A stretch of 52,745 bases of DNA from contig JAGRLT010000162.1 of NCBI GenBank assembly GCA_020441665.1, forward strand, positions 1 to 52,745, in the 5' to 3' direction. Every line of letters begins with the position of its first letter. The first letter of the stretch is position 1. The position numbers and the translations under genes are program-made. Below the pieces are notes generated by a model, which did not search any database, was not told the origin of the DNA, and saw only the letters and a list, made by a program, of their open reading frames with translations. Positions 1 to 52,745 of the stretch are shown piece by piece. The DNA is from Nitratireductor sp. (GTDB lineage: Bacteria > Pseudomonadota > Alphaproteobacteria > Rhizobiales > Rhizobiaceae).

Positions 1-606
1 AAGGATATGGAGGGCAAGACGATTGCCCATTCGGTTGGCGAGACCGGCACCTCCTATCTGGGTGTCTTTTGCGAGCTGAATCAGGTCGATTGCGATAAAA
101 TTTCGAAGGTGCAAATGGATTCACAATCGCGCGTGCCGCAATTCCTGCAAAAGCAGGTCGATCTGGTCAGTGTATACAAGACCAACGACCTGCCGGTGCT
201 CGAGGACAGGACCGGCCAGAAATTCCCGACACTCGACATGGCGGAATATGGTCTCGCCATTCCGGGCATGGCGGTGGTTGCCAGCGACGATGGAATCGCC
301 AACAAGGCGGAGACGCTCAAGGGGTTCCTTGCGGCAAATGCCAAGGCCATCGAACTGACGCGATCCGATCCGGACGCCGCGGTAGCAGCGCTCAAGACGG
401 TCTGGTCGGCCGGGCCGTCGGACAAGGTGGTCCGCGAACAGATCGAGGCTACCTCGGCGTCGATCCACGGAGTGGAGGGTCACCCCATCGGGTGGATCGA
501 CGAAAAGACGATCACTGACGCGCTGAAACTCATCGGCAGCGTGGAAGATATCGGCGAAATGAAGCCGGCCTCGAGCTTCTATACCAACGAACTTCTGGCG
601 CAGTGA
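1..606 (+). CDS. ABC transporter substrate-binding protein, NMT1/TauA-like (5' partial)
   Basis: C-terminal part of a periplasmic binding protein; the reading frame is open to the first base, so the N-terminus and signal peptide lie outside the window. Residues such as GKTIAHSVGETGTSYLGVF, the QVDLVSV segment and the late Trp-Ile-Asp-Glu region resemble NMT1/THI5-like proteins that feed NitT/TauT importers. The stop is 4 bases before the permease start, and an ATPase follows, so this is the recognition subunit of that importer. The ligand (sulfonate, nitrate, thiamine precursor or another small molecule) cannot be read from this fragment. Family is fairly sure; substrate is unknown. Confidence 0.8.
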   Translation, partial: KDMEGKTIAHSVGETGTSYLGVFCELNQVDCDKISKVQMDSQSRVPQFLQKQVDLVSVYKTNDLPVLEDRTGQKFPTLDMAEYGLAIPGMAVVASDDGIANKAETLKGFLAANAKAIELTRSDPDAAVAALKTVWSAGPSDKVVREQIEATSASIHGVEGHPIGWIDEKTITDALKLIGSVEDIGEMKPASSFYTNELLAQ

Positions 607-610
607 GGCC

Positions 611-1444
611 ATGGTGGCGAGCACAGACACGATCAGTGCCGGCAGCACGGCGACAAGGCAGGGTAGCAAGATGGCGAAAAAGAAATCGCGGGAGCCATGG
701 CTCGAGCGGTACTCGGCGGTCCTCCTGGCGGCGTTCGTACTCGGTGGTTGGCAGATTCTGGTTCCGCTTGCGGGCCTGTCGGAATTCGTTCTGCCAACGC
801 CGCTGGCGATCGCCAAGCGGATGGTGTCCCAGTTCTCCCTGCTCGCCACCCATTCCTACGTAACGCTGTTCGAGGTTCTCGCAGGCTTTGCCATAGGCGT
901 GTTGGTCGGCGTTCCGCTCGCCCTGGCAATATTCTATTCGCGCGCCTTTGAGCGGGCGATCTATCCGCTGCTCGTCGCGATGCAGACCGTTCCGAAAGTG
1001 GCCCTGGCGCCGCTTCTCGTATTGTATCTCGGCTACGGATGGGCGCCGAAAATCACGCTGGCGTTTCTGATCTCGTTCTTCCCGATCGTCATCTCCACCG
1101 TTGTCGGATTGCAGAGCCTGGACAAGAATCTGGTCAGTCTGGTGCGCTCGATGGGCGCCAGTGAATGGCAGACTTTCTTCAAGGTACGGCTGCCGGCCGC
1201 GCTGCCCAACATATTCGGCGGGTTCAAGGTCGCCATTTCGCTTGCCGTGATCGGTGCGGTGATCGGCGAATATGTGGCCGCGGAGCGTGGCTTGGGCTAC
1301 CTCCAGCTACAGGCGAATTCGTTGTTCGACACAACGCTCAACTTCGCGACGGTGGTGACGATCTCAGTGCTTGGCGTGGTGCTCTATTATGCGATCGACT
1401 TCATCGAACGCCGGGTGTCCCACAAGCGCGATGCCGCGAAATAG
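611..1444 (+). CDS. ABC transporter permease, NitT/TauT family (SsuC/TauC-like)
   Basis: Inner-membrane permease of 277 residues with a Lys/Arg-rich N-terminus and about six hydrophobic segments, the usual size for SsuC/TauC proteins. The cytoplasmic coupling loop is visible as GASEWQTFFKVRLPAALPNI, an EAA-type motif that docks on the ATPase. The ATG at 611 gives near-coupled translation with the upstream binding protein; an in-frame ATG at 671 (MAKKKSRE) is a plausible shorter start. It should form the channel of the importer with its neighbours. Substrate unknown. Confidence 0.88.
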   Translation: MVASTDTISAGSTATRQGSKMAKKKSREPWLERYSAVLLAAFVLGGWQILVPLAGLSEFVLPTPLAIAKRMVSQFSLLATHSYVTLFEVLAGFAIGVLVGVPLALAIFYSRAFERAIYPLLVAMQTVPKVALAPLLVLYLGYGWAPKITLAFLISFFPIVISTVVGLQSLDKNLVSLVRSMGASEWQTFFKVRLPAALPNIFGGFKVAISLAVIGAVIGEYVAAERGLGYLQLQANSLFDTTLNFATVVTISVLGVVLYYAIDFIERRVSHKRDAAK

Positions 1445-1485
1445 CCGGTCTCCGGTATCCCCGAAGCAGAACAAAGGCAGAGCCA

Positions 1486-2307
1486 ATGAACGCCACTGTC
1501 CAGCCAGTCAATGCCAGCACCGGAACCGGTGCCGCGGTCAATATCGACAGCCTGTCGAAAGTCTACAAGACGAGGGAGGATGACGACCTGCTTGCCCTCG
1601 ACAGGATCGATGTTCAATTCGAACCCGGCAGTTTCGTTGCCGTGGTCGGCCCCAGTGGCTGTGGCAAGAGCACGCTGCTGTCGCTGATGGCAGGCCTGAC
1701 CGACGCGACAACCGGCGCCATCGTCATCGACGGGGAAGGCGTCAGCAAGCCTCATCCCAAGGTCGGCGTCGTCTTCCAGTCGGACCTGTTGCTCTACTGG
1801 CGTACGGTTCTTGACAACATCCTGTTGCCGATCGAGATCAAGAAGCTCGACCTCGCCCGATACCGTTCGCGGGCCGAGGAACTTCTCGCCCAGGTCGGCC
1901 TCGAGGGGTTCGGCAACAAGTTTCCCTCGGAGCTTTCCGGCGGCATGCGGCAGAGGGTGGCGATCTGCCGCGCGCTGATCCAGGAGCCCGGCCTGCTCTT
2001 GATGGACGAACCGTTCGGCGCCCTCGATGCGCTGACGCGCGAACAGATGATCATGGATCTGCAGGCGATGTGGCTTCGGGTACGCAACACGGTGCTGTTC
2101 ATCACCCACGGTATCGATGAGGCCGTGTTCCTGGCCGACCGGGTTCTGGTGATGTCCCCGCGTCCGGGCCGCATCGATCTCGATCTCAAGATCGACATGC
2201 CGCGTCCGCGCCAGTGGGGCAATGTGCATGAGAACAAGGCCTATAACGGCTATGTCCGGCAGATTCGCGAGATATTCGAGGCCAAGGGAATCCTGGTCGC
2301 GCATTAG
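1486..2307 (+). CDS. ABC transporter ATP-binding protein, NitT/TauT family
   Basis: Nucleotide-binding subunit of 273 residues that powers the importer. Walker A GPSGCGKST is at about residues 55-63, followed by the Q-loop (VVFQSD), the signature LSGGMRQRVAI, Walker B LLLMDEPFGALD and the switch His in ITHGIDEA. These are all intact. The frame stays open back to 1165 inside the permease gene, but the ATG at 1486 starts the protein where this family normally begins and leaves a normal 41-base spacer. Last gene of the three-gene importer. Confidence 0.9.
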   Translation: MNATVQPVNASTGTGAAVNIDSLSKVYKTREDDDLLALDRIDVQFEPGSFVAVVGPSGCGKSTLLSLMAGLTDATTGAIVIDGEGVSKPHPKVGVVFQSDLLLYWRTVLDNILLPIEIKKLDLARYRSRAEELLAQVGLEGFGNKFPSELSGGMRQRVAICRALIQEPGLLLMDEPFGALDALTREQMIMDLQAMWLRVRNTVLFITHGIDEAVFLADRVLVMSPRPGRIDLDLKIDMPRPRQWGNVHENKAYNGYVRQIREIFEAKGILVAH

Positions 2308-2775
2308 GTGCCGCCGGCAGGCGTGGGATCGCGGTAGCGGTCCTCTGCCGCCGGAAAACTTTTATTTTATACGGTCAACCGACTTTCCGGTGAGGGCGCC
2401 GACGCATCAGGCGCCTGGCGTTGCGTTCCGCGTGACAAGGGCATTGGCCTGGATGCCGTCCGGCAGGGCGGGCCGCAGCGATAGCTGTTCGACAATGTTT
2501 TGATGCCCGGCAGCCTGTGCGAGCGCGGGTTTGCGCATCCCTCACCGCGAGCGCAGGGCGGTGTCCGTCCTCGGCGCGTCTCTCATGGCTTCATGATTTG
2601 CCTTCTTTCAACGGTACTGGAGGCGGCGCCCGATCGGTTCAGTGGGTGAAAGGCAAGCTTGAGCATATAGGCTAGTTTTTGTCGCTGCTGCGCAAACAAG
2701 CGTCTTCTTGAGCCGATAGGGAAAAAGGTCCATCTTGCATGCGGAGTAATCGAACAACAAAAGGGGACCAGGATA
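2308..2775. other. 468-base intergenic region between two transport operons
   Basis: No convincing gene. Just after the ATPase stop, CGGCAG (2315-2320) can pair with CTGCCG (2344-2349), followed by an A/T-rich run to about 2370, a possible weak terminator. GGCGCC occurs twice around 2397-2416 and could pair. The last 130 bases are lower in GC and end in an A- and G-rich ribosome-binding stretch before the ATG at 2776, so they probably carry the promoter of the binding-protein/BCCT pair. No regulator is encoded nearby and no operator was recognised. Confidence 0.5.
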
Positions 2776-3942
2776 ATGGGTCATATTCGTCGGTTGTTTC
2801 CCATTGGTAAACTGGCATCATGCCTGTTGCTGGGCCTCGGTTTGTTCCCCGCCGCCTCAATGGCACAAACTACTTCGGACACTGAAGCGCAACTCTACGC
2901 TCCGCCGACGAAGATCACCTTCACCTCCTGGACCGGTCCCTATATGCGAAGCCAGATGCTCGGCTTCGTGCGGCCCTACGAGGAACAGGCCGGCAATGTC
3001 GAGGTCGATGTCGAGCGCTACAATGGCGGTATCGACGAGATTCGCGATCAGGTCGAAAGTGCCAACGTCACCTGGGACGTGGTCGACCTGACCCAGGCCG
3101 ATTCGCTTCGCGCCTGCGATGAGGGCCTTCTCGAGGATCTGTCGGATATCCAGCTTCCCGACGGCGTCGACGGCACGAATTTCAAGGACGATTTCGTCGA
3201 CGGCGCGCTGAACCGGTGCGGTGTGGGCGTCATCGTCTGGGCGACCGCCTTCGCCTACAGCAAGGATGCCTATGGGGAAAATCCGCCCTCCACGATCGCG
3301 GATTTCTTCGACGTCGGAAAATATCCCGGAAACCGATCGATCCGGCATGATCCGACGGTCATCATGGAATGGGCGCTGATGGCCGATGGCGTCGCGCGCG
3401 ACGCGGTCTATGCGACGCTGGAAACCGACGAGGGCGTCGAACGGGCGCTGAAGAAAATGGACGAGATCAGGCCCGGCCTGCAAATCTGGCGCGCCGGCCG
3501 CGAGCCCGTACGCCAGCTCAATGGCGGCGATGCGGCCATGTCGATGATCTGGGCGACGACGGGCGCTGTCGCCTCCCGCGAGGAAGGCGCCAATTTCGAG
3601 ATCGTCTGGGACGGCCGGGTCATCGAACTCGATCTGTTCGGCATCCCCAAGGGCAGCCGCCACAAGGAAGCGGCAATCGATTTCATCAAATTCGCCAGCA
3701 GTTCGCAGTCCCTCGCCAACATGGTGACGAACCTGCCGAACGGCCCGACGCGCAAATCCTCGCTCGGCCTTCTGTCCGATGACGTTCTGGCGCAGATACC
3801 CAATGGCCCCGCCTATGACGACAAGGCGTCGATCCGGTCCGATGCGCAGTGGTGGTCGAAGAACCATGCAAGGCTCGAACTGGCCTTCAATGACTGGCTG
3901 GCCAGAACCGCCCGCAAGGGCGCCTCCGGCACGGTCCGGTGA
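2776..3942 (+). CDS. Extracellular solute-binding protein, PotD/AfuA-like
   Basis: A 388-residue secreted binding protein. Residues 1-30 form a signal peptide (basic start, Leu/Gly-rich core, ASMA-Q cleavage region). The mature part opens with KITFTSWTGPYMRSQM and continues with TWDVVDLTQADSLRACDEGLLEDL, the layout of PotD/AfuA-type proteins that bind polyamines, amino acids or iron complexes. A late FGIPKGSRHKEAAIDFIKF segment is also typical. The next gene, 34 bases on, is a BCCT carrier rather than ABC permease and ATPase subunits, so a cognate ABC system must be elsewhere or the protein has another role. Ligand unknown; an organic cation is an inference from the neighbour. Confidence 0.8.
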   Translation: MGHIRRLFPIGKLASCLLLGLGLFPAASMAQTTSDTEAQLYAPPTKITFTSWTGPYMRSQMLGFVRPYEEQAGNVEVDVERYNGGIDEIRDQVESANVTWDVVDLTQADSLRACDEGLLEDLSDIQLPDGVDGTNFKDDFVDGALNRCGVGVIVWATAFAYSKDAYGENPPSTIADFFDVGKYPGNRSIRHDPTVIMEWALMADGVARDAVYATLETDEGVERALKKMDEIRPGLQIWRAGREPVRQLNGGDAAMSMIWATTGAVASREEGANFEIVWDGRVIELDLFGIPKGSRHKEAAIDFIKFASSSQSLANMVTNLPNGPTRKSSLGLLSDDVLAQIPNGPAYDDKASIRSDAQWWSKNHARLELAFNDWLARTARKGASGTVR

Positions 3943-3976
3943 ACGATTACGACAGCCATCGGGACAGGAGAGGAAC

Positions 3977-5581
3977 ATGAACAGCAGTCAATCACAGGAT
4001 GCCTCGAACAACCTGGTCGCCAAAACCGGCCTGTTCGCCGGAATGAACGTCTTCATGGGCGCCGCGTCCATGGTCATGATCCTGGCCTTTGTCGGGTTCA
4101 CGATCATGGATGTCGAGGATTCGAGCGCCGTCTTCGCCGCCGGCAAGGATTTCGTCACCGGCACGATGGACTGGTTCTACGTCCTGGTGATCAACCTGGC
4201 GCTGTTCTTCGTCTTCTGGCTCCTGATCAGCCGTTTCGGAGACGTGAAGCTCGGGAAGGACGACGATACGCCGGACTTTTCCACCTTCTCGTGGATCGCG
4301 ATGCTGTTCAGCGCCGGCCTGGGGTCGGGCCTGATCTATTGGGGCGTCGCCGAGCCGATGTACCATATCCAGGACAATCCCTATCTCACGCGGGCGGGCA
4401 TCGAGCCCAACAGTACGGATGCCGCCACGCTCGCCATCCAGATAACCGATTTTCACTGGGGCCTGCATGGCTGGGCGCTCTACGTTCTGGTCGGTCTCTG
4501 CCTTGCCTATTTCTCCTACCGCAAGGATCTGCCGCTGACGCTGCGAACTGCGCTCTATCCGGTTCTCAAGGAAAAGATCTACGGTCCGTGGGGACACGTG
4601 GTCGACCTGCTGGGACTGTTCGGAACGATCTTCGGCCTGGCGACGTCGCTCGGCCTCGGCGTCACGCCGATCGCGGCGGGGATGGAAAATCTCGGCTGGA
4701 TATCGAACACCCTGACCAACCAGTTGATCCTTGTCGCGATCATCACGGTTCTCGGCACGGCTTCCGCCGCTTCCGGCGTCGGCAATGGCGTGCGCATCCT
4801 CAGCGAGATGAACGTCTGGGCCTCTTTCGGGCTTCTGGTCCTTTTCCTGATCCTCGGCCCGACGGCCTTCATACTGGGCATGACGCTGACCAGCGCCGGC
4901 GAGTATCTGTGGAACGTCATCCCGATGGGATTCTGGATCGACCGCCTGCCGGGCCGGCAGTGGCAGAGCTGGTGGACCATCTTCTACTGGGGATGGTGGG
5001 TCGCCTGGTGCCCGTTCGTCGGGCTGTTCATCGCGCGCATCTCCAAGGGCCGCACCATCCGGCAGTTCTGCTTCTGCGTACTTCTCATCCCCACCTCCGT
5101 GGTGGTGCTGTGGATGGGGGTCTTCGGCAGCGCGGCGACCGGCGTCGACATCTTCTACAAGGCCGGGGTCATGGAAGCGGTCAATGCGGACTATGCGCGG
5201 GGGATCTTCCAGACCGTGGCGGGTTTCGGCTATGGCTGGCTGGTCGTGCCGATGACGGGGCTGATCACCATCCTGCTCGTTTCGTGGTTTGTCACCTCGT
5301 CGGACTCGGGGATCCTGGTCATGTGCACCATGCTGTCGATGGGCGACGAAAATCCGCCGGTCAAGTTCCGCATTTTCTGGGGCATCACCTCGGGCGCCGT
5401 GGCGGCCGTCCTCATGCTGGCGGGCGGGCTGAGCGCGCTGCAGACGGCATCGATCGTGGCCGGGCTGCCGATCGCCGTGGTGCTGCTGCTGATGGGCTAC
5501 GGCATCATCAAGGCGCTGCATGAGGACTTCCCCGTGCTGGATACCGAGGACAAGTATCCGCTCGAATACCTCAATCGATAA
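3977..5581 (+). CDS. BCCT family betaine/choline/carnitine-type transporter
   Basis: Inner-membrane secondary transporter of 534 residues with about twelve hydrophobic segments. The Gly-rich helix reads FSAGLGSGLIYWGVAEP (residues 111-127), and the BCCT Trp-rich block FYWGWWVAWCPFVG followed by LFIARISKGRTIRQF lies near residues 336-365. The family imports quaternary ammonium or sulfonium compounds such as glycine betaine, choline, carnitine or DMSP, by H+ or Na+ symport or exchange. The frame is open to 3779, but the ATG at 3977 has AGGAG six to eight bases upstream. The C-terminal tail is short, without the long basic extension of osmosensing BetP. Confidence 0.93.
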   Translation: MNSSQSQDASNNLVAKTGLFAGMNVFMGAASMVMILAFVGFTIMDVEDSSAVFAAGKDFVTGTMDWFYVLVINLALFFVFWLLISRFGDVKLGKDDDTPDFSTFSWIAMLFSAGLGSGLIYWGVAEPMYHIQDNPYLTRAGIEPNSTDAATLAIQITDFHWGLHGWALYVLVGLCLAYFSYRKDLPLTLRTALYPVLKEKIYGPWGHVVDLLGLFGTIFGLATSLGLGVTPIAAGMENLGWISNTLTNQLILVAIITVLGTASAASGVGNGVRILSEMNVWASFGLLVLFLILGPTAFILGMTLTSAGEYLWNVIPMGFWIDRLPGRQWQSWWTIFYWGWWVAWCPFVGLFIARISKGRTIRQFCFCVLLIPTSVVVLWMGVFGSAATGVDIFYKAGVMEAVNADYARGIFQTVAGFGYGWLVVPMTGLITILLVSWFVTSSDSGILVMCTMLSMGDENPPVKFRIFWGITSGAVAAVLMLAGGLSALQTASIVAGLPIAVVLLLMGYGIIKALHEDFPVLDTEDKYPLEYLNR

Positions 5582-5713
5582 GAGGGGTCGCAGGGCTCTG
5601 TCGCCGCAGCTTTCCCGTTGGAAGCATCGTTCGTGCGAAAGAGCCCTGCGCCCGCCTTGTGCTTGAGCTGTGCATGGCGGGTGCCATGCCGGCGCTTTCC
5701 GGAAGATGGTGCC

Positions 5714-8536
5714 ATGAGAACAGCTTTTACCCGCAGGAATTTCCTCAAGGCCGGCATCGTGGCGGGCGTGGCGATCAAGATCTCGTCGCTGCCGCAGCGC
5801 GTCGAGGCGCGGCTGATCGAGACGCCGCCGAAGCCCGGTTCCGACTGGCTGAACGCAAAGGGCAAGCCGAACTACCGCCTCGACGCCATCGCCAAGGTCA
5901 CCGGAGAGAAGACCTTCTCGCGCGATTACCGCGCGCGCGACCTCGACGGCTGGCCGCAGGCCCAGTCCCATGCCTTCCTGCTGCATGCGACACGCACCGA
6001 CCGCGCCTTCGCCGGCATCGACCTCACGCTGCTTGGCGAGGATTTGCAGCCCGACCGTGTGGTTCTGCACGAGGATCTCGTCGCCGACGGCATCGAGATT
6101 CCGGTGCCGGGCTTTTATGGCGACGTCTTTCTCGTTCCCAACGGCCAGACGGCGCGGCTGCTCGGACAGCCGGTGGCCCTGCTGGTCTATCACGACTTTG
6201 CCCGCTACGACGCGGCCAAGCGCAGGGTGCGCTTTGACGACACCGTGGTGCGTTATGGAGAGGCCGCGCCCTCGACCACGCCGGGGCACTACGCGGCGGC
6301 GCGCTATGTGCGTATCGATGGCGGCGACCCTTACGCGGAGGACCGCTATTCATCGCTGAAGGAAACCGTCATCCGCGCCGGTTTTGCGGGCGACGAGCCG
6401 CAATGGCCGGCAGCCGGGGCGGCAGACCCCATGGCGCGCGGCATGGCGGCGGCGGCCGAGATCGGAAAGGAGATCGCGGCGGCCGGCGAGGATGTGCTGG
6501 TGCTCAAGCGCAGCTATTTTTCCCAGTCGATCGACGCTTCCGCGATGGAAGCCGATAACGGCAATGTCTGGTACGACCCTTCGACGGGCATTCTGCGCGC
6601 GATGATCGCCACGCAATCGCCCTATGAAGTGGCCGAGGTGTCGGCGCATATGCTGTCGAAGTCGGCCCATCCGCTCCGGGAAATCGACCTGAAGGTCGGT
6701 TATACCGTGGGCTACGGCACCAAGGATCATACGATCTTCCCGTTCTTCTGCGTGCTTGCCGGACTTTATGGCGAGGGCCGTCCGGTGCGGCTGGCAAACG
6801 ACCGCTACGAGCAGTTCCAGACGGGCCTCAAGCGGCATGCGTTCTGGATGGACAATGTGCTGGCGATCGACCGTAAGACCGGCAAGTTTCGCGCCATGAC
6901 CGGTACTTATCGCAACGATGGCGGCGGCCGGGAAAACTTCTCGGCCTCGGTCGGCGCGGTCGGCGCGACGGCCGCTCAATCGATCTACTACCTGCCGAAG
7001 AGCGATTTCTCGGCGGCCACGGTGGCCTCGCGGGCCGTCGATGCCGGTTCGACACGCGGCTATGGCACGTTGCAGACCATGGCGGCGACCGAGATGATGC
7101 TGGACGAGGCGGCCGAACTGCTCGGCATGGACGCCATGGACCTCCGGCTCGCCAACATCCTGCGCTCCGGCATGAAGAACACCCAGGGTGCCATTCCCGC
7201 CGGCGCCATGCGTCATGAGGAGATCATCGAAAGGGCCCGGGCGCATCCGCTGTGGCGCGAGCGCGAGAGCCGCAAGGCGGCGTTCGAGGCGGAAAATCCC
7301 GGCAAGAAATACGGCGTCGGTTACGGCCATGTGCAGAAGGACTACGGTACCGGCGCGGAGGCTGCGCTCGCCGCCCTCTCCTTCGATGCCGGGGGCAGGC
7401 TGAGCTTTGCCCATGTGGCGCATGAGATGGGCACCGGCACGACCACCGCCCAGGCGATCATGGTCGCCGACATTCTCGGCGTGGCGCCGGACGATACCGA
7501 ATATGGCAGGGTGAAGTGGCCGCAGATGCCGCTGAACACCAAGGACCAGCCCTATACGACGCCGCAGGACGAGGAGGACCGGCTGAAGCTGGACCCGCGC
7601 TGGACCCCGTCGTTCACCTCGCCGATGAGCGCTTCCAACAGCGTCTACTATCTTGGCCACGCCACGCGCGAGGCGGCGCGGCTGCTCGTCGAGCTTGCGG
7701 TCTGGCCCGCGGCGAAAGCGCTTTGGTCGCGCGGCATCGGCGGCGGCCAGATGGCGCCGGAGGCGGTGCGCCGGGAGGATCTGCGGCTCGCTGGCGGGAT
7801 GGTCAATGCGGCCGGTCTTCAGCCGCTTGCCTTCGCGGATGTGGCGGCGGAGGCGCATCGCCAGGGACTGGTCACCGGCATCACGGTGCACACGTTCAAT
7901 CGCTGGCAATGGGCGGAGGCGGAGTTCGACCTCGGGGACGGCCCGCGTCGTTTCGCCATCGACGCGCTTGCCGTACGCTACGGCGAGGGTGCTCTTGCCG
8001 AGCGCAAGGCCCTGATGACGCTGGACGGCTGGCATTTCGTGGACCGCAATGCGGCCTTCTATCCGCCCGTCCAGCGCAACAATGCGGGCGTGACCTATTA
8101 TGCGCCGATGGCGACGCTTGCCGAAGTGGTGGTCGACACCGCGACGGGCGACGTTTCGCTGCTCTCGCATCATTCGATCATGGATTGCGGCACGCACGTC
8201 GTGCCGGAACTCGTCTCCGGTCAGGTGCAGGGTGGTCTCGCCATGGGCATCGGCCATGTGCTGAAGGAGTATCTGCCGCTCTATGAGGACGGCCCCGGCG
8301 ACGGCACCTGGAACTGGAACCGCTACGAACTGCCCATGGCGAGCGATGTCGCCGTCTGGTCGCAGACCGTCGATTTCCTGCCGCCGCTGTCCGACACGGA
8401 CCCGCCGCGGGGCATGGCGGAGGTGGTGATGATCGCGGTCGTGCCGGCTGTCGCCAATGCCATCACCCATGCCACCGGCAAGCGCTTCTACAGCCTGCCG
8501 ATCACCCCCGAGAAGATCCTGGAGGCGCTGGCATGA
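5714..8536 (+). CDS. Molybdopterin-binding subunit of xanthine dehydrogenase/aldehyde oxidase family, Tat-exported
   Basis: Catalytic Mo subunit of 940 residues. The start at 5714 gives a Tat signal (TRRNFLKAG, Arg7-Arg8) followed by a hydrophobic stretch; an upstream in-frame start at 5618 would bury it. Family blocks include AGSTRGYG near residue 444, HEMGTGTTTAQ near 570-580, and a late GMAEVVMIAVVPAVANAI block whose Glu is the likely active-site base. The [2Fe-2S] and cytochrome c genes follow directly, so the enzyme probably oxidises an aldehyde or N-heterocycle in the periplasm and passes electrons to the respiratory chain. It is longer than typical IorB-type subunits. Substrate unknown. 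Confidence 0.9.
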   Translation: MRTAFTRRNFLKAGIVAGVAIKISSLPQRVEARLIETPPKPGSDWLNAKGKPNYRLDAIAKVTGEKTFSRDYRARDLDGWPQAQSHAFLLHATRTDRAFAGIDLTLLGEDLQPDRVVLHEDLVADGIEIPVPGFYGDVFLVPNGQTARLLGQPVALLVYHDFARYDAAKRRVRFDDTVVRYGEAAPSTTPGHYAAARYVRIDGGDPYAEDRYSSLKETVIRAGFAGDEPQWPAAGAADPMARGMAAAAEIGKEIAAAGEDVLVLKRSYFSQSIDASAMEADNGNVWYDPSTGILRAMIATQSPYEVAEVSAHMLSKSAHPLREIDLKVGYTVGYGTKDHTIFPFFCVLAGLYGEGRPVRLANDRYEQFQTGLKRHAFWMDNVLAIDRKTGKFRAMTGTYRNDGGGRENFSASVGAVGATAAQSIYYLPKSDFSAATVASRAVDAGSTRGYGTLQTMAATEMMLDEAAELLGMDAMDLRLANILRSGMKNTQGAIPAGAMRHEEIIERARAHPLWRERESRKAAFEAENPGKKYGVGYGHVQKDYGTGAEAALAALSFDAGGRLSFAHVAHEMGTGTTTAQAIMVADILGVAPDDTEYGRVKWPQMPLNTKDQPYTTPQDEEDRLKLDPRWTPSFTSPMSASNSVYYLGHATREAARLLVELAVWPAAKALWSRGIGGGQMAPEAVRREDLRLAGGMVNAAGLQPLAFADVAAEAHRQGLVTGITVHTFNRWQWAEAEFDLGDGPRRFAIDALAVRYGEGALAERKALMTLDGWHFVDRNAAFYPPVQRNNAGVTYYAPMATLAEVVVDTATGDVSLLSHHSIMDCGTHVVPELVSGQVQGGLAMGIGHVLKEYLPLYEDGPGDGTWNWNRYELPMASDVAVWSQTVDFLPPLSDTDPPRGMAEVVMIAVVPAVANAITHATGKRFYSLPITPEKILEALA

Positions 8537-9078
8537 CGCTCACAACCGTGAAACTGACACTGACGGTCAACGGCGAGCAGGTCGGCCCGGTCGACGTGCC
8601 GGAGACGATGATGATGCAGGACTTCCTGCACGAATATCTCGGCCTTACCGGATCGCGCATGGGCTGCGGCCAGGGCATCTGCCACGCCTGTACGGTGATC
8701 GTGGAGAAGGAGGACGGGTCGCTTTCCGAGATGCGCACCTGCATCACCGGCGTGCAATGGTTCGCCGGCAGGAAGGTGCGTACCGTTGAAGGGCACGCCA
8801 GGCGCGACGGCGACGGCGCGATCACCGAATTGTCGCCGGTGCAGCGGGCCTTCATCGAGCATTTCTCGTTCCAATGCGGCTATTGCACGCCGGGTTTCGT
8901 CGCCGCCGCCACGGTCTTCCTCGACGGGCTGAAGAAGAAGCCGGTGCGCCGTGATGCGCTCGAGCAGGCGATTAGCGATGCGCTCGGCAAGCATATCTGC
9001 CGCTGTACCGGTTACGTGCGCTATTTCGAGGCGGTGCGGGACCTGGCATTGAAGACCCCGGGCCTGGTGGAGGCATAG
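8533..9078 (+). CDS. (2Fe-2S)-binding subunit of molybdenum hydroxylase
   Basis: A 181-residue electron-transfer subunit. The plant-ferredoxin-type cluster uses Cys45, Cys50, Cys53 and Cys70 (CGQGICHAC spacing). The second, helical-domain cluster uses Cys115, Cys118, Cys156 and Cys158 (CGYCTPGF and CRCTGY). Both sets are complete. The ATG overlaps the stop of the Mo subunit (ATGA), implying coupled synthesis. There is no signal peptide, so it is probably carried through the Tat system together with the large subunit. No separate FAD subunit is present, as in IorAB-type enzymes. Confidence 0.94.
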   Translation: MTLTTVKLTLTVNGEQVGPVDVPETMMMQDFLHEYLGLTGSRMGCGQGICHACTVIVEKEDGSLSEMRTCITGVQWFAGRKVRTVEGHARRDGDGAITELSPVQRAFIEHFSFQCGYCTPGFVAAATVFLDGLKKKPVRRDALEQAISDALGKHICRCTGYVRYFEAVRDLALKTPGLVEA

Positions 9079-9084
9079 CGCACA

Positions 9085-10392
9085 ATGATGAGAAAACTGC
9101 TTTGGGTCGCGGCCTGTGTCATTGTCGTCTGTGCTCTTGCGGTCGCCAGCATCTTCTTTGGCGCTTTCGAGAAGAGCGTCGTTGCCGGGGACGTGGATGA
9201 ACCCCTGACGGCGGATGCGATGGCGGCGCTTGCCGAACGCGGCGCCTATGTCGCGGTCGCCGCCGACTGCTATGCCTGCCACACCGCCAAGGGCGGCGCG
9301 CCCTGGGCGGGCGGCCTGCCGTTCGAAACACCGTTCGGCACCATCTACGCCACCAACATCTCGCCCGACAAGGACAACGGCATTGGCGGGTGGAGCCGCG
9401 CGGAATTCCATCGGGCGGTGCGCGACGGCGTGGGCAAGAACGGCCATCTCTATCCCGCGATGCCTTATGCCTCCTATCGCAAGATGACGCCGGAGGATGT
9501 CGATGCCGTCTATGCCTATCTGATGACGCGCGAGCCGATGAAGGTCGCCAACAAGGCGAATGCGCTCTCCTTCCCGTTCAACATCCGCCGGGGCCTGACC
9601 TTCTGGAACCTCGTCAACCTGTCCGGCGATACGCAGGCGGAGGTTGCGGAACGCTCGGCTGCCTGGAACCGCGGCCGCTATCTCACGGACGCGCTCGCCC
9701 ATTGTGGCGAGTGCCATACGCCGCGCAACGCGCTTCAGGGCATGAAGGCGGACGCCTATCTTAAGGGGGCGGATATCGAGGGTGTCCATGCGCCCGACCT
9801 CACCAAGGCCGGGTTGCAGCGCATGGGCTTCGGCCCGCATGTGCTGTCGGCTTTCATGAAGTCCGGCCTTTCCGCCCAGGGCGGCATGACCGGGCAGATG
9901 TTCGAGGTCGTGCATTTCTCCACCCAGTATATGACGACCGACGACCTCGATGCGCTTTCGGCCTATCTGTTCGATCTCGACGCCCTGCCGGCGGACGAGA
10001 TGACGCCGGAGATGTCGGAGCCCGCGGCGGTCGATGCCGAATTGTCGGCGGCGGCAAAGCCCGCTTATCTCTCCCTGTGTTCGGGTTGCCATGGGGTGGA
10101 AGGGCAGGGCATTCCCCATGTCGTCGTGCCGCTGAGCACGAATGCCTCGCTCAGGCTTACCAATGCGCGCAACCTGATCCGGGTCGTGCTGGACGGCATC
10201 CCCGCCCAGCGCTTTCCCGGTCTCGAGCGGATGCAGCCGATGCCTGGCTTTGCCGCCGAACTCACCGACCGCCAGGTCGCCGACCTCGTCAACTGGCTGC
10301 GCCGGAAGTGGGGTGGCCAGGAAGCGGACATAGGTCCGCAAGAGGTTGGGCAACTGCGTCACGGCCTTGAAACCGCATCGGCCGGCAGATGA
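9085..10392 (+). CDS. Membrane-anchored tri-haem cytochrome c, electron acceptor of the molybdenum hydroxylase
   Basis: A 435-residue protein with an N-terminal hydrophobic segment (about residues 4-26) acting as anchor or signal, followed by three CXXCH haem sites: Cys62-Cys65-His66, Cys207-Cys210-His211 and Cys332-Cys335-His336. The three-domain pattern matches cytochrome subunits of membrane alcohol and aldehyde dehydrogenases. It starts 6 bases after the [2Fe-2S] gene, so it very likely takes electrons from that enzyme to quinone or a terminal oxidase on the periplasmic face. All haem motifs are intact. Confidence 0.94.
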   Translation: MMRKLLWVAACVIVVCALAVASIFFGAFEKSVVAGDVDEPLTADAMAALAERGAYVAVAADCYACHTAKGGAPWAGGLPFETPFGTIYATNISPDKDNGIGGWSRAEFHRAVRDGVGKNGHLYPAMPYASYRKMTPEDVDAVYAYLMTREPMKVANKANALSFPFNIRRGLTFWNLVNLSGDTQAEVAERSAAWNRGRYLTDALAHCGECHTPRNALQGMKADAYLKGADIEGVHAPDLTKAGLQRMGFGPHVLSAFMKSGLSAQGGMTGQMFEVVHFSTQYMTTDDLDALSAYLFDLDALPADEMTPEMSEPAAVDAELSAAAKPAYLSLCSGCHGVEGQGIPHVVVPLSTNASLRLTNARNLIRVVLDGIPAQRFPGLERMQPMPGFAAELTDRQVADLVNWLRRKWGGQEADIGPQEVGQLRHGLETASAGR

Positions 10393-10419
10393 TGTGCCGG
10401 CAGATGCAGTGAAAGGCAA

Positions 10420-10442
10420 GGCGGCTCGGATTTCGCGCCGCC
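10420..10442. terminator. Hairpin between convergent genes, possible terminator
   Basis: GGCGGC (10420-10425) can pair with GCCGCC (10437-10442). Read on the minus strand it is followed by a moderately T-rich stretch (TTGCCTTT), so it may end the minus-strand stress operon. There is no T-run on the plus side. Six base pairs is modest evidence. Confidence 0.35.
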
Positions 10443-10514
10443 GGCATGGGCGTCCGGCAAACGAATTGCGCCTGTATTCGCGCCTGGCGATCGCCGCCAA
10501 TGGCCCCGCAATGC

Positions 10515-11237
10515 CTACTGGATGGAAACGTCGAGATCGTAGCCGACGGTCTTGTCGGTATCCCTGTCATTGCCCATCAGATAGAGGCGGATGACATAGG
10601 GACCTGTTTGCGGCAATCGCATATCCGCGACCTTGCCGTCGCGCGAACCGATGAACATGGCGACATCGCTTTCGCCCGGCGGGATAATGTTGAAATAGAT
10701 CGTTCCGTCCCCATTGGTGCCGTCGACCCTGAGTTCGACGAACAGCCGCTGGCCGGCCGATGCATCCAGCCGATAATCGAAATATTCACGGCCGCGGATC
10801 GCCCCTTCCAGCATGGTGCCGTATTCGCCCGGGCGGAATTTCACCACGGCCGCCTTGTCCGCCGCCGTCGGCGTGTTCGGTGCCGGCGATCCGGCAGCAG
10901 CCTGTTGATAGGGGCTCGGCGCGCCGTTCCTGGCGAAGTCCGGCCATGACCTGTCCTCGGTAACGAAGTCGACCATCGTGGCGCCATCGCTCGCATAAGA
11001 GCACTGGAAGGTTTCGGAGCGGTTCTCCAGATAGATCGTGCCATTGACGGCATGGGTGCCGTCGGAGCGCTCGCCCTCATAGGTCGTGTCCGTGCGAGCC
11101 TCGAATTCCCGGAAGAACGACTGGGTGGCGTTGGCGCAATCCTCGCGCATATAGTCCGGTGCCTGGGCAAATGCCATGCCGCCACTCAGCGCCACGCCGA
11201 GACAGGCGGTCATGGAAAATATCGTGGTGTACATCAT
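10515..11237 (-). CDS. Secreted protein with PliI/PliG-like (lysozyme-inhibitor-type) C-terminal domain
   Basis: A 240-residue protein with a signal peptide ending near AFAQ (residues 22-25). The N-terminal half is a small domain with paired Cys residues. A Pro/Ala-rich linker follows, then a C-terminal beta-rich domain with VKFRPGEYGTMLEG, YFDYRLDASAGQRLFVEL, YFNIIPPG and YVIRLYLM. This order resembles periplasmic inhibitors of i- and g-type lysozymes, which databases often call DNA breaking-rejoining protein. Role in lysozyme defence is inferred. The start has AGGAGAG about 8 bases upstream and lies 20 bases after the GlsB-like gene, suggesting one operon. Confidence 0.6.
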   Translation of the reverse strand: MMYTTIFSMTACLGVALSGGMAFAQAPDYMREDCANATQSFFREFEARTDTTYEGERSDGTHAVNGTIYLENRSETFQCSYASDGATMVDFVTEDRSWPDFARNGAPSPYQQAAAGSPAPNTPTAADKAAVVKFRPGEYGTMLEGAIRGREYFDYRLDASAGQRLFVELRVDGTNGDGTIYFNIIPPGESDVAMFIGSRDGKVADMRLPQTGPYVIRLYLMGNDRDTDKTVGYDLDVSIQ

Positions 11238-11257
11238 GGGTTACGCTCTCCTGCCGC

Positions 11258-11542
11258 CTATGCCGCTCTTCTGACAAGCCGGATCGCCAGCAGCAGGATG
11301 ACGGCTCCGATGACCGCCGCGATGATGGCGCCGATGATGCCGCCGCCGAGCGGAATGCCGAGGGCGGGAAACAGGTAGCCGGCGATGTTTGCGCCGACGA
11401 TACCGATGATGATGTCTCCCAGCAGCCCGTAGCCGCTGCCCTTGACGACCAGGCCGGCCAGCCAGCCGACGATGCCGCCGAACACGGCGAGAATCAACAA
11501 GCCGATCAACAGGCCCATTCCGCCTCCAACTGCTTCTTCCAT
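11258..11542 (-). CDS. GlsB/YeaQ/YmgE family stress-response membrane protein
   Basis: A 94-residue, very Gly- and Ile-rich protein with three hydrophobic segments. The blocks FGGIVGWLAGLVVKG and LLGDIIIGIVGANIAGYLF are diagnostic of the transglycosylase-associated/GlsB family, small inner-membrane proteins induced in stress. The ATG at 11542 has an excellent AGGAGG ribosome-binding site about 6 bases upstream, so the long open frame before it is not used. A GGAAC box lies about 67 bases upstream of the start. Function beyond stress association is not known from sequence. Confidence 0.88.
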   Translation of the reverse strand: MEEAVGGGMGLLIGLLILAVFGGIVGWLAGLVVKGSGYGLLGDIIIGIVGANIAGYLFPALGIPLGGGIIGAIIAAVIGAVILLLAIRLVRRAA

Positions 11543-11792
11543 GACGCCCTCCTGCTTGTTCCAGGCCTCGCAAGTATCCGGGCCTGTTTCGTTGCGAACC
11601 CGTATCCCGTTCCTTGCCGGGCTTTCCGGCTGCCTGGCAGCTCGGCTTGGAAGCGATGATCCCAGTATACTCCCTGTACGCGGAAGAAGGAACCTTCGGC
11701 GTGGCCCCGACGCCGCGAGGGCTGTTGCCGGCGGTTGACGGCGCGGGCGCCATATTGTCCGATGCGTCGACAGCGCAATTGGGGAGCATGCC

Positions 11793-12920
11793 ATGGCGGG
11801 ACCGCTTACAGGACTCCGGGTAATCGAAATGGCCGGCATCGGCCCCTGTCCGCTGGCGGGCCAGTTGATGGGCGATCTGGGTGCCGATGTCGTCGTCGTC
11901 GATCGCAAGGCCGGCCGGGACGACCCCACAGACATCAACCGGCGCTCGAAGCGTTCGATCGCGCTCGATCTCAAGCAGCCGGAAGCGGTCGATGCGCTGC
12001 TGCGGCTGATCGAGGGCGCCGATATCCTGATCGAGGGCTTCCGGCCCGGCGTCATGGAGCGGCTGGGCCTGGGGCCACAGGTGTGCCACGACCGCAATGG
12101 CGGGCTGATCTATGGCCGTATGACCGGCTGGGGGCAGGCCGGGCCGCTGGCGCTGACCGCCGGTCACGACATCAACTATCTTTCGATCACCGGCATGCTC
12201 CATGCGATCGGGCTGAAGGACCGGCCGCCGGTGCCGCCGCTCAACCTTGCGGCCGACTATGCCGGCGGTACGATGTTCCTGATCTTCGGGGTTCTCGCGG
12301 CCCTGTATGAGCGTGCCCGGTCGGGCAGGGGACAGGTCGTCGATGTGGCGATGAGCGATTGCGCACCGGCGCTGATGGGCCTCGTTCAGGCTATGGCAGC
12401 AAGGGGGCAGTGGCGGGAGGAGCGGCAGTCGAACCTGCTCGATGGCGGCGCGCCCTTCTATCGCTGCTATGAGACGCTGGATGGCAAATATGTCTCGCTC
12501 GGCGCGCTGGAGCCGCAGTTCTTCGCCGTCTTCTGCGATCTGGCGGGACTGGCGGAGGTGGACAAGCAAAGCCAGTACGACCGCGCGAGTTGGGCCGACA
12601 AGCATGTGCGCTACGAAGCCCTGTTCCGCACCCGGACCCGGGAGCAGTGGATGGCGGTTTTCGAGGGCAGCGATGCCTGTGTCGCGCCGGTGCTGAGCGC
12701 CGGCGAGGCGCCGGACCATCCCCACAACCGGGCGCGGTCGGTATTCGATGCGCCGGACGGCGTGTTGCAGACCCTGCCCGCGCCGCGCTTTTCGCGCACG
12801 CCGGGCGCGGTCAACGGAGCGCCGGCGCAGGCGGGCGGCGATGGCGAAGCTATCCTCGAGGCGGCAGGGTTTTCCGCCGTTGAGATTGCGGCGCTGAAAG
12901 CCGCCGGCACGGTCGGTTAG
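11793..12920 (+). CDS. CoA transferase family III protein, alpha-methylacyl-CoA racemase type
   Basis: A 375-residue protein with the family III opening GPLTGLRVIEMAGIGP and VDVAMSDC mid-chain. His125, Asp155 and Glu240 stand at almost the same numbers as the catalytic His/Asp/Glu of the Mycobacterium racemase MCR (126, 156, 241), which favours 2-methylacyl-CoA racemase over formyl- or succinyl-CoA transferase. That activity would help degrade branched-chain or sterol-like acyl-CoAs. The ATG follows a GGGGAG site. The neighbours are unrelated, so the pathway is unsure. Confidence 0.85.
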   Translation: MAGPLTGLRVIEMAGIGPCPLAGQLMGDLGADVVVVDRKAGRDDPTDINRRSKRSIALDLKQPEAVDALLRLIEGADILIEGFRPGVMERLGLGPQVCHDRNGGLIYGRMTGWGQAGPLALTAGHDINYLSITGMLHAIGLKDRPPVPPLNLAADYAGGTMFLIFGVLAALYERARSGRGQVVDVAMSDCAPALMGLVQAMAARGQWREERQSNLLDGGAPFYRCYETLDGKYVSLGALEPQFFAVFCDLAGLAEVDKQSQYDRASWADKHVRYEALFRTRTREQWMAVFEGSDACVAPVLSAGEAPDHPHNRARSVFDAPDGVLQTLPAPRFSRTPGAVNGAPAQAGGDGEAILEAAGFSAVEIAALKAAGTVG

Positions 12921-13002
12921 CCGGGGAGAAAGGCGCTTGCCGCTTGCAAGCTCGAAAGCGCTGCCGTAAGCGGGGCGCAAATGCACCGGGATAGCTGATC
13001 TC

Positions 13003-13668
13003 ATGACCACCCTCATTGCCCCTTCCATTCTGGCATCGGATTTCTCGCGGCTCGGCGAGGAGATCGAACGGGTCTGCGTAGCCGGCGCCGACTGGATCCA
13101 TATCGATGTGATGGACGGGCATTTCGTGCCTAACATCACCTTCGGCCCGCCGGTGATCCAATCGGTGCGCGACCGCACCGACAAGGTGTTCGATTGCCAT
13201 TTGATGATCGAACCGGCCGATCCCTATCTTGCCGCCTTTGCTGATGCCGGCTGCGACGTCATCACCGTGCATGCGGAAGCGACCAGGCATCTCGACCGCT
13301 CGCTGCAGGCGATCCGCGATCTCGGACGGAAGGCCGGCGTGTCGCTCAATCCCTCAACGCCGGAAAGCGTCATCGAATACGTGCTCGACCGGCTCGATCT
13401 CATCCTGCTGATGACGGTCAATCCAGGCTTTGGCGGGCAGAAGTTCATTCCCGCCGTGGTCGACAAGGTGGCTCGGGTCAAGGCGATGATCGGCGACCGT
13501 CCGATCGATATCGAGATCGATGGCGGGGTGACCGCTGAGACGGCGCCCCTGGTCGCCAGGGCTGGGGCCAATGTGCTGGTGGCGGGTTCGGCGGTCTTCA
13601 AGGGCGGCACCGTGGAAAGCTATGCCGCCAATATCGCCGCGATCCGTGGTGCCGCCGACGGTGCCTGA
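13003..13668 (+). CDS. rpe: Ribulose-phosphate 3-epimerase
   Basis: A 221-residue TIM-barrel enzyme interconverting ribulose 5-phosphate and xylulose 5-phosphate in the pentose phosphate pathway. Metal and catalytic motifs are intact: [12 protein letters not shown] (His33, Asp35), CHLMIE (His66 region), [10 protein letters not shown] and the phosphate-binding IDGGV near the end. Length is typical. It stands alone, 82 bases after the CoA transferase gene, with no obvious operon partner. Confidence 0.96.
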
Positions 13669-13808
13669 CGGGAATTCCGTTCCCGATCGGCATCAAACCG
13701 CAAAACCAGCTTGCGCTGAATGAGGCATTCGAGGCATCGCCATTTCTTGCAATGGCTGCGATGACGCAATATGCCTCGCGCCAGTTTTCCCAATTCTTAC
13801 AGGTAATC

Positions 13809-14717
13809 ATGTCCGACCGGCGATTGACCCATTTGCAGAAGCTCGAGGCGGAGAGCATCCACATCATGCGCGAGGTTGCGGCGGAAGCCGAGAACCCCGT
13901 CATGCTCTATTCCATCGGCAAGGATTCGGCGGTCATGCTGCATCTTGCCATGAAGGCGTTTCACCCCGGCAAGCCGCCCTTTCCGCTGCTGCATGTGGAT
14001 ACGACCTGGAAGTTCAAGGAAATGATCCGCTTCCGCGACGAGATCGTCGCCCATCTGGGCCTCAAGCTGATCGTCCATATCAATGAAGAGGGCGTCCGCC
14101 AGGGGATCGGGCCGTTCAGCCACGGTTCGGCGCTGCATACCGATGTGATGAAGACCGAGGCGCTGAAGCAGGCGCTCAACCTGTACAAGTTCGATGTCGC
14201 CTTCGGCGGCGCGCGGCGCGACGAGGAAAAGTCGCGGGCCAAGGAACGCATCTTCTCCTTCCGCACCACCGACCACCGCTGGGATCCGAAGAACCAGCGG
14301 CCGGAATTGTGGAAGCTCTACAATACCCGCAAGGCACCGGGGGAATCGATCCGCGTCTTCCCGCTGTCGAACTGGACCGAGCTCGACATCTGGCAATACA
14401 TCCACCTCGAGAAGATCCCGCTGGTGCCGCTCTACTATGCGGCCGAGCGGCCGGTGGTCAAACGCGACGGCACGCTGATCATGGTCGATGACGAGCGCAT
14501 GCCGCTGAAGGATGGCGAGATGCCCGAAATGAAAATGGTGCGCTTCCGCACGCTGGGCTGCTACCCGTTGACCGGGGCGGTCGAGAGCGAGGCGGCAACC
14601 CTGCCGGACATCATCCAGGAAATGCTGCTGACGACGACCTCCGAGCGCCAGGGCCGGGTGATCGATCACGATCAGGCCGCTTCGATGGAGAAGAAGAAGC
14701 AGGAGGGCTATTTCTGA
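13809..14717 (+). CDS. cysD: Sulfate adenylyltransferase subunit 2
   Basis: Small catalytic subunit of ATP sulfurylase, making adenosine 5'-phosphosulfate from sulfate and ATP in assimilatory sulfate activation. The PP-loop-type [10 protein letters not shown] is at residues 35-44, and [27 protein letters not shown] and the C-terminal GRVIDHD are typical. The frame opens at 13752, but the ATG at 13809 gives 302 residues, the length of E. coli CysD, so it is preferred. The stop overlaps the cysNC start (TGATG), so the two subunits are made together. Confidence 0.96.
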
Positions 14718-16630
14718 TGGCTCACCAGTCCGATCTCATCGCCTCCGATATCGAGGCCTATCTCAAATCGCATGAGGAAAAGTCGCTGCTGCGGTTCATC
14801 ACCTGCGGCAGCGTCGATGACGGCAAGTCGACGCTGATCGGCCGCATGCTGTATGAATCGAAGATGATCTTCGAGGACCAGCTTGCAGCCCTTGAGAGCG
14901 ATTCGAAGAAGATGGGCACCCAGGGCGAGGCGCTGGATTTCGCGCTGCTCGTCGACGGCCTTGCCTCCGAGCGCGAGCAGGGGATCACCATCGATGTCGC
15001 CTACCGCTTCTTCTCGACCGACAAGCGGAAATTCATCGTCGCCGACACGCCGGGGCACGAGCAATATACCCGCAACATGGCGACGGGCGCCTCGACCGCC
15101 GATCTTGCCGTCATCCTGATCGACGCGCGCAAGGGCGTGCTGACCCAGACGCGGCGCCATTCCTTCATCGTCTCGCTGCTCGGCATCCGCAATGTGGTTC
15201 TGGCCGTCAACAAGATGGACATGATGCATTACGAGAAGGCGGTGTTCGACGAGATCGTCGAGGATTACCGCGCCTTTGCCGCACAGCTCGGCAATGGCGA
15301 GGTGCCGTTCGAGATCGTGCCGATCCCGATGTCGGCCCTGAAGGGCGACAATGTGGTCGAGCACAGCGCCAAAATGCCCTGGTATGACGGGCCGGCGCTA
15401 CTGCCCCATCTCGAAACGGTTTCGGTGCAGGCGACCGAGATCGAAAAACCGTTCCGCCTGCCGGTGCAGTGGGTCAACCGGCCCAATCTCGATTTCCGCG
15501 GTTTTGCCGGCCAGATATCGACCGGGGTGATCCGCAAGGGCGACAGGGTCAAGGTACTGCCCTCGGCGGTCGAAAGCACGGTCAAATCCATCGTCACCTA
15601 TGATGGCGAGCTCGAGGAGGCGATTGCCGGCCAGTCGGTGACGCTCTGCCTTGCCGACGAGATCGACATTTCGCGTGGTGACGTCCTCTGCGAGGCGGGC
15701 AGTCCGGCGGAAGCGGCCAACCAGTTCGAGGCGACGGTTCTGTGGATGTCGGAAGACCCGATGCTGCCGGGCCGCACCTATGTCATGAAGAGCGGCACCC
15801 AGACAGCGCGGGCGACGATCACCGCGCCCAAATACAAGGTCAACGTCAACACGCTCGAACATCTGGCGGCGAAGAAGCTCGACCTCAACGAGATCGGCGA
15901 ATGCAACATCGCCATCGACAAGAAGCTCGTCTTCGATCCCTATCTGGAAAACCGCGACACCGGCAGTTTCATCCTCATCGACCGGCTGACCAATGCGACG
16001 GTCGGCATGGGACTGCTGCGCTATGCGCTGCGGCGCGCCTCCAACATTCACTGGCAGGCAACGGAAATCTCCAAACCGGCGCGCGCCGCCATGAAGGCGC
16101 AGAAGCCGGCCGTGCTGTGGTTCACCGGCCTGTCGGGCTCCGGCAAGTCGACGATCGCCAATATTCTCGAGAAGAAACTGTCGGCCATGGGCAAGCACAC
16201 CTATCTGCTCGACGGGGACAATGTGCGCCACGGCCTCAACAAGGATCTCGGCTTTACCGATACCGACCGCGTCGAGAACATCCGCCGCGTCACCGAGGTC
16301 GCCAAGCTGATGACCGATGCCGGCCTCATCACGCTGGTTTCTTTCATCTCGCCGTTCCGCTCCGAGCGGCAGATGGCGAGGATGGCGATGGAAGAGGGCG
16401 AGTTTCTCGAAATCTTCGTCGATACGCCGCTGGCGGTTGCCGAAGAGCGCGACGTCAAGGGTCTCTACAAGAAGGCGCGGGCGGGCGAGATCAAGAACTT
16501 CACCGGCATCGATTCGCCGTATGAAACGCCGCAAAACGCCGAAATCATCGTCAATACGGTGGAGCGCAGCGCGGAAGCGGCCGCCGACCACATTCTCGAA
16601 GTGCTGGAGGCTAGGGGTTTTCTGAGCTGA
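14717..16630 (+). CDS. cysNC: Bifunctional sulfate adenylyltransferase subunit 1 / APS kinase (CysN-CysC fusion, NodQ-like)
   Basis: A 637-residue fusion. The N-terminal GTPase (CysN) drives ATP sulfurylase: G1 GSVDDGKST at residues 31-39, DTPGHEQY and NKMD follow, then EF-Tu-like beta-barrel domains. The C-terminal APS kinase starts near residue 450, with Walker [10 protein letters not shown] at about 471-479 and the [10 protein letters not shown] block, and makes PAPS. Rhizobial NodQ proteins have this architecture. No nod genes are present, so a housekeeping sulfur-assimilation role is most likely. Confidence 0.96.
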
Positions 16631-16739
16631 CGGCATCAATCCGCCATATTGTGCCGGTCCAAACCCTTCTGTAGAAATCCGAGGGTTGACGCCGGTGGAC
16701 AGACCGCCGGCGACCCGGGCCGAGCGTATGAGGTGATCG

Positions 16740-17519
16740 ATGAAACCGTTGCTGATTCTGGTGGGTGCCGACAAGGGCGGCGTGGGCAAGACGACGACGT
16801 CCCGGGCGTTGCTGGATTTCCTCGCCCGCAAGAACGTGCTCGCCCGGGCCTTCGACACGGAAAATCCGCGCGGTACGCTGCACCGCTTCTATCCGGCGAT
16901 CACCGAGATCATCGATCTCGGCGAAGTGCGCGACCAGATGAAACTGCTCGATACGATGCAGTCCGCGGCGGTCAAGGTTTCGGTGGTCGATCTCAAGGCG
17001 GGCAGCCTGTCGCGGGCGCTCGACACGTTCGAGAAGATCGGCGTTCTGGAGGCGGCGCGCGGCGGCGAATTCGACCTGGCGCTGTTCCACGTGGTCGGGC
17101 CGTCGATCGCCTCGCTCGACGAGATGGGCGAGATCGCACAATACACCAAGGGTATCTCCTACATCGTCGCGCGCAATTTCATCAATGAAACCAACTTCTT
17201 CGAGTGGGACGAGAAGACCTTCAAGAAGTATTTCGCGGGGCTCTCCAATGCGCGGGAGATCGAGGTTCCCAAGCTCAACGAGATGGCCTATGAGCAGGTC
17301 GATCTTGCCGGCGTCACCTTCAGCGATTTCATCAACAACCGGCAGCCCAATGGCCGCAGCGGCGATTATTCCTTCGTTCTGCGCGGCTATGTGCGCAAAT
17401 GGCTGAGCGATCTCGACGCCGAATTCGACAAGCTCGATGTGGTCAAGGCGCTGCTGGCGCCGCAGGCCGGCGCCTCCGCCGAAGAGGGCGCCTCCACTGA
17501 GGAGAACGGCGACGCCTGA
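16740..17519 (+). CDS. ParA/MinD-like P-loop ATPase, function unknown
   Basis: A 259-residue protein with the deviant Walker A KGGVGKTT at residues 12-19 and FDTENPRGTLHRFYP following where ParA-type proteins have switch I. The rest has no plasmid-partition features, and the C-terminus ends in an Ala/Glu-rich tail. No ParB, MinC/E or flagellar genes are nearby. The next gene encodes a protein with the same block order (FDT, xFP, IID, DT), so the pair probably arose by duplication and may act together. The cellular role cannot be named from sequence. Confidence 0.75.
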   Translation: MKPLLILVGADKGGVGKTTTSRALLDFLARKNVLARAFDTENPRGTLHRFYPAITEIIDLGEVRDQMKLLDTMQSAAVKVSVVDLKAGSLSRALDTFEKIGVLEAARGGEFDLALFHVVGPSIASLDEMGEIAQYTKGISYIVARNFINETNFFEWDEKTFKKYFAGLSNAREIEVPKLNEMAYEQVDLAGVTFSDFINNRQPNGRSGDYSFVLRGYVRKWLSDLDAEFDKLDVVKALLAPQAGASAEEGASTEENGDA

Positions 17520-17552
17520 GCGGCTTCGGCCCGACTATGCTGAGGTGAACCG

Positions 17553-18254
17553 ATCGCCCATTCGCTCGCCATTGTCTGTTCCGACGAGCCGCGCAATGGC
17601 AAGACGCTGCTGGCGCGCATCCTGGCCGACGCGCTGTCGCTTTCCGGTGCCGCGTCGATGCGCATTTTCGACACGGATTTTCCCAACGGCGTCCTGGCGG
17701 GCTATTTTCCGCAGAGCAGCCGGGTGATCGATTTTCGCAAGACCGCCGAACACGTCATGCTGTTCGACACGATCATCGGCGAGCCGCAATACGATTATCT
17801 GATCGATCTCGATGCGAGCCTGCTGGACCGGTTCTTTCGCCTGTATCGCGATATCGCCTTCGATGCCGGCGCGGCCGAGCAGGGCATGCGGATCACGGTC
17901 TATTTTCTGCTCGACCGTACGCTTTCCTCGGTGGAGGCCGCCGCCGAAACCCGCCAGCTTGCCGGGAAGGTCGCCTTCGTGCCGGTGCGCAATGAGGCGA
18001 TCGGCAATATCCTTGCCGTGCCGCAAGGGGCGAAACGGTATCACGCCATCGAGAAGAGCCGGGAAATCCTGCTGCCGCGCCTGTCGGTCGACGCACTTAA
18101 TCTGATCGAAGGGCCGGATTTCAGTTTCGGGGCCTTCATCGCGCGCAATGGCGAGGGTTACCCACTGGAATTGAAAGTCGAACTGTTTCAGTTTCTCGAA
18201 ACGATCTATAACCAGCGTCGCAGCGACGAAAGCGGTATGCCGGTCGCACTTTGA
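17553..18254 (+). CDS. Second ParA/MinD-like protein, degenerate P-loop; start codon unresolved
   Basis: The coding frame clearly extends upstream of the first ATG (17658): it reads IAHSLAIVCSDEPRNGKT and continues with LLARILADAL, a strand, loop and helix matching the Walker A region of the preceding gene but without its glycines. An in-frame TGA at 17541 closes the frame, and between there and the loop there is no ATG, GTG, TTG or CTG. A GTG at 17545 is one base out of frame; one extra base near 17552 would give MNRIAHS. So either a rare ATC/ATT start is used, there is a sequence error, or the gene is frameshifted. The coordinates mark the first plausible codon. Confidence 0.6.
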   Translation: MAHSLAIVCSDEPRNGKTLLARILADALSLSGAASMRIFDTDFPNGVLAGYFPQSSRVIDFRKTAEHVMLFDTIIGEPQYDYLIDLDASLLDRFFRLYRDIAFDAGAAEQGMRITVYFLLDRTLSSVEAAAETRQLAGKVAFVPVRNEAIGNILAVPQGAKRYHAIEKSREILLPRLSVDALNLIEGPDFSFGAFIARNGEGYPLELKVELFQFLETIYNQRRSDESGMPVAL

Positions 18255-18328
18255 CGTGGCGCTTCGATGCCGGCCCGCCAACGGGCTTGATGAAACCAGA
18301 TGAAGAGATCAGAGGGGCACAACCGTTC

Positions 18329-19663
18329 ATGGCTTCCAATGTCCATCTGACCGGGCTTGCGCGCGAACTGGCCGAGCGCCAGCGCGCCGGCCGGCCGGTG
18401 CGTATCGGGCTGGTGGGGCTCGGCGAGATGGGGACCGACATCTTCACCGGCATAGCCCAGATGGACGGGATCGAGATCGCCACCGTGTTCGAGCGCACGC
18501 CGGGCCGCGCGTCGCAGGCCGCGAAGATTGCCTGGGGCGATGACGGGATGATCCGCAATGGCGAAAGCCATGATGCGATCTCCTCGGCGATCGAGGCGGG
18601 CAGGATTGCGGTCACCGCCGATCTCGACCTTGCGCTGTCGCACGATCTGGTCGATGTCGTCATCGACGCGACCGGCGTGCCGGAGGCCGGCGCGGATATC
18701 GGCATGCGGACGATTGCCGCCGGCAAGCACCTCATCATGATGAATGTGGAATGCGATGTCTGCATCGGGCCCTATCTCAAGCACGAGGCCGACCGGGCCG
18801 GCGTGATCTATTCGGTCGGCGCCGGCGACGAACCGTCGTCGACGATGGAGATCATCGAATTCGTCACCGCCATGGGCCATGAAGTGGTCTGTGCCGGCAA
18901 GGGCAAGAACAATCCGCTCAATTTCGAGGCGGTTCCCGACGATTACGAGGAAGAAGCCCGGCGGCGGAACATGAATGTGCGCATGCTGGTCGAATTCGTC
19001 GACGGTTCGAAAACCATGGTCGAGATGGCGGCGATCGCCAATGCGACGGGGCTGGTGCCCGACATTCCGGGCATGCACGGGCCGCGCGCCACGGTGAGCG
19101 AGCTGGCGTCGACGCTGATCCCGAAGGCCGATGGCGGCGTTCTGTCGAAGACCGGCTGCGTCGACTATTCGATCGGCAAGGGCGTGTCGCCCGGCATCTT
19201 CGTCATCGTCAAGGCGAAGCATCCGCGCATTCACGAGCGCTTTGCCGATCTGAAGATGGGCGAGGGACCGTATTACGCGTTTCACCGGCCCTATCACCTG
19301 ACCTCGCTTGAAGTGCCGCTGACGGCGGCGCGCATCGTGCTGCACGGCAAGGCCGACATGGTGCCGCTGCCGCGCCCGGTGGCCGAGGTCTGCGCCGTCG
19401 CCAAGCGCGATCTCAAGCCCGGTGAAGTGATCGATGCGGTCGGGCAATACTGCTACCGATCCTGGACCATGACGGTGGCGGAAGCACGGGCGGCGGATGC
19501 CTGGCCCTGCGGCCTGCTCGAACAGGGCAGGGTCACCAAACCCGTCGCGAGAGGAGCGCTGCTGACCCGCGACAATGTCGCGATCCGCCAGGACAGCCGC
19601 ATCGCCCGGTTGCGCGCCCGGCAGGACGCGATGATCATGGCGATGGATCAGGCGGCCGAATAG
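18329..19663 (+). CDS. drl: DXR-like protein (DRL), 1-deoxy-D-xylulose 5-phosphate reductoisomerase of the Brucella type
   Basis: A 444-residue protein with an N-terminal homoserine-dehydrogenase-like Rossmann fold (GLVGLGEMGTD, residues 27-37) and a C-terminal SAF-like domain. Blocks such as GAGDEPSSTMEIIEFV, AGKGKNNPLNF and YHLTSLEVPLT match what I recall of Brucella DRL, an enzyme unrelated to classical DXR that reduces and isomerises DXP to MEP. The DXS gene follows directly, which supports this reading over a homoserine dehydrogenase. The frame is open from 18251, but the ATG at 18329 has an AGAGGGG site and matches the usual N-terminus; 18290 is an alternative. Confidence 0.85.
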   Translation: MASNVHLTGLARELAERQRAGRPVRIGLVGLGEMGTDIFTGIAQMDGIEIATVFERTPGRASQAAKIAWGDDGMIRNGESHDAISSAIEAGRIAVTADLDLALSHDLVDVVIDATGVPEAGADIGMRTIAAGKHLIMMNVECDVCIGPYLKHEADRAGVIYSVGAGDEPSSTMEIIEFVTAMGHEVVCAGKGKNNPLNFEAVPDDYEEEARRRNMNVRMLVEFVDGSKTMVEMAAIANATGLVPDIPGMHGPRATVSELASTLIPKADGGVLSKTGCVDYSIGKGVSPGIFVIVKAKHPRIHERFADLKMGEGPYYAFHRPYHLTSLEVPLTAARIVLHGKADMVPLPRPVAEVCAVAKRDLKPGEVIDAVGQYCYRSWTMTVAEARAADAWPCGLLEQGRVTKPVARGALLTRDNVAIRQDSRIARLRARQDAMIMAMDQAAE

Positions 19664-19829
19664 GCCCGCTTTCGCGCGCTTGCTGCGGCGAACCATCGCG
19701 TTTTCCCCGCCTTGAAATGATCCCGTGAGCGGCCAAGTCTGTTTGTACTTTCGCCATGAAGCGTCTAGAAACACGCCCGAATGGTTATCGGAGCGCCGTG
19801 GGGGCGCAGGATTGCAGGACTGAACAGGC

Positions 19830-21749
19830 GTGAGCGAACGACCCCAGACCCCGTTGCTTGATACGGTCAACATTCCGGCCGATCTGCGCCGGCTCGACGA
19901 GACGCAGCTCAGGCAGTTGGCCGACGAATTGCGCGCCGAGATGATCGACGCGGTGTCGGTGACCGGCGGTCATCTGGGGGCGGGGCTCGGCGTCGTCGAG
20001 CTGACGGTGGCGATCCATTACATCTTCAACACGCCCGACGACCGGCTGATCTGGGATGTCGGCCATCAATGCTATCCGCACAAGATCCTGACCGGCCGGC
20101 GGGACCGCATCCGCACGCTGCGCCAGGAGGGCGGGCTGTCGGGCTTCACCAAGCGCGACGAGAGCGTCTACGATCCGTTCGGCGCGGCGCATTCCTCGAC
20201 CTCGATCTCGGCCGGCCTCGGCATGGCGGTGGCGCGGGAGCTTTCGGGCGGCGCCAACAATGTGATCTCGGTGATCGGCGACGGCGCGCTGTCGGCCGGC
20301 ATGGCCTATGAGGCGCTCAACAATGCCGGCGCGATGGATGCGCGGCTGATCGTCATCCTCAACGACAACGACATGTCGATCGCGCCGCCGACCGGCGCGA
20401 TGAGCGCCTATCTCGCCCGCCTCGCCTCGGGCCGCACCTATATGGGGATGCGCGAACTCGGCAAGAAGCTCACCGCCTATCTCGGCAAGACGATCGACCG
20501 GGCGATCACGCGGGCGGTCGAGCATGCCCGCGGCTACGTCACCGGGGGAACGCTGTTCGAGGAGATGGGCTTCTATCATATCGGCCCGATCGACGGGCAC
20601 GATCTGGCGACGCTGGTGCCGGTGCTGCGCAATGTGCGCGACAATGCGAAGGGCCCGGTGCTGATCCATGTGGTGACGCGCAAGGGCAAGGGCTATCCGC
20701 CGGCGGAGGAAGCGGCGGACAAGTATCACGGCGTGTCGAAATTCGACGTCATCACCGGGGCGCAATCCAAGCCGCCGGCCAATGCGCCGAGCTATACCAA
20801 GGTGTTCGGCCAGGCGCTCGCCCGCGAGGCGCAGGAAGACGAGAAGATCGTCGGGATCACCGCCGCCATGCCGGACGGCACGGGGATCGATATTTTCGGC
20901 AAGGCGTTTCCGAGACGCGCCTTCGATGTGGGAATTGCCGAGCAACATGCCGTGACCTTTGCGGCGGGCCTTGCAAGCGAGGGCTACAAGCCGTTCTGCG
21001 CGATCTATTCGACCTTCCTGCAGCGCGCCTACGACCAGGTGGTGCACGACGTCGCGATCCAGCGGCTGCCGGTGCGCTTTCCCATCGACCGGGCGGGCTA
21101 TGTGGGCGCCGACGGCGCGACTCATTGCGGCGCCTTCGACACCACCTTCCTGTCGACCCTGCCCAATTTCGTCGTCATGGCGGCAGGCGACGAAGCCGAG
21201 CTGAAGCACATGGTGCGCACGGCAGCGGCCTATGACGAAGGGCCGCTTTCGTTCCGCTATCCGCGCGGCAACGGGGTGGGGGTCGATCTGCCGGAGCGCG
21301 GCAGTCTTCTCGATATCGGCAGGGGCCGCGTCCTGCGCGAGGGCACGAAAGTGGCGCTGCTCTCCTTCGGCGCGCGGCTTGCCGAATGCCTCACCGCCGC
21401 CGAGCAACTGGGCCAGGCGGGCCTGTCGACCACGGTTGCCGATGCGCGCTTCGCCAAGCCGCTCGATATCGCGCTGGTGGAGCGGCTGGCGCGCGAGCAT
21501 GAAGTGCTGATCACGGTGGAGGAAGGCGCCATTGGCGGTTTCGCGGCGCAGGTATTATCGCATCTTGCCAAGGCCGGCCTTCTCGATGGCGGGCTCAAGA
21601 TCCGGCCGCTCTTCCTGCCCGATGAATTTTCCGACCACGCCTCGCCGGGCGCGATGTATGCCCGCGCCGGCCTCGACCATGAGGGCATCGTGCGCGCGGC
21701 GTTCGAGGCGCTCGGCCGCCAGGATGTGGAGAGCGTGCTGCGTGCGTGA
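19830..21749 (+). CDS. dxs: 1-deoxy-D-xylulose-5-phosphate synthase
   Basis: Thiamine-diphosphate enzyme of 639 residues condensing pyruvate and glyceraldehyde 3-phosphate to DXP, the first MEP-pathway step. Visible features are [17 protein letters not shown], the GDG...ND thiamine-diphosphate motif (about residues 150-179), the transketolase-type [17 protein letters not shown] and a C-terminal swivelling domain. GTG start at 19830, 166 bases after DRL, so the genes may be co-transcribed. Because its product is the DRL substrate, the pair forms the entry to isoprenoid synthesis. Confidence 0.95.
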
Positions 21750-21912
21750 TTTTCTTTTGGGTTAAATAATTCTAATATTTGAAATTATCTTTTCCGACAA
21801 AATAGTTTGGAAATAATTTCTATTTTTCTTTCGTTGATACTAATTTTGCCATAATTGTCGTCTAGTCAATGCTTGCACAGGGGCGCTCATTCAGGATCCG
21901 GGAGGATTTCTA
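21750..21912. promoter_or_regulatory. AT-rich spacer upstream of the tyrosinase gene
   Basis: From about 21750 to 21865 the DNA is strikingly A/T-rich with several T-runs, in sharp contrast to the GC-rich genes on both sides. It most likely carries the promoter of the tyrosinase operon. A GGGAGG ribosome-binding site lies about 10 bases before the ATG. No known operator was recognised. The base change may reflect a transferred edge or a silencing-protein target. Confidence 0.5.
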
Positions 21913-23370
21913 ATGAACGCGACCCGTCGCACCGTTCTCGGTGCCCTTGCCGCCACCACTGCGCTCAGCACTGTCCGCCTCGCATCTGCCCAATATCCGG
22001 GCCTGCCGGTGAGCCATACCCGCCGCGACGTCAACACGCTTGCCGCGGACGATCCGATCATCACCACCTACCGAAATGCGGTCGCCGAGATGCAAGCGCG
22101 TCCCGACGGCGATCCGCTGTCCTGGGAGCATCAGGCGAGCATTCACAATAATTTCTGCCCGCACGGCAACTGGTTCTTCCTGCCCTGGCACCGCTGCTAT
22201 CTCGCTCAGTTCGAGGATGTCATCCGCCAGGTCGCCAACGATCCCGAATGGACGCTGCCCTATTGGGACTGGACGCGCAATCCGCAGATACCGGCGCCGT
22301 TCTGGGGCGCGGACAATGCGCTCAGCCATCCGCGCAGCGCCGGTCCCGCGACCAGCATGCCGTCTGAATTCGTCGGCGAACCGGTGATCCGGCAGATCAT
22401 GGCAAAGCCGACCTTCGAGGAGTTTGCCAGCTTCAAATCGCTTGCCCCCTATGGCGGCACGGATGGCGGATACGGACAGTTGGAACAGCAGCCCCACAAC
22501 AGGGTTCACGGCGTTGTCGGCGGGGACATGGCCACCTTCATGTCGCCGCGAGACCCGATCTTCTGGCTGCACCACTGCAATGTCGACCGCATCTGGGCGA
22601 GCTGGAACGCGGCGGGCAATGCCAACACCTCCGATCCCGTTCTTGCCGATTTCACCTTTGCCGCCGACCAGCCCGATCATCTTGGCGACGTTCATGCCAG
22701 CCAGTTCGTCAATCCCGACGGCTCGCCGCGGATTTTCACCGTCAATGAGGTCTATGCGACGCAGCAATTGATGTATGTCTATGACCGGCTCGAACCGGTG
22801 CCGCAGACCAATACCGTGATCGCGATGCAAAGCCTTGCGGCACAGCGGATGGCGGCGGAAACGCTGAGCGCCAATCTGCAGCGGTCGGTAGCGGCTGGTG
22901 TCGCGCTCGAAACGGCAGTCGCCATAGAGCCGGCCGTGGTCGATGCGGTGGCCAATACCGGCCGCATCCGTTCGCTTGCGGTGCCGCAAAACAGCAATTT
23001 CGCCATGCCGCGGCAGATTTCCACGGCCAAGCTGAAAATCCGCGGGCTCAAGGCGCCGGCCGGGCCGGATACGGCCTTCCGGGTCTTCATCAACTGCGAT
23101 TATGTCGGCCTTGAAACGCCCATAAACGATCCCCACTATGTCGGCTCTGGCGCGTTCTTCATGAACGGGGTCAGCGGCGAAGGCCATCATCATCAGGGTG
23201 GCGTGGATTTCGTGCTTGACCTTACCGAGGCGCTCGATGCGTTGCGACGGTCGGGCAATGGGGTCGGAGGTCAGATACGGCCACAGGTCCTGGCCATCAC
23301 CAGTGACGGCAAGGGCACGGAGCTTGCAATTGACGGTGCGTTCGACATCACGGTTGAGACAGTGGGCTAG
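21913..23370 (+). CDS. Tyrosinase family copper oxidase, Tat-exported
   Basis: A 485-residue type-3 copper protein that would oxidise phenols or catechols to quinones. Residues 1-26 are a Tat-like signal (TRRTVLGALAAT to ASAQ). Copper site A is in the segment with His78, His84 and His93 (PWHRCYL); Cys82 could form a thioether with a ligand His. Copper site B has His195, His199 (PHNRVHG) and His220/221 (FWLHHCNVDRIW). Beyond about residue 330 a separate domain contains FRVFIN, YVGSGAFF and a GHHHQGG stretch, like the shielding domain of plant polyphenol oxidases. The reading frame of the next gene overlaps its end. Confidence 0.93.
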   Translation: MNATRRTVLGALAATTALSTVRLASAQYPGLPVSHTRRDVNTLAADDPIITTYRNAVAEMQARPDGDPLSWEHQASIHNNFCPHGNWFFLPWHRCYLAQFEDVIRQVANDPEWTLPYWDWTRNPQIPAPFWGADNALSHPRSAGPATSMPSEFVGEPVIRQIMAKPTFEEFASFKSLAPYGGTDGGYGQLEQQPHNRVHGVVGGDMATFMSPRDPIFWLHHCNVDRIWASWNAAGNANTSDPVLADFTFAADQPDHLGDVHASQFVNPDGSPRIFTVNEVYATQQLMYVYDRLEPVPQTNTVIAMQSLAAQRMAAETLSANLQRSVAAGVALETAVAIEPAVVDAVANTGRIRSLAVPQNSNFAMPRQISTAKLKIRGLKAPAGPDTAFRVFINCDYVGLETPINDPHYVGSGAFFMNGVSGEGHHHQGGVDFVLDLTEALDALRRSGNGVGGQIRPQVLAITSDGKGTELAIDGAFDITVETVG

Positions 23371-23878
23371 AGGCCCCGCCATTGCGCTGGCTGTTGCGGT
23401 GGCTGCGGCGTTCGCCAGCACCGCCTGCTCACAGGAGGGTGCCGGCATGTCCGATCCGGTGATGCTCGGCGAGGCCGCGAAACCGCAGCCGACGCTGACG
23501 CTCGACCTTGCGGCAAGCAAATCCGGCACGGTCGGCAATGCCCTGCGCGCCGGCGGCACCGATGTCCGGCTGGTCGACGTCACGGTCGAGGGCGCGTCGG
23601 TCACCGGGTTCCGGATCTTCGTCAACAAGCCCGATGCCAGTGAGGCGACGCCGATCGAAGAGGCTTCCTATGCCGGCAGCGTCGCCTTCTTCCCGCTGCC
23701 GGTTGCGGGTCAACCCTCCGGTACCTTCGTCATCGATATCGATCCGGCGCTTGAGCGGATGGTTTCGAAGGAGATGGTGTCGATCGACGATCCGCTGACC
23801 GTGACGCTGGTGCCGATCGGCGCGGAGGATGCGCGCATCGGGCTTGGTTCCTCGGAGCTTGTGACGCCGGGTGGGTAA
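23354..23878 (+). CDS. Probable lipoprotein homologous to the tyrosinase C-terminal domain
   Basis: A likely 174-residue protein starting at TTG 23354, inside the tyrosinase gene's last codons. It opens with a signal-like segment ending ASTAC (Cys25), a lipobox-like site though with Ser at -3. The mature part has FRIFVN, TPIEEASYAGSVAFF and FVIDIDPAL, which follows the order of FRVFIN, TPINDPHYVGSGAFF and FVLDL in the tyrosinase C-terminal domain. It has no copper ligands. A chaperone, lid or anchoring partner for the tyrosinase is inferred. The start is uncertain because the frame is open from 23198. Confidence 0.7.
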   Translation: MRQWARGPAIALAVAVAAAFASTACSQEGAGMSDPVMLGEAAKPQPTLTLDLAASKSGTVGNALRAGGTDVRLVDVTVEGASVTGFRIFVNKPDASEATPIEEASYAGSVAFFPLPVAGQPSGTFVIDIDPALERMVSKEMVSIDDPLTVTLVPIGAEDARIGLGSSELVTPGG

Positions 23879-23892
23879 AGGTCAGCCCCGGA

Positions 23893-25113
23893 TCAATTCC
23901 CCTTGATCAGCGTCTTGAGATCGAACTCGGCGTCGGCTGCCTGTTCGGGCGTGACGGTCCTGCCGAGTTCGAGGATCTTCTTGCCGAACATATAGGCCTT
24001 GGAATCGTTGATCGCATCGACGGCGAGAAAACCGTCTCCCTTGAAATACCAGATCGACCGGCCGCCGGGATGCGCGCCGGGCCGCACCACGGTGCGGTCA
24101 TAGCCGATGTTGAGGCCGGCGATCTGCAATTTCATGTCGTACTGGTCGGACCAGAACCAGGGCACGGGAGGGTAGGGAGCGTCGCTGCCGGCAATCACCC
24201 TGGCCGCGTGTTCCGCCTGTTCGATGGCGTTGCCGACCGATTCGAGGCGGATGCGGTTGCCGTGGAAGTCGAAGGAGGCAACGTCGCCGGCGGCGTGGAT
24301 ATCGGGGTTCGAGGTGCGGGTCGCCGCATCGACCTCGATGCCGTTGCCGCATTTGATGCCGGTCTGGCGGGCGAGCGAATCGTTGGGGATGACGCCGATG
24401 CCGACAAGGACGAGGCCGGCGGGGATTTCCGTGCCATCGGCCAGAACGGCCTTCGTCACCCTGCCGTTTTCGCCTTCGAGGCGCGACAGGGCGGTGTCTT
24501 CGAGAATGGTGACGCCCTCGCCCTGATGCATGGCGCGCACCGTGTCGGCGGTTTCGGCCGAGGCGACGCGCTTCAGGATGCGGTCCGCCATTTCGACCAC
24601 CGTCACCCTGAGACCTCGCCGGGCAAAGACGGCTGCGGCCTCCAGGCCGATATAGCCGCCGCCGATGATCACGGCATCCCCGGCTCGTGCCAGGGCGCCG
24701 GCAATCGCGTCGGCATCGGCGAGATCGCGCAGGGTGAAGACGCCCTGGAGATCGCCGCCGATTTCAGCGGGCAGGGTGCGCGGGGTCGAGCCGGTGGCGA
24801 TCAGCAATTTGTCGAAGCCGAGCCGTTCGCCGTCGATCTCGATCTCCCTGGCCTCGGGATGCAGGCCGCAGACCTTGACCCCGGTGCGACAGACTACGCG
24901 ATGCTCGTCAAACCATTCGGCCGGCCGCAGCAGAAGGCGGTCGGCTTCCATCTCGCCGGTCATGTATTTCTTCGACAGGGGCGGGCGCTGATAGGGCAGG
25001 CTCGCCTCCTCGCCGATCAGCAGGATTTCGATCTGCGGATCGAGATCGCGCAGTTTCGCCGCAAAGGCGATGGCTGCCTGTCCGGCACCGATGGTGATGG
25101 CTCGCCTGGTCAT
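23893..25113 (-). CDS. FAD-dependent NADH:ferredoxin/rubredoxin reductase-type oxidoreductase
   Basis: A 406-residue flavoprotein of the rhodocoxin/putidaredoxin reductase group. FAD-binding GAGQAA is at residues 9-14, YQRPPLSK follows, the NADH-binding VIIGGGYIGLEAA is near 145-157, and the second FAD motif is IHAAGDVA. It would pass electrons from NAD(P)H to a small ferredoxin for a P450 or dioxygenase, but no such partner is nearby. The ATG at 25113 has an AGGGAG site; the open frame to 25203 is not needed. Convergent with the tyrosinase pair. Confidence 0.9.
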   Translation of the reverse strand: MTRRAITIGAGQAAIAFAAKLRDLDPQIEILLIGEEASLPYQRPPLSKKYMTGEMEADRLLLRPAEWFDEHRVVCRTGVKVCGLHPEAREIEIDGERLGFDKLLIATGSTPRTLPAEIGGDLQGVFTLRDLADADAIAGALARAGDAVIIGGGYIGLEAAAVFARRGLRVTVVEMADRILKRVASAETADTVRAMHQGEGVTILEDTALSRLEGENGRVTKAVLADGTEIPAGLVLVGIGVIPNDSLARQTGIKCGNGIEVDAATRTSNPDIHAAGDVASFDFHGNRIRLESVGNAIEQAEHAARVIAGSDAPYPPVPWFWSDQYDMKLQIAGLNIGYDRTVVRPGAHPGGRSIWYFKGDGFLAVDAINDSKAYMFGKKILELGRTVTPEQAADAEFDLKTLIKGN

Positions 25114-25261
25114 GGTGCTGCTCCCTGCTGCTTCACAGCGCTGCCTTGTTGCGCTGGTTTGTTGCCCCGGTTTATTGCCATGTGCGCGCTGTGGCCATAT
25201 CAATCAGCGACATATTTTCCTTCCGCAGGCAAGGTGGAAGCCACTTCACGGCAGATCAACC

Positions 25262-25624
25262 ATGAAACCCACCAAGATCAGCGTTTCGCCGGACCGCCGC
25301 GTCATGACGCTTGTTTTCGAACATGGCGAGAGCCATTCGATCGAGGCGGAACTGCTGCGGGTGCGCTCGCCCTCCGCCGAGGTGCAGGGCCACGGCCCGG
25401 ACCAGCGGGTGCTGGTTTACGGCAAGCGCGGGGTGGGGATCATGAAAATCCACCCGATCGGCAATTATGCGATCCGCATCGAGTTCGACGATCTGCACAA
25501 TACCGGCATCTTCACCTGGGATTATCTCGCCGAACTCGGACGCAACCGCGCGGCAGAATGGCGTACCTATGAGGCCGAACTTGCGGCAGCGGGCAGGAGC
25601 CGCGATCCGGTGCGGCTGCCATAG
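25262..25624 (+). CDS. DUF971 domain protein
   Basis: A 120-residue cytoplasmic protein with the DUF971 pattern: LRVRSPSAEVQGHGP, then KIHPIGNYAIRIEFDDLHNTG and FTWDYLAELG. The domain also forms the N-terminus of gamma-butyrobetaine hydroxylases, and stand-alone versions are often linked with iron-sulfur or cofactor genes, but its activity is not established. Divergent from the flavoprotein gene with 148 bases between starts. Confidence 0.85.
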   Translation: MKPTKISVSPDRRVMTLVFEHGESHSIEAELLRVRSPSAEVQGHGPDQRVLVYGKRGVGIMKIHPIGNYAIRIEFDDLHNTGIFTWDYLAELGRNRAAEWRTYEAELAAAGRSRDPVRLP

Positions 25625-25656
25625 CGGCCGCCGGCGAAAAGACCGCTATCGCCGGC
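25621..25656. repeat. Two interleaved inverted repeats between convergent genes
   Basis: ATAGCGG (25621-25627) is complementary to CCGCTAT (25643-25649), and GCCGGCG (25630-25636) to CGCCGGC (25650-25656). Each stem is 7 bp and perfect, but the two are interleaved, so probably only one forms at a time. The first contains the DUF971 stop codon and the second the end of the opposing gene. They may serve as terminators for either direction. Confidence 0.5.
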
Positions 25657-26287
25657 TGGAACGCCAGTCTTCCAGAAACCCGTCCGCGTCAAAGGCCTTT
25701 TCGAAATCGCCCCGGATCCGCTGCCACTGGAAGCGGATCGAGTTCATGACGATTTCCTTGTCGAGCTTTTTCAGTTCATCGTCGATCGGCGCCCAGCGGA
25801 TCAGCGCCCTGGGACTTTCCTTGAAGGCGCCTTCTCCCGCCGCGGCATGGTTCCAGTCGATCAGCGCCAACCGATCGGCAAAGGCTTGCGCCAATTGCCC
25901 GCGATCGCCGGTAAATTCGGGATCCGAGAAGCGGTCCGCCAGCACCACGTCGAAGGCATCGAGCGCGATCGCGCGGGCTTCCTTCTCGTTGCCGGTCACA
26001 GCCGCGACGCGTGCCGCCATGAAGGCCGCGAGATCCGACAGACAGGCCGCATAGACCTGCCATTTGGCGATGTTGAGGGAGGCGATGAAGACGTCATTCT
26101 CGAACATTTCCGGGTATTTCATGCCCATCCGAGTCTTGACGTATCCGTAGAGAGTCTTCTGCGCGATGAAGGCCGAGCGCGTCGCCAGGAAGGCGTTGAA
26201 ACGGTCTGCCGAACTTATCGCCTCAAGTCGTCTTCCTGGTGAAAGATGCCCCTTAATCATTTGAAAAAATTCGGAAATTTTCTTCAT
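25646..26287 (-). CDS. Conserved-looking hypothetical protein
   Basis: A 213-residue soluble protein of unknown function. It is rich in helices, opens with MKKISEFFQMIKGHL, has a Trp/Asn-containing central part and ends in a basic Arg-rich tail. No signal peptide, membrane segment or catalytic motif was recognised. The ATG at 26287 is preferred over a TTG at 26305. It is divergent from the symporter operon, with 246 bases between the starts. Confidence 0.7.
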   Translation of the reverse strand: MKKISEFFQMIKGHLSPGRRLEAISSADRFNAFLATRSAFIAQKTLYGYVKTRMGMKYPEMFENDVFIASLNIAKWQVYAACLSDLAAFMAARVAAVTGNEKEARAIALDAFDVVLADRFSDPEFTGDRGQLAQAFADRLALIDWNHAAAGEGAFKESPRALIRWAPIDDELKKLDKEIVMNSIRFQWQRIRGDFEKAFDADGFLEDWRSSRR

Positions 26288-26390
26288 TTCGAGCCGAATT
26301 CCCAATTATTTCATTATACCAAGGTGGCACGGGATAAGATGATAAACCATTTGTTAAGGCCTCTTTTTTTGTGCAACTTTGCCGCAGATT

Positions 26391-26412
26391 GCCCGGTTTG
26401 GGAGAACCGGGC
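26391..26412 (+). other. 8-bp hairpin in the leader of the symporter operon
   Basis: GCCCGGTT (26391-26398) pairs perfectly with AACCGGGC (26405-26412) around a 6-base loop. It lies about 120 bases before the TTG start of the DUF4212 gene, in an otherwise geneless 246-base spacer that also holds a T7 run at about 26364. No T-run follows the hairpin, so a leader structure or operator is more likely than a terminator. Confidence 0.4.
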
Positions 26413-26533
26413 CGTCACCTGCCCTCCGACTGTCAATGGATCGGGCCAAACCGGATTCGTTGAGGGGGGAATATCAACCGGACCGGCGCGGGACAAGCTT
26501 TCCGCTGCTTGCGTCCCAACTGGGGAGGTAGAT

Positions 26534-26794
26534 TTGGCTGACAATTCTGCTCAAAACCGTGCGGAGCACTGGCGAAAAACCCGGAACCTGACCATTCTCA
26601 TTCTGGTTCTGTGGGTGCTTTTCGCCATCATCATTCCGTACTCCGCCGCCGCGCTGAACTCCATGTCGTTCCTTGGCTTCCCGCTGGGATACTGGTTCTG
26701 CGTACAGGGCTCACTCATCGCCTTCGTCTTGATGATCTGGTTCCAGAACTGGCGCCAGGATGCCATCGATGACGAACATGGCGTAAGCGAATAG
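26534..26794 (+). CDS. DUF4212 small subunit of sodium:solute symporter
   Basis: An 86-residue inner-membrane protein with two transmembrane helices (about residues 20-42 and 53-74), starting ADNSAQNRAEHWRKTRNL and ending in an acidic tail. The TTG start at 26534 has a strong GGGGAGG site 6 bases upstream, so the longer frame back to 26246 is rejected. DUF4212 proteins are encoded directly before VC_2705-type SSS transporters and are thought to form a complex with them, as the arrangement here suggests. Confidence 0.9.
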   Translation: MADNSAQNRAEHWRKTRNLTILILVLWVLFAIIIPYSAAALNSMSFLGFPLGYWFCVQGSLIAFVLMIWFQNWRQDAIDDEHGVSE

Positions 26795-26806
26795 GGAGGA
26801 ATCGTT

Positions 26807-28603
26807 ATGGAAGGCGGTTTCACCAAGAACCTCGGCAAGGTCTATGCGTTGTATACGCTTGGCTTCCTTGTCTTCTTCGCATTCATGGCCGTGCTCGAAA
26901 GCCTGGGCTTCAGCGCCGAAACCATCGGCATCGGCTTTCTTCTGTTCACCATCGGCATCTATGCGCTGATCGGCTGGCTTTCGCGCACCGCGGAAGTCGA
27001 TGCCTATTATGTCGCGGGCCGCGAAGTTCCCGCCGTCTATAACGGCATGGCGACGGCTGCGGACTGGATGTCGGGCGCGTCCTTCGTGGCGCTGGCCGGC
27101 GGCGTCTATTTCGGCGGCTATCCCTATCTCGGCTTCATCGTCGGTTGGACCGGCGGTTATGTGCTCGTCAACTCGCTGATGGCGCCGTATCTGCGCAAGT
27201 TCGGCTGCTATACGGTGCCGGACTTCATCGGTACGCGTTTCGGCGGCAATTTCGCCCGTGTCTGCGCGGTCGTGGTTCTCGTCGTTGCCTCGTTCACCTA
27301 TGTGACGGCGCAGATCGCCGCGACGGGAACGATCGCGGCGCAGACCCTCGGCGTTCCGTTCGAGTATGGCGTCTATATGGGGCTGCTCGGCATTTTCATC
27401 TGTTCGATGCTGGGCGGCATGCGCGGCGTGACCTGGACCCAGGTGGCCCAGTATATCGTGCTGATCATTGCCTATCTGCTGCCGCTGATCTGGATGTCCA
27501 ACCGTCTCGGCTACGGCATCATCCCGCACTTCTCCTATGGCGAAGGTGTGCATCGGATCGCCGAGCTGGAGAGCCAGTATGGCCTCCAGAAGGCGGCGGA
27601 AAACATTGCCGGTGTATCGGTGCTGACGACGCCGCAAAACGCGCCGTCGGGCGGCGGCTGGAAGATGATCACCCTTGCCATCTGCATGATGGCGGGCACA
27701 GCTTCCCTGCCGCACATCCTGATGCGCTACTTTACCACGCCGTCGGTGCGCGCTGCGCGCAAGTCGGTCGCCTGGTCGCTGCTCTTCATCCTGATGCTGT
27801 ATCTGTCGGCACCGGCTTTGGCGACGCTGACCAAGCTCAACCTGCTTGACCCGAACCTGCCGACGTCGATCATCGGCAAGCCCTTCGAGGAGGTTTCGGC
27901 CCTGTCGTGGATCCAGCACTGGTCGTCGATCGGCATGGTTGCCGTGGCCGATCAGAACGGTGACGGCATTCTCCAGCTCAACGAGTTCTTCATGAAGCCG
28001 GACATCGTGGTTCTCGCCACGCCGGAGATCGCCGGCCTGCCGGCCGTCATTTCCGGTCTCGTCGCGGCGGGCGGCCTGGCGGCTGCCATGTCGACGGCTG
28101 ACGGACTGCTGCTGGCGATCGCCAACGCGCTGTCGCATGACCTGTACTACTCGGTGATCGATCCGAAAGCGGATACCCGCAAGCGGCTCATCGTCGCCCG
28201 TGTTCTGCTGGTCTTCATCGGCGTCGCCGCCGCCTATATGGCGGCACAGAAGCTGACCGGCATTCTCGGCGCCGTTGCATGGGCGTTCGACTTCGCCTGT
28301 TCGGGCCTGTTCTTCCCGCTCGTCCTCGGCGTGTGGTGGAAGCGCGCCAATGCGGCCGGCGCCATTGCCGGCATGGTCGCAGGGTTCGTCGTCGGCTCCT
28401 GGTATCTCTACATGGTCTTCAACGGCCTGATGGATCCCTGGTTCCAGATCGACCACCTGCGCTTCGGCATCATCGGCATGCCGGCAAGCCTGATCGCCAT
28501 GGTCGTCGTGACGCTCCTGACCCCTGCGCCTTCGAAAGAGGTTCAGGACATGGTGGACGAGGTTCGTATCCCCTCCGGGAAAACCATCCTCGGCTCGCAC
28601 TAG
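26807..28603 (+). CDS. Sodium:solute symporter family protein (VC_2705/ActP-like)
   Basis: A 598-residue membrane transporter with about thirteen hydrophobic segments. SSS blocks include AEVDAYYVAGREVPAVYNG, GTRFGG and GLAAAMSTADGLLLAIANALSHD. The DUF4212 partner lies 12 bases upstream, and an AGGAGG-type site (GGGAGG) precedes the ATG. Relatives carry short monocarboxylates such as acetate, but the substrate here is not shown. A perfect intrinsic terminator lies just downstream, closing a two-gene operon. Confidence 0.92.
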   Translation: MEGGFTKNLGKVYALYTLGFLVFFAFMAVLESLGFSAETIGIGFLLFTIGIYALIGWLSRTAEVDAYYVAGREVPAVYNGMATAADWMSGASFVALAGGVYFGGYPYLGFIVGWTGGYVLVNSLMAPYLRKFGCYTVPDFIGTRFGGNFARVCAVVVLVVASFTYVTAQIAATGTIAAQTLGVPFEYGVYMGLLGIFICSMLGGMRGVTWTQVAQYIVLIIAYLLPLIWMSNRLGYGIIPHFSYGEGVHRIAELESQYGLQKAAENIAGVSVLTTPQNAPSGGGWKMITLAICMMAGTASLPHILMRYFTTPSVRAARKSVAWSLLFILMLYLSAPALATLTKLNLLDPNLPTSIIGKPFEEVSALSWIQHWSSIGMVAVADQNGDGILQLNEFFMKPDIVVLATPEIAGLPAVISGLVAAGGLAAAMSTADGLLLAIANALSHDLYYSVIDPKADTRKRLIVARVLLVFIGVAAAYMAAQKLTGILGAVAWAFDFACSGLFFPLVLGVWWKRANAAGAIAGMVAGFVVGSWYLYMVFNGLMDPWFQIDHLRFGIIGMPASLIAMVVVTLLTPAPSKEVQDMVDEVRIPSGKTILGSH

Positions 28604-28625
28604 GCGGCGCCAACAAGATCAAAGG

Positions 28626-28653
28626 GGGCGGAGTTTCAGCTCCGCCCTTTTTT
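28626..28653 (+). terminator. Rho-independent terminator after the symporter operon
   Basis: GGGCGGAG (28626-28633) pairs perfectly with CTCCGCCC (28640-28647) around a 6-base loop, followed directly by six T (28648-28653). It starts 22 bases after the symporter stop codon. Confidence 0.93.
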
Positions 28654-28706
28654 CTTGCCTGCAACTTGGCTATTGCGGTGCGGTTTTCTGACGCGAGACG
28701 GTTTTC

Positions 28707-29072
28707 ATGAACACCATTCCCCTCGAAGCGCTGCCAGTATGGGCGATCATCGCCGATTATGCTCTCGGCCTGATCATGTGGACGCTGGTCGGGCGCGCCG
28801 CCTTTCGCCTGTTCATGGCGGAGGACAGCCCGTTCTTCTTCAACCGCATTTTCATCCGGCTCACCGATCCGGTGATGAAGGCGTTCAGATGGGTCACGCC
28901 GTCCTTTCTGGTCGATCCGCTGAAGCCGCTCTTCGTCGCCTGGTTCTTCTTCATGGCGCGCTTCTATCTCATGCCCTGGCTGCTCGGCTATTCGGTGATG
29001 GGCATGCTGTCCTTCCCGCTGGAGGGGGAGGTGGCCGCCGTGATCTGGAAAATCCTCCGGCCGGGCTGGTAG
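28707..29072 (+). CDS. YggT-like small membrane protein
   Basis: A 121-residue inner-membrane protein with two long hydrophobic regions (about residues 12-35 and 70-100) separated by FFNRIFIRLTDPVMKAFRWVTP, a loop like the one in YggT proteins (IxRxTDPxLxPxR). YggT proteins have been linked to osmotic tolerance and cell-division septum proteins, but the function here is open. It stands alone, convergent with btaB. Confidence 0.65.
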   Translation: MNTIPLEALPVWAIIADYALGLIMWTLVGRAAFRLFMAEDSPFFFNRIFIRLTDPVMKAFRWVTPSFLVDPLKPLFVAWFFFMARFYLMPWLLGYSVMGMLSFPLEGEVAAVIWKILRPGW

Positions 29073-29078
29073 GGCCGT

Positions 29079-29792
29079 TCAATCCGTGCGGATGACGGCC
29101 AGCCGGGCATAATCGCGGTACAGGCTTTCGAATTCCATGGTCGCGTTGCCGGCAAGGTCCGTGAGCACGGCTTCGAGGCCGGTTCGCGGTTCGACGTGGA
29201 ATCTCGCCAGCCAGAGGCGCAACAGGCGGCCGAAGATCGCCGGCATCCCGTCCTGACGACCGAAATCGGCAATATGCACGCTGCCGCCGGGCGCCGTGGC
29301 GGCAAGGCCTGCCCGCAGGGCGGAAGGCCAGTCGGGGATCATCGACAGGCTGTAGGAAAAGATCACCCGCTCGAAAGTCGTGGTGCCGAACAGGGTTTGC
29401 GGGTCGAAGGCCTCCGCATTGCCCTCGGCGAGGGCGATGCGGGACGACAATCCGGCACGGCGGACGGAATGGCGGGCGGTTGCGAGCATTTCAGGCGAAA
29501 TGTCGAAGCCGTAGAGCCGGGCATCGGGATAGGCGCGGGCGATGCGGATGAGGTTACGCCCGGTGCCGCAGGCGATTTCCAGCACCTTGCCGCCCGGCGG
29601 AACCTCGAGCCCGGCGATGAGCCTGTCGCGGCCGAGCAGGTAATATTTGCGGCTGAGATCATAGATGTGGCGTTGCCGGCGGTAGACGGTGTCCATAAGG
29701 CAGCCATGGCCGCCGGGCCCGGCCTGGAGCGCGGTGCCGGCGGTGCGTGTCGCGATGGTGCCGGCCGGTCGCGCGTGCTCGGTCATCTGCAT
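29079..29792 (-). CDS. btaB: BtaB-like SAM-dependent N-methyltransferase of betaine-lipid synthesis
   Basis: A 237-residue class I methyltransferase with SAM motif KVLEIACGTGRN (about residues 69-80), preceded by the YRRQRHIYDLSRKYYLLGRDR block typical of BtaB. BtaB adds three methyl groups to the homoserine amine of the BtaA product, giving the phosphorus-free lipid DGTS. The gene starts 7 bases after btaA on the same strand. An ATG at 29696 (MDTVYRRQ) fits the usual family start and may be the true one; the longer start is kept because it is coupled to btaA. Confidence 0.88.
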   Translation of the reverse strand: MQMTEHARPAGTIATRTAGTALQAGPGGHGCLMDTVYRRQRHIYDLSRKYYLLGRDRLIAGLEVPPGGKVLEIACGTGRNLIRIARAYPDARLYGFDISPEMLATARHSVRRAGLSSRIALAEGNAEAFDPQTLFGTTTFERVIFSYSLSMIPDWPSALRAGLAATAPGGSVHIADFGRQDGMPAIFGRLLRLWLARFHVEPRTGLEAVLTDLAGNATMEFESLYRDYARLAVIRTD

Positions 29793-29798
29793 TCCCGC

Positions 29799-31034
29799 TT
29801 ACGCCAATGAATAAAGATGGAAGCCGCCATAGATCGCCGAGCGGTCGGCGCGGCTCATCGCGAGGCTCTCGGCCGGATGATAGCGCCAGCGTGCGAGAAT
29901 TTCGGGCAAGACGCGGCCGGGCAGCAGGCTCGGCTCCGCTGCCGTGCGGAAGACCACGCGGGCACCCGGCCTGGCGGTCCGGGTGATCTCGGCCCACAAT
30001 TCGTTGAGCTGGGTGTCGGTCATCCAGTCCTGGGCGTCGAGCAGGACGTAGCAGTCCTGGCTTTCATCGGCCTCGCCGGCGAGGAAATCGGTGACGGATT
30101 CATGGAGCACACGGACCCGGCCGGCGCGCTGGCGGATCGCCTGGAAATGGCGGGCCTGCAGATAGGGCGGCAGCGGGCCGCTTTCGCCACCGGTTTCACC
30201 ATAGCCGCGGCCAAAGGCCTGCCAGGCGAAATAGTTTTCCGACAGGGGAAAATCGCAGGCGAGCCTTTCAAGCCGCCGGCGCAGAACCGCCGACATGTCG
30301 CCATTGCCCGAGGCGGCGAGCGCCGCATACTGGGCCGGCGGAATGCCGAGGCCGAACAGCGAGGCGCGGCGCGAGGTCGCCCAGCGGATCAGCCGCTTGT
30401 CGAACAGCGGGGCGAGCGCGGTGTCAAAAAAGCCGCGTTGTTCCTCGAGCGAACGCGCGGCGAGAAGGTCGCCGGGATCGATGCCGTACAGGCGGGCGAT
30501 GCGGTGGGCGGCGCCGATGAACCCTCCCAGCAGGCCGTGGCGATAAAGGTTGCGCGAAAACAGCGTGATGCGGCGGCGGCCGGTCAGCCCGCGCCTTTCC
30601 CAATAGGCGCGGCTTTCGGCATCAAGATGCGGCTTGATGAAGCGCTGATAGGCGGAAAGATTGGTCTTTTCATCGGCTTTGCCGAAGAAACGGTAGAAGG
30701 CGTCATAGCCCGGCAATTGGCGCGCGGCGGCGAGTTTGAGGCGGGTCAGTGCCACATGGGCATGGTTGAGATCGACCGCCGTTACGTGTGCCGGATCGGC
30801 GGTAAGGTAGGACAGGATGTTGCAGCCGCCCGAGGCGATGGCGACGATCCGGTCGTCGGGCCGGATCGCCAGCGCCTTCAGGTCGATCTCGGGGTCTTCC
30901 CAGATCTGCGGGTAGACGAGCCCCTTGAAGAGTAAGGTGAACAGGCGCTCGGAAACGCCGTTGGCGCTGAGCCGTGCGTTCCGATGAACGGCGCTGGCGA
31001 GCAGTTTCGTATTGGCGGCGGTTTTGACGGTCAT
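29799..31034 (-). CDS. btaA: BtaA, S-adenosylmethionine:diacylglycerol 3-amino-3-carboxypropyltransferase
   Basis: A 411-residue DUF3419 protein. Segments such as LVYPQIWEDPEID, IASGGCNILSYL, VDLNHAHVALTRLKLAA and YVLLDAQDWM are typical of BtaA. It moves the aminocarboxypropyl group from SAM to diacylglycerol, the first step of DGTS synthesis, at the inner membrane. In rhizobia and Rhodobacter this lets cells save phosphate. The ATG at 31034 has a CGGAGG site; the frame open to 31142 runs into the cobQ start. A half-conserved PHO box lies about 45-60 bases upstream. Confidence 0.93.
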   Translation of the reverse strand: MTVKTAANTKLLASAVHRNARLSANGVSERLFTLLFKGLVYPQIWEDPEIDLKALAIRPDDRIVAIASGGCNILSYLTADPAHVTAVDLNHAHVALTRLKLAAARQLPGYDAFYRFFGKADEKTNLSAYQRFIKPHLDAESRAYWERRGLTGRRRITLFSRNLYRHGLLGGFIGAAHRIARLYGIDPGDLLAARSLEEQRGFFDTALAPLFDKRLIRWATSRRASLFGLGIPPAQYAALAASGNGDMSAVLRRRLERLACDFPLSENYFAWQAFGRGYGETGGESGPLPPYLQARHFQAIRQRAGRVRVLHESVTDFLAGEADESQDCYVLLDAQDWMTDTQLNELWAEITRTARPGARVVFRTAAEPSLLPGRVLPEILARWRYHPAESLAMSRADRSAIYGGFHLYSLA

Positions 31035-31077
31035 GGCGGCCTCCGGTCGAATCGTCGCCCCTCGATAGGGTCGGGCC

Positions 31078-31095
31078 GTGTAGGTTTGATGACAG
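31078..31095 (-). promoter_or_regulatory. Possible PHO box upstream of btaA
   Basis: On the minus strand this reads CTGTCATCAAACCTACAC: one perfect CTGTCAT half-site, a 4-base spacer and a poor second half (4 of 7). btaAB are under PhoB control in Sinorhizobium, and the distance to the btaA start fits a promoter. The site also lies 40-57 bases upstream of cobQ on the other strand. Confidence 0.45.
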
Positions 31096-31134
31096 CGATT
31101 CCATCTCGGCGTGAAAGGCTCTAAGAACGCCGGT

Positions 31135-32616
31135 ATGACCAAGGCGCTGATGTTTCAGGGAACCGGATCGGATGTGGGCAAGACCGTGCTCGTTGCCGGG
31201 CTTTGCCGTGCGCTGAAGAAGCGCGGCCTTCGCGTCCTGCCCTTCAAGCCGCAGAACATGTCGAACAATGCCGCCGTCGCCGATCCCGACGGAGATGGGA
31301 CGGGCGGCGGCGAAATGGGCCGGGCGCAATGGCTGCAGGCGCTGGCCTCGGGCGTCGCGCCTTCGGTGCACATGAACCCGGTGCTGCTCAAGCCGCAATC
31401 GCAGACCGGCAGTCAGATCATCGTGCAGGGCAAGGTCCATGGCACGGCAAGCGCGCGCGACTATTTTGCGCTCAAGCCGCATTTGCTCGAAAAGGCGATG
31501 GAGAGTTTTACGCGGATTGCCGGGCGCGCCGATATCGTGCTGGTCGAGGGGGCGGGATCGCCCGCCGAAATCAACCTCAGGGCGGGCGATATCGCCAATA
31601 TGGGCTTTGCCGGGCGTGCCGGCCTGCCGGTCGTGCTGGTCGGCGATATCGACCGGGGCGGGGTGATCGCCTCGATCGTCGGCACCCACACGATCCTGCC
31701 GCAAGACGACCGGGGCCGCATTGCCGGCTATCTCATCAACAAGTTCCGGGGCGACCTGTCGCTGTTTGATGACGGGCTTGCGGCGATCACGCGCTTTACC
31801 GGCTGGCCGTCCTTCGGGGTGTTGCCGCACCTTGATTGCGTGCGGCGCCTGCCGGCCGAAGACAGCGTGGCGCTCGACCGGATGATGCGCGGCAAGGGCG
31901 GCGGGCTTAAAGTGATCGTTCCGGTGCTGGGCAAGATCGCCAATTTCGACGATCTCGATCCGCTGGCCGCCGAGCCCGGCGTCGATCTCGTCCATCTGCG
32001 CAGGGGAGAGGCCTTTCCGGAGGATGCCGCGCTCGTCATCCTGCCCGGTTCGAAATCGACCATCGCCGACCGGATCGAGTTCCGCGACAATGGCTGGGAT
32101 CAGGGGCTTCACGCCCATGTGGCGCGGGGCGGGCAGGTGATCGGCATTTGCGGCGGCTATCAGATGCTCGGCAGGAAAATCAGCGATCCCGCCGGCATCG
32201 AGGGCGCGGTGCGGGAGGTCGAAGGTCTCGGCCTGCTCGACATCGAGACCGTGCTCGAAGGCGAGAAGACCGTTCGCAATTCGGCGCCCAGGCTAGCCGA
32301 AAACGGCATTCCGCTTGAGGGCTATGAGATCCATCTGGGTCGCACGGAGGGGCCGGATTGCGGCCGGCCGGTCATCATAAGCGACCGGGGCGCCGATGGC
32401 GCGCGGTCCGCCGATGGCCTCGTATCGGGCTGCTACCTGCACGGGCTGTTCGGCTCGGACGGCTACCGCAGGCATCTGCTGGCCGGATTCGGCGTCGAAA
32501 GCGATGGCAATTACCGTGCCGGCGTCGAAGCCGCGCTCGATGCCCTTGCCGAAGCGATGGAAGCGCATCTAGACGTGGACGGGCTGTTGCGGCTTGCCGC
32601 GCCGGTCGGAATTTGA
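31135..32616 (+). CDS. cobQ: Cobyric acid synthase
   Basis: A 493-residue enzyme that amidates adenosylcobyrinic acid a,c-diamide at positions b, d, e and g to form adenosylcobyric acid. Residues 8-17 carry the P-loop-like GTGSDVGKT of the dethiobiotin-synthetase-like domain. The C-terminal class I glutamine amidotransferase has GICGGYQMLG with nucleophile Cys339 and a late GCYLHGLFGSDG carrying a catalytic His. The ATG at 31135 fits the family N-terminus better than an in-frame GTG at 31111. Divergent from btaA; a cobalamin riboswitch lies downstream, so cobQ itself is not behind it. Confidence 0.95.
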   Translation: MTKALMFQGTGSDVGKTVLVAGLCRALKKRGLRVLPFKPQNMSNNAAVADPDGDGTGGGEMGRAQWLQALASGVAPSVHMNPVLLKPQSQTGSQIIVQGKVHGTASARDYFALKPHLLEKAMESFTRIAGRADIVLVEGAGSPAEINLRAGDIANMGFAGRAGLPVVLVGDIDRGGVIASIVGTHTILPQDDRGRIAGYLINKFRGDLSLFDDGLAAITRFTGWPSFGVLPHLDCVRRLPAEDSVALDRMMRGKGGGLKVIVPVLGKIANFDDLDPLAAEPGVDLVHLRRGEAFPEDAALVILPGSKSTIADRIEFRDNGWDQGLHAHVARGGQVIGICGGYQMLGRKISDPAGIEGAVREVEGLGLLDIETVLEGEKTVRNSAPRLAENGIPLEGYEIHLGRTEGPDCGRPVIISDRGADGARSADGLVSGCYLHGLFGSDGYRRHLLAGFGVESDGNYRAGVEAALDALAEAMEAHLDVDGLLRLAAPVGI

Positions 32617-32677
32617 CGCAGATCGCGTCGCAATTCGATTGACGGTTTTCGCTCCCGCGCGTTACAACGAAAAGATC

Positions 32678-32890
32678 GACCGGTTCCCGGCATGGCCAAA
32701 GGCCTCGGGATCAAAAGGGAACAGGGAAGGATGGACCCAAGCAGGGCATCCCCAACCTGGCCGACCCCGCGACTGTATTGCGGCGAGGGCGTTTCGAAAC
32801 CACTGGCAGTGCCGTGCCTCGACAGGTGCGACACAATGCCGGGAAGGGGGAACGACCGCTGGAGCCGTGAGCCAGGAGACCTGCCAGTCG
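32678..32890 (+). ncRNA. Cobalamin riboswitch upstream of cbtB
   Basis: The 5' part has GGTTCCC (32682-32688) facing GATCAAAAGGGAAC, the usual P2/J region. CCCCGCGACTGTA lies mid-way, then CCACTGG and CCGGGAAGGGGG. The B12 box AGCCAGGAGACCTGCC (32870-32885) is perfect. It should bind adenosyl- or methylcobalamin and repress cbtB-cbtA and probably the whole cobU-cobW-cobN-cobO run. A perfect 7-bp hairpin (TGGCGGC 32894-32900 with GCCGCCA 32905-32911) follows at once and may belong to the expression platform, about 20 bases before the ribosome-binding site. Confidence 0.95.
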
Positions 32891-32941
32891 GTATGGCGGC
32901 AAGAGCCGCCAGGATACCATCTGAGCAACACGGAGGTTGTC

Positions 32942-33151
32942 ATGCTCGCATCCACTACCGCCCAAACTGGCGCCCCGGTCGGCATTCAGGCCGGTACTTT
33001 TCAGCTTTCCCTGTCGCAGCGCGTCGCCACGGCGGTCTTTGCCGGCCTGCTGGGCTTTTCGCTGCTCTATGTGACCGCATTCGCCAATGCCGATGTGCTG
33101 CACAATGCGGCCCATGATGTGCGTCACGCCATCGTCGCGCCCTGCCACTAA
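32942..33151 (+). CDS. cbtB: CbtB, small cobalt transporter subunit
   Basis: A 69-residue protein with one transmembrane helix (about residues 28-48) and a C-terminal metal-binding tail, HNAAHDVRHAIVAPCH. CbtB is always paired with CbtA in B12-regulated cobalt uptake. The ATG at 32942 has ACGGAGG about 5 bases upstream and is the first start after the riboswitch; the frame open to 32594 runs through the riboswitch and is not coding. Confidence 0.93.
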   Translation: MLASTTAQTGAPVGIQAGTFQLSLSQRVATAVFAGLLGFSLLYVTAFANADVLHNAAHDVRHAIVAPCH

Positions 33152-33160
33152 GCAAGCACG

Positions 33161-33958
33161 ATGATTTCCCGTATTCTGATCGCCGCGCTCGCCGCGGGCG
33201 TTCTCGCTGGCCTGTTTGCCACCGTGGTGCAGGCATGGCGCGTCACGCCGCTCATTCTCGAGGCCGAACGGTATGAAAGCGCGTCGCCGGCGGCGCATTC
33301 TCATGATCCTTCCCACGCGCAGGCCCACGACCATGGTGCCGCGGCGGGCGAGGGTGCTGGCGTGGCCACACAAGCGCAAGGCGGGGAAGCTGCCGAGCCC
33401 TGGGCACCCGCCGACGGGTTCGAGCGCACCGCCTATACGGCGCTTGCCAATGTCGGCATCGGCATCGCCTTCGCGATGATCCTGACTGCCGCTGCCCTCC
33501 TGCTCAACGTGCCGCTGACCGCGCGCAACGGGCTTGCCCTCGGCGTGTGCGGGTTCATCGCCTTCGTGCTCGCGCCCAATTTTGGCCTGCCGCCGGAACT
33601 GCCGGGCATGCAGGCGGCCGGCCTGGCCGAGCGCCAGATCTGGTGGGTGGCGACGGTCGCGGCAACGGCGGCGGCGCTCGCCATCTTCGCCTTCAGGCGG
33701 CATTGGTACTGGATCGCGGTCGGGCTGGCGCTGATCGCCGCGCCGCATCTTTATGGCGCGCCACAGCCGCTCAGCCATGAATCGGATGTTCCGGCCAATC
33801 TGGCGGCGGATTTCGCCATCGCCACAATGGTGAGCTCGGCGCTGTTCTGGCTGTTCCTGGGGGCCGTGCTCGGGGCGCTCGCGCACCGCATGACCGGCAA
33901 CCGCTCCTCGAACGGCGCTTCTAACGGCGCTGGCAAGAATGGCGAGGCGGTGGCATGA
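33161..33958 (+). CDS. cbtA: CbtA, cobalt transporter membrane subunit
   Basis: A 265-residue inner-membrane protein with about five to six hydrophobic segments, starting MISRILIAALAAGVLAGLFATVVQ as usual for CbtA. The first periplasmic loop is His-rich (AHSHDPSHAQAHDHGAA) and probably binds cobalt. Further blocks such as LPGMQAAGLAERQIWW are typical. It starts 9 bases after cbtB and its stop overlaps cobU (ATGA). It should import Co2+ for corrin synthesis under riboswitch control. Confidence 0.93.
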   Translation: MISRILIAALAAGVLAGLFATVVQAWRVTPLILEAERYESASPAAHSHDPSHAQAHDHGAAAGEGAGVATQAQGGEAAEPWAPADGFERTAYTALANVGIGIAFAMILTAAALLLNVPLTARNGLALGVCGFIAFVLAPNFGLPPELPGMQAAGLAERQIWWVATVAATAAALAIFAFRRHWYWIAVGLALIAAPHLYGAPQPLSHESDVPANLAADFAIATMVSSALFWLFLGAVLGALAHRMTGNRSSNGASNGAGKNGEAVA

Positions 33959-34488
33959 ATTCCGGGTTCCTTCCGGCAACCAGCCTCTTTCTCGGCGGCG
34001 CGCGCTCCGGCAAGAGCCGCTTTGCCGAGGAGCGCGTGCATGCGACCGGGCTCAAGCCCTATTATCTGGCGACCGGCCGGGCGATGGACGATGAGATGTC
34101 CGAGCGTATCGAGCAGCACCGCCAGCGCCGCGGCAAGGATTGGGAGACGGTGGAGGAGCCGCTGGCGCTTGCCGATGCGATCCTGCAGACAGCGCTGCCG
34201 GGCAGGGTCGTGCTGGTCGACTGCCTGACGCTGTGGGTGACCAATCTGATGCTGGCGGGGGCCGATGTCGGCCGGGAATGCGAAAGCCTGCTCGATGCCC
34301 TGCCGGAGGTCGATGCGCCGATCGTCTTCGTCAGCAACGAGGTCGGCCTCGGCATCGTTCCCGACAACCGGATGGCGCGCGATTTCCGCGACGCGGCAGG
34401 CCTCGTCAATCAGGCGGTGGCGCGGCATTGCGATGAGGTCTGGTTCATCGCGTCCGGCCTGCCGCTGCAACTCAAACCGCAGCGCTAG
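33955..34488 (+). CDS. cobU: Bifunctional adenosylcobinamide kinase / adenosylcobinamide-phosphate guanylyltransferase
   Basis: A 177-residue enzyme (CobP in Pseudomonas naming) that phosphorylates adenosylcobinamide and then adds GMP from GTP in nucleotide-loop assembly. Walker A GGARSGKSRFAEE is at residues 13-25; the guanylylation region EQHRQRRGKDWETVEEP contains the expected His; VLVDCLTLWVTNLM and VSNEVGLGIVP are typical. Complete, and translationally coupled to cbtA. Confidence 0.96.
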   Translation: MNSGFLPATSLFLGGARSGKSRFAEERVHATGLKPYYLATGRAMDDEMSERIEQHRQRRGKDWETVEEPLALADAILQTALPGRVVLVDCLTLWVTNLMLAGADVGRECESLLDALPEVDAPIVFVSNEVGLGIVPDNRMARDFRDAAGLVNQAVARHCDEVWFIASGLPLQLKPQR

Positions 34489-34521
34489 GCTGCGATCCGG
34501 CCTGAAGGCGGGCCAAGAACG

Positions 34522-35622
34522 ATGAACGAAACTCAGAAAATTCCCGCGACCGTGATCACCGGCTTTCTCGGTGCCGGCAAGACGACGCTGATCCGCAATC
34601 TGTTGCAGACGGCCAATGGCCGGCGCATCGCGCTGATCATCAACGAGTTCGGCGATCTGGGCGTCGATGGCGAGGTGCTGAAGGGCTGCGGCGAGGAGAC
34701 CTGTTCGGAAGACGATATCGTCGAGCTTACCAATGGCTGCATCTGCTGCACGGTGGCGGACGATTTCGTGCCGACCATGACGGCACTGCTCGAACGCGAC
34801 CGCAAGCCCGACCACATCGTCATCGAGACGTCCGGCCTCGCCCTGCCGCAGCCGCTGGTCAGCGCCTTCAACTGGCCCGAAATCCGCGAGCGGGTGACGG
34901 TTGACGGCGTGGTGACGGTGGTCGACAGCCGGGCGGTGGCCGATGGCCGGTTTGCGTCCGATATCGACCGGGTCAATGCCCAGCGCGCCGAGGACGAGGC
35001 GCTCGACCACGAAAGCCCGCTCGAGGAACTGTTCGAGGACCAGATCACCTGTGCCGACATGATCATCCTCAACAAGGCCGATCTGGTGGACGAAGCGGCG
35101 CTCGACGGCGTGCAGAGCCAGGTCGAGAGCGGCATCAAGCGGGCGGTGAAGGTGGTGCGGGCGGCGAACGGCTCGCTGCCGGCTTCCGTGCTGCTTGGTC
35201 TCGGCTCGGCGACGGAGCTCGAAGTGCACAATCGCAGGTCGCATCACGAACTGGAGCATGAGGCGTTTCAAGCCGAGCACGGTGACGATGCCGAGCACGG
35301 GCATCCCCATGGGCATGACCACGACCATGATGAATTCGAAAGCTTCGTTTTCGAACTGCCGGAACTGGCCGATCACCGTGGTGTCGCCGATGCGCTCAAG
35401 CCGGTGATCGAGGCCCATGACGTGTTGCGGCTGAAGGGGTTCCTGGCCATTGCCGGCAAGCCGATGCGGCTGGTGGTGCAGGCGGTGGGCAACCGCATTG
35501 ACACGCATTTCGACCGGGAGTGGCGGGCGGACGAAGCCCGCGCAAGCCGGCTGGTGGTGATCGGCCTCGAAGGGCTTGACCGGCAGGCGATCGAGACGGC
35601 GCTGACGGCCGCTCTCGCCTGA
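34522..35622 (+). CDS. cobW: CobW, GTP-dependent cobalt/zinc metallochaperone
   Basis: A 366-residue G3E-family GTPase thought to deliver Co2+ to the CobNST chelatase. The P-loop GFLGAGKTT is at residues 14-22, the metal-binding GCICC is at Cys73, Cys75 and Cys76, and ILNKADLVD is the guanine-specificity motif. A His/Asp-rich run (HGHPHGHDHDHDEF) occurs at about residues 255-272 before the CobW C-terminal domain. cobN follows 4 bases on, which supports the pairing with that chelatase. Confidence 0.95.
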   Translation: MNETQKIPATVITGFLGAGKTTLIRNLLQTANGRRIALIINEFGDLGVDGEVLKGCGEETCSEDDIVELTNGCICCTVADDFVPTMTALLERDRKPDHIVIETSGLALPQPLVSAFNWPEIRERVTVDGVVTVVDSRAVADGRFASDIDRVNAQRAEDEALDHESPLEELFEDQITCADMIILNKADLVDEAALDGVQSQVESGIKRAVKVVRAANGSLPASVLLGLGSATELEVHNRRSHHELEHEAFQAEHGDDAEHGHPHGHDHDHDEFESFVFELPELADHRGVADALKPVIEAHDVLRLKGFLAIAGKPMRLVVQAVGNRIDTHFDREWRADEARASRLVVIGLEGLDRQAIETALTAALA

Positions 35623-35626
35623 CGCC

Positions 35627-38600
35627 ATGCATCTACTGCTGGCCCAGAAAGGTGCGATCCAGGAAGGCGAGGAGGCGGTCGATCTCGGCCAGTCGCCGGG
35701 TGATATCCTGTTTCTGTCGGCTGCCGACACGGAGCTTGCGAGCCTCGCCGATGCGGCGCAAGCGGCTGATTTTCAGGGCCTGCGGCTCGCCAATGTGATG
35801 CAGCTTTCGCATCCGATGTCGGTGGATGTCTATGCCGATGCGATGGTCGCCGGCGCCAGGCTGATCGTGGTGCGGCTGCTGGGCGGGCGGCGCTATTGGG
35901 AGTACGGCGTCGAAACGCTGCATGCGCGCGCGCTGTCCCATGGCGTCAAGCTCGCCTTCCTGCCGGGGGACGACAAGCCCGATCCAGAACTGCTGGAATA
36001 TTCCACGGTCGGCGCCGATGCGGCCGAACGGCTGCGGCAATACCTCGTCGAGGGCGGGCCGCAGAACGCGGCGGCCTTTCTCGATTGTTGCCGCCATCTG
36101 ACGGGAGAGGGCGAGGCACCGCCCGATGCCGTGCCGTTGCTCAAGGCGGGGCTGTGGTGGCCGGGCCGGGGCGTTTGCGATCTCGCGGCGATCGAGGCCG
36201 AATGGCAGGCCGATGAGCTGACGGGCCGGCCGGTGATCGCGATCTGCTTTTATCGGGCGCTGGTGCAATCGGGCGGCCTGCAGCCGATCGAAGCGCTGGT
36301 CGATGCCCTCAAGGCAAAGGGTCTCAACGCGCTGCCGGTGTTCATCTCCTCGCTCAAGGACGGGGTAAGCCAGGAGACGGTGCGCAGCGTCTTCGCGCGC
36401 GCGGCGCCGTCGGTGGTGCTGGCTTCGACGGGCTTTGCCGTCTCATCGCCCACCGGCGGGCATGCCGGCACGGTGCTGGACGAGACCGGCGCCGTGGTGT
36501 TGCAGATCGTGCTTTCCGGCGGGTCGCTGGAAGCCTGGCGAGGGTCGAGCCAGGGGCTTTCGGCGCGCGATCTCGCCATGAACGTGGCGCTGCCGGAGGT
36601 CGATGGCAGGGTGCTGTCGCGGGCGGTTGCCTTCAAGGCGGCAAGGCGGTTCGATGTCCGCGTCGAGGCCAATATCGTGCGCCATGAGGCGGAAGCGGGT
36701 CGCGTCGATTTCGTTGCCGATCTTGCCGCGCGCTGGGCCCGATTGCGGCGCACATCCGTAAAGGAGCGGAAGGTTGCGATCATCCTCGCCAATTATCCCA
36801 ACCGCGATGGAAGGCTGGGCAATGGCGTCGGGCTCGATACGCCGGCCGGCACGGTCCGGGTACTGCGTGCATTGCGGGATGCCGGCTACGGGATTGGCGA
36901 CATGCCGGCCGATGGCCCCTTTGACGGCGATGCGCTGATGCGCTTCCTGCAGGACGGGCCGACCAATGCCGGAAACGACGGGCGCGAAATCCGGATTGTC
37001 CTGCCGCTAGAAGCCTATCGGGAGTATTATGCCCGTCTGCCGGAGAAGGTGCGCGGCGAAATCGACGCGCGCTGGGGCGCCCCGGCAAACGATCCCTATT
37101 TCGTCGGGGAGCGGAACGGCTTCGCCCTGCCGCTGGCGCGGCTTGGCAACATCGTCATCGGCATCCAGCCGGCGCGCGGCTATCACATCGACCCGGCCGA
37201 GACCTATCATTCGCCGGACCTCGTGCCGCCGCATGGCTATCTCGCCTTCTATGCCTGGCTGCGGGAAGCGTTCGGCGCCCAGGCGGTGGTCCATATGGGC
37301 AAGCATGGCAACCTCGAATGGCTGCCGGGCAAGGCGCTGGCGCTGTCGGAGACCTGCTATCCCGAGGCGGTGTTCGGCCCGATGCCGCATCTCTATCCCT
37401 TCATCGTCAACGATCCCGGCGAGGGCAGCCAGGCGAAGCGGCGAACCTCCGCCGTCATCGTCGACCACCTGACGCCGCCGCTGACGCGGGCGGAAAGCTA
37501 CGGCCCGCTGCGCGATCTCGAAGCGCTGGTGGACGAATATTACGAAGCCTCCGGCAACGATCCACGCCGGCTGCGCCTGCTCAAGAAACAGATTCTCGAC
37601 CTCATCGCCGATATCGGCCTCGATGTGGATGCGGGGATCGTGCCGGCCGATGGCGAGGAAGCCCGGCTAGAGAAGCTTGACGGATATCTGTGCGAATTGA
37701 AGGAAATGCAGATCCGCGACGGGCTGCATGTCTTCGGCGAGGCGCCGTCTGGCCGGCTGCTGACCGATCTCGCCGTGGCGCTGGTGCGCGTGCCGCGCGG
37801 CGACGGACAGGGGGCGAATGCCAGCCTGCACCGGGCGATCGCGGATGATCTGGGGCTTTCCCCTCAAGATGCAAGTTCCTTCGACCCGCTCGATTGCGAC
37901 ATGGCAAAAGCGTGGGATGGGCCGAGGCCGGAGGTGCTGACCCGATGCGACGACCAGCCCTGGCGTACGCAGGGCGACACGGTGGAGCGGATCGAATTGC
38001 TGGCGGCAGGGCTGGTCGCGGGCGCGATGGCCTGCCTGCCCGAATGGCATCGCACCGCCGCCGTGATGGCGCAGGTCCGCGAGCGGGTTCTGCCGGATAT
38101 CGCGGCCTGTGGCGCAGGCGAGATCGGCGGTCTTCTTGCCGGCCTTGACGGACGGTTCGTGCCGCCGGGCCCGTCGGGTGCGCCATCGCGCGGCCGCAAC
38201 GACGTGCTGCCGACCGGGCGTAACTTCTTCTCCGTCGACAGCCGCGCCGTGCCGACCCAGGCAGCGTGGGAACTGGGCCGCAAATCGGCGGAGCTTCTCA
38301 TCACCCGCTACCGGCAGGATCATGGCGACTGGCCGGTATCCTTCGGCCTGTCGGCCTGGGGCACGTCGAACATGCGCACCGGCGGCGACGATATCGCGCA
38401 GGCGCTCGCACTGATCGGCGCCAGGCCGGTCTGGGACGGCCTTTCGCGCCGGGTCACGGGCTATGAAATTGTCACCCTTGCCGAACTCGGCCGGCCACGG
38501 GTCGATGTGACGCTGCGCATTTCCGGCTTCTTCCGCGATGCGTTTCCCGCCCAGATCGAATTGTTCGACAAGGCGATCCGCGCAGTCGGCGCGCTGGAGG

Positions 38601-39424
38601 AGGAAGCCCGCGACAATCCGATCGCCGACAGGATGCGCCGCGAGACGGAAAGCCGCATCGATGCCGGCGAGGCGGAAGAGGTGGCGCGACACAAGGCCGG
38701 CTACCGGATCTTCGGCTCCAAGCCCGGCGCCTATGGCGCCGGGCTTCAGGCGTTGATCGACGAGAAGGGCTGGGAGAGGCGCGGCGATCTCGCCGAGGCC
38801 TATCTTGCCTGGGGCGGCTATGCCTATGGCGCCAGGGATACGGGCAGCGAGGAACGCGACACGTTCCGGCAAAGGCTGTCGGGCGTCGAGGCGGTGATCC
38901 ACAATCAGGACAATCGCGAGCACGACCTGCTCGATTCGGACGACTATTACCAGTTCGAGGGCGGCATGACGGCGGCGGTCGAGCATGTTTCGGGCGCCCG
39001 GCCGAAAGTCTATCACAACGATCATTCGCGGCCCGAGCGGCCGGTGGTGCGGGCGCTGGAAGAGGAGATCGCGCGGGTGGTGCGCGGCCGCTGCGCCAAT
39101 CCGAAATGGATCGAGGGCGTCATGCGCCATGGCTACAAGGGCGCGTTCGAGATGGTGGCGACGGTCGACTATCTGTTCGCCTTTTCGGCGACAACGGGGG
39201 CGGTCGCCAACCATCATTTCGAACTGGTCTACGATGCCTATCTCGGCGATGAGAAGGTGCGCGATTTCATCGCCCGGTCCAACCCGGCGGGCTTGAAGGA
39301 AATGGCGGAGCGGTTTCTGGAAGCGGAGGCGCGCGGCCTGTGGACACCGCGCTCCAATTCGGCGAAGTTCCTGCTCGATGAAATTTCCGGCGGTAGCGCC
39401 GCCAGCGGGGAAAAACCGGCATGA
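35627..39424 (+). CDS. cobN: Cobaltochelatase subunit CobN
   Basis: A 1265-residue large subunit of the ATP-dependent cobalt chelatase, which with CobS and CobT inserts Co2+ into hydrogenobyrinic acid a,c-diamide. Motifs include ANYPNRDGRLGNGVGLDTP, VVHMGKHGNLEWLPGKALALS, VNDPGEGSQAKRR and, near the end, YQFEGGMTAAVEHVSG. Length is normal, so the gene appears whole. CobS and CobT are not in the window. The stop overlaps the next gene (ATGA), so the DMSP-lyase-like cupin is translationally coupled to cobN. Confidence 0.97.
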   Translation: MHLLLAQKGAIQEGEEAVDLGQSPGDILFLSAADTELASLADAAQAADFQGLRLANVMQLSHPMSVDVYADAMVAGARLIVVRLLGGRRYWEYGVETLHARALSHGVKLAFLPGDDKPDPELLEYSTVGADAAERLRQYLVEGGPQNAAAFLDCCRHLTGEGEAPPDAVPLLKAGLWWPGRGVCDLAAIEAEWQADELTGRPVIAICFYRALVQSGGLQPIEALVDALKAKGLNALPVFISSLKDGVSQETVRSVFARAAPSVVLASTGFAVSSPTGGHAGTVLDETGAVVLQIVLSGGSLEAWRGSSQGLSARDLAMNVALPEVDGRVLSRAVAFKAARRFDVRVEANIVRHEAEAGRVDFVADLAARWARLRRTSVKERKVAIILANYPNRDGRLGNGVGLDTPAGTVRVLRALRDAGYGIGDMPADGPFDGDALMRFLQDGPTNAGNDGREIRIVLPLEAYREYYARLPEKVRGEIDARWGAPANDPYFVGERNGFALPLARLGNIVIGIQPARGYHIDPAETYHSPDLVPPHGYLAFYAWLREAFGAQAVVHMGKHGNLEWLPGKALALSETCYPEAVFGPMPHLYPFIVNDPGEGSQAKRRTSAVIVDHLTPPLTRAESYGPLRDLEALVDEYYEASGNDPRRLRLLKKQILDLIADIGLDVDAGIVPADGEEARLEKLDGYLCELKEMQIRDGLHVFGEAPSGRLLTDLAVALVRVPRGDGQGANASLHRAIADDLGLSPQDASSFDPLDCDMAKAWDGPRPEVLTRCDDQPWRTQGDTVERIELLAAGLVAGAMACLPEWHRTAAVMAQVRERVLPDIAACGAGEIGGLLAGLDGRFVPPGPSGAPSRGRNDVLPTGRNFFSVDSRAVPTQAAWELGRKSAELLITRYRQDHGDWPVSFGLSAWGTSNMRTGGDDIAQALALIGARPVWDGLSRRVTGYEIVTLAELGRPRVDVTLRISGFFRDAFPAQIELFDKAIRAVGALEEEARDNPIADRMRRETESRIDAGEAEEVARHKAGYRIFGSKPGAYGAGLQALIDEKGWERRGDLAEAYLAWGGYAYGARDTGSEERDTFRQRLSGVEAVIHNQDNREHDLLDSDDYYQFEGGMTAAVEHVSGARPKVYHNDHSRPERPVVRALEEEIARVVRGRCANPKWIEGVMRHGYKGAFEMVATVDYLFAFSATTGAVANHHFELVYDAYLGDEKVRDFIARSNPAGLKEMAERFLEAEARGLWTPRSNSAKFLLDEISGGSAASGEKPA

Positions 39425-40002
39425 GTGTCAAACCGCTTCTCGCTGCCTTTCGCGACTATCTTTCGCTGCGCGACGAGCCGGTCATGCGCGAATGGCTGGA
39501 TGGGTTTGGCTGGAACCTTTCCGAGCGCAATCTTGTGCCGAAGCCTGCTGCCGCAAGCCGTCATCTGGCGGCGGCGGGCGATTGCGCGGGGCGAGCGGAG
39601 GCGGCGCTGCTGGCCGCTCTTTCCGAATTTTCCGGCCGGTTGAACTGGATGCAGATGTATACGGCGGAGGATTTCGGCCAGGATTTTCTCGATGACTACG
39701 CCCATGTGGAACTGATCGGCCCAGAAGGCCATTTCATGAGCGAGGAGATCGCTGCCGGGCTGGTCGTCTACGGGCCGGGGCTCGACTATCCCGATCACTG
39801 GCATGTGGCGGAGGAAATCTACATTCCGCTCACGCATGACGGCTTGTGGAGTGCCGATGGCGCGCCGCTTGCCGCCAGGAAGGCGGGCAGTTTCATTTTT
39901 CACCAATCGAACATGCGCCATGCAATCAGGGCCGGCAGCGCGCCGCTGGTCGCCCTGTGGGTATGGCGCAATGGCGACCTTCGCCAGAAGGCGGACTATT
40001 GA
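39421..40002 (+). CDS. Cupin of the dimethylsulfoniopropionate (DMSP) lyase family
   Basis: A 193-residue protein whose second half is a cupin: His126, His128, Glu132 and Tyr134 form the HxHxxxExY motif, and a further His lies at 161 or 167 (FHQSNMRHAI). WMQMYTAEDFGQDF, YGPGLDYPDHWH and ALWVWRNGDL resemble the DddL/DddQ/DddW-type DMSP lyase domain. Those enzymes cleave DMSP to dimethyl sulfide and acrylate using a bound transition metal. Its place between cobN and cobO, coupled to cobN, may instead point to a metal- or corrin-related role. Family is fairly sure; activity is not. Confidence 0.7.
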   Translation: MSVKPLLAAFRDYLSLRDEPVMREWLDGFGWNLSERNLVPKPAAASRHLAAAGDCAGRAEAALLAALSEFSGRLNWMQMYTAEDFGQDFLDDYAHVELIGPEGHFMSEEIAAGLVVYGPGLDYPDHWHVAEEIYIPLTHDGLWSADGAPLAARKAGSFIFHQSNMRHAIRAGSAPLVALWVWRNGDLRQKADY

Positions 40003-40011
40003 GGAGCAGGC

Positions 40012-40650
40012 ATGGCTGAAAAATCCGAACGACTGAAGACTATGAGCGAGGAAGAACTCAACGCCCGCCATGCCGAGAAGATGAAGAAGAAGAAGGCGGC
40101 GCGCGACAAGATCATCGCCACCAAGACGATCGAGAAGGGGCTGGTGATCGTCCATACCGGCAAGGGCAAGGGCAAGTCGACGGCGGCCTTCGGCATGGTG
40201 TTCCGCGCCATCGGCAACGGCATGCGGGTCGGCGTGGTGCAATTCGTCAAGGGCAAGTGGGGCACCGGCGAGCGCAAGGTGCTGGAAGCCTTTCCCGATC
40301 AGGTGGAGATGGCGACGATGGGCGAGGGCTTCACCTGGGAGACGCAGGACCGGCAGCGCGACATCGCGGCGGCGGCCGAGGCCTGGGAAAAGGCCAAGGC
40401 GATGATCCTGGACGAAAAACTCGACATGGTCCTGTGCGACGAGCTCAACATCGTGCTGCGCTACGACTATCTCGACATCCATGAAGTGGTCGATTTCCTC
40501 AGGGAGAAGCCCGAGATGAAGCATGTCGTCATCACCGGCCGCAACGCCAAGGACGAGTTGATCGACTTTGCCGATCTCGTCACCGAGATGGAGATGATCA
40601 AGCATCCGTTCCGCTCGGGCGTGAAGGCGCAGGTCGGGATCGAATTTTAG
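40012..40650 (+). CDS. cobO: Cob(I)yrinic acid a,c-diamide adenosyltransferase
   Basis: A 212-residue ATP:corrinoid adenosyltransferase of the CobA/CobO type that attaches the 5'-deoxyadenosyl group to cobalt. The P-loop TGKGKGKSTAAFG spans residues 49-61; FVKGKWGTGER, DELNIVLRYDYLD and VVITGRNAKDELID are typical. A Lys/Glu-rich N-terminal extension (residues 1-42) is common in alphaproteobacterial CobO. Nine bases after the cupin gene and in the same run. Confidence 0.96.
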   Translation: MAEKSERLKTMSEEELNARHAEKMKKKKAARDKIIATKTIEKGLVIVHTGKGKGKSTAAFGMVFRAIGNGMRVGVVQFVKGKWGTGERKVLEAFPDQVEMATMGEGFTWETQDRQRDIAAAAEAWEKAKAMILDEKLDMVLCDELNIVLRYDYLDIHEVVDFLREKPEMKHVVITGRNAKDELIDFADLVTEMEMIKHPFRSGVKAQVGIEF

Positions 40651-40674
40651 CCGTCTTATCGAGGGGAGATTGTC

Positions 40675-41109
40675 ATGGGCCTGTCGGGAAGCTGGCAATT
40701 CTGGGCACTGCTGTCGGCGGGGTTCGCCGCCCTGACGGCGATTTTCGCCAAGGTCGGTATCGAGGGGATCGACAGCGACTACGCCACCTTCATCCGCACG
40801 CTGGTCATTATCGGCATGATCTCGCTCTTCCTGTCGGTCACCGGCAAATGGCAGAGCCCGGCCGGCCTGCCGGCACGGGCCTGGCTTTTCCTTGTCCTGT
40901 CGGGGATTGCGACCGGGCTTTCCTGGCTCGCCTATTTCCGCGCGCTGCAATTGGGGGAGGCGGCAAGGGTGGCGCCGATCGACAAATTGTCGATCGTTCT
41001 GGTGGCGGTTTTCGGCGCCGTCTTTCTCCAGGAAAAGCTTACCGGCATCAACTGGCTCGGGGTCGCGATGATCGCCGGCGGCGCGATATTGCTGTCGTTC
41101 AGGGTGTGA
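40675..41109 (+). CDS. EamA-family half-size membrane transporter
   Basis: A 144-residue inner-membrane protein with five hydrophobic segments, one EamA (DMT) unit instead of the usual two, so it presumably works as a dimer. The opening WALLSAGFAALTAIFAKVGIEGI and FRALQLGEAARVAPIDKLS are characteristic. Half-size EamA genes near cob operons occur in many alphaproteobacteria, but the substrate is unknown. It lies 24 bases after cobO and may be co-transcribed. Confidence 0.85.
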   Translation: MGLSGSWQFWALLSAGFAALTAIFAKVGIEGIDSDYATFIRTLVIIGMISLFLSVTGKWQSPAGLPARAWLFLVLSGIATGLSWLAYFRALQLGEAARVAPIDKLSIVLVAVFGAVFLQEKLTGINWLGVAMIAGGAILLSFRV

Positions 41110-41198
41110 CCGGCCTTACCCGTAGCCAAAGGAAGGATTGAATTTGCCCGGAGGGTCCGGCATGCTCGGATGATCGCTGCGGGAGCGGGGAACGGGGT

Positions 41199-41636
41199 AT
41201 GATGCCTGATAGACTGTTGGAACGATTCAGCCGGATGATGGGCAACAATCCGTCGCTCAAGAAGGTGGCGGACGACCTGCGGCTGACCAGCGAGCTCATC
41301 CTGCTGGTGCGGATGATCTTTGCCGATGGCGAGTTGAAGGCGGTGGAGCTCGACGCCTTCAAGAAACTGTGCTCGTCGGCCTTCGGCCTCAATGAAGAGG
41401 ACATTCCGGGCGTGCTGAAATATCTCAAGGATTTCGGCTATGAGACGACCGCCTGGGACGCGGCGGCGATGTTCAAATCCTACAGTCCCGAGCGCAAGCG
41501 CGAAATGCTGCTGCATCTGCTCGAAATCGCCAAATCCGACGGCCAGGTGCATGAGAGCGAGGCCGAGATGATCCGCCGCACGGCTGATATTCTCGGGCTG
41601 ACGGCCGAGGAAATCCACACCATGCGGGCCGGATGA
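41199..41636 (+). CDS. TerB-like helical protein
   Basis: A 145-residue protein of the TerB/DUF533-like all-helical fold: ELILLVRMIFADGELKAVELDAF and LLEIAKSDGQVHESEAEMIR are the two acidic repeat segments that resemble metal-binding loops in TerB. There are no membrane segments and no other ter genes, so tellurite resistance is not implied. Start codons ATGATG at 41199/41202. It ends the run of plus-strand genes before the second, leader-bearing cob group. Confidence 0.75.
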   Translation: MMPDRLLERFSRMMGNNPSLKKVADDLRLTSELILLVRMIFADGELKAVELDAFKKLCSSAFGLNEEDIPGVLKYLKDFGYETTAWDAAAMFKSYSPERKREMLLHLLEIAKSDGQVHESEAEMIRRTADILGLTAEEIHTMRAG

Positions 41637-41776
41637 CGGCGCGCAGGCACCCGACGAGACCCTAGTTCCCCGCCCTGATCGCCCTACCTTGATCGCAGAT
41701 GTCGCGAAGGGCATGGGAAAGGGCGGGAATGTGTTTGACCCGTTGCCGCGCGACCGTTAGGTTGCCCTCACTATGA

Positions 41777-41886
41777 CGGTGCCTCGTGTCCCTGGCGGGA
41801 CCGGAGGGGCTGAAACCGATTTCGGTGCGGCTGACCCAATCAGGGGGCCAAGTCCGAAGCTGTCAGACTGATCAGGGTGCCGGCCC
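41777..41886 (+). ncRNA. Structured leader, possible divergent cobalamin riboswitch
   Basis: The 325-base geneless stretch before the CbiX group holds ordered pieces: GGTGCC (41778-41783), a stem GTCCC/GGGAC (41788-41801) extended by CCTC/GAGG, a perfect ACCGA/TCGGT hairpin (41815-41826), then AAGTCCGAAGCTG (41850-41862), ACTG, and CAGGGTGCCGGCC (41873-41885). The last matches the B12-box core CAGGAGACCTGCC at 10 of 13 positions. The order resembles parts of a cobalamin riboswitch core, but the CCCCGC element and a true B12 box are missing. Cis-regulation of the downstream cbiX-cobH genes is inferred. Confidence 0.45.
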
Positions 41887-41961
41887 CGCGCCGCGCCTCT
41901 CCATTCTTCAGCACGTCCGGGTTTTGCCATCGCCGTTGCCATGAACCGGCTGGAGAAACCC

Positions 41962-42204
41962 ATGCGCATGCTTCTTTCCGTGATTATCCTTCTGGCCGGT
42001 GCGGTACCCGGCCATGCCCATCTCGGCCATCTGGGCGAATTTGCCGGCCACAGCCACTGGGTGGCGCTGGGCGCCGGGGTTGCCGCCGCCGCGCTTGCCG
42101 CGCTGATCGCCCGGCACAAGGAAAAGCAGTCGGCGCAGGAAGCAGCCGCCGACGAGGCGGATGGGCAAGAGGGCGAAGCGGAACCCGCCGGAGCGGAAGC
42201 GTAA
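41962..42204 (+). CDS. Small His-rich membrane protein
   Basis: An 80-residue protein with a signal or first helix (MRMLLSVIILLAGAVPGHA), a short His-rich loop (HLGHLGEFAGHSHW), a second helix (about residues 35-54) and a Glu/Ala-rich tail. The ATG at 41962 has GGAG about 8 bases upstream; one at 41941 lacks such a site. Just before cbiX and with clustered His residues, it may bind or pass cobalt. No activity is known to me for this family. Confidence 0.7.
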   Translation: MRMLLSVIILLAGAVPGHAHLGHLGEFAGHSHWVALGAGVAAAALAALIARHKEKQSAQEAAADEADGQEGEAEPAGAEA

Positions 42205-42206
42205 CC

Positions 42207-43373
42207 ATGGCGTTGAACCCTCTGCCCGCCGATACGGGCATCATGATCTGCGGTCATGGCAGCCGCAACCAGAACGCCGCCCGGGAATTTGCGACGCTTT
42301 CCGAAGGGCTGAAGGCGCGCTATCCCGATCTGCCGATCGAGTACGGCTATCTGGAATTCTGCAATCCGGTGATCCATTCGGGCCTCGACCGGTTGCGCGA
42401 ACGCGGCATCAAGCGGGTGCTCGCCGTGCCGGGCATGCTGTTTGCCGCCGGCCATGCCAAGAACGACATTCCCTCCGTGCTCAACACCTATGCCGCGCAG
42501 CACAAGGACATGGCGATCGAATATGGTCGCGAATTGGGCGTCGATCTCAAGATGATCCGCGCCGCCGGCGAACGCATCGAGGAAGCGATTGCCGGCGCGG
42601 GCGACCATATCGCTCGCCATGAGACCCTGCTGATGGTGGTGGGGCGGGGTGCATCCGACCCCGACGCTAATTCCAATGTCGCCAAGGTGATGCGCATGCT
42701 GTGGGAGGGCATGGGCTTCGGCTGGGGCGAGACCTGCTATTCGGGCGTCACCTTCCCGCTGGTCGAGCCCGGTCTCGAACATGCCGCGAAGCTCGGCTAC
42801 AAGCGGATCGTCGTCTTTCCCTATTTCCTGTTCACCGGCGTGCTGGTCAAGCGCATCTACAGCTATACGGATGCGGTGGCCGAGCGCCACCCGGAGATCG
42901 AATTCGTCAAGGCCGGCTATCTCAGCGACCACGCATTGGTGCTCGATACGTTCGAGGACCGGCTCCATGAAATCCTGGACGGATCGGCGGTGATGAACTG
43001 CCAGATGTGCAAGTACCGCGAACAGGTGCTGGGCTTCGAGGCGGAAGTCGGCCTGGCGCAGGAAAGCCATCACCACCATGTGGAGGGGATCGGCGGCGGG
43101 CTCGAAAACTGTCCGTGCCAGGGCGATTGCGATGCATCCTGTCGCGACGAGGCCTTCTGCAGGGAGCACGGCCTGCCCTGGACGCCCTTGCACACACATG
43201 AGCATGATCATGACCATGGGCACGAGCACGGGCACCACCATGACCATGGTCACGATCATCATGATCACGGGCACCATCACCATGATTATGACCACGACCA
43301 CGACCACGACCATCACCATCCTCCCTATCCCCATGCCGATCATCCGCACGGGCCGCGTTCGATGAAAAAGTGA
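42207..43373 (+). CDS. cbiX: Sirohydrochlorin cobaltochelatase CbiX with Fe-S motif and His-rich tail
   Basis: A 388-residue long-form CbiX, which inserts Co2+ into sirohydrochlorin. Likely active-site His residues are His17 (ICGHGSR) and His83 (FAAGHAKNDIP). MNCQMC (Cys265, Cys268) matches the MxCxxC reported for the Fe-S centre of Bacillus megaterium CbiX, and a second Cys cluster (CPCQGDCDASC) follows. From about residue 329 the tail is almost only His, Asp and Gly, a likely cobalt store. It starts 2 bases after the His-rich protein gene and leads the cobH-cobM group. Confidence 0.92.
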   Translation: MALNPLPADTGIMICGHGSRNQNAAREFATLSEGLKARYPDLPIEYGYLEFCNPVIHSGLDRLRERGIKRVLAVPGMLFAAGHAKNDIPSVLNTYAAQHKDMAIEYGRELGVDLKMIRAAGERIEEAIAGAGDHIARHETLLMVVGRGASDPDANSNVAKVMRMLWEGMGFGWGETCYSGVTFPLVEPGLEHAAKLGYKRIVVFPYFLFTGVLVKRIYSYTDAVAERHPEIEFVKAGYLSDHALVLDTFEDRLHEILDGSAVMNCQMCKYREQVLGFEAEVGLAQESHHHHVEGIGGGLENCPCQGDCDASCRDEAFCREHGLPWTPLHTHEHDHDHGHEHGHHHDHGHDHHDHGHHHHDYDHDHDHDHHHPPYPHADHPHGPRSMKK

Positions 43374-43379
43374 GCGGCG

Positions 43380-44015
43380 ATGGGGCTCGACTATATCCGC
43401 GACCCGGCTGAGATTTACCGTCTGTCCTTCGAGACGGTGGAGGCCGAGGCCGATCTTGCCGGCATGAGCGAAGCGATGCGGCGCATTGCGGTGCGGCTGG
43501 TGCATGCCTGCGGCATGGTGGATGTGCTCGACGATCTGGCCTATTCGCCGGGAGCTGCAGAGGCCGGGCTTGAAGCGCTCAGGAACCATTGCGCGGTCTA
43601 TTGCGATGTGGAGATGGTCAAGGCCGGCATCATCGAGCGCAATCTGCCGGGCGCCGCACGGCTGGTCTGCATGCTCAACGATCGGCGTGCCGGACATTCG
43701 GGCCGGGTGGAAGGCAATACGCGCTCGGCTGCCGCCGTCGATTACTGGGACGAGCTCGAGGGCTCGGTCTGCGTCATCGGCAACGCGCCGACGGCGCTGT
43801 TCCGCCTGCTCGAACGCATGGACGAGGGGGCTGGCACACCGGCGCTGATCGTCGGCATTCCGGTCGGCTTCATCGGCGCGGTGGAATCGAAGGCCGAACT
43901 GGCCCGCGATCCGCGCGGCGCCCAGTTCATCACCGTGCATGGCCGGCGCGGCGGCAGCGCCATGGCCTCTTCCGTGGTCAATGCGCTTGCCTTTCTGGCG
44001 ACCGGAAGGTCCTGA
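43380..44015 (+). CDS. cobH: Precorrin-8X methylmutase
   Basis: A 211-residue CobH/CbiC enzyme moving a methyl group from C11 to C12 to give hydrogenobyrinate (or the cobalt form). The likely catalytic His is in RLVHACGMVDV, and CDVEMVKAGI, GNAPTALFRLLE and PVGFIGAVESK are typical. Complete length. It begins 6 bases after cbiX and is followed 2 bases later by cobL. Confidence 0.96.
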   Translation: MGLDYIRDPAEIYRLSFETVEAEADLAGMSEAMRRIAVRLVHACGMVDVLDDLAYSPGAAEAGLEALRNHCAVYCDVEMVKAGIIERNLPGAARLVCMLNDRRAGHSGRVEGNTRSAAAVDYWDELEGSVCVIGNAPTALFRLLERMDEGAGTPALIVGIPVGFIGAVESKAELARDPRGAQFITVHGRRGGSAMASSVVNALAFLATGRS

Positions 44016-44017
44016 CC

Positions 44018-45286
44018 ATGGCCAGCAAACCCGCCAAAGCCAGCGCACCAGCCAATCCCTGGCTCCATGTCATCGGCATCGGCGAGGACGGCGCGGCGGG
44101 CCTGCGCGCCGATGCGCTTGACGCCCTTGCCGGTGCCGAGGTGATCATCGGCGGCAGCCGTCATCACAAGCTCCAGCCGGAACTTGCGGCGGAGCGCATC
44201 GAATGGCCGAGCCCGTTCCGCCAGGCGATCGGCCAGGTGCTGGGGCTGCGCGGGCGGCAGGTGGCGGTGCTCGTCTCCGGCGATCCGCTGTGGTATTCGG
44301 CGGGCGCGCTGTTGCAGCGCCATGTGCCGGTCGAGGAGATCCGCTATTATCCGCAATTGTCGGCCTTTCAATGGGCGGCGGTGCGGATGGGCTGGAGCCT
44401 CGCCGATGTGGAAACCGTGACGGTGCATGGCAGGGCGGCAGAACAGATCATTCCGCATTTCGGGCCCGGTGTGCGGCTGCTGGTGCTGACCCGCGACGGC
44501 GACAGCCCGAAGGAGATCGCGCAACTGCTCAAGGCGCGCGGGTTCGCCCAAAGCCGGCTGACCGTGCTCGCCGCCCTTGGCGGGCCGAAGGAAAAGCGCA
44601 TCGATGGGGTGGCGGCGAAATGGCGGCGTAAGGCGCCGGACTTCCATCTTCTGGCGGTCGAATGCGTCGCGGATATGGGTGCCGAAGCCTTTTCGCGCAC
44701 CGGCGGCCTGCCCGACCACGCCTTTGCCCATGACGGGCAGATGACCAAGCGGGTGGTGCGCGCGGCGACGCTTTCCGCACTGCTACCCTATCCCGATGCG
44801 CTGCTGTGGGATATCGGCGCGGGTTGTGGCTCGATTTCGGTCGAATGGATGCGGGCGGCCCGTGGCGCGATGGCGATCGCCATCGAACCCGACGGTAAAC
44901 GGCGCGGCCTGATCGAGCGGAACCGTCTGGCGCTGGGCGTGCCGAAACTGCGCATCGTCGCCGGCGAGGCGCCGGGGGCGTTGAAGGGCCTGCCGCAACC
45001 CGATGCCGTTTTCATCGGCGGCGGGCTGACCGACGGCAAGGTCTTCGAAACGGCCTGGAAGGCGTTGCGCGGGGGCGGGCGGCTGGTCGCCAATGGCGTC
45101 ACGCTCGAAAGCGAGGCGCGGCTCGTGGCGCTGTGCGAAAAACATGGCGGCACGCTGGAACGGATCGCTGCGAGCGAAGCGGTGGCGATCGGCCGTTACC
45201 GGGCGATGAAACCGCTGATGGCGGTGACGCAATGGACCGTGATCAAGGGGACGGTTGCGAAAGGCGCGAGCGAGGCCCGGTCATGA
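44018..45286 (+). CDS. cobL: Precorrin-6Y C5,15-methyltransferase (decarboxylating), CbiE-CbiT fusion
   Basis: A 422-residue two-domain enzyme. The N-terminal CbiE-type domain begins HVIGIGEDGAAGL and methylates C5; the C-terminal CbiT-type domain carries the SAM motif LLWDIGAGCGSISVEWMRA and methylates C15 while decarboxylating the C12 acetate. It starts at ATG 44018, 2 bases after cobH; an open frame back to 43589 lies inside cobH. The stop overlaps cobI (ATGA). Confidence 0.95.
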   Translation: MASKPAKASAPANPWLHVIGIGEDGAAGLRADALDALAGAEVIIGGSRHHKLQPELAAERIEWPSPFRQAIGQVLGLRGRQVAVLVSGDPLWYSAGALLQRHVPVEEIRYYPQLSAFQWAAVRMGWSLADVETVTVHGRAAEQIIPHFGPGVRLLVLTRDGDSPKEIAQLLKARGFAQSRLTVLAALGGPKEKRIDGVAAKWRRKAPDFHLLAVECVADMGAEAFSRTGGLPDHAFAHDGQMTKRVVRAATLSALLPYPDALLWDIGAGCGSISVEWMRAARGAMAIAIEPDGKRRGLIERNRLALGVPKLRIVAGEAPGALKGLPQPDAVFIGGGLTDGKVFETAWKALRGGGRLVANGVTLESEARLVALCEKHGGTLERIAASEAVAIGRYRAMKPLMAVTQWTVIKGTVAKGASEARS

Positions 45287-46044
45287 AGTGCCGCAACCGC
45301 AAGGGCGTCCTGTACGGGCTCGGCGTCGGGCCGGGCGATGCCGAACTCATCACGCTGAAGGCGCATCGCATTCTGACCTCAGCACCGGTGGTCGCCTATC
45401 CGGCGCCCGATGACGGCGAGAGCTTCGCGCGCGCGATCGTGGCGTCCTACCTGCGCGCCGAACAGGTCGAAATCCCGATCGTCATCCCGATGCGGGTCGA
45501 GCGGTTTCCGGCGCGGGCGGTTTATGACGCGGCGGCGGAGCGGATTGCCCGCCATTTGTCGCGCGGCGAGGATGTGGCGGTACTCTGCGAGGGCGATCCG
45601 TTCTTCTACGGCTCCTTCATGTATCTGTTCGAGCGGCTTTCGGGCCGATTCAAATGCGAGATCGTGCCCGGCATTTCCTCGCTGACGGCTTCCGCTGCTG
45701 CGCTGCAACGCCCTCTTGCGGCGCGCAACGATGTATTGGCGGTGCTTCCCGGTCCGCTGCCCGACGAGACCTTGCGGGTGCGGATCGCCGCAAGCGACGC
45801 GGTGGCGATCATCAAGGTCGGCCGGCATTTTAACCGCATCCGCGCGCTGCTCGACGCGATGGGGTTGACGGATCGGACCGGTTATCTCGAACGGGTGACG
45901 CTCGAAAACCAGCAGGTCCTGCCGCTCGGCGATGTCGCCGCCGACCGTGCGCCGTATTTTTCCATGCTGCTGATCTACAAGGGCGCGGAAGGCTGGGTGC
46001 AGCACCAGCCCGTGCCGCTGCAGGTGCTGGAGGGCGGGGAATGA
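45283..46044 (+). CDS. cobI: Precorrin-2 C20-methyltransferase
   Basis: A 253-residue SAM-dependent methyltransferase of the CobI/CbiL type, making precorrin-3A (or the cobalt form). The family opening GLGVGPGDAELITLKA and a central LCEGDPFFYGSFMYLFERL are diagnostic, as is VPGISSLTASAA. The ATG overlaps the cobL stop and its own stop overlaps the cbiG-cobJ fusion start. Confidence 0.95.
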   Translation: MKCRNRKGVLYGLGVGPGDAELITLKAHRILTSAPVVAYPAPDDGESFARAIVASYLRAEQVEIPIVIPMRVERFPARAVYDAAAERIARHLSRGEDVAVLCEGDPFFYGSFMYLFERLSGRFKCEIVPGISSLTASAAALQRPLAARNDVLAVLPGPLPDETLRVRIAASDAVAIIKVGRHFNRIRALLDAMGLTDRTGYLERVTLENQQVLPLGDVAADRAPYFSMLLIYKGAEGWVQHQPVPLQVLEGGE

Positions 46045-47897
46045 GCGTCGTGCCGCTCATCGTCGCCCTGTCGGATACCGGCATCGCGCTGGCGCGGCTG
46101 GTCGCTGCGGTCGCAGGCGGCACAATCGTCGCGCCGCAGGGGCGGATCGAAGCGGCGCCGGACGTGCAGCCCGTTTCCTCGATTGCCGAGGCGATCCGGG
46201 ATGGCTTCCGGCAGGGATGCCCGATCCTTGGCGTGATGGCGTCAGGCTCGCTGATCCGCATTCTGGCGCCGCTTCTCGCCGACAAGCAGGCGGAGCCGCC
46301 GGTTGTGGCGATCGCCGAGGATGGCGGTTCCATCGTGCCGCTGCTGGGCGGCCATCATGGCGCCAACGATCTGGCGCGGCGGATCGCCGAGGCGCTGGGC
46401 GGCCATGCCGCAATCACCACGGCAGGCGATCTGCGCTTTGCCGTCGCGCTGGACCAGCCACCCGACGGCTGGGTTCTTGCCAATCGCGAAAACGCCAAGG
46501 GGGTGATGGCGGCGCTGCTGGCGGGAAAGCGCGCCCGGCTTGAAGGCAATGCAACCAAGTTGGCCGAATGGCTGACACAAAGCCGCATCGCGTTTTCCCG
46601 CGATGGTGATGGTGATGACGATGTTCGCCTGATCGCGACGACACGGCAAGGCGAGGCTGAATCGGGTCCGCTCGACCTGGTGTTCGTGCCGCAAGTGCAT
46701 GCACTCGGCATCGGTTGCGAGCGCGGTGCCGAACCGGCGGAGGCGATCGGGCTGGTCGAAACGGTTCTGAGGGAAGCGGCGATCGCGCCACAATCGGTTG
46801 GCCTTGTCGTCTCCCTCGATGTGAAGGCGGATGAGCTTGCGGTCCGGGCGGTGGCGGATCATCTCGGCGTGCCCGCGCGGTTCTTTTCCGCTGCGCAATT
46901 GGAAGCCGAGGCGCCGCGTCTGGCAAATCCCTCCGATGTGGTGTTTGCCGAGGTCGGCTGTCACGGCGTAGCCGAGGGTGCGGCGCTGGCGGCCATCGGC
47001 CCGGGCGGGGTGCTTGTCCAGCCGAAGAAAAAATCGAAACGGGTGACCGCCGCCCTGGCGCGCGCGCCATACCCCTTCAGGAAAGAAATCATCATGCAAA
47101 CAGGCAGGCCGCGCGGGCGGCTTTTCGTTGTCGGCATCGGCCCCGGCCAGGAAGGCTGGCGCTCGCCCGAGGTGACCCGGATGATCGGCGAGGCGACCGA
47201 TCTCGTCGGCTATTCGCTCTATCTCGACCTCATCGCGGAAATCAGCGCCGGCAAGATCCGGCATGATTTCGACCTGGGCAAAGAGGAAGACCGGGTGCGC
47301 CACGCCATGGAACTTGCCGGCGAGGGCAGGGACGTGGCGCTGGTCTGTTCGGGCGATGCCGGGATTTACGCCATGGCGACGCTGGTTTTCGAACTGCTCG
47401 AAAAGGGCGGGCTCACGGATGCGGCAAAGCGCATCGGCATTGCCGTCTCGCCCGGCATTTCGGCCCTGCAGGCCGCCGCCGCGCGTGCCGGCGCGCCGCT
47501 CGGCCACGATTTCTGCACCATCTCGCTGTCGGATCTGCTGACCCCCTGGGAGGCGATCCGGGTACGGGTCAAGGCCGCCGCCGAGGGTGATTTCGTCATC
47601 GCCTTCTACAACCCTGTCTCCAAGCGGCGGCGCACGCAACTCGCCCATGCCCGCGACGTGCTGCTTGAGCATCGCCCTGCCGATACACCGGTCATTCTCG
47701 CCACCAATCTCGGCCGGCAGGAGGAGAAGGTGCGCGTCGTGCCGCTCGGCGGCCTGCAGGTCGACGATGTCGACATGCTGACCGTGGTGATCGTCGGCTC
47801 GTCGCAGACGCGCACGGTTTCGACCGGCGACGGCAGGACCTGGGTCTACACGCCGCGCGGCTATGCGGCAAAACAGGGAACGGGGATTTCGGCATGA
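46041..47897 (+). CDS. cobJ: CbiG/CobE-CobJ fusion (cobalt-precorrin-5A hydrolase-like / precorrin-3B C17-methyltransferase)
   Basis: A 618-residue fusion. Residues about 1-200 resemble the CbiG N-terminal and middle regions (SGSLIRILAPLL, GGHHGANDLARRIAEALGG); about 215-345 match the CbiG C-terminal/CobE domain (GIGCERGAEP, AEVGCHGVAEGAAL); from about 357 on is CobJ (LFVVGIGPG, SGDAGIYAMA, FYNPVSKRR). CbiG opens the delta-lactone and releases acetaldehyde in the early-cobalt route, while CobJ/CbiH contracts the ring. An in-frame ATG at 47094 (residue 352) has AGGAAAG about 8 bases upstream and might give free CobJ. Confidence 0.93.
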   Translation: MSVVPLIVALSDTGIALARLVAAVAGGTIVAPQGRIEAAPDVQPVSSIAEAIRDGFRQGCPILGVMASGSLIRILAPLLADKQAEPPVVAIAEDGGSIVPLLGGHHGANDLARRIAEALGGHAAITTAGDLRFAVALDQPPDGWVLANRENAKGVMAALLAGKRARLEGNATKLAEWLTQSRIAFSRDGDGDDDVRLIATTRQGEAESGPLDLVFVPQVHALGIGCERGAEPAEAIGLVETVLREAAIAPQSVGLVVSLDVKADELAVRAVADHLGVPARFFSAAQLEAEAPRLANPSDVVFAEVGCHGVAEGAALAAIGPGGVLVQPKKKSKRVTAALARAPYPFRKEIIMQTGRPRGRLFVVGIGPGQEGWRSPEVTRMIGEATDLVGYSLYLDLIAEISAGKIRHDFDLGKEEDRVRHAMELAGEGRDVALVCSGDAGIYAMATLVFELLEKGGLTDAAKRIGIAVSPGISALQAAAARAGAPLGHDFCTISLSDLLTPWEAIRVRVKAAAEGDFVIAFYNPVSKRRRTQLAHARDVLLEHRPADTPVILATNLGRQEEKVRVVPLGGLQVDDVDMLTVVIVGSSQTRTVSTGDGRTWVYTPRGYAAKQGTGISA

Positions 47898-48694
47898 CCG
47901 TCTATTTCATCGGCGCGGGGCCGGGGGCGGCCGATCTCATCACCGTGCGCGGCCAGAAACTGGTCGAGCGCTGCCCGGTCTGTCTCTATGCCGGCTCGCT
48001 GGTGCCGGCGGAGATCGTCCAATCGGCGCCCGCGGATGCGCGGGTGATGGATACCGCGCCGATGCATCTCGACGCGATCATCGGAGAGATCGAGAAGGCG
48101 CACGGCCTCGGACAGGATGTCGCGCGGGTGCACTCCGGCGATCCGTCGATCTATGGCGCTACGGCCGAACAGATGCGCCGGCTCGACGCGCTCGGCATCG
48201 ATTATGAAATCGTGCCGGGCGTGCCGGCATTCGCGGGCGCGGCGGCGAAGCTCAAGGCCGAGCTCACCCTGCCGGAGATCGCCCAGACGATCATCATCAC
48301 GCGCACCGGCATGAAGGCGTCGGCCATGCCGGAACACGAGACGCTGGAAGTGCTCGGCCAATCGCGGGCGACGCTCGCCATCCACCTGTCGATCCGCAAT
48401 CTCGATTATGTGCGCCGGACGCTCAAGCCCTTTTATGGCGAGGATTGCCCGGTCGTCATCGCCTACCGGGCGACCTGGCCGGACGAACTCTATATCCGCA
48501 CCACGCTTGCCGGCATGAAGGAGGCGGTGCGCCAGCACAAGATCACCCGCACGGCGCTCATCCTGGTCGGCCGGGTGTTCGGCGAAGCGCATTTCCGCGA
48601 CAGCGATCTCTACAATGCCGATTATGCCCATGTGTTGAGAAACCGGGGCAAAAAACAGGCGAGAACCGGCAACGCAGATGCCGCGCGACCTTGA
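47894..48694 (+). CDS. cobM: Precorrin-4 C11-methyltransferase
   Basis: A 266-residue CobM/CbiF enzyme, making precorrin-5 (or the cobalt form). YFIGAGPGAADLITVRG at the start, YAGSLVPAE, HSGDPSIYGA and VPGVPAFAGAAA are typical, as is the late YRATWPDELYIRTTL. The ATG overlaps the previous stop (ATGA), the fourth such junction in this group, so these enzymes are likely made in balanced amounts. Confidence 0.96.
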   Translation: MTVYFIGAGPGAADLITVRGQKLVERCPVCLYAGSLVPAEIVQSAPADARVMDTAPMHLDAIIGEIEKAHGLGQDVARVHSGDPSIYGATAEQMRRLDALGIDYEIVPGVPAFAGAAAKLKAELTLPEIAQTIIITRTGMKASAMPEHETLEVLGQSRATLAIHLSIRNLDYVRRTLKPFYGEDCPVVIAYRATWPDELYIRTTLAGMKEAVRQHKITRTALILVGRVFGEAHFRDSDLYNADYAHVLRNRGKKQARTGNADAARP

Positions 48695-48734
48695 CTGCGG
48701 AAAAAAACCTGAAAGGCTAGGGCAAGGCGCTCAG

Positions 48735-48962
48735 ATGGAGGGTAAATCGGTGTTTCGGCTGCTTGGCATTCTGTTTCTGTGTTGGGCCCTGCTCGATTTC
48801 GGCCTGGACAAATACGGCCATGTCGATCTCTACCGCGACTGGCTCGGCGTCGCGCTGCCGGGGTCGTTCAATGCGTTCCGGGCGATCATCGCCGGCATTA
48901 TCGGCGCCGGCCTGTTCAAGCTGGGCGATACCGCGGGCAAGGCCCGGCCGGTCGCCGAGTAG
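48735..48962 (+). CDS. Small membrane protein of unknown function
   Basis: A 75-residue protein with two hydrophobic stretches (about residues 6-22 and 45-60) and a short polar end. It starts at ATG 48735, 40 bases after cobM; the frame is open from 48678. No family was recognised. It is the last plus-strand gene before the convergent cobK-cbiD pair. Confidence 0.55.
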   Translation: MEGKSVFRLLGILFLCWALLDFGLDKYGHVDLYRDWLGVALPGSFNAFRAIIAGIIGAGLFKLGDTAGKARPVAE

Positions 48963-49032
48963 CACGCCCCGGCGCGCGCCTTGATCTACCCTGCGGCGCC
49001 GTCCGCGGGCGGTCTCCCGCGCTGCCATCCGA

Positions 49033-49758
49033 TCAGCCATCTTTGGTCTGGCCGTTTTCAGAACCGTCTCGCCCGATCATGATCACCGGCAGGGCGCGCC
49101 GTCGCGCCGCCTCGATCTTGGCATAGGCGCCGCTGCCGCCCGAATTGCGGCAGACGAGGTGGCTGATCGCATGGGTTTCCATCAGGGCGATCTCCGATGC
49201 GGCATCGCCGGGCGGAATGCCGAGCACGATGTCATGGTGTTCGAGCGGCAGGGGCCGGGCCGGCGGATCGACCATGCGCACCAGATAATAGACGTCGGTG
49301 CGCGCGCCGAAGAGGGCGATGTGCTGGGAGCCCAGCGCCAGCAATGCCCGCGCGCCGGCCGGCAGGGCATCGCGCGCTTCCTCAAGCGAGGATACCTCGA
49401 TCCAGCGGTCGCCCGGCTGCTTTCGCCAGGGGTCGCGCTGGTGGCGCTCGAAGGCGATGCCGGTGATCTGTGCGGCTCTTTCCGCATTGGCGGAAATCCG
49501 CTGGGCGAAGGGATGGGTGGCATCGATCAGCCGGGTGAATTGGTGGATGGCGAGATAATGCGCAAGGCCCTCGGCGCCGGAATGTCCGGCCGAGGAGAAG
49601 CCGCCGCTGCGCAGCTTTCCGGCAAGCGGCTTCGGCTCGGCGGTGCGCCCGGCAAGCGCGGTGGTGACGTCATGGCCCTCCGCGACAAGCCGCGCTGCCA
49701 GCTCGGCGGCTTCCCGTGTGCCGCCGAGGATGAGGATTTTCTGTTGCCTCTCAGCCAT
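49033..49758 (-). CDS. cobK: Precorrin-6A reductase
   Basis: A 241-residue NADPH-dependent CobK/CbiJ reductase, giving precorrin-6B (dihydroprecorrin-6). The N-terminal ILILGGTREAAELAARL, DATHPFAQRISANA and HLVCRNSGGSGAYAKIEAA are diagnostic. The ATG at 49758 overlaps the cbiD stop by 8 bases on the same strand, so it is coupled to cbiD; the open frame upstream is inside cbiD. Confidence 0.95.
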   Translation of the reverse strand: MAERQQKILILGGTREAAELAARLVAEGHDVTTALAGRTAEPKPLAGKLRSGGFSSAGHSGAEGLAHYLAIHQFTRLIDATHPFAQRISANAERAAQITGIAFERHQRDPWRKQPGDRWIEVSSLEEARDALPAGARALLALGSQHIALFGARTDVYYLVRMVDPPARPLPLEHHDIVLGIPPGDAASEIALMETHAISHLVCRNSGGSGAYAKIEAARRRALPVIMIGRDGSENGQTKDG

Positions 49759-50866
49759 CGAAGGCGCCTGTGCGGGCGAGCAGCCTGCCGTCGCGGGTAA
49801 AGACCATGACTTCGACCGCGACCGGCGCACCACGCAGAACGGCAAGGGCCTGATCGCGGGCCAGTGCGGCGATGTGGCCCGGCAGATCGATATCGGAGCC
49901 GGCGATTTCCAGCGCCTCCATGGCGGTGTTGGCGGTACGGATCGCGGCGGTTTTCCTGTCCGAAAGACCGAGCCCCGCCGCCCGACCGGCAAGCCAGTCC
50001 ATGTCCACCTGGCTGCGGCCCGAATGCAGGTCCATGGCGCCGTTCGCGAGCTTGGCGAATTTGGCGAAGCCGCCGGCGAGCGTCAGCCGGTCGATCGGGT
50101 TCTGGCGCAGATATTTGAGTACGCCGCCGGCAAAATCCCCCATGTCGAGCAGGGCTTCCAGCGGCAGTTTGTAAATCGCGTTGGCGGCATCCTCCGAGGT
50201 CGAGCCGGTGGCGGCAAGGGCGTGGTGAAGGCCGTTGGCGCGGCAGACATCGATGCCGCGATGGATCGAATGGATCCAGGCCGAGCAGGAAAAGGGATGG
50301 ACGATGCCGGTGGTGCCTAGGATCGAAATGCCGCCGACAATGCCCAGACGGGGGTTCCAGGTGTGGCGCGCCATTTCTTCTCCGCCCGGCACGGCGATGG
50401 TGATGGCGATATCGGGCGCGATGGCGTGTTCGGCGCAGAGCGTTTCCGCAACCTCCCGCATCATCCGGCGCGGCACCGGGTTGATCGCCGCCTCGCCGGG
50501 GGCGATCGGCAGGCCCGGCTTGGTAACCGTGCCGACGCCCTTGCCGGCATGGAAGGTGATGCCGGTGCCGGGCTTGCCGCGCGCCACGGTCACCGTCACC
50601 AGCGCGCCATGAGTGACATCGGGATCGTCGCCGGCATCCTTGATGATGGCGGCGGTGGCGCGACCGGCCTCGAGTGTTTCCCTTGCCAGGGCGAAGGCAG
50701 GAGTCTCGCCCCGGGGCAGGGTAATCGAGACGGGGTCGGGAAAGCGGCCGGTCAGCAGCGCGGTCAGCGCTGCCTTCGTCGCGGCGGTGGCGCAGGCACC
50801 GGTGGTCCATCCGCGCCTGAGCGCGCTTTCCGCCGCCGGTTTCTCCTGCCGTTGCACCTTGTTCAT
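49751..50866 (-). CDS. cbiD: Cobalt-precorrin-5B (C1)-methyltransferase
   Basis: A 371-residue CbiD, adding a methyl group at C1. The family signature RRGWTTGACATAATKAA is at residues 17-33; VTKPGLPIAPGEAAINPVPR and GISILGTTGIVHPFS follow. CbiD is the early-cobalt counterpart of CobF (precorrin-6A synthase), which is not seen here. It leads a minus-strand pair with cobK; its start lies 90 bases from the divergent cobA start, so this spacer probably holds both promoters. Confidence 0.95.
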   Translation of the reverse strand: MNKVQRQEKPAAESALRRGWTTGACATAATKAALTALLTGRFPDPVSITLPRGETPAFALARETLEAGRATAAIIKDAGDDPDVTHGALVTVTVARGKPGTGITFHAGKGVGTVTKPGLPIAPGEAAINPVPRRMMREVAETLCAEHAIAPDIAITIAVPGGEEMARHTWNPRLGIVGGISILGTTGIVHPFSCSAWIHSIHRGIDVCRANGLHHALAATGSTSEDAANAIYKLPLEALLDMGDFAGGVLKYLRQNPIDRLTLAGGFAKFAKLANGAMDLHSGRSQVDMDWLAGRAAGLGLSDRKTAAIRTANTAMEALEIAGSDIDLPGHIAALARDQALAVLRGAPVAVEVMVFTRDGRLLARTGAFDG

Positions 50867-50956
50867 TCGCGTCTTATAGGCGACGCGATTGCGCAGGCCA
50901 ACGGCGATCCGCTATGGTTTTTAGCGGGCTTCCGAGCGAGAGACAGGACAGGTAGC

Positions 50957-51790
50957 GTGAACAGCAAAACCGAGGACGAATTCCGGCCGGGCACGGTCTG
51001 GCTCGCAGGCGCGGGGCCGGGCGATCCCGGCCTGCTGACCGTGCTGGCGGCGCGCGCCATAGCAGAGGCCGATGTCATCGTCTATGACGCGCTGGTGAAC
51101 GAGCGGATCCTGGCCGGCGCGCGGGCGGATGCCGAATTGCGCTATGCCGGCAAGCGCGGCGGCAAGCCGTCGCCGAAGCAGCGGGACATCTCGCTGGCGC
51201 TGGTCGATCTGGCGCGCGAGGGAAAGCGGGTGCTGCGGCTCAAGGGCGGCGATCCCTTCGTCTTCGGCCGTGGCGGCGAGGAAGCGCTGACGCTGGTCGA
51301 GCACGGCATCGCCTTCCGCATCGTGCCGGGGATTTCCGCCGGCATTGGCGGGCTCGCCTATGCCGGCATTCCCGTCACCCATCGCGACATCAACCATTCG
51401 GTGACCTTCCTGACCGGCCACGACGCCAGCGGCGTGATGCCCGATGCGATCGACTGGGCCAGCGTGGCGCGGGGCGCGCCGGTGATCGTGCTGTATATGG
51501 CGATGAAGCACTGGCCGAACATTCGAGAACGCCTGATGGCCGAGGGGCTCGTGCCGGCGATGCCGGTCGCCTTTGTCTGCAATGCGACGCTGGAAAACCA
51601 GCAGGTGCTGGAAACGACGCTCGAAAAATCGGTTGCCGATCTTGCCGCGTCGGGTCTCGAACCGCCGGCGATCGTGGTTGTCGGCGAGGCGGTGAAACTG
51701 CGCCGGGCGCTCGATTGGCGCGGGGCGCTTGCCGGCAGGAAGCTCGAAGCCAATCCGCTGAAGCGCGGCACGGTTTCGAAGGCTGTTTGA
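50957..51790 (+). CDS. cobA: Uroporphyrinogen-III C-methyltransferase
   Basis: A 277-residue SUMT enzyme making precorrin-2, the branch point to cobalamin and sirohaem. VWLAGAGPGDPGLLTVLAARA, LRLKGGDPFVFGRGGEEA and VPGISAGIGGLAYAGIPVTHR are all typical. The GTG at 50957 matches the family N-terminus; an open frame back to 50363 is antisense to cbiD. There is no CysG-type dehydrogenase/ferrochelatase domain, so making sirohydrochlorin for CbiX would need another enzyme. Confidence 0.95.
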   Translation: MNSKTEDEFRPGTVWLAGAGPGDPGLLTVLAARAIAEADVIVYDALVNERILAGARADAELRYAGKRGGKPSPKQRDISLALVDLAREGKRVLRLKGGDPFVFGRGGEEALTLVEHGIAFRIVPGISAGIGGLAYAGIPVTHRDINHSVTFLTGHDASGVMPDAIDWASVARGAPVIVLYMAMKHWPNIRERLMAEGLVPAMPVAFVCNATLENQQVLETTLEKSVADLAASGLEPPAIVVVGEAVKLRRALDWRGALAGRKLEANPLKRGTVSKAV

Positions 51791-51802
51791 GAAGCGCCTC
51801 CG

Positions 51803-52745
51803 TTGAACGCTACAACCCGGCAAAAAAGACTGATCCTGGCAGCGCCCGCCTCGGGCAGCGGCAAGACGGTGCTGACGCTGGCGCTGCTGCGGGCGCTGGG
51901 CGAGCGCGGCGTCGATATTCGCGCCGCCAAGGCGGGACCGGACTATATCGACCCGGCGTTTCATGCCGCCGCCTGCGGTGCGCCCTCGGTCAATCTCGAT
52001 CCCTGGGCGATGGCGCCGGGGCGGTTGCAACACCTCGCCGCCGGGCAGGGCGGCAGCCATCTGATGATCGAGGCGATGATGGGGCTGTTCGACGGTGCGG
52101 CCGATGGCAGCGGCTCGGCGGCGGAGCTTGCCGCGATGCTCGGCATACCGGTGCTGCTGGCGGTCGATGCGGCAAAGCAGTCGCATTCGATAGCAGCCCT
52201 TGCGGAAGGCTTTGCCCGTCACCGCGACGATGTGCGGGTTGCCGGCATCGTGCTCAACAAGGTGGGCAGCGCGCGGCATGAACACCTGTTGCGCGCGGCG
52301 CTTGAACCGCTCGGCCTACCGGTGATCGGAGCCGTGCCGCGCGACGAGCGGCTGGTGCTGGCGGAGCGGCATCTGGGCCTGGTGCAGGCGCAGGAAAATG
52401 ACCGGCTGGAAGCCTTTGTCGACAGCGCGGCCGGGCTTGTTGCCGAATGCTGTGATCTTACGGTGCTGGAAAGCCTGTTCGAACCGGCAAGCCCCGTGGC
52501 GGCGGAGGGCGGCGTGCTGCCGCCGCTCGGCCAGCGGATCGCCATTGCACGGGATGCCGCCTTTGCCTTTTGCTATCGCCACATGCTGGAAGACTGGCGG
52601 GCGCAGGGGGCGGAACTTTCCTTATTCTCGCCGCTCGGCGACGAGGCGCCGGCAGGCGACGCCGATGCGGTGTTCCTGCCGGGCGGCTATCCCGAACTCC
52701 ATGCGGGTCTATTGGCCGAGGCCGGTGGCTTCAAGGCCGGCATGC
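51803..52745 (+). CDS. cobB: Cobyrinic/hydrogenobyrinic acid a,c-diamide synthase (3' partial)
   Basis: The first 314 codons of CobB/CbiA, which amidates the a and c side chains using glutamine and ATP; the gene runs off the window. After the TTG start at 51803 come LILAAPASGSGKTVLTLALL (P-loop, about residues 10-29) and AAKAGPDYIDPAFHAAACG. VFLPGGYPELHA just before the edge opens the glutamine amidotransferase domain. It starts 12 bases after cobA. The start codon is a weak one, but this is the frame's natural N-terminus. Confidence 0.93.
   Translation, partial: MNATTRQKRLILAAPASGSGKTVLTLALLRALGERGVDIRAAKAGPDYIDPAFHAAACGAPSVNLDPWAMAPGRLQHLAAGQGGSHLMIEAMMGLFDGAADGSGSAAELAAMLGIPVLLAVDAAKQSHSIAALAEGFARHRDDVRVAGIVLNKVGSARHEHLLRAALEPLGLPVIGAVPRDERLVLAERHLGLVQAQENDRLEAFVDSAAGLVAECCDLTVLESLFEPASPVAAEGGVLPPLGQRIAIARDAAFAFCYRHMLEDWRAQGAELSLFSPLGDEAPAGDADAVFLPGGYPELHAGLLAEAGGFKAGM

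Follow-up and report, generated by a model that had tools for sequence, protein, structure and literature searches.

A probable type II DXP reductoisomerase gene adjoining dxs in a Nitratireductor draft genome, and the lineage-restricted pairing of the two genes

The window analysed here, a 52,745-nt stretch of contig JAGRLT010000162.1 from Nitratireductor sp., contains a gene, drl, whose sequence indicates that it almost certainly encodes a true type II DXP reductoisomerase (DXR-II) that stands in for classical DXR (DXR-I, IspC), which is absent from the draft. This assignment draws on: membership of the family; the diagnostic residues; the absence of DXR-I and HMG-CoA reductase from the draft; the presence of DXS, IspDF, and IspG; and the adjacency of drl and dxs within the lineage (Table 1).

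DXS joins pyruvate to glyceraldehyde 3-phosphate to form DXP; DXR-II, using NADPH and a divalent metal, then rearranges this product and reduces it to MEP. Here, the proposed entry to the MEP pathway of isoprenoid synthesis would involve: formation of DXP by the adjacent DXS, supplying the substrate of the drl product; isomerization and reduction of this DXP to MEP by the drl product, presumably with NADPH; and passage of MEP on to IspDF and IspG. Placement of the two genes side by side would aid their co-expression. The enzyme type, an uncommon alternative to classical DXR, is already known and is used in a known way; the lineage-restricted pairing with dxs is the one point that may be modestly new.

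Table 1. Positions of the features under discussion, in window coordinates
Feature	Position	Strand	Remarks
cysD + cysN/C (sulfate adenylyltransferase)	13752..16630	+	outside MEP pathway
drl (DXR type II, DXP reductoisomerase-like)	18329..19663	+	444 aa; 3upl alignment, PF21135, ten residues
drl residues 142, 145 and 277	18752-18763 and 19157-19159		lineage-specific cysteines
drl-dxs spacer	19664..19829		166 nt, drl stop to dxs start
dxs	19830..21749	+	TIGR00204 793 bits (cut-off 466); only dxs found in genome

Family membership of the drl product

Translation of drl starts at an ATG, upstream of which the open frame continues to a TTG at 18251. The protein aligns over nearly its whole length to Brucella abortus DXR-II (3upl, 3upy; Carretero-Paulet et al. 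2013, PMC3847144). The best match among all PDB chains is 3upl (664 bits, E 7.5e-199, residues 1-439, zero gaps), and 3upy, given as B. abortus DXR-II in the available text of that paper, scores 663 bits (E 1.4e-198, residues 1-436, zero gaps). Identity to Brucella-labelled loci is 66-68%. In Pfam, DRL_cat (PF21135) reaches 232.5 bits against a cut-off of 27. Homology along the full length of the characterised Brucella enzyme, together with the DRL catalytic domain, places the protein in the DXR-II family.

The first-pass annotation had described a protein that looks like homoserine dehydrogenase plus SAF and whose blocks match Brucella DRL. The blocks are borne out by the 3upl alignment and PF21135, and the look is also recovered: NAD_binding_3 (homoserine dehydrogenase) scores 28 bits (cut-off 24), and SAF scores 20.5 bits, slightly below its cut-off of 21. 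These two matches are what favors a homoserine dehydrogenase or other amino-acid pathway enzyme, a reading of negligible probability. The far stronger DRL_cat match lies within the same protein, and the sole homoserine dehydrogenase among the PDB matches listed, 3mtj, scores 15.7 bits against the 664 of 3upl. The homoserine dehydrogenase/SAF identity is thus outscored and was rejected, and PF21135 with the 3upl and 3upy alignments carries the DRL assignment over it. An NCBIfam search of the protein gives zero families at E <= 0.001, consistent with the earlier remark that this function is often missed in annotation. Where no NCBIfam model finds the protein, gene order argues for the function of drl, and a search for PF21135 is advisable whenever dxr is annotated as missing from a genome of this kind.

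Residues distinguishing DXR-II from DLO proteins

PMC3847144 distinguishes DXR-II from the related families DLO1 and DLO2, which it treats together with DXR-II in one tree; four DLO1/DLO2 proteins were tested for complementation of a dxr mutant, and all failed. Such relatives suggest an alternative in which drl encodes a DXR-II-like oxidoreductase of the DLO type, lacking DXP reductoisomerase activity, while the unsequenced remainder of the genome holds a classical dxr. This alternative is very improbable on the residues. Because the alignment is gapless, Brucella numbering applies to the drl protein, and all ten published DXR-II residues are present and identical to those of the B. abortus enzyme. 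Following the lists in the available text of PMC3847144, they comprise: K191, K193, and T229, which bind substrate or fosmidomycin; E174, F178, R320, and Y322 of the dimer interface; and G121, T229, H250, and V351, which discriminate DXR-II from DLO proteins. Position 229 is described there as Leu/Ile/Val in DLO1 and Pro/Ser/Ala in DLO2, whereas the drl protein has Thr229 with Gly121, His250, and Val351. The identity to Brucella-labelled loci and the gapless match to 3upl likewise argue against a DLO-type protein and for DXR-II.

All ten residues occur in 14/14 DRLs of the dxs-linked lineage described below. Among the unlinked relatives (n=66, the 67 loci minus L055, a read containing a stop), G121, E174, F178, K191, K193, T229, H250, and R320 are found in 66/66, Y322 in 54/66, and V351 in 62/66. 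A further 29 loci from the order sample keep E174, F178, K191, K193, T229, H250, and R320 in every case, with G121 in 22/29, Y322 in 27/29, and V351 in 25/29.

Seven DRLs (L006, L007, L010, L014, L015, L018, L019) have Ala121, a residue reported in DLO proteins in the available text of the 2013 paper. As these retain T229 and H250 in genomes without PF02670, G121 may be dispensable for DXR-II function. Separately, a deep branch of nine DRL rows (L020, L022, L026, L027, L029, L030, L031, L032, L034; SH-aLRT 100) retains all ten DXR-II residues and has Gln instead of Glu at position 33. PF02670 is absent from 7/9 of its genomes, several of which have more than one DRL_cat gene. This branch is possibly an early-branching DXR-II group.

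Classical DXR and MEP genes in the genome

The window's genome is a draft of 3.34 Mb in 173 contigs, 93.65% complete. The first-pass annotation proposed searching it for a classical dxr, and the profile search of this draft finds none: the classical DXR domains PF02670 and PF08436 each give 0 matches. The drl product would share its reaction with classical DXR and differs from it in belonging to another protein family. In 14 control genomes, PF02670 gives matches in 10 and PF08436 in 9, E. coli and Caulobacter being among the genomes matched. The Methanocaldococcus jannaschii control is above cut-off for PF02670 and unmatched by PF08436, so a PF02670 match by itself may overcall DXR-I.

DRL_cat has one match in the window's genome, and dxs has one at E <= 1e-50 (TIGR00204). 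PF13292 also gives three weak matches (22-30 bits, above its cut-off of 21.2). As TIGR00204 does not list these at 1e-50, they are not taken as DXS; we infer related transketolase- or dehydrogenase-type enzymes. Of the other MEP enzymes, IspF and IspD are found in a single frame (PF02542; bifunctional NF006899 435 bits, cut-off 417), and IspG is also found. HMG-CoA reductase (PF00368) has no match in the draft. With DXR-II and no DXR-I in a 93.65% complete draft, the genome resembles class A of PMC3847144, under which the available text of that paper already describes DXR-II-only Alphaproteobacteria.

DXR-II is very probably the only enzyme of this genome with DXP reductoisomerase function. 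The missing part of the draft could contain dxr, and the DLO-type alternative draws on this incompleteness. It is countered by the relatives: PF02670 is found in 0/35 genomes, a set made up of the window's genome, 13 linked genomes, and 21 from the 67 unlinked, the survey being of PF02670 and the PF08436 search covering the window's genome. Two of the 35 genomes have no dxs match, so some of them are incomplete.

Across a sample of 199 genomes of the order, "DXR-II-type" was defined, after the table had been seen, as a best DRL_cat match that scores 212 bits or more and covers 489-495 nt. PF02670 is missing in 26 of the 33 DXR-II-type genomes vs 8 of the 166 others (Fisher p 2e-19, a test that ignores kinship), and 7/33 have both DXR types. 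Weaker DRL_cat matches occur widely across the order and give the DLO-type alternative some footing, as genomes with only such matches have PF02670 in 67/70 cases. The uniform absence of PF02670 from the 35 genomes speaks against that alternative. The window's genome offers a clean genomic case for DXR-II as sole DXP reductoisomerase within the lineage to which Ahrensia and Oricola belong. Three genomes of the window's family (G105, G069, G136) have two strong DRL_cat genes each, with PF02670 absent.

Linkage of drl and dxs among relatives

The linkage sample comprises the best 80 of 580 confirmed loci, ranked by similarity, and may omit records that belong to the window's genome. Flanks were examined for dxs over up to 6 kb, with at least about 1 kb downstream, and are shorter at contig ends. 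In the 13 nearest loci (L035-L047, 73-88% identity), dxs lies directly downstream of drl on the same strand in 13/13, giving 14/14 in the lineage when the window is counted. This adjacency also tells against a DLO-type protein. In the 67 more distant loci (L048-L114, 65-68% identity), dxs is found in 0/67 flanks; L062, L071, and L082 match just a portion of DXS at 23-25%, which is taken to reflect a related thiamine enzyme.

The linked records are labelled Ahrensia, Oricola, Oceaniradius, and Roseitalea, together with metagenome-assembled genomes labelled Nitratireductor, Phyllobacteriaceae, or Hyphomicrobiales. Isolates that carry the Nitratireductor name (L062, L065, L070) belong to the unlinked group. 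In each of the 13 linked genomes, the dxs adjacent to drl is the only one over the cut-off. The neighboring genes set the window apart from Brucella as well, as dxs is absent from the examined flanks of the Brucella-labelled loci fetched.

The earlier proposal that linkage independently supports function therefore stands within the lineage (14/14) and fails for DRL genes at large (0/67), and the pairing as a general hallmark of DXR-II was rejected on the same count. The drl-dxs pairing is lineage-specific support for DXR-II function. For G228, a 30-kb separation of drl and dxs on a single contig, suggested by matching numbers, was dropped because the two contigs are of unequal length (73,624 vs 101,185). 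A literature search, among the titles listed and mostly open papers, gave none on drl-dxs adjacency. A term search of the available text of PMC3847144 gave no mention of synteny, with DXS and "operon" once each (a figure legend and a reference title).

The drl-dxs spacer

The first-pass annotation placed dxs directly after drl, and this is correct in that the genes are immediate neighbors, separated by a gap and neither touching nor overlapping. The spacer has no Rfam match and folds no better than its shuffles (z-score 1.59; 195/200 shuffles fold at least as well), and thus gives no sign of a riboswitch or structured RNA. A promoter scan of the window gives zero promoter-like matches in the spacer or ahead of drl back to 17400. 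The terminator scan lists none in the spacer on the + strand and one terminator-like site on the - strand (19792-19776). Co-transcription of drl and dxs is possible.

Spacers in the lineage run to ~117-288 nt, measured to the likeliest dxs start, the one closest to the homologous region; upstream in-frame starts would shorten some of them, for example to 84 in L035. By eye, some of these spacers contain TTGACA-like stretches. Together with the spacer lengths, this makes an own promoter for dxs conceivable in the lineage and weighs against treating the pair as an established operon.

Origin and persistence of the pairing

In a quick-method tree built from 64 DRLs, the window's plus 63 of 108 relatives, the 14 linked DRLs form one clade (SH-aLRT 99). 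A dxs clade mirroring it was not recovered: in the unconstrained DXS tree the linked rows are split on a weak backbone, although the one-clade hypothesis is not rejected (p-AU 0.183). The DXS tree thus leaves both drl and dxs as candidates for the gene that moved.

The comparison of dxs neighborhoods covered 30 of 33 genomes in which dxs is matched. The tlyA gene lies by dxs in 13/16 unlinked loci and in none of the 14 linked loci within a 1.5-kb flank (L118 ends at dxs). On these counts, the usual arrangement in the group seems to be dxs-tlyA, and drl-dxs its replacement. The best tlyA match in the window's genome (176 bits, below the family cut-off of 186) is on a different contig.

On the other side of drl, cysN, mostly with cysD, occurs in the drl flank of 12/13 linked relatives, in both orientations and at varying distance; in L045 the drl match begins just 323 nt into the contig. 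Since the orientation of cysN/cysD varies among these relatives, the drl-dxs pair has outlasted changes around it. This bears on whether the adjacency is simply left over from a single rearrangement, neutral and functionally meaningless, which would be compatible with drl encoding DXR-II. Such a relic is a serious possibility that falls a little short of even odds. A single origin suffices for it, given the one clade of linked DRLs; the gaps are wide and variable; and relatives manage without adjacency. Set against it, the pair is kept in 14/14 loci down to 73% identity while its neighbors change: cysDN shifts in orientation and distance, and a tyrosinase gene follows dxs in the window alone.

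Lineage-specific cysteines

Besides the pairing, the linked DRLs differ from Brucella DXR-II in lineage-specific substitutions, including C142, C145, and C277, which are among 26 lineage-specific positions. The CxxC at 142/145 is complete in 13/14 linked DRLs, and C145 and C277 each occur in 14/14. Outside the lineage (n=66), the residues are A142 in 66/66, T145 in 65/66, and V277 in 65/66, with L099 the single outside protein carrying C145 or C277. One reading is that the Ahrensia/Oricola/Nitratireductor-like lineage holds drl-dxs as a selected MEP-entry pair, its DXR-II having gained a set of cysteines sensitive to redox state or metal. We regard this as unlikely, with a small chance of being right. 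If it were true, the steps of MEP-pathway entry would be regulated jointly, with oxidative state as one possible signal.

Other genes in the window

The interval between cysN and drl (16740-18254) holds two adjacent genes. The first encodes a 259-aa ParA/CbiA-like ATPase with weak Pfam matches below curated cut-offs; the second is a 198-aa ORF without a Pfam match, whose reading frame extends upstream past the first start codon and which may begin earlier. Among the loci fetched outside the window's genome, only L035 and L036 have this pair at the same place. Directly after dxs, 21913-23370 encodes a tyrosinase-domain protein (132 bits), a gene unmatched in all 13 linked loci (L043 ends at dxs).

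Further downstream, 29079-31142 on the - strand encodes a DUF3419 protein (385 bits) and then a small methyltransferase-like protein with no model over cut-off among those listed, a pair that presumably resembles betaine-lipid BtaA/BtaB. A cobalamin riboswitch (RF00174, 83.8 bits) lies at 32664-32902. The cobalamin genes by it, within 31111-51790, include: a CobB/CobQ-type amidotransferase; CobW; CobN; CbiG; and tetrapyrrole methylases.
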